IMG/VR virus record: IMGVR_UViG_3300013126_000151 | Span: 1 to 30,901 of that record | DNA: 30,901 bases | Strand: one strand, 5' to 3' | Source: a virus | Part shown: positions 1-30,901 of the stretch, piece after piece | Position numbering within the stretch: the first letter of the stretch is position 1 | How the letters are laid out: each line of letters begins with the position of its first letter | Made by a program: the position numbers and the translations under genes | The notes under the pieces: model-generated | Seen by the model: only the letters and a program-made list of their open reading frames with translations | Database searches by the model: none | Told to the model about the DNA's origin: nothing

Positions 1-124
1 ATAAAACTTTTGTTTTGTAAGCTAAAAACTAGGAGGGGGTATTTTTTAAGGGGGTTAACGAACGTAAGAAATTGAAATAAAAAAAGATACAGGAATTTTT
101 TTAGTACAAAATGCACCAAAAAAG

Positions 125-523
125 ATGTCAATAAACAAGAAAACAATAGAAACTTTTATTTCCAGAAATGGGATAAAATTTACGGGGAGCCGGGAAACGA
201 TAAATGCTTTGATTCACCACACCAGGAAAACCACGAAGTTACTTCAGGAGAATGGCCGGTACGAGAAAACGGACGACGAACTAATTGACAGCTTGGCTAT
301 GTCAATTGAAGTCCGTAACATGGCTTTCTTTCACATCAAAGAATTCGGGGTTATGATGTACATCGACAAACACAAGAGGATAAAACAAAAAAACCATTCA
401 GTTTCAACATTCATGCAAATGAACAAAACAATCATGGATATATCTGCAAAGCTGGGCCTTTCTCCGCTCGACCGTTTGAACCTAAAATTAGAAGTTAAAA
501 AAGATGACGGACTGGATGATTAA
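125..523 (+). CDS. Phage terminase small subunit, P27 family
   Basis: 132 aa, the usual size of a P27-type small terminase, the DNA-recognition partner of the large packaging ATPase. The C-terminal half matches the family pattern: a helical segment (about residues 50-80), then a conserved helix leading into the signature LGLSPLDRLNL (family consensus LGLTPxxRxRL). The ATG at 125 follows an A-rich stretch with no clear Shine-Dalgarno, as is usual in Bacteroidota. It is unusual that the large terminase is not the next gene but lies 1.7 kb downstream. The family call is from pattern recognition; the function is known for the family and inferred here. Confidence 0.75.
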   Translation: MSINKKTIETFISRNGIKFTGSRETINALIHHTRKTTKLLQENGRYEKTDDELIDSLAMSIEVRNMAFFHIKEFGVMMYIDKHKRIKQKNHSVSTFMQMNKTIMDISAKLGLSPLDRLNLKLEVKKDDGLDD

Positions 524-561
524 AAAAAAGTAAAAAAAGTTTTCATTTTTATTGTACTTTA

Positions 562-593
562 TTTGGTACATTCAAATATTAGTACTATCTTTA
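562..593 (+). promoter_or_regulatory. Bacteroidota-type promoter upstream of the AT-rich gene at 639
   Basis: TTTG at 562-565, a 20 bp spacer, then TATCTTTA at 586-593, which matches the Bacteroidota -7 consensus TAnnTTTG at all positions but the last. The expected start of transcription is about 600, giving a leader of about 40 nt to the ATG at 639. The segment also contains GTAC four times (about 554-597), which may mark a regulator site. From here the genes run with stop/start overlaps into the large terminase, so this promoter could serve the packaging genes. Confidence 0.5.
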
Positions 594-638
594 GTACATG
601 AAATCAGAGACAAACCAACTGATTTAAAAACTAAAAAA

Positions 639-923
639 ATGAAAACTTTAACTACACAAGAAGCTTTAAATTTATTCGAAGAAATTGGACACCAGGCTAC
701 AGTAACAGTAACGGTAAAAGACAAATACGGAGAAGATAAAAAAGGATACATTTTAAATCAAGCTATGGTTTATGATCCTTTTACAAACAAACAACGTGGA
801 ATGTCATCAAATAAAGATAATGCAGAACGCGCAATGAAACAATTGCAAAAAACAGGAAATAAATTCAGCATTTATTCTGCTTATTTTAGCTGGGCTACTG
901 GTGATTATCAAATTGAAGATTAA
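639..923 (+). CDS. Small hypothetical protein, AT-rich insertion
   Basis: 94 aa when started at the ATG at 639, which follows an A-rich leader and a good promoter; an upstream in-frame TTG at 552 would lie inside that promoter and is not used here. The protein is hydrophilic with an early helix (LTTQEALNLFEEIG), a beta-rich middle and a C-terminal part ending SWATGDYQIED. No family is recognised. Its codon usage is much more AT-rich than the genes on both sides, which together with its own promoter suggests recent acquisition as a moron gene. The stop overlaps the next start (TAATG). Confidence 0.6.
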   Translation: MKTLTTQEALNLFEEIGHQATVTVTVKDKYGEDKKGYILNQAMVYDPFTNKQRGMSSNKDNAERAMKQLQKTGNKFSIYSAYFSWATGDYQIED

Positions 924-1147
924 TGAACTCCGAACTTACATCCATTCACCAATTCTTTACAGAGCGGCGCCGCCGGTGTCTCTCTGTAAAGTCAATTGAA
1001 AAGGAAGCCGGGATACCAGCCAAAACGCTCGATCACTTCCTTTCAGGCCGCCGCCAAACCATATCATTCGAAAACATCGACAAACTTATACCCGTATTAG
1101 TCGATTTCGGCTACAAACCAACCAACACCGAAAACCAATTCCTATGA
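923..1147 (+). CDS. Small helix-turn-helix protein
   Basis: 74 aa. Residues about 20-45 (SVKSIEKEAGIPAKTLDHFL) have the spacing of a Cro/XRE-like helix-turn-helix, followed by SGRR and a C-terminal helix. Bacteroidota phages and plasmids often carry short proteins of this shape. The start overlaps the stop of the gene before (TAATG) and its own stop overlaps the next ATG (ATGA), so it is translationally linked to both. A role in regulating the packaging operon or in DNA recognition is inference. Confidence 0.6.
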   Translation: MNSELTSIHQFFTERRRRCLSVKSIEKEAGIPAKTLDHFLSGRRQTISFENIDKLIPVLVDFGYKPTNTENQFL

Positions 1148-1779
1148 ACCCAAACGACCTGATCGAACAACGCCGCGCCGAAATAAACAAAAAGAAGAAA
1201 GCCACCTATTCAGTAGCCAACAATCAAACAAAACTCGTAAAAAAGTTATTGGTTAAAGAAATGAAAACACGTTTCCGCGTGGCTACCGATGTCGAAACCA
1301 TTCAACAACTCATTGCCGAGCTCGAACCAGAAACCACCATTAAATGCGTTTCAAACTGTTTCGATTCGCCTTCCATCCTGAAGGTATTCAACCCCGAAAC
1401 AATCAAATCCGTTTACATTTCAACCTGGGCCATGACCGAACAAGGGATTCTCCTGCTTAAATCCCTTTCAGATGCCAACGTTCGCGTAAAATGTATGCTC
1501 GATACCACCCATTCATACAAATGGGTATTTCAATCCGGGGCCTATTCGCTACTATCGGCCAATGTCGAATTCAAGTTCACCGAAAACCACAGCAAATTCC
1601 AGCTATTCGAATTCACCGACGGAACATATATTACAATAGTCGGATCGATGAACCTATCAAACATTCCGCGCTGGGAAAACATGGATTTTACTTCCAATCC
1701 TGAAACATACTGGTTTTACCGAAATTTCATGGATGAGGTGATCAATGAACAAACCACACAACAACGAAAACTATTTTAA
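1144..1779 (+). CDS. Phospholipase D-like (HKD) family protein, probable nuclease
   Basis: 211 aa. A single HKD-type active site is visible: H149-x-K151 in ENHSKFQLFEF, then GSMN at 167-170 and E178. This is the HxK...GSxN arrangement of the PLD superfamily; one motif per chain is typical of small dimeric nucleases rather than two-motif lipases. The usual Asp after HxK is replaced by Glu or shifted. The N-terminal 45 residues are lysine/arginine-rich, fitting nucleic acid contact. It lies between the small and large terminases, linked by ATGA and TAATG overlaps. DNA or RNA as substrate is inferred; no lipid context exists. Confidence 0.65.
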   Translation: MNPNDLIEQRRAEINKKKKATYSVANNQTKLVKKLLVKEMKTRFRVATDVETIQQLIAELEPETTIKCVSNCFDSPSILKVFNPETIKSVYISTWAMTEQGILLLKSLSDANVRVKCMLDTTHSYKWVFQSGAYSLLSANVEFKFTENHSKFQLFEFTDGTYITIVGSMNLSNIPRWENMDFTSNPETYWFYRNFMDEVINEQTTQQRKLF

Positions 1780-2006
1780 TGGCCGAAGAACTTGAAAAAG
1801 AGCTTGACAAAGCCGAAGAAAATCTGAAATTACTACGCAACGGGATACCACTTCGCGACCAGAACGACGAGATTGTCGGCTGGATGGAAAAACCAGACCG
1901 CGCCGCGAACGAATTTTTTCTAAAAACCAAAGGCCGTCACAGAGGATATACCGAACATAATATAACAGAATCACAGAAAACGAACAAAAAATGGCACGAG
2001 ATATAA
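1779..2006 (+). CDS. Small hypothetical protein in the terminase operon
   Basis: 75 aa, acidic N-terminal helix (residues 1-20, MAEELEKELDKAEENLKLL) followed by a short beta-like segment and a basic C-terminus. The start overlaps the stop of the PLD gene (TAATG) and the end overlaps the next gene by 16 bases, so it is very likely translated. No family recognised. Being fixed just before the large terminase in a tight operon suggests an accessory role in packaging, but that is inference. Confidence 0.5.
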   Translation: MAEELEKELDKAEENLKLLRNGIPLRDQNDEIVGWMEKPDRAANEFFLKTKGRHRGYTEHNITESQKTNKKWHEI

Positions 2007-2272
2007 CCGAACACGACCGCGACATCATCATCAATTGCGGGGCCTTCCGCTACGACGCGCCAAAAATGGCCAACGTGCTCGACTGGTCCGAAAAAGAAGT
2101 TCAGAAAGAATTTGAAAACCACAAATCCGACTTTTTCAAGCTATACCAGCGCGGAGCCGACCGTGCCGACTATGTGATAGATCAAAAACTATTCGAACTC
2201 GCACAAACCGGCGACCTGAAAGCCCTCGAAGCCTTTGAAACACGTAAAGCCGACCGATCCGATGAACGATGA
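1991..2272 (+). CDS. HTH-like protein directly upstream of TerL, possible second small-terminase candidate
   Basis: 93 aa. Residues about 8-50 look like a short helix-turn-helix (YDAPKMANVLDWSEKEVQKEF), then a helical tail with the text LFELAQTGDLKALEAFETRK. Proteins with an N-terminal HTH and an xLAxxGxxxAxxxxxxxK helix directly before TerL are typical of small terminases and related adaptors. The stop overlaps the TerL start (ATGA). Because a P27-like protein is present at 125, which of the two is the functional small subunit is open. Confidence 0.5.
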   Translation: MARDITEHDRDIIINCGAFRYDAPKMANVLDWSEKEVQKEFENHKSDFFKLYQRGADRADYVIDQKLFELAQTGDLKALEAFETRKADRSDER

Positions 2273-3984
2273 ATACTTCGACCCGCAAACCCAAACAATC
2301 AGATCCGATCAGCCGGTACATATCCGCATCGATGAACGCAGCGGAGACCTACAAAAGCGACATCGAGACAGGGAAAATAACCGCCTCGAAGTGGATAAAA
2401 CTAGCCGTACAGCGCAGCCGCACCGACCAGACACGCACCGACATTGAATACCGCCCCGAAGCCGTTGCCCGCGTCTTTAAATTTTTCTCATTCCTGCGCA
2501 TAAAGAACGGCCAAAAGTACAGCCCGTTCATATTATCACCATATCAAGCCTGGATACTTTCCGAAATATTCGGCTGGTATTACACCGTCGGGCCGCGCCG
2601 CTACCGTTACGCCCTGCTACACACCGCCCGAAAATCAGGCAAAACAGTTTTCAACGTAGCCATAGAGCTATACATGCTCATTTACGACGGAGAGGCCGAC
2701 ACCGAAGCATATTTATGCGCCACCACCCGCGAGCAAGCCGGGCAGGGGTTGAGGTACACCAAAAACATAGTCAAAAATTCGCCGGCCATGAAAAGCCGCC
2801 TGAAGGTCCAGCAATTTCAAATTGTTTACCCGAAGCGCTCCGGATTATTGAAAGTACTGGCCAACAAACCAGAGGCAAACGATTCATTAAACCCGTATGT
2901 GTTTATCATAGACGAGATGCACGCCCATAAAACCCTCGATTTTTACAACGTCATGAAATCGGGAACCATGAGCCGCACCAATCCGCTCGGGCTAATCACC
3001 AGCACCGCCGGATTCAACAAAGATTACCCATATTTCCTGATGCTAGAAACCGCAAAGCAAGTACTCGAGGGAACCATCGACGACGACATCACATTTTATG
3101 CACTATACACGCTCGACGATGAGGACGAAGTAGAAGACATGAGCACCTGGGTAAAAGCAAACCCAAACATTGGCGTAACCATACGGCTCGACGCACTGCA
3201 AAAAGAATGGGAAAAAGCCAAACTAACCATCACCGAAAAAAACAATTTCATCACAAAAAACTTAAACAGATACTTAGATAATCAGGATCAATGGATACCC
3301 GACGAAACATACGTCACCGCATTTAACGAAGTCACAATACCAACCAACCGCCCAGCCGGATATTTAGCCATCGACATGTCAACCATCCGCGATTTAGCCG
3401 CCATTACCGCAGTATGGACCGACACCGACACCGGACGGATGAAACAATACACCGAGTTTCATTTTCCACAAAACGAAACAAAACGCATCCGGAACAACGG
3501 CATAGACCTACGCGCCTGGATCGAAAAAAGCCACATCATCGAGCACCCCACAGAGCGCATCGATCAAAACATCATGTTCGAATCAATAGCCCGCATACAT
3601 CAATGGTTAGATATTCAACAATGCAATTACGACGAATGGAACACCGCCTTTATTACCCACGAAATAGAAACAAAACTATACATCAACTGCAAACCATTCA
3701 GGCAAACGCCAACATGGTTTAGTTTCCCGCTGAAATTCATTGAAGGAATGTTCTTCGAGCGAAACATCGACATGGGAACCAACCCGGTAATGCGCTGGAT
3801 GTTCAGAAATATAGTACTTTACAAAGACGGAAACGGCAACATCAAGATCATGAAAAACAAATCGCTAGATTCAGTCGACGGACCTGTAGCCTTTGCCATG
3901 GCCGTAGCCGCCTACCTCGAAAACTCACACGACGTAACCGCCGAATTTTTCAAATCACTCATCACCAAAAAAGAAGAAAACTAA
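2269..3984 (+). CDS. Terminase large subunit
   Basis: 571 aa, full length for the HK97/Terminase_1 family. The packaging ATPase domain has Walker A A-R-K-S-G-K-T at residues 120-126 and Walker B VFIIDE at 211-216; a motif III-like ITSTAG follows. The C-terminal nuclease domain begins near LAIDMSTIRDLAAI, with the first metal-binding Asp. The enzyme cuts concatemeric DNA and drives it through the portal, which is the next gene. The start at 2269 is fixed by the ATGA overlap with the gene before. Confidence 0.93.
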   Translation: MNTSTRKPKQSDPISRYISASMNAAETYKSDIETGKITASKWIKLAVQRSRTDQTRTDIEYRPEAVARVFKFFSFLRIKNGQKYSPFILSPYQAWILSEIFGWYYTVGPRRYRYALLHTARKSGKTVFNVAIELYMLIYDGEADTEAYLCATTREQAGQGLRYTKNIVKNSPAMKSRLKVQQFQIVYPKRSGLLKVLANKPEANDSLNPYVFIIDEMHAHKTLDFYNVMKSGTMSRTNPLGLITSTAGFNKDYPYFLMLETAKQVLEGTIDDDITFYALYTLDDEDEVEDMSTWVKANPNIGVTIRLDALQKEWEKAKLTITEKNNFITKNLNRYLDNQDQWIPDETYVTAFNEVTIPTNRPAGYLAIDMSTIRDLAAITAVWTDTDTGRMKQYTEFHFPQNETKRIRNNGIDLRAWIEKSHIIEHPTERIDQNIMFESIARIHQWLDIQQCNYDEWNTAFITHEIETKLYINCKPFRQTPTWFSFPLKFIEGMFFERNIDMGTNPVMRWMFRNIVLYKDGNGNIKIMKNKSLDSVDGPVAFAMAVAAYLENSHDVTAEFFKSLITKKEEN

Positions 3985-3996
3985 TAAGCCGCGCCG

Positions 3997-4019
3997 GTTG
4001 GTGAGCCTGTCGAACCAAC
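3997..4019. repeat. REP-like inverted repeat (GAGCCTGTCGAACC core)
   Basis: Perfect 6 bp arms GTTGGT (3997-4002) and ACCAAC (4014-4019) enclose a loop that carries GAGCCTGTCGA. The core resembles the GAGCnTGTCGAA extragenic repeats found scattered between genes in many bacterial genomes. It sits alone in the 57-base gap between the large terminase and the portal. A related element lies at 7282-7300. Whether it acts as an mRNA stabiliser or is only a passenger is unknown. Confidence 0.5.
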
Positions 4020-4041
4020 ATATTACAGAAAACGCGCGCAC

Positions 4042-5301
4042 ATGAACTTTTTATCATACATGCTGGGCTATTGGGGCTACACCAAAACCACCATCGGCAC
4101 CCAGCCATACAACACACAACCATTTGGCGGCACCGGAACCAACGGCGTCACCGGCATACCCGAGCAAATCAGCACCGTTTACACCTGCATCGATAGGCTA
4201 TGCAAAGCCATTAGCCGAATGCCTATCTCCATTTATTCAGATACAACCAGCGGACGCACCGAACTGAAGTTTCATCGCCTGTATTACCTGTTGAGGTACC
4301 AGCCCAACCCACTGCAAAACGCCCAAACATTTTGGGAAACAGTCGAGTTTCACCGCCTGAAATTTGGCAACGGCCTGGTGCGATGCCACAAAGACCCCAC
4401 CACCGCATACGTTACAAAATTCGAAATCATACACCCGTTGAGGTTGCAGGAAATCATAGTCACCGGCGACACCATGACCTATCGCATCACACGCACCGAC
4501 GGATACGGAACTGAAACGGTAGATTCAGCCGACATGCTCCACTTTAAAAACATTTCAGAAGATGGCTATGTCGGGCTTAACATATTAGAAGCGCTCAAAC
4601 GCCACACCAACATCAACGAACGCGCCACCGCCCACATCGACAATTTTCACAAAAACAACGGCGTGCAATCAACAGCACTGGAAACATCATTTCCGGGCGA
4701 CCTTTCGGCACAAGGTAAGCTGGCAATGGACGACCAGCGTAAAGATTTTTTAAACACAAACGGCGGCCCCGACAATTCAGGTAAACCTATGTTACTACCA
4801 GCATTTACCAAAGTAGTAAAACTCAATTTATCGTTTGCCGACAGCCAGCTAATTGAAACCCTGAAATACACCCGCGAAGAAATCGCCGCCGCCTTCGGAA
4901 TTCCGCTGTTTATGATCGACGGCACAGCCGAAAAACTCGACATCGAGCAGCTAACCCTATTATTCCGCACCAACACCATCGGCCCCATCGTATCCGTTTA
5001 TATCGCCGAATTCCTCGCAAAGCTATTCACAAAAGACGAAATACTCCTGAAGGGAATAAAGCCGGAGTTCGACACCTCAGTCATCATCGAAATGGACTAC
5101 ACCAAAAAAGTAGCCACCATAAAAGAGCAAGTAGTAAACGGATTAATGACACCAAACGAAGCCGCCGCCAAACTAGGAAACAAAACCATTCCGGGCGACT
5201 TCGGAAATAAACACTACATGCAAGCTCAATACATACCGCTTGAAAACTATCCGGAATATTCCACACTTCAAAAAAACGATCCAACCCTAAAAACCCAATA
5301 A
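4042..5301 (+). CDS. Portal protein, HK97 family
   Basis: 419 aa, the usual length for HK97-type portals. Family-like segments are the N-terminal STVYTCIDRLCKAISRMPI, the middle FHRLKFGNGLVRC and HFKNISEDGYVGLNILEAL, and the C-terminal clip/stem region YTREEIAAAFGIPLFMIDG followed by EQLTLLFRTNTIGPIV. Twelve copies form the DNA channel at one capsid vertex, to which terminase docks. Gene order terminase, portal, protease, capsid is the standard HK97 order. Confidence 0.92.
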   Translation: MNFLSYMLGYWGYTKTTIGTQPYNTQPFGGTGTNGVTGIPEQISTVYTCIDRLCKAISRMPISIYSDTTSGRTELKFHRLYYLLRYQPNPLQNAQTFWETVEFHRLKFGNGLVRCHKDPTTAYVTKFEIIHPLRLQEIIVTGDTMTYRITRTDGYGTETVDSADMLHFKNISEDGYVGLNILEALKRHTNINERATAHIDNFHKNNGVQSTALETSFPGDLSAQGKLAMDDQRKDFLNTNGGPDNSGKPMLLPAFTKVVKLNLSFADSQLIETLKYTREEIAAAFGIPLFMIDGTAEKLDIEQLTLLFRTNTIGPIVSVYIAEFLAKLFTKDEILLKGIKPEFDTSVIIEMDYTKKVATIKEQVVNGLMTPNEAAAKLGNKTIPGDFGNKHYMQAQYIPLENYPEYSTLQKNDPTLKTQ

Positions 5302-5336
5302 TTCAATCCATCAATCCATCAGTAATTCAATCAGCC
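5302..5336 (+). repeat. Junction tandem repeat, AATCCATC type
   Basis: The whole gap between the portal stop and the protease start is made of two 8-base units AATCCATC, then a variant ending ATCCATCAGTAATT and a further CAATC. The same unit recurs at many junctions in this window (8270-8293, 8783-8806, 9784-9821, 11207-11230, 13160-13195, 27217-27257, 30306-30340, 30494-30531). It contains no Shine-Dalgarno sequence and is AT-rich and unstructured. Confidence 0.8.
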
Positions 5337-5990
5337 ATGACAACCAAAAAAAATAAACCAATATCCCGCACCTTATCAATTGACGAAAAAATAAGTGTGC
5401 GCAGCGACGACGAAGGCCGCCGCTTTATCGAAGGATACGCCATCGTATTCAACCAGCGCTCAAAGCTCATCCGCGAATGGGGCGAAACCTTCTACGAAAT
5501 TATCGAACCATCAGCCCCCGACAATGTACTCGCCGATACGGGCATCAATGTTATTGCAACCGTCGATCATTCACGGGCCAAAATGCTGGCACGCACCAAA
5601 TCAGGCACACTAAAACTCGAGAAAGACAATCGCGGCGTAAAATACAACATCGAAGTACCCGACACCACACTCGGCAACGACATGTACGAAATGGTAAAGC
5701 GCGGCGATTATTTCGAAAGCTCCTTCATTTTCACCATTGCCGAGCGCGGTTACCGTTACGACAATTCAGAAGATGTGCCGGTAAAATACATTTCAAACTT
5801 CGAGCGCATGTACGACATCGCCATTGTCATCGATGGCGCCTATGCCAACACCGCCGTCACCGCCCGCGCCGCCGAATGGGAAGAAACCACAGAAACAATA
5901 GAAACTGAAGAAACCGAAGAAAACCAACGCGCCGCCGAACAGCACGACATATTACAGAAACAAATCGAGATTTTCAAACTTAAAAAATAA
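5337..5990 (+). CDS. HK97-type prohead protease
   Basis: 217 aa. The catalytic pattern of the U35/S78 prohead proteases is visible: His78 in TVDHSRAKMLARTKSGTL and the serine motif GDYFESSFIFTI, with S128/S129. The N-terminal segment (FIEGYAIVFNQRS) is also typical. The C-terminal 40 residues are a Glu/Thr-rich tail plus coiled helix, which may be cut off or act as scaffold. It removes the N-terminal domain of the capsid protein encoded next, 8 bases downstream. Confidence 0.9.
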   Translation: MTTKKNKPISRTLSIDEKISVRSDDEGRRFIEGYAIVFNQRSKLIREWGETFYEIIEPSAPDNVLADTGINVIATVDHSRAKMLARTKSGTLKLEKDNRGVKYNIEVPDTTLGNDMYEMVKRGDYFESSFIFTIAERGYRYDNSEDVPVKYISNFERMYDIAIVIDGAYANTAVTARAAEWEETTETIETEETEENQRAAEQHDILQKQIEIFKLKK

Positions 5991-5998
5991 ATCAGCCC

Positions 5999-7195
5999 AT
6001 GAAAAGGTCAGAACAGCTCAAAATCAAACGCACCGAAAAAATCGAACGGATGCAAGCCATTCTTGATGGTGCAAAAGAAGGCGAAAACGCCCGCGCCCTC
6101 AAAACCGAAGAACAAACCGAATACGACACGCTCAAACGTGAAGTTGAATCATTCGATACTCAAATCACCGAAGCAGAATTCGTTGAAGCCCGCAGCGCAC
6201 AGGATCAACAGGAACCGAAAAAACGCAGCTTTAACATTGGCGGAAAAGCCGACAAACATTACAACGTCGCAAAAGCAATTCGCGAGTTTGCCATCGGTGG
6301 AGCCAATACACTCACAGGTATTGAAGCCGAAAGCCATCTGGAAATGGCCCGTTCAATCGACTCAACAGGCTTGTTAATTCCATACAGCCAGCGCGATCAA
6401 AACGCAACCAGCAACGCCGATTTAATTGACGTTGCAATTGTACCAGGTCTTTCAATAATTGGTAAAGAACCATTGTACAAACAAATGGGACTTACTGTTT
6501 TGGAAGGAATTCAGGGCAATTTGAAAATCGGTAAAAAAGCAGCCGACGTCGCCGCCGAATACGCCGAAAAAGCAACGGTAACACAAACAGCATCGGTGCC
6601 CGAATTTTTGGACATCACACCAGTAGCTTTCGGAATTACCGACATTTTCACAAAAGAATTGCTGGCACAGGAAAACCCAAAAGTGCACCAGCAGATTCTG
6701 GCCGACATGGTGAAAGGTATCGATCGCAAACTCACATCAAAAGCATACGCCATCGCACTGGCCGCAGCTACCGAAGTATCTGGTGGTCAAATAACCGAAG
6801 CAGGTTTCAACGCGATGGCCGCCGCTATCGACATCGACGGAGCATTTGCAATGGATCGAGAATCATTCTTTGCCGCAAAAGCAGTAAAATTCGACGCCGG
6901 ATCAGGTATTCGCTTAGCCAAAAACGGATCAATGAACGGAATTGGTGAAGCATGGGACGGAACCCAAATATTCTACAGCACCCTATTTGCCGACGGCGCA
7001 AATAAGCAGTATGTTGTTTATGGGGCATGGTCAGAAATTTGGGCCGGATTTTGGGGAGCGCTCGAAATTCTCATCAACCCATACACCTACCAAAAAACCC
7101 GACAAATTGAAGTCACAGTCAACAAACTCGGAAATATGGTTTGCCGCAACAGCGCCGCATTCGTCAAATCGCCAGACCTCGACGCCACCACGTAA
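5999..7195 (+). CDS. Major capsid protein, HK97 fold
   Basis: 398 aa. Residues 1 to about 75 are charged and coiled-coil-like (the delta, scaffold-like domain), ending near QQEPKKRSFNIGG, a likely region for protease cleavage. The rest matches the HK97-type coat: a GLLIPYS segment, then the P-domain/A-domain region and a C-terminal QIEVTVNKLGNMVCRNSAAFV, as in Bacteroidota phage capsids. A strong terminator follows, as expected for a gene that must be expressed at very high level. Confidence 0.92.
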   Translation: MKRSEQLKIKRTEKIERMQAILDGAKEGENARALKTEEQTEYDTLKREVESFDTQITEAEFVEARSAQDQQEPKKRSFNIGGKADKHYNVAKAIREFAIGGANTLTGIEAESHLEMARSIDSTGLLIPYSQRDQNATSNADLIDVAIVPGLSIIGKEPLYKQMGLTVLEGIQGNLKIGKKAADVAAEYAEKATVTQTASVPEFLDITPVAFGITDIFTKELLAQENPKVHQQILADMVKGIDRKLTSKAYAIALAAATEVSGGQITEAGFNAMAAAIDIDGAFAMDRESFFAAKAVKFDAGSGIRLAKNGSMNGIGEAWDGTQIFYSTLFADGANKQYVVYGAWSEIWAGFWGALEILINPYTYQKTRQIEVTVNKLGNMVCRNSAAFVKSPDLDATT

Positions 7196-7218
7196 TACTA
7201 TCCAGTCAGCATCAGCCT

Positions 7219-7248
7219 AAAGGGAAGGGAGCTATCCCTTCCCTTTTT
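7219..7248 (+). terminator. Rho-independent terminator after the capsid gene
   Basis: A perfect 12 bp stem (AAAGGGAAGGGA at 7219-7230 with TCCCTTCCCTTT at 7235-7246), a 4-base loop GCTA and a T tract. It lies 24 bases after the capsid stop. Partial readthrough would be needed for the tail genes downstream, unless they have their own promoter. Confidence 0.9.
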
Positions 7249-7281
7249 GCATTCGATACGATTCGCTACTTACGCACCGCT

Positions 7282-7300
7282 GCCTGAGCTTGTCAAAGGC
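7282..7300. repeat. REP-like element (GAGCTTGTCAA core)
   Basis: GCCT at 7282-7285 and AGGC at 7297-7300 can pair around GAGCTTGTCA, a one-base variant of the GAGCnTGTCGAA core also seen at 3997-4019. It lies in the 134-base gap between the capsid gene and the connector gene, which also holds the terminator and a short AATCATTCAATTATTCAAT repeat. Confidence 0.45.
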
Positions 7301-7329
7301 CAATCATTCAATTATTCAATACATAAGTC

Positions 7330-7896
7330 ATGTACACCATCACCGCCATACCTACCAAAGCCAAAACCGGCAACCCGGTAACACTTGCCGAAGGCAAAGA
7401 ACAATGCAACATCGAGCCCGACGAAACAGCCTTCGACAACAAAGTAACGCTCAACATCGCCATTGCCATCGACAAAATAGAAGCCGACACCAACAGCGAT
7501 GTTTTGGAAACAACCAACACGCTAGAGTGGGAACCCGAAACAACAGGAGCAGCCGTTTACAAAATACCACAGGCGCCATTTTTGTCATTTACCAAGCTAC
7601 AAAAACTCGAGGCCAACGGAACAACATGGACCGACATAGCCGCCACGGCCTACAAAACCGAAAAAGGCTTTTCATATTTTACCATCGAAACGCTCGAAAC
7701 CATCGACACCACCAAACTAAAAGCCATCTATAAAACAGGCTATGCCGCCGCCGACATTCCAAAAGTATTGAAAGGCGCCGCCCTCATTAAAACCGCCGAC
7801 CTGTACGACTCAGAGCGCCAGGGATACACCCTGAACGTAGCCGCCAACCGCGCCTACGAATCACTCATCAGCAAACACATCCGAGTTTATTACTAA
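7330..7896 (+). CDS. Head-tail connector protein, gp6-like
   Basis: 188 aa. The beginning VTLAEGKEQCNIEPDE and the helical end LKGAALIKTADLYDSERQG match the gp6-like (head-tail connector, adaptor) family, in which N-terminal helices pack on the portal. This copy is longer than the common 95-110 aa form because of a central beta-rich insertion (about residues 55-145), as in other phages where connector and decoration segments are fused. Its place directly after the capsid gene fits. The stop codon is the first TAA of a tandem repeat. Confidence 0.75.
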   Translation: MYTITAIPTKAKTGNPVTLAEGKEQCNIEPDETAFDNKVTLNIAIAIDKIEADTNSDVLETTNTLEWEPETTGAAVYKIPQAPFLSFTKLQKLEANGTTWTDIAATAYKTEKGFSYFTIETLETIDTTKLKAIYKTGYAAADIPKVLKGAALIKTADLYDSERQGYTLNVAANRAYESLISKHIRVYY

Positions 7897-7914
7897 CCCG
7901 TAACCCGTAACCCG
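7894..7914 (+). repeat. Junction tandem repeat, three TAACCCG units
   Basis: Three perfect copies of the 7-mer TAACCCG. The TAA of the first unit is the stop codon of the connector gene, and the array ends 7 bases before the next ATG. The sequence is unlike the AATCCATC arrays but has the same position between stop and start. Confidence 0.85.
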
Positions 7915-7921
7915 AACCACA

Positions 7922-8269
7922 ATGATAGCCTCCCAGCTCCGCGAACGCATCCAGGTACTTTCCGAAGTAATTACCAAAAACGAATCGAACGAACGAGTTC
8001 GGCAATACCAGCACGCATTTTTCGATCGTGCCGATGTCAATTTCGTTTCATCCGAGCGACAAATCGAACTCGGCGCCGTGCAAATTGGCAAAGTGCAAAA
8101 ATTTAAAGTGCGGTTTAAGCTAGGCAAATACGACGAAACCATGATCATCTGTTGGCGCGGCGACTACTACACCATCACCTCGCCCGAAGCCGACGCCCGC
8201 AAAACATACCTGTACATCACCGGCACCCGCGTAATGCCAGGCACCATCACACTCTACGCCGAAACATAA
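7922..8269 (+). CDS. Head closure / head-tail joining protein
   Basis: 115 aa, the normal size of the phage head-tail joining family (SPP1 gp16-like). The start MIASQLRERIQVLSEV is the family's typical first strand (xLRxRIxIxxxxxxxDExG), the middle carries the FFDRADVNFVSSER segment and the end a beta-barrel strand pair with YITSPEADARKTYLYITGTR. It forms a ring that closes the head and accepts the tail. Follows the connector gene with a 25-base gap. Confidence 0.8.
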   Translation: MIASQLRERIQVLSEVITKNESNERVRQYQHAFFDRADVNFVSSERQIELGAVQIGKVQKFKVRFKLGKYDETMIICWRGDYYTITSPEADARKTYLYITGTRVMPGTITLYAET

Positions 8270-8293
8270 TTCAATCCTTCAATCCTTCAACGC

Positions 8294-8782
8294 ATGGCCC
8301 TACGAGGACGACAATCAGCCCGCATGTTCGACGACGACAAACTCGAAGCATTCTTCAGGTCGCTAAGTCGTGCCGATAAATATGCGATGGTAATGGAGGC
8401 CTACGCCGACGCCACAAAGCCACTCATCACCGAATCGCAAAGTAGGTTAGTACAATCATTGAAACGCCGTTCGCGCACCATGAATTTGTACAAATCGCTC
8501 GGTTTTGTTCCTGATAAAAAGAAAGGAAACAGCAACTACGTGCAAGCCAAAGTAGGCGCCCGTAAATTCAGGCCACACAAAGGATTTCACGGTCACCTGG
8601 TCGATGCAGGCACAGCAGAGCGCCGCACCCGCAAAGGCTATTCCAGGGGCCGGATGCCGCGCACCAACTTTTTCACCGATGCCGTTCAAAACACCGAAGT
8701 GCAGGTAACCGACCAGCTCCGCGCCCAAATCGCCACCCGCCTCGAAACCATGATCGAGCAACGCATGAACAACGCCAAATAA
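8294..8782 (+). CDS. Tail completion protein, HK97 gp10-like
   Basis: 162 aa. The C-terminal half contains the family hallmark HLVDAGTAERRTRKGYSRG followed by PRTNFFTDAVQ, the strand-helix region seen in HK97 gp10-like proteins (xxxExGTxxRxxxxxxxxGxxPARPFMxxA). The N-terminal half is helical and basic. The protein is part of the head-to-tail interface. The 24-base gap before it contains CAATCCTT repeat units and no Shine-Dalgarno. Confidence 0.85.
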   Translation: MALRGRQSARMFDDDKLEAFFRSLSRADKYAMVMEAYADATKPLITESQSRLVQSLKRRSRTMNLYKSLGFVPDKKKGNSNYVQAKVGARKFRPHKGFHGHLVDAGTAERRTRKGYSRGRMPRTNFFTDAVQNTEVQVTDQLRAQIATRLETMIEQRMNNAK

Positions 8783-8806
8783 ATCAATCCATCAATCCAT
8801 AAGCAC

Positions 8807-9202
8807 ATGATCTCAAAAGCACTCATCAACATCCTGTTAGCCAACGACACGCTCACCGCGTTAATCGACGACCGCATCACCCCCATCATCGACATACCCG
8901 AAACATCAGCCGATCAGCTCGCCTCAATATATTACTATGTGCAAATGTTCCCGGAGCACAGCAAACAAGTTCCGGTAGCACAGAACCACACTGTAACGTT
9001 CTTAACCATAGCGGCAGGATACGAAAAAAGCATGGAAATAGCCCTTGCACTGCGCAACGCCCTCGAGATGCAAATCGGAGAATTCAAAAACATACAGTTT
9101 CGGATTACCCGATGCAAATCAATCGAAGATGAATACGAATTCACGCCAGTCAACATGTACGGCCACAAAATCATTTTCGAAATCCGCACCGCCTGGTATT
9201 AA
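8807..9202 (+). CDS. Tail terminator protein, DUF3168 family
   Basis: 131 aa. The pattern ALINILLANDTLTALIDDRITP, YYYVQMFP, then a helix ALALRNALE and C-terminal strands IFEIRTAWY fits the DUF3168/tail terminator family that stops tail tube growth and joins the head. Neighbouring genes (gp10-like upstream, tail tube downstream) are the normal neighbours of this family. Confidence 0.7.
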   Translation: MISKALINILLANDTLTALIDDRITPIIDIPETSADQLASIYYYVQMFPEHSKQVPVAQNHTVTFLTIAAGYEKSMEIALALRNALEMQIGEFKNIQFRITRCKSIEDEYEFTPVNMYGHKIIFEIRTAWY

Positions 9203-9234
9203 CTTAAAACTTGAAACTTAAAACTTTAAACTTT
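9200..9234 (+). repeat. Junction tandem repeat, AACTTAAA type
   Basis: Five AACTT units separated by two or three bases (AACTTAA, AACTTGA, AACTTAA, AACTTTA, AACTTTT). The stop codon TAA of the gene before overlaps the first unit, and an AT-rich TATAAA leads to the ATG at 9242. Third sequence type of junction repeat in the window. Confidence 0.7.
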
Positions 9235-9241
9235 TTATAAA

Positions 9242-9751
9242 ATGGCACATTCAAACCGCATTATCGCCGAAGGAACCGACCTTTGGATGTTTCTTGAAGA
9301 AGGAACCGGAACAAAAACCTATCGCCCGTTCTCAGGGCAAACCGCCTGCCAGATCAGCGACGACAGCGACCAGCTCGAATCGACCTGCAAAAATGCCGGG
9401 CAGTTCGCCAACTACCAGTACGGCCGCGAACGATGGAGCGCCACCGTTGACATGTTCATCGCCGCCGACACCGACACCAACGAAGTCGACTTTGCCGAGG
9501 TCGCCCTCATGCGCAAAGCCAAATACCGCCCGGTTATTTTCATGGCATTTGTCGATGCCAATGGAGCAATCGACACCAGCCGCCCGGCATACCGCGGCCA
9601 GGTCATCCTGAAAACACCCATCGGCGCCAACGACGGCGAACTGCAAAAAGCATCCATCACCATGCAAGGCTGCCTCGAGCTCGAATACCTCGAATATGTA
9701 TCCAGTGCATGGCAAAAGATCGACGCCACCTACCCACCGGCAACAACATAA
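9242..9751 (+). CDS. Major tail tube protein
   Basis: 169 aa. Starts with MAHSNRIIAEGTDLWMFLEEG and has the strand pattern of TP901-1/lambda-type tail tube proteins: CQISDDSDQLESTCKNAG, WSATVDMFIA, PVIFMAFVDANG, and QKASITMQGCLELEYL near the end. Hexamers of this protein form the tail tube around the tape measure. A strong terminator directly follows, as after the capsid gene, in line with the need for high copy number. Confidence 0.85.
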   Translation: MAHSNRIIAEGTDLWMFLEEGTGTKTYRPFSGQTACQISDDSDQLESTCKNAGQFANYQYGRERWSATVDMFIAADTDTNEVDFAEVALMRKAKYRPVIFMAFVDANGAIDTSRPAYRGQVILKTPIGANDGELQKASITMQGCLELEYLEYVSSAWQKIDATYPPATT

Positions 9752-9752
9752 C

Positions 9753-9780
9753 AAAAAGGCGGCTTCGGTCGCCTTTTTCC
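9753..9780 (+). terminator. Rho-independent terminator after the tail tube gene
   Basis: Perfect 9 bp stem AAAAAGGCG (9753-9761) with CGCCTTTTT (9770-9778) around GCTTCGGT, followed by pyrimidines. It starts 2 bases after the stop codon. Confidence 0.9.
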
Positions 9781-9821
9781 TTTAGCAATCCATCAGGAAT
9801 TTAATCCATCAATACATTACA

Positions 9822-10456
9822 ATGAATACCAAAACACCAATTACCATCGCGGGATATACATATCAAATCGGATTTTCGTTTCGGGCCATCGATCAGTTTG
9901 AAAAAATGACAGGCAAAAGCATACAGGAAGCCGACGGCACGCTCGACAATGTACGCTACTGCTATTGCTCGCTCAAAGCCCTAAATCCCGAATTCGACTA
10001 CACCATCGAACAGTTTATCGACCTGCTCGACGCCGAACCGCAACTACTCATCGACATGCAAACCGCCACTGCCACCAACGATGGAGAGCCGCACGATCAT
10101 ACAGATGAAATACCAACCAACAAAAAAAAAGGCCTGATAAAAACCTTTTTCGCGTTATGGACGCTTTCACTATTGCTGTTGCTTTCGCCCGTGTTGATCC
10201 CTGGTATTTTTGGTATCATATGGATTTTTGCGAGTTGGAAGCTATTGTACCGGCGCATCGCGAAACGTGGGAGCAAACCCGCATCATTGTAGCAGCGCTC
10301 ACCGGCGAAAAGATGGAATTACCCTGGGACGGTGAGATCGCCGCCGCCGAGCGCCGGAAGCTCGCAAACGAAGCCGCCGCCGCCGCCGCCAACCGCGAAA
10401 AACGCATCGCCGCCGCCGCCGCGCTATCAACCATGCAACCAACAACAGCACAGTAA
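9822..10456 (+). CDS. Tail assembly chaperone, -1 frameshift fusion (G/GT-like)
   Basis: Frame 1 runs from 9822; its first 103 codons (to 10130) look like the G-type domain (ITIAGYTYQIGFSFRAIDQF..EKMTGKS). A run of nine A at 10122-10130 ends these codons. Slipping back one base continues without a stop to 10456, giving a 211 aa product whose C-terminal part (PWYFWYHMDFCELEAIVP, WEQTRIIVAALTG, Ala-rich tail) is the T-like domain. Without the shift the protein ends at 10292 with 53 hydrophobic residues that look like an out-of-frame product. Lambda and many siphoviruses make GT this way. The alternative is a real or sequencing indel in the A9 tract. Confidence 0.8.
10122..10150 (+). promoter_or_regulatory. 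Probable -1 ribosomal frameshift site
   Basis: The run of nine A is in phase as AAA AAA AAA GGC, so A-AAA-AAA fits the X-XXY-YYZ slippery rule with all bases equal. A stem can form between AAAAAGG (10126-10132) and CCTTTTT (10144-10150), 7 bp, overlapping the slippery run itself. No in-frame start for a separate T protein is well placed (first ATG in that frame is 10157, 27 bases on, within the conserved domain). Confidence 0.65.
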
Positions 10457-10498
10457 GGCCACGATATATCGTGGCCCGACAAACAAACCACAACAACC

Positions 10499-11230
10499 AT
10501 GACAACCAAAATTTTGACCTTCACCCCCGTATGGGGCCGCCCAGAAATATTCGAGATCTGTTTAGCCGGAATTAAACGCCTGATGAAGCACGACCCCAAA
10601 CGCTTTCAGATCATCCCGTTTTTTATAGTATCCGAAGGCTGGGCCGCGCAGCTGCTCAACAAACACAAGTTCGCCTACATCTACCACCAAAACCAGCCGC
10701 TGGGCGCCAAAAAAAACGCCGGTATCAGGTACGCCATCGACAACATCGAATTCGACTACATCCTCGAAATAGGCTCCGACGATCTCATCAGCGGGCAATG
10801 GTTAGATATTGCCGAGCCCTATTTGCTCGAAGGCGTTAAACAGCTGCACCCATCCAACGTATATTTTACCGATGTACGCACCGGAAAAGCCGCCGAATGG
10901 ACATCAGCTAAAATCATAGGGCTGGGCCGATTCATTTCGCGTGCCGCCATAAAAACAGCCATACAGCGCTTCGAGTTATGGGAGCCAAAAGGCAACCGAG
11001 GCATGGACACCTACAGCTGGAACCAATTGCAAAAATGCGGCATCGGCAACCAAATCATCAACACCAGCGGACAGGTGCTCACGCTCGATCTGAAATCCGA
11101 CACCAACATCAACCAGATGGCCGCCTTCAAAGCCACAGAAAAAACAGCCGACGAAATTATCGGCGCATTCCCCGAAGCCCCGCTCATCCGCAAGCACATG
11201 CAATCCCTCAATCCATCAGTAATTAAATAA
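10499..11230 (+). CDS. Glycosyltransferase, family 2-like (GT-A fold)
   Basis: 243 aa. The GT-A pattern is clear: an N-terminal strand ILTFTPVWGRPEI, the LGAKKNAGIRYAI segment (residues 68-80) that precedes the metal site in GT2 enzymes, and the DxD-type motif E-I-G-S-D-D-L (S93-D95) ending a strand. GNRGMDTYSWNQL later could be the acceptor-side motif. It lies between the tail assembly chaperone and the tape measure, so it is expressed with late genes. Possible targets are tail proteins or host surface sugars; neither is shown by the sequence. The last residues NPSVIK are encoded by a junction repeat. Confidence 0.8.
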   Translation: MTTKILTFTPVWGRPEIFEICLAGIKRLMKHDPKRFQIIPFFIVSEGWAAQLLNKHKFAYIYHQNQPLGAKKNAGIRYAIDNIEFDYILEIGSDDLISGQWLDIAEPYLLEGVKQLHPSNVYFTDVRTGKAAEWTSAKIIGLGRFISRAAIKTAIQRFELWEPKGNRGMDTYSWNQLQKCGIGNQIINTSGQVLTLDLKSDTNINQMAAFKATEKTADEIIGAFPEAPLIRKHMQSLNPSVIK

Positions 11231-11233
11231 ATC

Positions 11234-13159
11234 ATGGCCAACAAAGAAATCTCCATAGGTGTCAAACTCATCACCGATTTAAAAGACTTCACATCCGGGT
11301 TTAAACAAGCCCAGGATACAAGTGCCAAATTCGGCGACAACATAGAAAAAAACGTAGCTGTTCCGCTAAATAAATTAACAGCACAACTTAGAGGATTAAA
11401 AAGCGCACAAGGACGTTCATTTTCGCCGGAAGAATACGCCAAAATAGGCGACGAAATCAAGCGCGTACAGGGCGAAATCGACCGATTTAAAGGCAAAGGA
11501 GCACAAGCCGGTGGAATGATTGGCAACATGGTAGGAATGGCCAAACAACTACTGCCAGCATTCTCGTTTGCCGCCATTGGCGCCGGTGCCGTTTACGCCT
11601 TCAACCAAATCAAAAATTCAACCGACACGCTGGCCACGCAATGGGAAGTATTTATTGGCGGGTTAAATTCAGGAATCAACGAATTTTGGCGCAGCATAGC
11701 CACCGGCGACTGGTCGAACCTGATTGACAACATGAAAGAAGCCGTAAGAGTTGGCCGCGAATATGCCGCCATGATCGACGACATCGAAGAAAAAACCCGA
11801 GCGCTCAGCATTATGGAAGCCGATTCAGCCGCCAAAGCCACCGAGCTCGAAATACGGTTAAAAAACAAACAGCTCAGCAATGCCGACCGCATAAAAGCAG
11901 GAGAAGAACGGATACAAATTGAGCGCGACATACAAGCCAATCGCATCAAAGTAGCGCAAGAATCGTTTGATGCCGAATTAATGATTGCAGCCCAGCAAAC
12001 CAAGCTATCTAAAGACAGGCTCATCCAGATTGTAGCCGACATGGACAGCGAAACAAAGGTAAAAGCCAAAGCATACAACGATCAGCTCGCGTTAATCGAA
12101 ACACTGCGCGCCGCCAACAAAACCGTAATGACAACGGCACAGGGAAGCATACTCATGCAAAATGCAGATACCGAGCAAATAAAACAACTGCAACAGCAAG
12201 TTAATGCCGCCGCCGATTCGGTTAAAATGTATGCCGAAGAACTGCGCAAAACAGGCAACACCACCGACGAGCAGCTCGACAAAATGGTTGGTAAATACGT
12301 AGATTTAAAAAACGCCCAAAACAGCGCCGCCGAAAACACCAAAAAAGTACAAACAACAGTCAACAGTTTAATTGCCGACACCAACAAAGAGCTCGAAAAA
12401 GAATGGACATTGCGCCAGAAGCTCGGCCAGATAGCCGCCGAAAAAGCAGCGCCAAAAATGCAAAAAATTGCAACACCCGAAACGGCAAAATCAGTAACAT
12501 CGGGCCGCGAATTAAACAGTTCCGAATTAGGGATGCTCGGTTATATGGGTTATATGCTTGACGCCAACACCGAAAAATACCAGAAATTTAAACAAGAATT
12601 AGCCGATTCAAAAATAGACAACATTATGAGCTTAGCCGATAGTTTCGATCAGTTGGGATATTCCATCGGCGGCGCATTTGGTCAGTTTGTTAGCGGAATT
12701 GGTGAAGCCATAAGCATGATACCCACATTGCTGGCACAAATTGCAGCCTTAACAACAGCGCAAGTCAGCAGTTCGCAAAGCATAACGATGGCCAAAGGTT
12801 CAGAGGCTATCGCATCAGGTACAGCCGCATCACAGGCCGTACCTTTCCCATTCAATATTATTGCACTCGCCGCCACTATCGCATCAATTGTTTCGGCGCT
12901 GGCCACACCAATCAAAGGCTTTGCCACCGGTGGCGTTATCCCCGGCACATCCTTCTCCGGCGACAAAGTACTAATACGCGCCAACTCCGGCGAAGAAGTA
13001 CTCACCGCCAGCGACCCCCGCCACCGCAACAACCGCGGCTATTCAACAACAGGCAGCGGCACCACCCAGGTCGAGATCATCAACGAAGCCCGCATAAAAG
13101 CCGAAAGCCTGTACATATTACAAAAGAAAGCCGAGCGCCGCATCGCCCGCCGCACGTAA
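11234..13159 (+). CDS. Tail tape measure protein
   Basis: 641 aa. N-terminal strand ISIGVKLITDLKDFTSGFKQAQ and long coiled-coil stretches (about residues 180-400), a hydrophobic segment near residues 105-130 (LLPAFSFAAIGAGAVYAF) and others near 490-560, and the family-typical end GFATGGVIPGTSFSGDKVLI.. ANSGEEVLT. The tape measure sets tail length and enters the host membrane during infection. At roughly 1.5 Angstrom per residue the tail would be about 95 nm, an estimate that assumes the whole chain is extended. Follows the glycosyltransferase by three bases. Confidence 0.9.
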   Translation: MANKEISIGVKLITDLKDFTSGFKQAQDTSAKFGDNIEKNVAVPLNKLTAQLRGLKSAQGRSFSPEEYAKIGDEIKRVQGEIDRFKGKGAQAGGMIGNMVGMAKQLLPAFSFAAIGAGAVYAFNQIKNSTDTLATQWEVFIGGLNSGINEFWRSIATGDWSNLIDNMKEAVRVGREYAAMIDDIEEKTRALSIMEADSAAKATELEIRLKNKQLSNADRIKAGEERIQIERDIQANRIKVAQESFDAELMIAAQQTKLSKDRLIQIVADMDSETKVKAKAYNDQLALIETLRAANKTVMTTAQGSILMQNADTEQIKQLQQQVNAAADSVKMYAEELRKTGNTTDEQLDKMVGKYVDLKNAQNSAAENTKKVQTTVNSLIADTNKELEKEWTLRQKLGQIAAEKAAPKMQKIATPETAKSVTSGRELNSSELGMLGYMGYMLDANTEKYQKFKQELADSKIDNIMSLADSFDQLGYSIGGAFGQFVSGIGEAISMIPTLLAQIAALTTAQVSSSQSITMAKGSEAIASGTAASQAVPFPFNIIALAATIASIVSALATPIKGFATGGVIPGTSFSGDKVLIRANSGEEVLTASDPRHRNNRGYSTTGSGTTQVEIINEARIKAESLYILQKKAERRIARRT

Positions 13160-13195
13160 ATCAATCCATCAGTAAATCAATCCATCAATCATTCA
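13160..13195 (+). repeat. Junction tandem repeat, AATCCATC type
   Basis: Fills the complete gap between the tape measure stop and the next ATG: ATCAATCCATCAGTAA, then ATCAATCCATCAATC and ATTCA. Two sub-blocks each start ATCAATCCATCA, so the array itself is duplicated. Confidence 0.8.
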
Positions 13196-15628
13196 ATGGC
13201 CTACGGATTAAGCATACGATTAGAACATCACGATTTTTTGAACAAACTATCGCGCATCGACATATCAGAGCGCGATTACGTTGGCGACTACATCGAGCGC
13301 GAACTAGACGGCCCACAACCACTGCAAATCACATGGGGCGACCAATCCAACCCCCTACCCTGCATCTACGGCTCCGAGGCCATCATCCGATTTCTGGCCG
13401 AAAACGATTTGGAATTCCTTTTTCTGTTCACCTCCGACGCAAAAAAATACAAAGTAGAGCACACCTACGACGGCGCGCTCGACTGGTCGGGCTTTATCGC
13501 CCCAGGCAACTGGAACGAGCCACTGGTAGCACCAAGCTACATTGTTGAGGCCACCGCCATCGACGGGTTGGGCAACCTCAAAAACGAAGTATATCCAACG
13601 CCGGAAGAATCGGAAGTCAGCAAAACAATGCTGCAAATCATCGCCACCATACTCGCGCAAACCGGGTTAAGTCTCAACATAAATACCTGCGTCGATTGGA
13701 AAGAAAGCGAGCAAACCACCGGCACCGATCCGCTGGCCATCCACAAAGCCAAAACACAGCATTTAGCCGGGCAAAACAGCTACGAGCTACTCGAAAAGCT
13801 CATTCCCAAATGCCGCATCATGCAACGCCTCGGGCAATGGTGGATACTCAGCTACAACGCCCTGCAAGCCGACACCATCACCTATCGCCGCTACAATTCG
13901 GCAGGCGAAGCACTAACACCAGCCACCGCCACCATATCAGTAAAAGCCGCCGGATATTGGATAGAAGGAGAGCCGCAACTCGAGATCATACAAGCCATCA
14001 AGCAACAGATAGCCGTTCAGGATTACGGATACAACGACAACCTGGTAAGCAATGGCAATTTCGATAAGTTCAACGAAGAATCGGCCACCTTCGACAACTG
14101 GACCAACATAGGAGTAACGCCCGAACAACGGAAGCTCGACAAAAACGGCAATAAATTCGTTTATCTGCCCGGCAAACAATACCCCGATACCCTCGAAAAT
14201 TTCGGGTTTGGCCTTATGACCTACGGCATCCGGAAGCAAATACAAGTACAGCAAACCACATCGCTTTTTAAAGTTGCATTCGAATACGCCCTGATGGGAG
14301 CATCATACAGTTGCCCTATGTTTGTGCGCATCCGCATTGTGGGCGACACCGGCACATGGTTTTTGCGGCTGTATCCATACACCGCCGCCACCGATCCGGT
14401 ATTTACATGGAAAAAGCAAACCGTTTCGATGGAGCAAGGCGAGGACCGGATAAGCATAGCCAGCACCCGCAAAAAAACAAATAAAATATTCGACGCAATA
14501 GATGGCGTTTATACCAATGTTGAAGGGAAATATTACAACACCTACGACTATGTAAAAGCCTGGCCGTGGAACGAAATACAAGAACACTTTGCCAAATTTG
14601 AAGCCAGCACCGAAGGGTTACCCATTAGCGGCACACTCGAAATCATGCTATATGTGCCATTTACCAACCGGGCACAAATAGCCGGAGCCTGTTACCACAC
14701 CGTAACCGCCGAAATACTCGACGAAGAAGCCGAGAAATACCCAGTTCAGCGATCGTTTAAAGTAATTAACGACACCAACAACACCCACTGGCCCGACGAC
14801 GAAACATACCAAATTGGCGATTTTCCAAATTTGCCCAATGCCAACATCATGTACAACAACGGGCTATTCAGGGCCAACGGCACCCACACCACCGCCTGGC
14901 AATTAGCCGGAAGCACATCGAGCTATACGTTTGTCGAAATGCTGGCGCGCCTGGGCGTAGCCATCGAGCAACATCCGAGGCAACAATACAACATCAGGTT
15001 GCAATACATCACCCCCACGCTCGGCATCATCATCGACGATTTAAGCGGTCAGTATCTGCGCCTGATAGAAAACGGCATTACCTACGACAACCGAATGGGT
15101 GCCATTGAAGGCAACTACATCCAGCTTCCCGACATCAATATCGATACATTCGACGTTGAGGTAGCCACCGAGTTCGACGAAAAAACCGGAGAAGCAGCGC
15201 AGGGCAGCACCGTAACACCAACAACCCAAGCGCCGGTCAACTCCGAAAAATCGGTACAAATTGTCGATTCAGAAGGGGTGATCACCTCGCAGCCCGGATA
15301 CCTCGACAGCGAATATTTCACCGACACCTTCAACGAAGAAACAGGATATGTAACATTTCGCACAAACGACGCCACGGGCATACTCACAGAATTAGCCAGC
15401 CGCACAGTGGAGGTAACATTTATCCCCGCATTTAAGCGCGTACCAGTTGGCCGAAAGCATTTACACATTTATCGGGTTGTAGAGCCTGAAACAGGTATTT
15501 TGCTTGACCAAACGGTATTATTTCACACGCTTGAAGTATCCACCACCGGCTTTACGCTGGAAATTGACAGCACAGAAGATTTAACAGGAATAATCATTGA
15601 ATATCATTTTACACCGCAAACAACATGA
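13196..15628 (+). CDS. Tail tip / baseplate protein (putative)
   Basis: 810 aa, no signal peptide. The N-terminal 150 residues are beta-rich with YDGALDWSGFIAPGNWNEP, typical of Bacteroidota phage proteins found directly after the tape measure, which corresponds to the distal tail/hub position. Residues about 285-480 look like a carbohydrate-binding-type beta sandwich, beginning NLVSNGNFDKF and FDNWTN. The C-terminal part has an Ig-like appearance. Role as tail hub or host-binding platform is inferred from position; the family is only partly recognised. Confidence 0.6.
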   Translation: MAYGLSIRLEHHDFLNKLSRIDISERDYVGDYIERELDGPQPLQITWGDQSNPLPCIYGSEAIIRFLAENDLEFLFLFTSDAKKYKVEHTYDGALDWSGFIAPGNWNEPLVAPSYIVEATAIDGLGNLKNEVYPTPEESEVSKTMLQIIATILAQTGLSLNINTCVDWKESEQTTGTDPLAIHKAKTQHLAGQNSYELLEKLIPKCRIMQRLGQWWILSYNALQADTITYRRYNSAGEALTPATATISVKAAGYWIEGEPQLEIIQAIKQQIAVQDYGYNDNLVSNGNFDKFNEESATFDNWTNIGVTPEQRKLDKNGNKFVYLPGKQYPDTLENFGFGLMTYGIRKQIQVQQTTSLFKVAFEYALMGASYSCPMFVRIRIVGDTGTWFLRLYPYTAATDPVFTWKKQTVSMEQGEDRISIASTRKKTNKIFDAIDGVYTNVEGKYYNTYDYVKAWPWNEIQEHFAKFEASTEGLPISGTLEIMLYVPFTNRAQIAGACYHTVTAEILDEEAEKYPVQRSFKVINDTNNTHWPDDETYQIGDFPNLPNANIMYNNGLFRANGTHTTAWQLAGSTSSYTFVEMLARLGVAIEQHPRQQYNIRLQYITPTLGIIIDDLSGQYLRLIENGITYDNRMGAIEGNYIQLPDINIDTFDVEVATEFDEKTGEAAQGSTVTPTTQAPVNSEKSVQIVDSEGVITSQPGYLDSEYFTDTFNEETGYVTFRTNDATGILTELASRTVEVTFIPAFKRVPVGRKHLHIYRVVEPETGILLDQTVLFHTLEVSTTGFTLEIDSTEDLTGIIIEYHFTPQTT

Positions 15629-17238
15629 AAAAACTGATTTTTATAGGAATTGCCATTTTATTGATGGCCGCAGCGCTACCCGTTGCCACCGGCTGGCTGA
15701 ACTATTCGGGCGCGAAGAATTACGCCATATGGACGACAAAATGGCTGCAAGCCGACCAGGTGTTTTACTGGCAAGCCGACACCATTAAAAAAGACTCGTT
15801 GATCTATACCGACCTAAAAACAGACTCGGCCCGGTTCAGGTATATCGACGGCACTTTGTCGCCGTGGTATTACGCCGGAAAAGGTGCCTATACATTACCA
15901 ACAGCCTCGGCCACGGTAAAAGGCGGCATAAAAGTTGGCAGCGGATTAAGTATTGACGCTGGCACAGGTGTTTTGAGTTCAACAGGTGGGGCCACAAACT
16001 TAGCATATACAGCCAGCGCCACAAACGGAATAATTACAAGCGACACCGGCACAGATGCGACAATACCAGCAGGAAGCACCACCAACGCCTCGCTAATGCT
16101 GCCTGGCGATAAAACAAAACTCGATGGGATTGCAGCCAATGCAAATAACTATGTTTTTGGAGTTTCAATTAATGGAGGTTCGCCCTCGACTGTTTACGAC
16201 GGAAATGTTCTGAATTTTAACGCTGGTACAGATGTTACTTTAGGCAAATCAGGATTGGATATTACCGTCAATGCATCAGGAGCATCAATGGTTTATCCTG
16301 GTGCAGGAATTCCGATTTCAACAGGTTCGGCCTGGGGTACATCAATTACAAATAATTCAGCAAATTGGAACACAGCAGCCAGCAATATTGGTCAGGTGGC
16401 AGTTGGGGCACAGTATCCGGGCGGGGCGCTGGGCTACCTTGCCAGTTCATCGTTTTCAAATTTCAACGGCATTGTCTATGTGAAAACAGCCACAACGCTC
16501 GATTATTCATCGCTCCCGGTTGAAGCGCAGGCCGTGTCGCACGCATTGTCGAACTACTCGGCAAGCACGCACACGCACAGCAACGCCACCACATCGGCAG
16601 CGGGTTTTATGAGTGCCACAGACAAAACAAATCACGATGCCGTTTACTCCAATATGGGTAAAGTAAAACTCTTCGGAACATCAACCTATGGCGAATTATC
16701 GGCTAACTTCTTTGAGTGGAGTACCAATTCATTCAGGCCCATCCGCGACGGTTCACCACAAGAAAACAGCCTTTACCCTATTACCTCCGGAGGCGTTTAC
16801 ACCGCATTGCAGGCAAAAGCCAACCTTTCCGGCGCAACATTTACCGGAGCCATTTCCGGAACATCGGCCAGCTTCAGCAGCACCGTCACAGCTTCCGACT
16901 TTCAATTGTCTGATCGCCGCCTGAAAAAAGACATCAGGCCACTGAAAGAAATCAACTGGGCCAACCAGATCGATTTTGTTAGCTACCGCATGAAGAATGA
17001 TCCGTCGCAGCGCTTGCGTTACGGTGTAATTGCTCAGGAGGTGGAAAAATACGCTCCTGAACTGGTTCACACCGCCGAAGATGGCACAAAATCAGTGTCG
17101 TATATCGACCTTTTAATTGCAAAAAATCAGCAGTTACAAAACCAATTAAATTTTCAACGCTATGAAATTTTATTCAGTATTTGCTTCAGTTGTTTTCTGT
17201 TTATTATCGCTGTGTTCGTCCGGGCAAAGCGTTCCTAA
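15625..17238 (+). CDS. Tail fibre with signal peptide and C-terminal S74 self-cleaving chaperone domain
   Basis: 537 aa, start overlaps the stop before (ATGA). Residues 1-23 form a Sec-type signal or membrane anchor (MKKLIFIGIAILLMAAALPV). The shaft has repeat text known from fibres (LPGDKTKLDGIAANANN; FMSATDKTNHDAV; GATFTGAISGTSASFSSTV). The C-terminal Peptidase_S74 domain starts at S429-D430-R-R-L-K434-K-D and continues YGVIAQEVEKYAPELV and VSYIDLLIAKNQQLQNQL. In K1F-type fibres the Ser and the Lys five residues later form the self-cleavage site; both are kept. The last ~25 residues are hydrophobic because the reading frame runs across the next gene's signal-peptide codons. Confidence 0.88.
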   Translation: MKKLIFIGIAILLMAAALPVATGWLNYSGAKNYAIWTTKWLQADQVFYWQADTIKKDSLIYTDLKTDSARFRYIDGTLSPWYYAGKGAYTLPTASATVKGGIKVGSGLSIDAGTGVLSSTGGATNLAYTASATNGIITSDTGTDATIPAGSTTNASLMLPGDKTKLDGIAANANNYVFGVSINGGSPSTVYDGNVLNFNAGTDVTLGKSGLDITVNASGASMVYPGAGIPISTGSAWGTSITNNSANWNTAASNIGQVAVGAQYPGGALGYLASSSFSNFNGIVYVKTATTLDYSSLPVEAQAVSHALSNYSASTHTHSNATTSAAGFMSATDKTNHDAVYSNMGKVKLFGTSTYGELSANFFEWSTNSFRPIRDGSPQENSLYPITSGGVYTALQAKANLSGATFTGAISGTSASFSSTVTASDFQLSDRRLKKDIRPLKEINWANQIDFVSYRMKNDPSQRLRYGVIAQEVEKYAPELVHTAEDGTKSVSYIDLLIAKNQQLQNQLNFQRYEILFSICFSCFLFIIAVFVRAKRS

Positions 17239-17683
17239 TACCAGCACATTCAAGCTTTCAGACGTTACGGCTGTGACAGGTGGCACCTCATTATCGGCTG
17301 CATTCACCAACTCAACCGACAGCTATTTTGATGCAACCTACAAAGGCAGTAAAGACCGGCTCAGCAACTTCCGCAACTACGGAGCCCACAACGCCAAACC
17401 AACCGTCACCACTTCGGCCATCACAAGTAACTCGGGTGGAACGGTAGTGTGCGGCGGTAATGTGACAAATCAGGGCGGCAGTTCGGTAACCGATAGAGGC
17501 GTAACCTGGGCGACATCGCTTCAAGGCCTAGGCACAAACAAAACGCACGATGGCACCGGAACCGGCACATTCACCAGCACCATTACCGGACTTACAAGTG
17601 GCCAAACGTATTACTATACTGCTTACGCCACCAACACGCAGGGCACCAGCACAGGAATTATTTACCAGTTCACGGCGAATTAA
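17162..17683 (+). CDS. Secreted tail-associated protein with FN3-like adhesin domain
   Basis: 173 aa. Starts inside the fibre gene (77-base overlap). Residues 1-22 are a signal peptide (MKFYSVFASVVFCLLSLCSS); a Cys at 18 is not in a good lipobox. Residues 23-75 contain a phage-specific segment ending SYFDATYKGSKDRLSNFRNYG, which occurs in Bacteroidota phage fibre proteins. Residues 78-173 are one FN3-like domain (GGNVTNQGGSSVTDRGVTW, FTSTITGLTSGQTYYYTAYA), a type very common in Bacteroidota surface proteins. Suggested role: adhesin or receptor-binding tip. Confidence 0.75.
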   Translation: MKFYSVFASVVFCLLSLCSSGQSVPNTSTFKLSDVTAVTGGTSLSAAFTNSTDSYFDATYKGSKDRLSNFRNYGAHNAKPTVTTSAITSNSGGTVVCGGNVTNQGGSSVTDRGVTWATSLQGLGTNKTHDGTGTGTFTSTITGLTSGQTYYYTAYATNTQGTSTGIIYQFTAN

Positions 17684-17743
17684 AATCAGTTAAACAACTG
17701 AAATGCCATATAAAAACATATTACAGAAACAAATACGACAGAC

Positions 17744-18070
17744 ATGGCAACAAACATTTTATCAAACAAAGCATACAACGGACAGGAAATAGTGTACTCA
17801 TCAGAAGTCAGCAACATATCGGCCATCGACATTACGGCCATACTGGCCGACGAATCAACCGGGCACATCAGGTACACCGTCCAGCGCAAAACAGCCAACT
17901 CCGCATGGCGCGATGCCAAAGACGAAAACGGGCAACCGCTCAGTTTTTCAACCATTGACGAAACCGACGACGGCATTAACATCGTTGGCCTCAATGCCGC
18001 CAAAATGCGTGTTAAAGTTGAAATTATTTCGGGCGCCGGAACCTTAAACCTCGAGTATGAAAGCATTTAA
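17744..18070 (+). CDS. Small beta-rich tail-region protein
   Basis: 108 aa, no signal peptide. Predicted beta-rich with TGHIRYTVQRKTANSAWRDA and a C-terminal strand AKMRVKVEIISGAGTLNLEY, the look of a small jelly-roll or beta sandwich. No family recognised. The 60-base gap before it contains a small inverted repeat (CAGTT, AACTG near 17687-17700). Its position among fibres suggests a minor structural protein. Confidence 0.6.
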   Translation: MATNILSNKAYNGQEIVYSSEVSNISAIDITAILADESTGHIRYTVQRKTANSAWRDAKDENGQPLSFSTIDETDDGINIVGLNAAKMRVKVEIISGAGTLNLEYESI

Positions 18071-18221
18071 AAGCGGGGCCATACAAGCCGCCAGGACAGC
18101 AAACAAAGAAATTAATATTTCAAATTGGTTAAATAAAAACCGATTAACCGAAGAAGATTCTAACTTGTATTTAACGGAGGAAGATACAGGCAAAATGATT
18201 ATTTCAGAAGATGAAAATTAA
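18057..18221 (+). CDS. Small hypothetical protein (54 aa)
   Basis: Starts at an ATG overlapping the last codons of the gene before and ends at TAA 18219-18221. The protein begins MKAFKSGAIQAARTANKEI, is basic at the start and acidic at the end (LTEEDTGKMIISEDEN). Genes of this kind, short and acidic at the end, are common between fibre genes of Bacteroidota phages. Base composition shifts to AT-rich inside this gene, where the acquired fibre block begins. Moderate confidence because of its length. Confidence 0.5.
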   Translation: MKAFKSGAIQAARTANKEINISNWLNKNRLTEEDSNLYLTEEDTGKMIISEDEN

Positions 18222-18237
18222 CACTAAAAATACAAAG

Positions 18238-18984
18238 ATGAAAAAGATAATTATAACAACGCTTTTTTTTGCATTAATTGTAAATGCTACAATTGCACAG
18301 ATAAAACCGAGCCAAATGTCACCAGCCACAATTGCATCGTTTAAAAATGTGCTGGGAATAAATGAAAAACTTGATACAAGTGTAGCTAAAACAACCTATG
18401 TTAAAACAGCCGACATCTACACCCCAACATCAATATCAATTGATACTCTTAACGCTACCGCTAAAATGACTGCCCCGACTAAGGACGCAGGAACAAACAC
18501 GACGGATGTGGCAACAACTGCATGGGTGCAAGGGGAATTATTAAAATATTCTCAAAAAGTGGATTGTGGAAGCAATGCAAGGATAACACACACAGGCACA
18601 ACAAACCTCACAACTGTTAAGACCTTACCAACTATACCAGCAGGACGAATTGGTGTGAACGGGGAGTTATTTATTGAGGCGGTATTTGATGGAACTTCAG
18701 GAGGCAGTCCGAAGACATATGTGATTTATATTAATGGTACGCAGGTCTTTACCTATGGGAGTACAGCTAATCCATATCATAGGGCAAACGTTTCTATTTT
18801 GTGTAGAAACTCACTTTCCAGTCAGGTTGTGCATTTTAAATCATTAAACATAGGTGCTGATACTGATGTTACGACAACCACAATTGATTTCAGTCAGCCT
18901 CTTGTCATAACTATCGCCCTCAAAGTTGACGATGCTGGTCAATCTGCTTATTTGGAGTCCGTAAAAGCATACACGACTTACTAA
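18238..18984 (+). CDS. Secreted fibre-like protein
   Basis: 248 aa from the ATG at 18238, chosen because the protein then starts with a signal peptide (MKKIIITTLFFALIVNATIAQ, likely cut after A or Q); an in-frame ATG at 18211 would add nine residues before it. Residues 70-95 carry TAPTKDAGTNTTDVATTAWV, a phrase typical of phage tail fibres. The C-terminal half is a beta-sandwich-like head (LFIEAVFDGTSGGSPKTYVIYINGTQVF). No catalytic motif is seen. AT-rich, like the gene after it. Confidence 0.7.
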   Translation: MKKIIITTLFFALIVNATIAQIKPSQMSPATIASFKNVLGINEKLDTSVAKTTYVKTADIYTPTSISIDTLNATAKMTAPTKDAGTNTTDVATTAWVQGELLKYSQKVDCGSNARITHTGTTNLTTVKTLPTIPAGRIGVNGELFIEAVFDGTSGGSPKTYVIYINGTQVFTYGSTANPYHRANVSILCRNSLSSQVVHFKSLNIGADTDVTTTTIDFSQPLVITIALKVDDAGQSAYLESVKAYTTY

Positions 18985-18986
18985 CT

Positions 18987-21050
18987 ATGAAAAAGCTAAT
19001 TTTAATTCTTTTTCTGCTGTATTGTATATCAGGAAAGGCCGCAATATACTACGTCAGCAGTTCGGATGGTTCTGATTCTGATTCGGGGCTTACCGATGCA
19101 CTCGCTTGGGCTTCATTAACGAAGGTTAATGCAACAACTTTTACTGCCGGAGACCAAATCCTTTTTAAAAGAGGCGATAGTTGGTACGGTACTCTGACCG
19201 TCAAACAATCCGGAGTATCAGGTAATCCTATCACTTTTGGAGCGTATGGAACAGGAGCGAATCCGGTTATAACTGGGTTTACAACAGTGTCAGCATGGAC
19301 TAACTTAGGTGGCAATATTTGGGAAAGCACATCTGCTGTGTCTACTTTATCAACTTGCAATATGGTTGCAATTAATGGGGTAAATACAGCAATGGGCAGA
19401 TGGCCTAATGCGGATACCGTGAACTCTGGGTATGCAGTAATTGCAACAAATCCATCCACAACATCAATAACTTCAACTGCATTATCTGGTCAGCCTGATT
19501 ATACTGGCGGTGAACTAGTTTTAAGGCTTTCATACCTGATAAAGCGAAAGACCATCACCTCTATTTCAGGAACGACAATTAACTATACAACATCAAACAG
19601 CGCACCTGCTGGTGGTGGGTTCTTTATTCAGAACCATCCATCTACACTTGATCAACAAAATGAATGGTATTTTAACCCTACTACAAAAAAAATAAGGGTT
19701 TATAGCATTTCACAACCTACTGATGTTAAAGTTTCATCTTTAGATATGAATATACTTTTGAATGGTACAAATATGGGATACATCAACATAGACGGATTGA
19801 CTCTTGAAGGTTCAAATGCTATTGCTATGGGTAGGAGCGGTAATGGTAATGTTGGATACATCAATGTTCGTAATTGTTTCGTTCGATTTAATGGTATTTA
19901 TGGGTTAGCTGCTCAGTCAAATTATGCAACACTCGAAAATAACACAATTACAGATTCTCAGGTGATTGGCATTTGGGTAAGTAGCTATACAAATGTTACT
20001 GTCAAGGGCAATACGGTTATAAACACCGGAATGTTAAGAGGGATGGGTGATTCATATATGGGAACTGATTCAGGAATAAGCACAACAAATGCCCACTATC
20101 TGCTTTGTGAAGGTAATTCAGTAACAAATTCAGGATACAAAGGGATTTCATTTTATGGTAATTACATTACTATAAAAAACAATTTTATTGATACCTATGG
20201 AGTATGGCACGATGACGGAGGCGGCATTTATACTTATACTGGGGCTGGTACTCCGATGACTGATTGCGTAGTAGATGGAAATATTATTATTAATGGTCAA
20301 TACCCTAAAGATGGAACTTCAAATCCATCGTTCCCTATAATGGCTTGCGGTATTTATTGCGATTATGGAACTCAGAACGTTGAAATTAAGAACAACTCAA
20401 TTTATAAGTGTTCGTCATATGCAATGATGATTGGGAATAATCAAAATATGAATATTCATCACAACACAATCGTTGATGATTTTGACGCAGGCTCGACCAC
20501 GATGAACTCACTAATCAGGGTGAATAATAACGAAGATTTGCCTGTTCAGGGATACAACATCAATTTTACCTATAATACATTTGTGAGCCTGTCAGCTTCT
20601 GTTTATCCAATTTATCTTACCTGTACGCAGAATAATCTTGATTTGATTGGTACAATTGACTATAACCATTACATAGTTCTGGATGCACTTACTGACCAAT
20701 TCTACATACACCAGCCTAGTACTTATGGCGACCCATACATGACATTGGCACAATGGAAGTATTTTGACGCTGACAACAATGCCAATAGCCAAATGGCGCC
20801 AAAGTCTATTCCTCTGGCTTCTGATATCGAGATTCGCTACAATGCCACAGCCTCACCACAACAAGTATTTTTCAGCTTTGCGGGCATAGATATAAATGGA
20901 ACCCAGTATGCAAGTAACCCGACTTTGCAGCCTTATACAAGTTTGGTTTTGATTAAGAATATACCAAACCCAACAGGAGAAAATAAAGCGTGGGGCGAAA
21001 ATGGTAAAATTTGGGGTAAAAATTACCTTCCTTGGGGTGCAAAACCTTAA
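18987..21050 (+). CDS. Secreted right-handed beta-helix protein, tailspike or polysaccharide-degrading enzyme
   Basis: 687 aa. Signal peptide at 1-18 (MKKLILILFLLYCISGKA). The start of the mature part (YYVSSSDGSDSDSGLTDA, ..GDQILFKRGDSW, GNPITFGAYGTGANPVITG) matches the opening of Bacteroidota beta-helix polysaccharide lyase-like proteins. Residues 260-540 contain repeating strands with N-x-I/V turns (NNTITDSQVIGIWV, KGNTVINTG, IKNNFID, IKNNSIYKCS), that is, parallel beta-helix coils. The end PTLQPYTSLVLIKN resembles host enzymes of the same group. Activity on glycans is inferred. Markedly AT-rich compared with the head genes. Confidence 0.75.
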   Translation: MKKLILILFLLYCISGKAAIYYVSSSDGSDSDSGLTDALAWASLTKVNATTFTAGDQILFKRGDSWYGTLTVKQSGVSGNPITFGAYGTGANPVITGFTTVSAWTNLGGNIWESTSAVSTLSTCNMVAINGVNTAMGRWPNADTVNSGYAVIATNPSTTSITSTALSGQPDYTGGELVLRLSYLIKRKTITSISGTTINYTTSNSAPAGGGFFIQNHPSTLDQQNEWYFNPTTKKIRVYSISQPTDVKVSSLDMNILLNGTNMGYINIDGLTLEGSNAIAMGRSGNGNVGYINVRNCFVRFNGIYGLAAQSNYATLENNTITDSQVIGIWVSSYTNVTVKGNTVINTGMLRGMGDSYMGTDSGISTTNAHYLLCEGNSVTNSGYKGISFYGNYITIKNNFIDTYGVWHDDGGGIYTYTGAGTPMTDCVVDGNIIINGQYPKDGTSNPSFPIMACGIYCDYGTQNVEIKNNSIYKCSSYAMMIGNNQNMNIHHNTIVDDFDAGSTTMNSLIRVNNNEDLPVQGYNINFTYNTFVSLSASVYPIYLTCTQNNLDLIGTIDYNHYIVLDALTDQFYIHQPSTYGDPYMTLAQWKYFDADNNANSQMAPKSIPLASDIEIRYNATASPQQVFFSFAGIDINGTQYASNPTLQPYTSLVLIKNIPNPTGENKAWGENGKIWGKNYLPWGAKP

Positions 21051-21061
21051 AATTAACTTTT
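21032..21061 (+). promoter_or_regulatory. Possible promoter for the lysis cassette
   Basis: TTG at 21032-21034, 19 bp, then TAACTTTT at 21054-21061 (TAnnTTTG except the last base). It overlaps the end of the beta-helix gene and lies 12 bases before the holin ATG; AGGA at 21069-21072 is close to that start. Plausible but weak. Confidence 0.3.
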
Positions 21062-21073
21062 AAAAATTAGGAT

Positions 21074-21313
21074 ATGAAAAAATTCAAAGATGCTTACATG
21101 TACGGACTTGGAGCCTTAATTGTCGGAGGTTTCTTTTTCATTCTTTGGGTAATTTTTGGGAAAGTTTTGCCAGCCGAGAATAAAGACATCGGGCTGCTGG
21201 TTATCGGTGCCCTGGTCGCCAAATTTGGCGATGTAGTTAATTATTTCTTCGGAAGTTCAAAAGGTTCAGCCGATAAAACAGAATTAATGAAAGGCAACAA
21301 TGGCCAAGTTTAA
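21074..21313 (+). CDS. Putative holin
   Basis: 79 aa with two hydrophobic segments (about residues 10-29, GLGALIVGGFFFILWVIF, and 39-59, IGLLVIGALVAKFGDVVNYF) and the tail FFGSSKGSADKTELM, which is common in small holins of Bacteroidota phages. Holins permeabilise the inner membrane so that endolysin can act. It heads a cassette with a spanin-like protein and an endolysin. The end overlaps the next start. Confidence 0.7.
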   Translation: MKKFKDAYMYGLGALIVGGFFFILWVIFGKVLPAENKDIGLLVIGALVAKFGDVVNYFFGSSKGSADKTELMKGNNGQV

Positions 21314-21887
21314 AAATTACGCATTACTCATTATGGCCGGTATAGTCATTGTTTTAGGCTTCATGCTCGATTCATTCATATCGGAAAATAAACGACTTGA
21401 ATCCAACCAGCGTTCGTTGATGGAAGGCATTGAAACTTATCAGACCAAAGACAGCACCAACGCCGCAAGCGTAGAAGCCTTAAAACTTACAAACAGTGAA
21501 CTAAAGCGTTATAATGAAAGTTTGGTACAGACGGTAAAAAGTCTGAATTTAAAAGTAAAGAACCTGCAATCAGTCAGCCAGACGGCCACCGAAACCGGAT
21601 ATAATGTCAAAATTCAGGTAAAAGACTCGCTAATCTATTTGCCTGGTAAAGTTGATACATTAAAATGCGTTGACTTCGACACCAAATGGCTAACCGTTCA
21701 GGGATGCGTTCAAAACAGGCAATTTTCAGGCCGAATAGAAAGCAGGGATAGCATCGTAACAGTTGTACATCGGGTACCACGTCGATTTCTGTTTTTCAGG
21801 TATGGAACTAAAGCCGTAAGGCAGGATGTAACCTGCAAAAATCCAGATTCAAAAATCACATTTACCGAATATTTAGAATTCAAATAA
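21300..21887 (+). CDS. Spanin-like inner-membrane protein (DUF6549-like)
   Basis: 195 aa. One N-terminal transmembrane segment (residues 7-26, YALLIMAGIVIVLGFMLDSF), then a coiled coil with ETYQTKDSTNAASVEALKLT and NSELKRYNESLVQTVKSL, and a beta-rich end. This layout and wording match the Rz-like proteins annotated as DUF6549 in Bacteroidota phages, placed between holin and endolysin. Function in outer membrane disruption is inferred by analogy to i-spanins; no matching outer-membrane partner is obvious here. Confidence 0.6.
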   Translation: MAKFKNYALLIMAGIVIVLGFMLDSFISENKRLESNQRSLMEGIETYQTKDSTNAASVEALKLTNSELKRYNESLVQTVKSLNLKVKNLQSVSQTATETGYNVKIQVKDSLIYLPGKVDTLKCVDFDTKWLTVQGCVQNRQFSGRIESRDSIVTVVHRVPRRFLFFRYGTKAVRQDVTCKNPDSKITFTEYLEFK

Positions 21888-21888
21888 C

Positions 21889-22359
21889 ATGGCCAATTTT
21901 GAAGAAGCAATTAAAAAAACACTGGCGCACGAAGGCGGCTATGTCAACGATCCGGACGATGCCGGAGGCGAAACAAAATACGGCATATCCAAGCGCTCAT
22001 TTCCTACCGAGGACATTAAAAATATGACCATCGAGCGGGCCAAAGAAATTTACCGAGTCAATTATTGGAACCCGGTAAAAGGCGACCAGATCGAGAACCA
22101 GCAAATAGCCGAATCAATATTCGATTTTGCCGTAAATGCCGGAACAGTAGCCGCCATTGTATTGGCTCAGCGCGTTGTTGATGTTGAGGACGACGGGAAA
22201 ATCGGCCCCGTAACAATTCAGGAAATAAACAAATTCAATCCGGGGCATTTTTTAGCCGCCTACACCGTCGAAAAAGTGCGGAGATATACCGAAATTGTAA
22301 AACGAAAGCCAAACCAAATAAAATTTTATTTAGGATGGATCGACAGAGCGCTGAATTAA
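21889..22359 (+). CDS. Endolysin, GH108 N-acetylmuramidase
   Basis: 156 aa, full length for the GH108 plus PG_binding_3 family. The catalytic Glu15 lies in HEGGYVNDPDDAGGETKYGI, the family signature. The second part (QQIAESIFDFAVNAG, then AQRVVDVEDDGKIGPVT) is the peptidoglycan-binding domain. No signal peptide, so release to the periplasm needs the holin. Hydrolyses the MurNAc-GlcNAc backbone. Confidence 0.92.
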   Translation: MANFEEAIKKTLAHEGGYVNDPDDAGGETKYGISKRSFPTEDIKNMTIERAKEIYRVNYWNPVKGDQIENQQIAESIFDFAVNAGTVAAIVLAQRVVDVEDDGKIGPVTIQEINKFNPGHFLAAYTVEKVRRYTEIVKRKPNQIKFYLGWIDRALN

Positions 22360-22622
22360 AACAGCAAAACATATTAATACAAAAACGTGACATGATTAAA
22401 AAAGCAAAAGAAGCCTTTACACATCCAGGCGTAACAGTAGGCGCGCCACTGTCGGGATCAATAGTTGGTTTTATTGAAATCTGCCGCCAGATAGCGCCGG
22501 TACTCACTGTTATTAGTTTGCTGGTAGGTATTGTTTTAGGGATTATGTCGTACAGGCTCAAAAAGAAGTTAGCCGATAAAAAGATCAGCGAATCAGAAAG
22601 CGACAAAATAGTAATGAATTAA
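22335..22622 (+). CDS. Small membrane protein of the lysis cassette
   Basis: 95 aa from 22335, or 76 aa from the ATG at 22392, which avoids the overlap with the endolysin gene. One hydrophobic stretch (IAPVLTVISLLVGIVLGIMSY) preceded by a weaker one (GVTVGAPLSGSIVGFIEI), and a charged tail KKKLADKKISESESDK. It could be a second holin, an antiholin or another lysis-timing protein. It is the last gene before the phage terminators. Confidence 0.6.
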   Translation: MDRQSAELKQQNILIQKRDMIKKAKEAFTHPGVTVGAPLSGSIVGFIEICRQIAPVLTVISLLVGIVLGIMSYRLKKKLADKKISESESDKIVMN

Positions 22623-22644
22623 AAAGGTTTTTTCATTGTAGGTA

Positions 22645-22664
22645 GTTTAGTTAGGTTTAGTTAG
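22645..22664. repeat. Tandem 10-mer GTTTAGTTAG, two copies
   Basis: Two perfect adjacent copies (22645-22654, 22655-22664) directly upstream of the lysis terminator and near the integrase. The segment between the lysis genes and the integrase is the usual place for attP, so these may be arm-type sites; this is not shown. Confidence 0.6.
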
Positions 22665-22666
22665 TT

Positions 22667-22697
22667 GGCCCCGCAGCAATGCGGGGCCTTTCGTTTT
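22667..22697 (+). terminator. Rho-independent terminator ending the late genes
   Basis: Perfect 8 bp GC stem GGCCCCGC (22667-22674) with GCGGGGCC (22681-22688), loop AGCAAT, followed by TTTCGTTTT. It lies about 45 bases after the last late gene. Confidence 0.9.
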
Positions 22698-22702
22698 GCT
22701 GG

Positions 22703-22723
22703 GCGTTCCCCTTAATGTTCCCC
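22703..22723. repeat. GTTCCCC direct repeat, copy 1
   Basis: Contains two GTTCCCC heptamers 12 bases apart; 19 of 21 positions are identical to the copy at 22879-22899, with the middle AA replaced by TT. Likely a binding site for the integrase or an accessory protein. Confidence 0.65.
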
Positions 22724-22733
22724 AAAAACGACA

Positions 22734-22758
22734 AAAGCCGCTTAATTAGCGGCTTTGT
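22734..22758. terminator. Hairpin AAAGCCGC/GCGGCTTT, possible bidirectional terminator
   Basis: 8 bp stem (22734-22741, 22749-22756) with loop TTAATTA and A/T tracts on both sides. It separates late transcription from the integrase promoter. Beyond it, up to the promoter, lie a short inverted repeat (GCCAA, TTGGC at 22807-22820) and AT-rich DNA with no gene; this is the best candidate region for attP. Confidence 0.65.
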
Positions 22759-22878
22759 TGTATCCCGGTTGGGAATACTATAAAAAAGTGTAGTTTTTGT
22801 CTTGATGCCAAAATATTGGCGTTTCGTGCGAGTTGCAGATATTTAACAAGTACAAAAAACACCTTTAAAACGTGTTTT

Positions 22879-22899
22879 GCGTTCCCCTTTTTGTTCCCC
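22879..22899. repeat. GTTCCCC direct repeat, copy 2, inside the integrase promoter
   Basis: Second copy of the element at 22703-22723. Its second GTTCCCC overlaps the last base of the -33 TTTG box and part of the spacer of the integrase promoter, so protein bound here would block transcription. Confidence 0.65.
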
Positions 22900-22921
22900 T
22901 CATTTTTGTTTCATAACTTTG
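22890..22921 (+). promoter_or_regulatory. Integrase promoter, Bacteroidota consensus
   Basis: TTTG at 22890-22893, 20 bp spacer, TAACTTTG at 22914-22921, a perfect TAnnTTTG. The expected start of transcription is near 22928, only about 10 bases before the ATG at 22938, so the leader is very short. A GTTCCCC repeat overlaps it and may serve autoregulation. Confidence 0.75.
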
Positions 22922-22937
22922 TCGGAAACTAGCTGCA

Positions 22938-24239
22938 ATGAACGTCAATTTCTTTTTGAAAGAGCCCACAAAGGAAAAAACATCCGTTCAGGCCATTATC
23001 AGGTATAAAGGTAATCGATTTAAATTAACTACAGGCATATCTGTTGAGGTTAAATTTTGGGAAAAAGCAGAACACCGGGCGCGGCAAACCAAAGAATACC
23101 CCGATTATGAAGCCATCAACCTGCAACTCGACCGCATAGAGGCCGACATTAAAAAACTGTTTTCCGCCGCGGCCATTCAAAAACAGACCCCAGCCATCGA
23201 CGAAATAAAGCAGCTCACCAAACAAGCGCCGCCGCATCCCAAAGTGCAAACCTTTATCGGCTATTTCAGGCAATATGCCAGATCGATGAATTACAAACAC
23301 CGCACCGCGCTATCGTATGGCAGCACCGCCGCCGTTTTGGAAAAATACCAGCAGCACACCGGTCAAACCCTCACATTCGACACCATCAACATCGAATTTT
23401 ACAACCATTTCCGCCGATGGATAAATACCACACCACGCGAGCAAAAACCCAACCAGCCGCCCAAATACTACTCGGTAAACACCTTCGGCACCTTCATTAA
23501 ACACATTAAAACAGTAATGACCGCTGCCGGGCCATCGGGCGACCGCCTCCACACGTGCGACGACTACCGGCACCACCGATTTGTGAAGGAGACCGAAGAA
23601 GCCGACACCATCTACCTATCAGTTGCCGAATTAAAGCAAATTGAAGAAATGCACATCAGCGCCGCCATCGTATCGCTCGATGCGCCAGATTTAGCCGCCA
23701 AACATGTAGCCCTCAAAGTTGAGGCCCTGCAACGCGCCCGCGCCTTTTTCCTGATAGGATGCTACACCGCGCTCCGGATATCCGATTTTTCGCGCCTTAA
23801 GCCATGGCATGTTACCGACAAATACATCCGCATTAAACCTGGGAAAGGCGCCCGCAAAAACGACGATGTAGTGATACCCGTTCACCCCGTTATCAGGCGC
23901 ATACTCGAGGGCGGTTTCGACATTACCCGGCGCATGTCCGATCAGCGATTTAACGAGCATGTAAAAGAACTATGCCGACTGGCCCAAATTACGCAGCCCA
24001 TAACAACAGTACGCACCGAAGGCGGGCGCCAGGTAAGCCGCACCGTCGAAAAATGGCGCCTGGTAGCCTCGCACACCTGCCGACGCAGCGGGGCCACCAA
24101 CATGTATCTGGCCCAAATACCCAGCATATCGATAATGAAAATAACCGGGCACCGCACCGAGCGCTCATTTCTGAAATACATACGCATTACCCAGGAAGAA
24201 AACGCCGCCAAGCTGGCCGAGCATCCGTTTTTTAAATAG
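22938..24239 (+). CDS. Tyrosine recombinase / phage integrase
   Basis: 433 aa, standard for Bacteroidota integrases. N-terminal arm-binding domain (about 1-85, FLKEPTKEKTSVQAIIRYKG), SAM-like core-binding domain (about 105-205) and C-terminal catalytic domain. Catalytic residues visible: R280 in TALRISD, H379-x-x-R382 in SHTCRRSG, H405 in ITGHRTERS and nucleophile Y414 in FLKYIRI. The enzyme inserts the phage into the host chromosome. It has its own promoter and is convergent with the leftward genes that follow. Confidence 0.93.
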   Translation: MNVNFFLKEPTKEKTSVQAIIRYKGNRFKLTTGISVEVKFWEKAEHRARQTKEYPDYEAINLQLDRIEADIKKLFSAAAIQKQTPAIDEIKQLTKQAPPHPKVQTFIGYFRQYARSMNYKHRTALSYGSTAAVLEKYQQHTGQTLTFDTINIEFYNHFRRWINTTPREQKPNQPPKYYSVNTFGTFIKHIKTVMTAAGPSGDRLHTCDDYRHHRFVKETEEADTIYLSVAELKQIEEMHISAAIVSLDAPDLAAKHVALKVEALQRARAFFLIGCYTALRISDFSRLKPWHVTDKYIRIKPGKGARKNDDVVIPVHPVIRRILEGGFDITRRMSDQRFNEHVKELCRLAQITQPITTVRTEGGRQVSRTVEKWRLVASHTCRRSGATNMYLAQIPSISIMKITGHRTERSFLKYIRITQEENAAKLAEHPFFK

Positions 24240-24261
24240 CAACATATTATTACCTCAAATA

Positions 24262-24642
24262 CTATTTCCTGAAATAATCAACAATTTGGATAATAGTCCA
24301 AACAAAACCAGAAAGCACGATGAGCGCTGAAATTACTTTAAGATATATTGAATTGCTAAAACTTTCAATAAGTTTTGGAATGACATTATTCTTTTCGGGT
24401 TTATTGGTAGGTATGTGGTTATCCGACAGATTTTTCAAGCGTTCCAACTCATCTAAAAAGACAGAGCCTTCGGGGGTGAGGCGGTAAACGCCGTGTTGCG
24501 ATTTGGCGATGAGGCCACGGCCCACAGCTTCGTTAACAGCGCTGCGCCATTCGGTCCGGTCGTTTTTTACGAGCACCACATAACCAACCAATCGGCATCG
24601 ATGTAAAACATCCTGAAATTCTGGTTGTCGATCAGTTATCAT
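24262..24642 (-). CDS. Winged-helix-like protein with C-terminal membrane anchor
   Basis: 126 aa. Residues 30-60 (WRSAVNEAVGRGLIAKSQHG, VYRLTPEG) have the helix and wing of a winged-helix domain, like the C-terminal part of restriction-related or MarR-like proteins. Residues about 97-117 (VISALIVLSGFVWTIIQIV) form one transmembrane segment followed by a short charged end. It is encoded on the minus strand next to the integrase, where lysogeny and exclusion genes lie. A role in superinfection exclusion or immunity is a hypothesis. Confidence 0.55.
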   Translation of the reverse strand: MITDRQPEFQDVLHRCRLVGYVVLVKNDRTEWRSAVNEAVGRGLIAKSQHGVYRLTPEGSVFLDELERLKNLSDNHIPTNKPEKNNVIPKLIESFSNSIYLKVISALIVLSGFVWTIIQIVDYFRK

Positions 24643-24673
24643 GTCTTTTTACCGGAGAATGAATTTTAAAGCG

Positions 24674-25234
24674 CTAAAAGCCTGAATTTTCACTTTTTTG
24701 CTGTTGAATTTTGTTATCAATTTCCCATTCGCGTATAAACCATTTATAATTCATAATTTTTAGGCAAGAAGTGAAGCTTGTTGTATTGCCATAGCGAAAA
24801 ACAAGCGGATACAACTGAACCATTATTGTTTTATCCGCATTTGACATTAATAATCCATATTTTGAATGAAAGTTCAGCGGATACTGCCAATACTCAGGCT
24901 CGAAAAAAACTTCATATCCTTTATTCTCAAAAAACGCTCTTGAAAATTCGAGAAATTGAGTAGAGCCATCATGACTTAGACCTAAAGCAGCACCTTTAGG
25001 AGTCATCAAAACAGCCATCAAACTATCATTCTGATAAATGAAGTTTTGAGTATATGTGCGCCACACAAAACCATTACTAAAATCAACTTCGTCGTACAAG
25101 TCTTTATTTGTCTTAAATTCCTTTTTTGCTTCGTTTTCGCTCATACCATACAGCAACCCCCTGTAAATTGGTTGCCCGTATGCCGCGCCAGCTATAATAA
25201 AAAAAACAAAAAGTAAAATATTTTTTTTCATCAT
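24674..25234 (-). CDS. Secreted hypothetical protein, possible lysogenic conversion gene
   Basis: 186 aa. Signal peptide MMKKNILLFVFFIIAGAAYG with likely cleavage before or after Q21, typical of Bacteroidota. The mature part is mixed alpha/beta with many aromatic residues (EVFFEPEYWQYPLNFHSKYG). No family recognised. AT-rich compared with the early genes. Expressed from the lysogeny side of the genome, so it may act in the lysogen's periplasm or surface. Confidence 0.6.
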   Translation of the reverse strand: MMKKNILLFVFFIIAGAAYGQPIYRGLLYGMSENEAKKEFKTNKDLYDEVDFSNGFVWRTYTQNFIYQNDSLMAVLMTPKGAALGLSHDGSTQFLEFSRAFFENKGYEVFFEPEYWQYPLNFHSKYGLLMSNADKTIMVQLYPLVFRYGNTTSFTSCLKIMNYKWFIREWEIDNKIQQQKSENSGF

Positions 25235-25280
25235 TCAATAATTTTGTTTAATTTTTAATGGGAATTTCTAAACACTATTT

Positions 25281-25697
25281 TTAGCCTGTTTTAGCTAAAG
25301 GACTCAATCCAAAATTAGGCTCTAAAATATCAGGATAAACCTTTGCTATTTTCTGAATATCGAGCTTCAAAGTCCATACATCTTCTTCAAGATGAGCTAT
25401 GTTTTTATCTTGAGCAGCCAAAAGTTTATCAATTAATCCAGAATTATTTTTCTTGACATACTTCGCGGAAGTTTCTTGCACCTCTAAAATTTCATTATTC
25501 TGTAATTTTTGGCATACAATATTGATTTCAGGATCAATACTATTAAAAAAGTCATCAAGCATAACCAACAAATTTTCATTAGTTATTTTTCTGCTTAAAT
25601 CAACAGAATTAACACCTAACTCTTTGGCTAATTGATTCTTCTTTACATTAGCCAATACACATTTCACATCAAGCAATTGTTCAGCAGTAATTTTCAT
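25281..25697 (-). CDS. Phage repressor-like HTH regulator
   Basis: 138 aa when started at the ATG at 25697 (an ATG four codons upstream at 25709 is also possible). Residues about 15-40 (VKKNQLAKELGVNSVDLSRK) form a helix-turn-helix in which the protein tests for operator sequence, then a long helical part likely to be a coiled coil (DKLLAAQDKNIAHLEEDVWTL). It is divergent from the early genes, and an array of three 12 bp sites lies in the shared upstream region, as for a CI/Cro-type switch. Confidence 0.65.
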   Translation of the reverse strand: MKITAEQLLDVKCVLANVKKNQLAKELGVNSVDLSRKITNENLLVMLDDFFNSIDPEINIVCQKLQNNEILEVQETSAKYVKKNNSGLIDKLLAAQDKNIAHLEEDVWTLKLDIQKIAKVYPDILEPNFGLSPLAKTG

Positions 25698-25711
25698 GTT
25701 AAAAAACATTT

Positions 25712-25753
25712 GTAATTTATTTCGTAATTTATTTCACGATTGAAATTAATTAC
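25712..25753. promoter_or_regulatory. Operator array between repressor and early genes
   Basis: Three 12-base sites: GTAATTTATTTC at 25712-25723, the same again at 25724-25735, then the inverted form GAAATTAATTAC (11 of 12) at 25742-25753 after a 6-base spacer. Sites two and three make an inverted repeat. The array lies just upstream of, and partly overlaps, the rightward promoter. It starts 3 bases from the alternative repressor start, so it also covers the repressor's leader. Confidence 0.65.
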
Positions 25754-25762
25754 ATAGATTTG
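25732..25762 (+). promoter_or_regulatory. Rightward early promoter
   Basis: TAGATTTG at 25755-25762 is a perfect TAnnTTTG. TTTC at 25732-25735, 19 bp upstream, is a one-base variant of the -33 box and is part of operator site two. Expected to drive the early genes from 25828 on and to be shut off by the divergent repressor. Confidence 0.6.
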
Positions 25763-25827
25763 TCGTGTCGTACAATCAAAGATACAACAACGCTAACTGA
25801 AATACAATAACGAAAAACCGTAATACA

Positions 25828-26073
25828 ATGAAAACAGTAATTGACGTTCAAAATTTAATTGATCAGATAGTTGATTTAAAGATCAAACTGAAAGAAGAAA
25901 CTAAACAAAAGGAACGTTGGCAAGAATCATCTAATGAATGGACTTCAAGAGCGACATTTCAGCAACAAGAAACTTTTAAACGCGGAAAACAAAACAGGGA
26001 TTTAGAAATAGAAAACGAACGATTAAAAGCCCGTATTGCTGAACTTGAAAAACAACTCACCAAAAACTCATAG
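25828..26073 (+). CDS. Small coiled-coil protein
   Basis: 81 aa, nearly all helix with heptad patterns (LIDQIVDLKIKLKEETKQK near the start; LEIENERLKARIAELEKQL near the end). First gene behind the early promoter. Rich in Glu, Lys and Gln. No family can be assigned; short coiled-coil proteins in this position may be regulators or partner proteins. Confidence 0.6.
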   Translation: MKTVIDVQNLIDQIVDLKIKLKEETKQKERWQESSNEWTSRATFQQQETFKRGKQNRDLEIENERLKARIAELEKQLTKNS

Positions 26074-26075
26074 TC

Positions 26076-26423
26076 ATGCAAGCCTTATCACCGCGCGAAA
26101 TGGAAATGGTAGAGCTCACCGCGTTTGGTTTGGCACAAAAAGAAATTGCCGAGCGGTTGAGGTTATCCATCCACACCGTTGATGTAACGCTGCGCCACGC
26201 CAAAGAAAAGCTGCACATCCAAAAGAGCACCGAGCTATCGGCCTGGTATTTCATCACCCGCTACCACATCCGCATCGATTTGCCAAAGGTAAAGCGCGCC
26301 ATGATATCGCTTTCGTTCCTGTCGCTCATGGCTATCAGCATCGCCCACGGCTTCAAGCCAGAGCGCGCCGCCCGCACCCTGCGCACCAGCCGCCGCCACA
26401 ACACCGAATTATTTACACTTTAA
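26076..26423 (+). CDS. LuxR/GerE-type HTH protein with hydrophobic segment
   Basis: 115 aa. Residues 3-62 are a GerE-type DNA-binding domain: LSPREMEMVELTAFGLAQKE, IAERLRLSIHTVDVTLRHAK, EKLHIQKSTELSAWY. A hydrophobic stretch (MISLSFLSLMAISIAHG, about residues 85-101) and a basic tail follow. There is no receiver or ligand domain. Likely a transcription regulator of early phage genes, perhaps membrane-attached. Confidence 0.75.
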   Translation: MQALSPREMEMVELTAFGLAQKEIAERLRLSIHTVDVTLRHAKEKLHIQKSTELSAWYFITRYHIRIDLPKVKRAMISLSFLSLMAISIAHGFKPERAARTLRTSRRHNTELFTL

Positions 26424-26437
26424 AACGCATAAACACC

Positions 26438-26632
26438 ATGATCACCGAAAAACAACCCATTGCCGAAACGCTCAAAAACCTGCGCGTAGGTCAATCAGCC
26501 AAGTTCGCACACATCCAGTACGACGGCATCAACAAAGGCATCAACCGGATGCAAACCAAGTTTAAGGCCGACGGCCTGCGCTACTCCACCCGCACCACCG
26601 ACGAAGCCATTGAAGTAACCCGCGTAGCCTGA
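26438..26632 (+). CDS. Small hypothetical protein
   Basis: 64 aa, MITEKQPIAETLKNLRVGQ at the start, then strand-like segments ending in EAIEVTRVA. It resembles small Bacteroidota phage and transposon proteins with the theme LRVGxSxxF...R..YxTRxxxxGxxVxRV, whose function is unknown. Short gap to both neighbours, same direction, GC-rich codon use like the other early genes. Confidence 0.55.
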   Translation: MITEKQPIAETLKNLRVGQSAKFAHIQYDGINKGINRMQTKFKADGLRYSTRTTDEAIEVTRVA

Positions 26633-26640
26633 TACGAGAC

Positions 26641-26928
26641 ATGAAAATATACATTTCAGGCCCCATAACCGGGCACCCGATAGAGCGAGTACGTGCCATG
26701 TTTGCCGAAGCCGAAAAAGTAATTACCGCCAAAGGATTCGAAGCTGTTAACCCGCTTAACATTTCAGAGTACGACGCCGATAAAGAATGGGAGCGCTACA
26801 TGGCCGACGATATTTACGAATTACTGAAATGCGACGCCATCACCATGTTGCCCGGTTGGAAAGCATCGAAAGGCGCCCGCATTGAATACGCCATAGCCAA
26901 AGAAATAGGAATACGAATAATTGAGTAA
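26641..26928 (+). CDS. DUF4406 protein, nucleoside 2-deoxyribosyltransferase-like fold
   Basis: 95 aa. The start MKIYISGPITGHPIERVRAM, the VNPLNISEYD segment and the middle YMADDIYELLKCDAITMLPG with WKASKGARIEYAIA are the characteristic blocks of DUF4406. The fold is related to nucleoside deoxyribosyltransferases, with the YISGPITG loop and the AxxEYxxA helix at the active site. The real substrate in phages is not known; a role in nucleotide metabolism is likely. Confidence 0.85.
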   Translation: MKIYISGPITGHPIERVRAMFAEAEKVITAKGFEAVNPLNISEYDADKEWERYMADDIYELLKCDAITMLPGWKASKGARIEYAIAKEIGIRIIE

Positions 26929-26934
26929 CCAATC

Positions 26935-27216
26935 ATGAAACACACAACCATTCTCCAATTAGATGAGGCCGACCTCGACCAGGTGTTAGAGCGCAAACTG
27001 GCAGGGATCACCGAAAAATCGGTACTGGCCCGCTTCGAAGATCGACTGGTATCGGCCGACACTGCCGCCGAAATACTCGACGTACACCGCGACACGCTCA
27101 TAGGCTACGCCCGCGCCGGAATCATCGAATGCCAGCACTCTGGCAAGTTATGGAAATTTCAGCTGTCGTATATCCTCACCGTCAATATGCACGACATTAA
27201 AAAACGCCGCGCCTGA
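26935..27216 (+). CDS. HTH protein, excisionase/MerR-like
   Basis: 93 aa. After a 40-residue helical lead (DEADLDQVLERKLAG) the C-terminal part reads LVSADTAAEILDVHRDTLIG, then YARAGIIECQHSGKLWKFQL, the pattern of the HTH_17 excisionase domain (winged helix of the MerR type). In a phage with a tyrosine integrase, this is the best excisionase candidate in the window, though such proteins also act as transcription regulators. Confidence 0.7.
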   Translation: MKHTTILQLDEADLDQVLERKLAGITEKSVLARFEDRLVSADTAAEILDVHRDTLIGYARAGIIECQHSGKLWKFQLSYILTVNMHDIKKRRA

Positions 27217-27257
27217 TTAATCAATCATTCAGTCATTCAATCCATCAAACCATAACC
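27217..27257 (+). repeat. Junction tandem repeat, AATCATTC/AATCCATC type
   Basis: Starts directly after the stop of the HTH gene: AATCAATCATTCAGTCATTCAATCCATCAA in pieces of 8, then CCATAACC and the ATG of the next small gene. Degenerate compared with the copies at 5302 and 30306. Confidence 0.65.
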
Positions 27258-27380
27258 ATGAGCACAATCGAGATCATCATTTCACTGGTAATACTGGCCG
27301 CCGCCTGGAGCTCGATAATTACCTATTGCATTCGCAAACGAAACCAGCCATGCAAATGGCGCATCAACTACTGGCGATGA
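27258..27380 (+). CDS. Tiny membrane protein (40 aa)
   Basis: MSTIEIIISLVILAAAWSSI followed by a basic tail with RKRNQPCKWR. One transmembrane helix and a positively charged end. Stop TGA overlaps the next ATG (ATGA at 27377-27380). First of three tiny membrane-protein genes in a row. Confidence 0.55.
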   Translation: MSTIEIIISLVILAAAWSSIITYCIRKRNQPCKWRINYWR

Positions 27381-27532
27381 AAGGCGCCCGCATACAAGCG
27401 CGCATAATGGCCGCGCTGGCCATAGCCGCCACCACCGGATACTTAACAGGAGCCAAACACATGATTTGGTTTGCCATTGCAGGCACCATACTGGCCGTAA
27501 TGCTTCACTCTAAAAAAACACACTCATGTTAG
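27377..27532 (+). CDS. Tiny membrane protein (51 aa)
   Basis: Start at the ATGA overlap at 27377; longer versions from TTG 27326 or ATG 27350 would overlap the previous gene more. MKGARIQARIMAALAIAATT, then HMIWFAIAGTILAVMLHSK: two short hydrophobic segments. Stop TAG lies past the ATG of the next gene. Function unknown. Confidence 0.5.
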   Translation: MKGARIQARIMAALAIAATTGYLTGAKHMIWFAIAGTILAVMLHSKKTHSC

Positions 27533-27627
27533 CACTAATCATTATAGGCTGGGCCGTATTTTTGGGCATGATTATCCTGTTCAACTACGGGGCGCACCGC
27601 AACGACCCCATCGAGTACGAAGATTGA
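27526..27627 (+). CDS. Tiny membrane protein (33 aa)
   Basis: MLALIIIGWAVFLGMIILFN and the tail YGAHRNDPIEYED. One transmembrane segment and an acidic end. Overlaps the end of the previous gene by 7 bases. It is the last protein gene before the RNA locus. Confidence 0.5.
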   Translation: MLALIIIGWAVFLGMIILFNYGAHRNDPIEYED

Positions 27628-27649
27628 TTTTCCATTTATAATTCGTTTT

Positions 27650-27723
27650 CGCGCGGTAGAGAAGTTGGCCATCTCGCGGGAATCATAGTCCCGAGGTCGC
27701 AGGTTCGAGTCCTGCCCGCGCCA
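27650..27723 (+). tRNA. tRNA with anticodon CAT (Met or Ile-lysidine type)
   Basis: Full cloverleaf: acceptor CGCGCGG (27650-27656) with CCGCGCC (27716-27722), 6 of 7 pairs with C1-C72 unpaired; D stem GAGA/TCTC; anticodon stem CGGGA/TCCCG with loop ATCATAG, anticodon at 27684-27686; T arm GCAGG-TTCGAGT-CCTGC. CCA is not encoded. The mismatch at 1-72 and the A11-U24 pair resemble initiator tRNAs, but the G29-G30-G31 run is shifted by one, so Met elongator, initiator-like or tRNA-Ile(CAU) cannot be told apart by eye. Confidence 0.85.
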
Positions 27724-27898
27724 CAAGGCAACCGACAGCAGGGACCGACAACAACATGAATTGAACCTAAAGCGCAAAGCGCGTTCCGGTAAAGGTAAAA
27801 ATAAGCCGGATGACACCTGGAAAGAACCGAACAGGACGGAGCCAAAACGAATCAACGATTGAAATGTTGTCTGGCAGCCGGGAAAGACCGGCAAACAT
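27724..27898 (+). other. Non-coding spacer with RNA-like secondary structure
   Basis: 175 bases with no credible gene between the tRNA and the tRNA-like element. It can fold: ACAACAT (27751-27757) with ATGTTGT (27864-27870) as a closing stem; inside, TCCGG with CCGGA and CCTG with CAGG; then GCCGG with CCGGC just before the tRNA-like element. Minus-strand reading frames here are antisense artefacts of the tRNA. No known RNA family is recognised. Confidence 0.35.
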
Positions 27899-27956
27899 TC
27901 CTGATTAGCTCAGTTGGCAGAGACATGCAACGCCGGTTCGAGTCCGGCATCAGGAT
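27899..27956 (+). ncRNA. tRNA-like element without anticodon arm
   Basis: Acceptor strands TCCTGAT (27899-27905) and ATCAGGA (27949-27955) pair 7/7. TA, a D arm with GCTC-AGTTGGCA-GAGA (3 of 4 pairs) and a perfect T arm GCCGG-TTCGAGT-CCGGC are present. Only eight bases (CATGCAAC) join the D stem to the T stem, so the anticodon arm is missing. It is either a deleted tRNA gene or an RNA with another job. It lies 4 bases before the region taken as the upstream tmRNA piece. Confidence 0.6.
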
Positions 27957-27960
27957 CAAT

Positions 27961-28250
27961 GTTCGTTGAAACTATTTTGAAACTGTTTGGACGCGGGTTC
28001 GATACCCGCCACCTCCACCATTTCGCCAATGCGCTAACCCGTCGCGTTAGTACGGCGATCAGAAGTGAGTAGCCATAGGCAGCCTGACAGCTTATAAATG
28101 CAGATGCCTAAATGGGGGTGTTTGGTTTTGACAGGCAGAAAGTAGAGATAGCGGAGAACATTAGCCAACAAATGGCAAAACAATAAACATTTTTGACAGC
28201 GAGGCTAAAGCAGCAGCGTAGTTGAACGGCTGGCCACCGAAAAAAGGCCA
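27961..28250 (+). ncRNA. ssrA: Circularly permuted (two-piece) tmRNA
   Basis: The upstream piece ends with a T arm (GCGGG-TTCGATA-CCCGC, 27993-28009), acceptor strand CACCTCC (28010-28016), A and an encoded CCA (28018-28020). The downstream piece begins GGGGGTG (28114-28120) and TTTGGTTTTGACAGG, the conserved 5' start of tmRNA. The acceptor strands pair 7/7, with G3-U70, the alanine identity pair. GAGATAG (28145-28151) can pair with CTATTTT (27972-27978) as helix P2. The tag frame from GGC 28174 reads GKTINIFDSEAKAAA, stop TAG 28219-28221. A hairpin (TGGCC/GGCCA, 28231-28250) follows. The outer ends are estimates. Confidence 0.8.
28021..28113 (+). other. Intervening segment between the two tmRNA pieces
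   Basis: 93 bases from the encoded CCA to G1 of the 5' piece, to be removed if the tmRNA is permuted. It can fold into two hairpins: TCGCC (28023-28027) with GGCGA (28053-28057) enclosing CTAAC/GTTAG, and TAGGCA (28076-28081) with TGCCTA (28105-28110). These bring the 3' and 5' ends of the tRNA-like domain together, as expected for a processed loop. Confidence 0.6.
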
Positions 28251-28279
28251 CATTTTTAAAACAGCAGAACCAAAATAAA

Positions 28280-28528
28280 ATGAGCAACACCCGGGAAAAA
28301 TTCAGCACGCCACTAGAGATCGACATCGACGCGATGGACGACCACATATCGACGCTTATTTTCAGGATAGGCAAAGAGATGGAAGAACACGAAAAGCGGA
28401 TGCGCCAGTTGAGGTTGACACGTTTAAGTCTTCAGAGCATTTGCCGTCACCAAATGCAGCCAACCGATACCGACCACCGCGGCAAGTGGGAGCGCTGCGA
28501 GATATGCGGATTTGAACAATTGCAATAA
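28280..28528 (+). CDS. Small protein with C-terminal zinc-ribbon-like motif
   Basis: 82 aa. N-terminal helical part with coiled-coil text (GKEMEEHEKRMRQLRLTRL), then CRH, 17 residues, and CEICGF: a C-H...C-x2-C group that could bind one zinc. The ATG at 28280 lies 30 bases behind the hairpin of the tmRNA and could be read from the same transcript. No family assigned. Confidence 0.6.
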   Translation: MSNTREKFSTPLEIDIDAMDDHISTLIFRIGKEMEEHEKRMRQLRLTRLSLQSICRHQMQPTDTDHRGKWERCEICGFEQLQ

Positions 28529-28541
28529 AAAAAGGATAGCC

Positions 28542-28733
28542 ATGCAAATAACAATCAGGAATACAACCTACGAATTAACTGCCCAGCCGAAAAAGCCAGC
28601 GCCCATGTGCTGCGAAGGCTGCGCCGTAGCCGCCGACAAAACATTGCAATGCTCAGATTTTAAAGGGATATGCGCCCACAGCGATAACCTCGATAAAGTT
28701 TGGAAACGAGCATCAGAAAATAGTAAATCGTAA
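28542..28733 (+). CDS. Small cysteine-rich protein
   Basis: 63 aa from the ATG at 28542, which does not overlap the previous gene; an ATG ten codons upstream would. It contains CCEGCAVAADKTLQCSDFKG, then ICA: five cysteines in the style of short Bacteroidota proteins with a C-x2-C...C...C zinc site. The last codons and stop (SKS-stop) are part of a TAAATCG repeat. Confidence 0.6.
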   Translation: MQITIRNTTYELTAQPKKPAPMCCEGCAVAADKTLQCSDFKGICAHSDNLDKVWKRASENSKS

Positions 28734-28753
28734 ATAATCAAATCGTAAATCGC
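28724..28753 (+). repeat. Junction tandem repeat, TAAATCG type
   Basis: TAAATCG at 28724-28730, a variant TAAATAATC at 28731-28739, AAATCG at 28740-28745 and TAAATCG at 28746-28752, then CATG with the start of the next gene. The stop TAA (28731-28733) of the upstream gene is part of the array. Confidence 0.75.
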
Positions 28754-29401
28754 ATGATCCTCGCCGACTACATCACCTATCGCCTGCCCAACTGGACCGA
28801 CTACGCGCGGCACCAGTGCAAGGTTCAGCATTTGGAGGGATGGGCCGACGATTTGATTAACGAGATAGTGATTGACCTGTTGCGCAAACCAGCCGATAAA
28901 ACAGCCGGAATGCTGGCCCGCCAGACCAAAAAAATAATTAACGGCCGGCCCACTACCGAGCTCGACAAGTTTGTGCTAACGATGATTAAAACCAACGCCC
29001 GCTCGCACTTTGCCAGTTTCAGGAAAAACACGGTAGGGCAAAAGATTATAGGCGAATACGGGCCGAATGTTGAGGTAGCCACATTTTGCGAAATAACCTA
29101 CCAGCACGACACAGCCGACGAATCGGGATACGACACCGCCCGCGCCAACAGGCTCGACACAATGCACCAGCGCAACATGGTTTTGCTGCACGATTGGGGA
29201 TACAGCCGCGAAGTATGCCAGATATACATCCGCCATTTTATACAATCGGAACCCATGAAAAGCGCCCGCCAAAAAATGATTATAAATGAAATAATGAACT
29301 TTTTAACACAACAGAAAAATGATAGCCTTAAAAGTGACAAAAATTACGATCAACAATTCGCAGTTAGTTGCGAACGATTTGAAAGAGCTGGAACAGTTTA
29401 A
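28754..29401 (+). CDS. Putative sigma-70-like regulator
   Basis: 215 aa, mostly helical. Segment WADDLINEIVIDLLRK, then LDKFVLTMIKTNARSHFASF, resembles the order of sigma region 2 helices (xxEDxxxExxxxLL..; ..ixxNxxxDxxRk). The C-terminal part (YSREVCQIYIRHFIQSEPMK, SARQKMIINEIMNFL) could be region 4-like. Bacteroidota phages often carry such divergent sigma-like proteins for later genes. The match is weak by eye, and other HTH roles remain possible. Confidence 0.45.
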   Translation: MILADYITYRLPNWTDYARHQCKVQHLEGWADDLINEIVIDLLRKPADKTAGMLARQTKKIINGRPTTELDKFVLTMIKTNARSHFASFRKNTVGQKIIGEYGPNVEVATFCEITYQHDTADESGYDTARANRLDTMHQRNMVLLHDWGYSREVCQIYIRHFIQSEPMKSARQKMIINEIMNFLTQQKNDSLKSDKNYDQQFAVSCERFERAGTV

Positions 29402-29495
29402 AATGGAGTTAGCCCAATCGATGGGCGTACTCACCTCCGACATCCATTTTGTGTACAGCGAATTTGACGAAGAACAAACAAATATTAATCCATAA
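29319..29495 (+). CDS. Small hypothetical protein (58 aa) overlapping the sigma-like gene
   Basis: Begins at ATG 29319, within the end of the previous gene (83-base overlap), and ends TAA 29493-29495, 12 bases before the next gene. It reads MIALKVTKITINNSQLVAND, then helical LKELEQFKMELAQSMG, then VLTSDIHFVYSEF. The alternation of strand, helix and strand looks like a genuine fold, and it fills a gap of 106 bases that otherwise has no gene. Confidence 0.5.
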   Translation: MIALKVTKITINNSQLVANDLKELEQFKMELAQSMGVLTSDIHFVYSEFDEEQTNINP

Positions 29496-29507
29496 CACGA
29501 CACCACA

Positions 29508-30053
29508 ATGAGCGAGAAAGTTCAAAAACAAACATTCACCACCAAACTTTACGAAGTTTGCGCCAACGACGAATTACGACCTGTAATGCAGTGCATTCAT
29601 TTTATCGATGGTTATGCCTACGCCGCCGACGGCTACATCGGCATTAAACAAACCCTCGAATTACACAGCATCTTGGGAAAAGAAAACCTGGAAGGAAAAT
29701 CGATACACAGAGATTCGTACAAAGCCATTATGGGATTCGAAATAGCCGAAGCCAACGCCGAAGGAATTTATTGCAAGTCGGCAACGGGGCAAAGCGCCTT
29801 TTTCGATTATTTCCCCACCGAGCAAATGCCAAACTTTGGGGCCTATTTTGCCGTGAAAGGGCAAACAACGCTATCGTTTATCGGTATAAATCCTGAATTG
29901 GTTACACGGCTATCGAAAGCAATGTATAACCCCAGCGACAACATGCGGCTGCAATTTACAGGCATCGACAAACACATCATTATCGACTGTCCGGGGGTCG
30001 ATGGTCAGGAAGCCCGCCTGATGCCCCGCATACTTGAATCATCACTATTTTAG
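29508..30053 (+). CDS. Sliding-clamp-like protein (DnaN/PCNA-type fold, putative)
   Basis: 181 aa. DELRPVMQCIHFIDGYAYAA with DGYIGIK resembles the clamp pattern LRxxLxxVxFxxxxxxxxATDG, and the end KHIIIDCPGV..EARLMPRI resembles the last strands of bacterial clamps (..PxxIxxxxxxxxxYLxMPxR). At 181 aa it has at most two of the three clamp subdomains. It may be the phage's own processivity factor or an inhibitor or partner of the host clamp. Starts 12 bases after the small gene before. Confidence 0.5.
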   Translation: MSEKVQKQTFTTKLYEVCANDELRPVMQCIHFIDGYAYAADGYIGIKQTLELHSILGKENLEGKSIHRDSYKAIMGFEIAEANAEGIYCKSATGQSAFFDYFPTEQMPNFGAYFAVKGQTTLSFIGINPELVTRLSKAMYNPSDNMRLQFTGIDKHIIIDCPGVDGQEARLMPRILESSLF

Positions 30054-30062
30054 TTTAAAGTC

Positions 30063-30338
30063 ATGGAACACATCGATTCACATTGCGAAAAGATTAAACG
30101 CCACCTGATGGATGGCCGACCGATAACCGCCATTGACGCCCTGAATTTTTACGGGTGTATGAACCTGAAAGGCCGCATTTTCGATTTGCGGGTTGAGCCT
30201 TACAATTTACCCATACAGAAAGAAATGATTAAGCTGCGAAGCGGCAAACGGGTAGCCAAATACTACCTGCTCGACTCCACTTTAAAGCGACTACGCGAAA
30301 ACAAAAATCAATCTATTAATCCATCAATCCATCAGTAA
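30063..30338 (+). CDS. Helix-turn-helix protein (HTH_39-like)
   Basis: 91 aa. HLMDGRPITAIDALNFYGCM and NLKGRIFDLRV fit the family in which 'IT..EAL..fGc.rLa.RI.dLR' forms a winged helix. These are small phage regulators or partners of replication proteins. The last eleven residues (NQSINPSIHQ preceded by K) and the stop are encoded by the AATCCATC junction repeat, so the C-terminus is not a conserved feature. Confidence 0.75.
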   Translation: MEHIDSHCEKIKRHLMDGRPITAIDALNFYGCMNLKGRIFDLRVEPYNLPIQKEMIKLRSGKRVAKYYLLDSTLKRLRENKNQSINPSIHQ

Positions 30339-30340
30339 TT
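30306..30340 (+). repeat. Junction tandem repeat inside a gene end
   Basis: AATCTATT, AATCCATC, AATCCATC and AGTAATT up to the ATG at 30341. It is in frame with the upstream gene, giving NQSINPSIHQ, and the TAA of the repeat is the stop codon. Confidence 0.85.
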
Positions 30341-30529
30341 ATGGCATCACGTAAAACAAAAAACAGCATCACAAAAAAGATAATCGTTTGCGGATACGTT
30401 CACACAATCATCGAGCAAGATCCTCAGCGAGCCGGAATGTACGACGGAGCATACCAGGGTCACCAAGGTTTTGTGCTCAAAAAAGTCGAGTCGTTAAATC
30501 AGTCATTTAATCCATCAATACATCAGTAA
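30341..30529 (+). CDS. Small hypothetical protein
   Basis: 62 aa: basic start MASRKTKNSITKKIIVCGYV, a strand, then HTIIEQDPQRAGMYDGAYQG. The C-terminal ten residues NQSFNPSIHQ come from a junction repeat, as in the gene before, with which it shares no other similarity. No family recognised. Start is two bases after the previous stop. Confidence 0.55.
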   Translation: MASRKTKNSITKKIIVCGYVHTIIEQDPQRAGMYDGAYQGHQGFVLKKVESLNQSFNPSIHQ

Positions 30530-30531
30530 TT
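30494..30531 (+). repeat. Junction tandem repeat inside a gene end, second case
   Basis: AAATCAGTC, ATTTAATCC, ATCAATACATCAGTAATT up to the ATG at 30532; in frame with the upstream gene (NQSFNPSIHQ) and again supplying the TAA stop. Confidence 0.85.
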
Positions 30532-30753
30532 ATGCCACGCTGGAAAGTTGACGACGAATTGCGCGGCGAACAGGCCGCCGGAACATTCGAGCCATTTAAA
30601 AATGGCCGTTTGAACCCACACACGCCACGCGCCTACAATTGGGCGCTGGGCTACACCGAACTTTTACGCGAAGATATAAAACGAAAGCAGCCGCCACACC
30701 TGCAAACACCAGATCGCCGCGTTAACGGCAAAATACTACGGGCACAACAATAA
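30532..30753 (+). CDS. Small hypothetical protein
   Basis: 73 aa, rich in basic and aromatic residues: MPRWKVDDELRGEQAAGTFE, then NPHTPRAYNWALGYTELLRE and a basic end. No family recognised; the middle could be one helix that binds nucleic acid or another phage protein. Same direction and close spacing as the other early genes. Confidence 0.5.
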   Translation: MPRWKVDDELRGEQAAGTFEPFKNGRLNPHTPRAYNWALGYTELLREDIKRKQPPHLQTPDRRVNGKILRAQQ

Positions 30754-30775
30754 GCTAACGAATAAACGAACGACA

Positions 30776-30901
30776 ATGAAAACAACCGACTTTTATTTGC
30801 TTCAGAAATGGTTATCAAAGGGATGCTCCTGAAATATGGTGCGGATGTCACGGAATCCGAATCGGAGAAGCAAAGCCAGAATGGTCAGATAATGCAAAAG
30901 G
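30776..30901 (+). pseudogene. Gene start with apparent frameshift, cut by the window end
   Basis: ATG at 30776 gives MKTTDFYLLQKWLSKG, then Cys, Ser and a stop. One frame over, from 30822 to the window edge, the text is open and protein-like: DAPEIWCGCHGIRIGEAKPE, then WSDNAK. Removing one G from the GGG at 30820-30822 would join the two parts (..WLSKDAPEIW..). This is either a real frameshift or an error near the end of the sequence. Confidence 0.45.

Follow-up and report, generated by a model that had tools for sequence, protein, structure and literature searches.

The permuted tmRNA gene

The window, meaning the whole 30,901-nucleotide stretch of viral DNA that was analysed, carries a circularly permuted tmRNA gene at 27957-28221, found by two independent programs, ARAGORN and the Rfam model tmRNA_permuted (RF04321). 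The Rfam model matches end to end, from 27961 to 28221, with a score of 74.7 bits (E 8e-13) against a curated cut-off of 47 bits, while ARAGORN reports a permuted gene with the 15-residue tag GKTINIFDSEAKAAA. The 3' half, with the T arm and a CCA reaching to 28020, comes first and is followed by a 93-nt spacer and by the 5' half, which begins at 28114. This order is opposite to that of the standard one-piece tmRNA of Bacteroidota, where the 5' end lies before the tag and the 3' end after it. A covariance scan of the window with beta_tmRNA (RF01850) gave 44.5 bits, below the 84-bit cut-off of that model.

The original prediction had proposed a permuted two-piece tmRNA here, and two of the checks it named, by covariance model and by ARAGORN, came out positive. 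Its positions for the CCA (28018-28020), the 93-nt gap and the GGGGGTG at 28114 proved exact when the sequence was re-read, and all seven acceptor pairs form as it had said, including G3-U70, the alanine identity pair. Its start at 27961 needs correction, as the acceptor piece reaches three bases further upstream, to 27958 or before, because helix P2 needs those bases. The tag frame had not been part of that prediction. The acceptor strand GGGGGTG is directly followed by TTTGGTTTTGACAGG, and the predicted duplex between the pieces allows P2 to be read as ACAG/CTGT, AAAGTAG/CTATTTT (with GAGATAG as an alternative register to AAAGTAG) and GAACATT/AATGTTC.

Table 1. Coordinates of the RNA genes and their parts in the window
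Feature	Position	Strand	Source or remark
tRNA-Met(CAT), at the head of the RNA cluster	27650-27724	+	ARAGORN; RF00005 54 bits; same place in L122-L124
tRNA-like element, 58 nt, no anticodon arm; 3' end abuts acceptor piece; proposed processing mark	27899-27956	+	
Acceptor piece (P2 3' strand, T arm, acceptor strand, A73, CCA)	27957-28020	+	5' end putative
T arm GCGGG-TTCGATA-CCCGC	27993-28009	+	sequence, Rfam
Acceptor 3' strand CACCTCC (28010-28016), A73 (28017), encoded CCA (28018-28020)	28010-28020	+	sequence, Rfam
Intervening sequence, 93 nt, removal expected	28021-28113	+	
Coding piece	28114-28230	+	ARAGORN, Rfam; 3' end putative
Acceptor 5' strand GGGGGTG, 7/7 pairs with 28010-28016 including G3-U70	28114-28120	+	
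P2 5' strand, partner 27958-27986 of the other piece	28131-28162	+	duplex prediction, swap test
Tag frame GKTINIFDSEAKAAA and TAG stop, hydrophobic end	28174-28221	+	ARAGORN
Hairpin TGGCC-N10-GGCCA, then CA plus five T; candidate terminator at gene end	28231-28257	+	fold

No significant fold was found in the spacer (z -1.37). A scan for consensus terminators and sigma-70 promoters gave no matches, the hairpin behind the gene escaping it on account of a loop of more than 8 nt. Nor did the region upstream of the tmRNA contain a full Bacteroidota-type promoter.

The phage and its host

The 30.9 kb record encodes a terminase, a portal protein, a protease, a tyrosine integrase and an endolysin. The integrase, whose gene lies 3.7 kb from the tmRNA, is of Bacteroidota type (Arm-DNA-bind_5, Phage_int_SAM_5), and its matches among phage records are phages of Porphyromonas, Cellulophaga, Bacteroides and Phocaeicola together with unnamed ones. 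TerL shares 66% identity with a prophage of Sunxiuqinia indica, 63% with a prophage of a Prolixibacteraceae MAG and 41% with Gaoshiqia sediminis. Of the 29 examined open reading frames of the window that reach 100 aa or more, not one has a Shine-Dalgarno site, compared with 42% in control contigs with AND-type tags, which fits the expectation for Bacteroidota. The phage origin and Bacteroidota host put forward in the original prediction agree with the gene content and with the TerL matches to Prolixibacteraceae prophages, and by these features the window comes from a temperate Bacteroidota phage (host in Prolixibacteraceae or near). A gene for SmpB was not found in the window phage.

In the nearest phages (L122-L124), the tRNA-Met and the adjacent open reading frame are both present, with no tmRNA between them. 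Since these relatives lack it, the tmRNA is an accessory gene that would be dispensable to the phage, and since they keep its flanks, it represents an insertion within a genuine phage gene order rather than an assembly join. At the same place the three phages have a conserved hairpin (L122:4661-4716, L123:1023-1080, L124:4558-4613) with the loop TTGGTCC...GGTACGTCA and with stems that vary compensatorily (GTGCGCC/GGCGCAC, GTTGCGCC/GGCGCAAC, GTTGCTCC/GGAGCAAC). This hairpin has no match in Rfam and is a candidate for a new structured RNA.

Relatives in Bacteroidota genomes and viral contigs

In line with what the original prediction had said of the phylum, 40 of the 41 Bacteroidota genomes sampled have a one-piece tmRNA. 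The cut-off of the permuted model was passed by 2 of 395 sampled Bacteroidota genomes, and an order-level sample (n=295) added one further permuted tmRNA, with the tag GNKIESKIAA. The Sunxiuqinia genome (G020) holds both forms: a one-piece tmRNA with the tag GENNYALAA, intact on another contig, and a permuted tmRNA (L162, 75.8 bits) in a prophage with an antirepressor, a RecT-like protein and an integrase, whose tag GKTIQMFDYEAKVAA is homologous to that of the window. Likewise, the Bacteroidota genome G256 combines a one-piece tmRNA (GEDNYALAA) with a permuted prophage copy encoding GKVIQMNNAPVRLAA. Another candidate, L257 in G574, was dropped, as ARAGORN gave no confirmation.

A search of IMG/VR with a DNA pattern built from the first three members returned 61 viral contigs. 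All 61 loci have an open Gly-start tag frame, where the pattern dictates tag residues 1-2 and the TTTGAC motif and leaves the remaining tag and the upstream half free. An upstream acceptor partner pairs at 7/7 positions in 58 of the 61, by several pair combinations such as GGGGCTG/CAGCTCC. A second DNA pattern, made from the tag peptide, gave no additional Gly-start permuted tmRNA. Separately, a simple permuted-order pattern matched at least 120 loci in IMG/VR (L002-L121), most of them confirmed by ARAGORN and, among the matches listed, mostly with proteobacterial-type AND tags. By such pattern searches, permuted tmRNA genes are a common feature of viral contigs.

Against phage records, BLAST with the window tmRNA as query produced short matches only, to the T arm and the 5' end, and these pointed to crAss-like records. 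ARAGORN finds permuted tmRNA in the crAss-like phages cr50_1, cr10_1, cr7_1 and cr124_1 and in Chryseobacterium phage MA9V-3, all labelled just SsrA in their records. In the crAss-like phages, tags end in AIGA and LAVA (L244, L246) or NVA (L247, L248), and L244 and L246 have a tRNA-type T arm within the intervening sequence.

Covariation between the two pieces

The relatives fall into a GK group, which includes the window, and a GE group, named after the beginning of their tags. In the GK group the mean P2 duplex energy is -17.2 kcal/mol for native strands and -11.8 kcal/mol when acceptor-side strands are swapped between members; in the GE group the corresponding values are -16.7 and -11.5 kcal/mol. 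Native pairs are thus about 5 kcal/mol better (z about -9), and their value was reached in 0 of 100,000 permutations in either group. The strand-swap test was used since MAFFT with RNAalifold recovered just P1, the T arm and one stray pair, P2 being missed because its length varies. Together with the predicted duplex, it bears out the cross-piece P2 of the original prediction, which had also called for a search of related phages: in relatives both halves are preserved and change in a compensatory manner. Between the window and the Sunxiuqinia homologue, P2 changes from GAACAUU/AAUGUUC to GAACAAA/UUUGUUC and the codons of the tag often change synonymously, which argues for a functional structure and a translated tag.

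Tag peptides

Tags of the GK group follow GK[TSV][IV]... and mostly have 14-16 residues; 16 of the 24 distinct ones end in Ala-Ala, as do all 19 distinct one-piece tags of Bacteroidota. The window tag ends in AAA and the Bacteroidota tags in LAA or MAA, which leaves the fate of the tagged protein (degradation) uncertain. The GE group (L169-L225) has 10-residue tags of the form GE[QHT]VE[ML]AMAA. Its members seem to be marine phages, and their intervening sequence is mostly 17-23 nt long. An assignment of the GEQVE[ML]AMAA group to Bacteroidota was considered and not made because its use of Shine-Dalgarno sites (28%) exceeds that of the GK group (7%). Unusually long or basic tags are predicted for L178 (GKAKNFSMRRRSVHRMMRAAA), L193 (GKKVSFDRMVNQRHEARVYACAA) and L044 (GKFSIASEGRVVPMTRQQLKAVA).

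tRNA-like elements next to the acceptor piece

The element that precedes the acceptor piece of the window has a fully paired acceptor stem (TCCTGAT/ATCAGGA, 7/7) and a perfect T arm (GCCGG-TTCGAGT-CCGGC), and on its own it folds modestly better than its shuffles (z -1.55). In 8 of the 24 distinct GK members, the P2 strand is preceded at a distance of a few bases at most (about ten in L165) by a tRNA or tRNA-like element, leaving two thirds of the group with no abutting element. Two of these eight are normal tRNA-Met genes and a third is called by ARAGORN as a tRNA of unknown type. ARAGORN misses the other five, that of the window among them, most of which lack the anticodon region or have it enlarged or altered. 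Abutting elements occur in none of the 23 proteobacterial-type permuted genes used as controls and in 2 of 26 GE members. Other tRNA-like elements, whose acceptor and T arms are intact but whose anticodon regions are enlarged or odd, lie near the tRNA-Met or the permuted tmRNA in L124 (about 4410-4555) and L162 (1410-1480).

RNase P and RNase Z recognise their substrates mainly through the acceptor and T arms. For this reason, the abutting elements may mark the cutting site and so set where the acceptor piece begins.

Function, origin and alternative explanations

The gene is very probably a phage-carried permuted tmRNA which, once cut by host enzymes, rescues ribosomes and tags proteins in addition to the one-piece tmRNA of the host. 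An acquired gene that has lost its function would account for its absence from the closest relatives and for an upstream tRNA-like element without anticodon arm. Such decay is nevertheless improbable, as P1 pairs at 7/7 positions, the T arm, the encoded CCA, the three-part P2 and the tag frame are all intact, and the substitutions relative to the Sunxiuqinia homologue preserve the pairing of P2 and often the amino acids of the tag. Equally, little credit can be given to an inhibitor or decoy that binds SmpB or ribosomes and blocks host trans-translation. There is a precedent in the RNA of phage DS6A, consisting of a tRNA-like domain (TLD) only, since RNA of this type is reported to inhibit endogenous tmRNA (PMC11915505, PMC4131195); however, DS6A has little beyond the TLD and no tag frame, whereas the Bacteroidota-phage family keeps a coding frame with a conserved peptide. 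The use of ssrA as an attachment site by many phages (PMC11915505), along with the tyrosine integrase of the window phage, could suggest integration into a host tmRNA gene, with the fragment left behind being rearranged by circularisation. A remnant of this kind is very hard to reconcile with two ends, a tag and a P2 that are all present and co-evolved, with a tag wholly unlike that of the host, and with an integrase gene 3.7 kb away; it was rejected given that the Sunxiuqinia genome holds two copies, its standard ssrA remaining intact on another contig.

Rescue and tagging by a phage-carried tmRNA are compatible with more than one origin of the gene. Transfer from the permuted lineages of Alpha- or Betaproteobacteria, instead of a separate permutation in Bacteroidota, is a serious though not the expected possibility: gene order and acceptor type (GGGGGTG/CACCTCC) are the same, and the beta model reaches 44.5 of 84 bits, but the Gly-start tags, the TTTTGAC motif and the short 5' domain speak against it. 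So does a tree in which 20 of the 21 Bacteroidota-phage sequences, the GE group and 9 one-piece tmRNAs of Bacteroidota form one cluster (100/99), separate from the majority of proteobacterial permuted sequences. This tree is based on 51 columns of the tRNA-like domain and on a set picked in part by the TTTGAC pattern, so its support for a separate permutation is weak, and a separate permutation within the Bacteroidota sphere is only weakly favoured. A fuller proposal, in which the two-piece form arose separately from the one-piece tmRNA of the host, the tRNA-like element serves only as a cutting mark and the tags (GK[TSV][IV]..., a third without Ala-Ala end) drifted from the host protease signal, is tentative as a whole.

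Proposed mechanism

Gene order, pairing, tag frame, family and the one-piece host phylum are read directly from the sequences. From these, the likely function is that of a second tmRNA which relies on the AlaRS, SmpB and tRNA-processing enzymes of the host. The gene would probably be transcribed jointly with the upstream tRNA-Met and tRNA-like element, and host tRNA-processing enzymes would cut the transcript: cleavage at the 3' end of the tRNA-like element would release the acceptor piece at about 27957, the coding piece would receive its 5' end from an RNase P cut in front of G28114, and trimming from the 3' side would expose the CCA at 28020. The two pieces would then be held together by the acceptor stem and P2, and charged with alanine through G3-U70. 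With host SmpB as its partner, the RNA would release ribosomes that have stalled and append the tag GKTINIFDSEAKAAA, so that the tagged product would carry ...AGKTINIFDSEAKAAA. Transcription, cleavage sites, charging, tagging and use during infection are here deduced from the gene, whose RNA would be supplied on top of the one-piece tmRNA of the host.

Relation to known tmRNAs and significance

The occurrence of permuted tmRNA in Alphaproteobacteria, Betaproteobacteria and Cyanobacteria is established (PMC11915505). The two-piece tmRNAs of Proteobacteria and Cyanobacteria (RF04321; RF01849, RF01850, RF01851) share with the window family the order of the pieces, P1 with G3-U70, the T arm, the cross-piece P2 and a tag frame; the window family differs by its occurrence in phages, its Bacteroidota hosts, the Gly-first tag, a distance of about 60 nt from start to resume codon and the sub-cut-off beta score. 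From phages, 53 two-piece tmRNAs, mostly aquatic, have been reported (PMC9004378). Among them, the marine methylophage Melnitz likewise bears a permuted tmRNA, although of alphaproteobacterial type and linked to a glutamine riboswitch, unlike the Bacteroidota phages with their GK tags and tRNA-like elements. The crAss-like phages and MA9V-3 are closer, being Bacteroidota phages with permuted tmRNA and mostly Gly-start tags, but their tags are of another type (GNNFVTDYTQLAVA, GNVIDINKYVAKLEVAA) and no tRNA-like element abuts upstream as in the window. The one-piece tmRNA of Bacteroidota (GENNYALAA, GEDNYALAA) has TLD motifs near those of the phage family and the same Gly resume codon, and differs in its one-piece order, a resume codon at about 95 nt and a 9-residue tag.

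The original prediction had regarded a permuted form on a phage of this phylum as new. This appears to hold for the Bacteroidota-phage lineage, since permuted tmRNA of Bacteroidota phages was not found described in the main texts of the openly available papers searched, and not for phage-borne permuted tmRNA as such, already published (PMC9004378) and present in GenBank in crAss-like examples. The kind of RNA is known; what appears new is the lineage, its distinctive tags and the tRNA-like arrangement.

Public phage records thus hold permuted tmRNAs under a plain SsrA label, and Sunxiuqinia indica is a named species with both tmRNA forms. Accounts of two-piece tmRNA usually centre on three bacterial lineages, and a phage family in a one-piece phylum opens the question of how permutation arises, as well as why phages bring a second rescue RNA and whether their different tags send proteins elsewhere.
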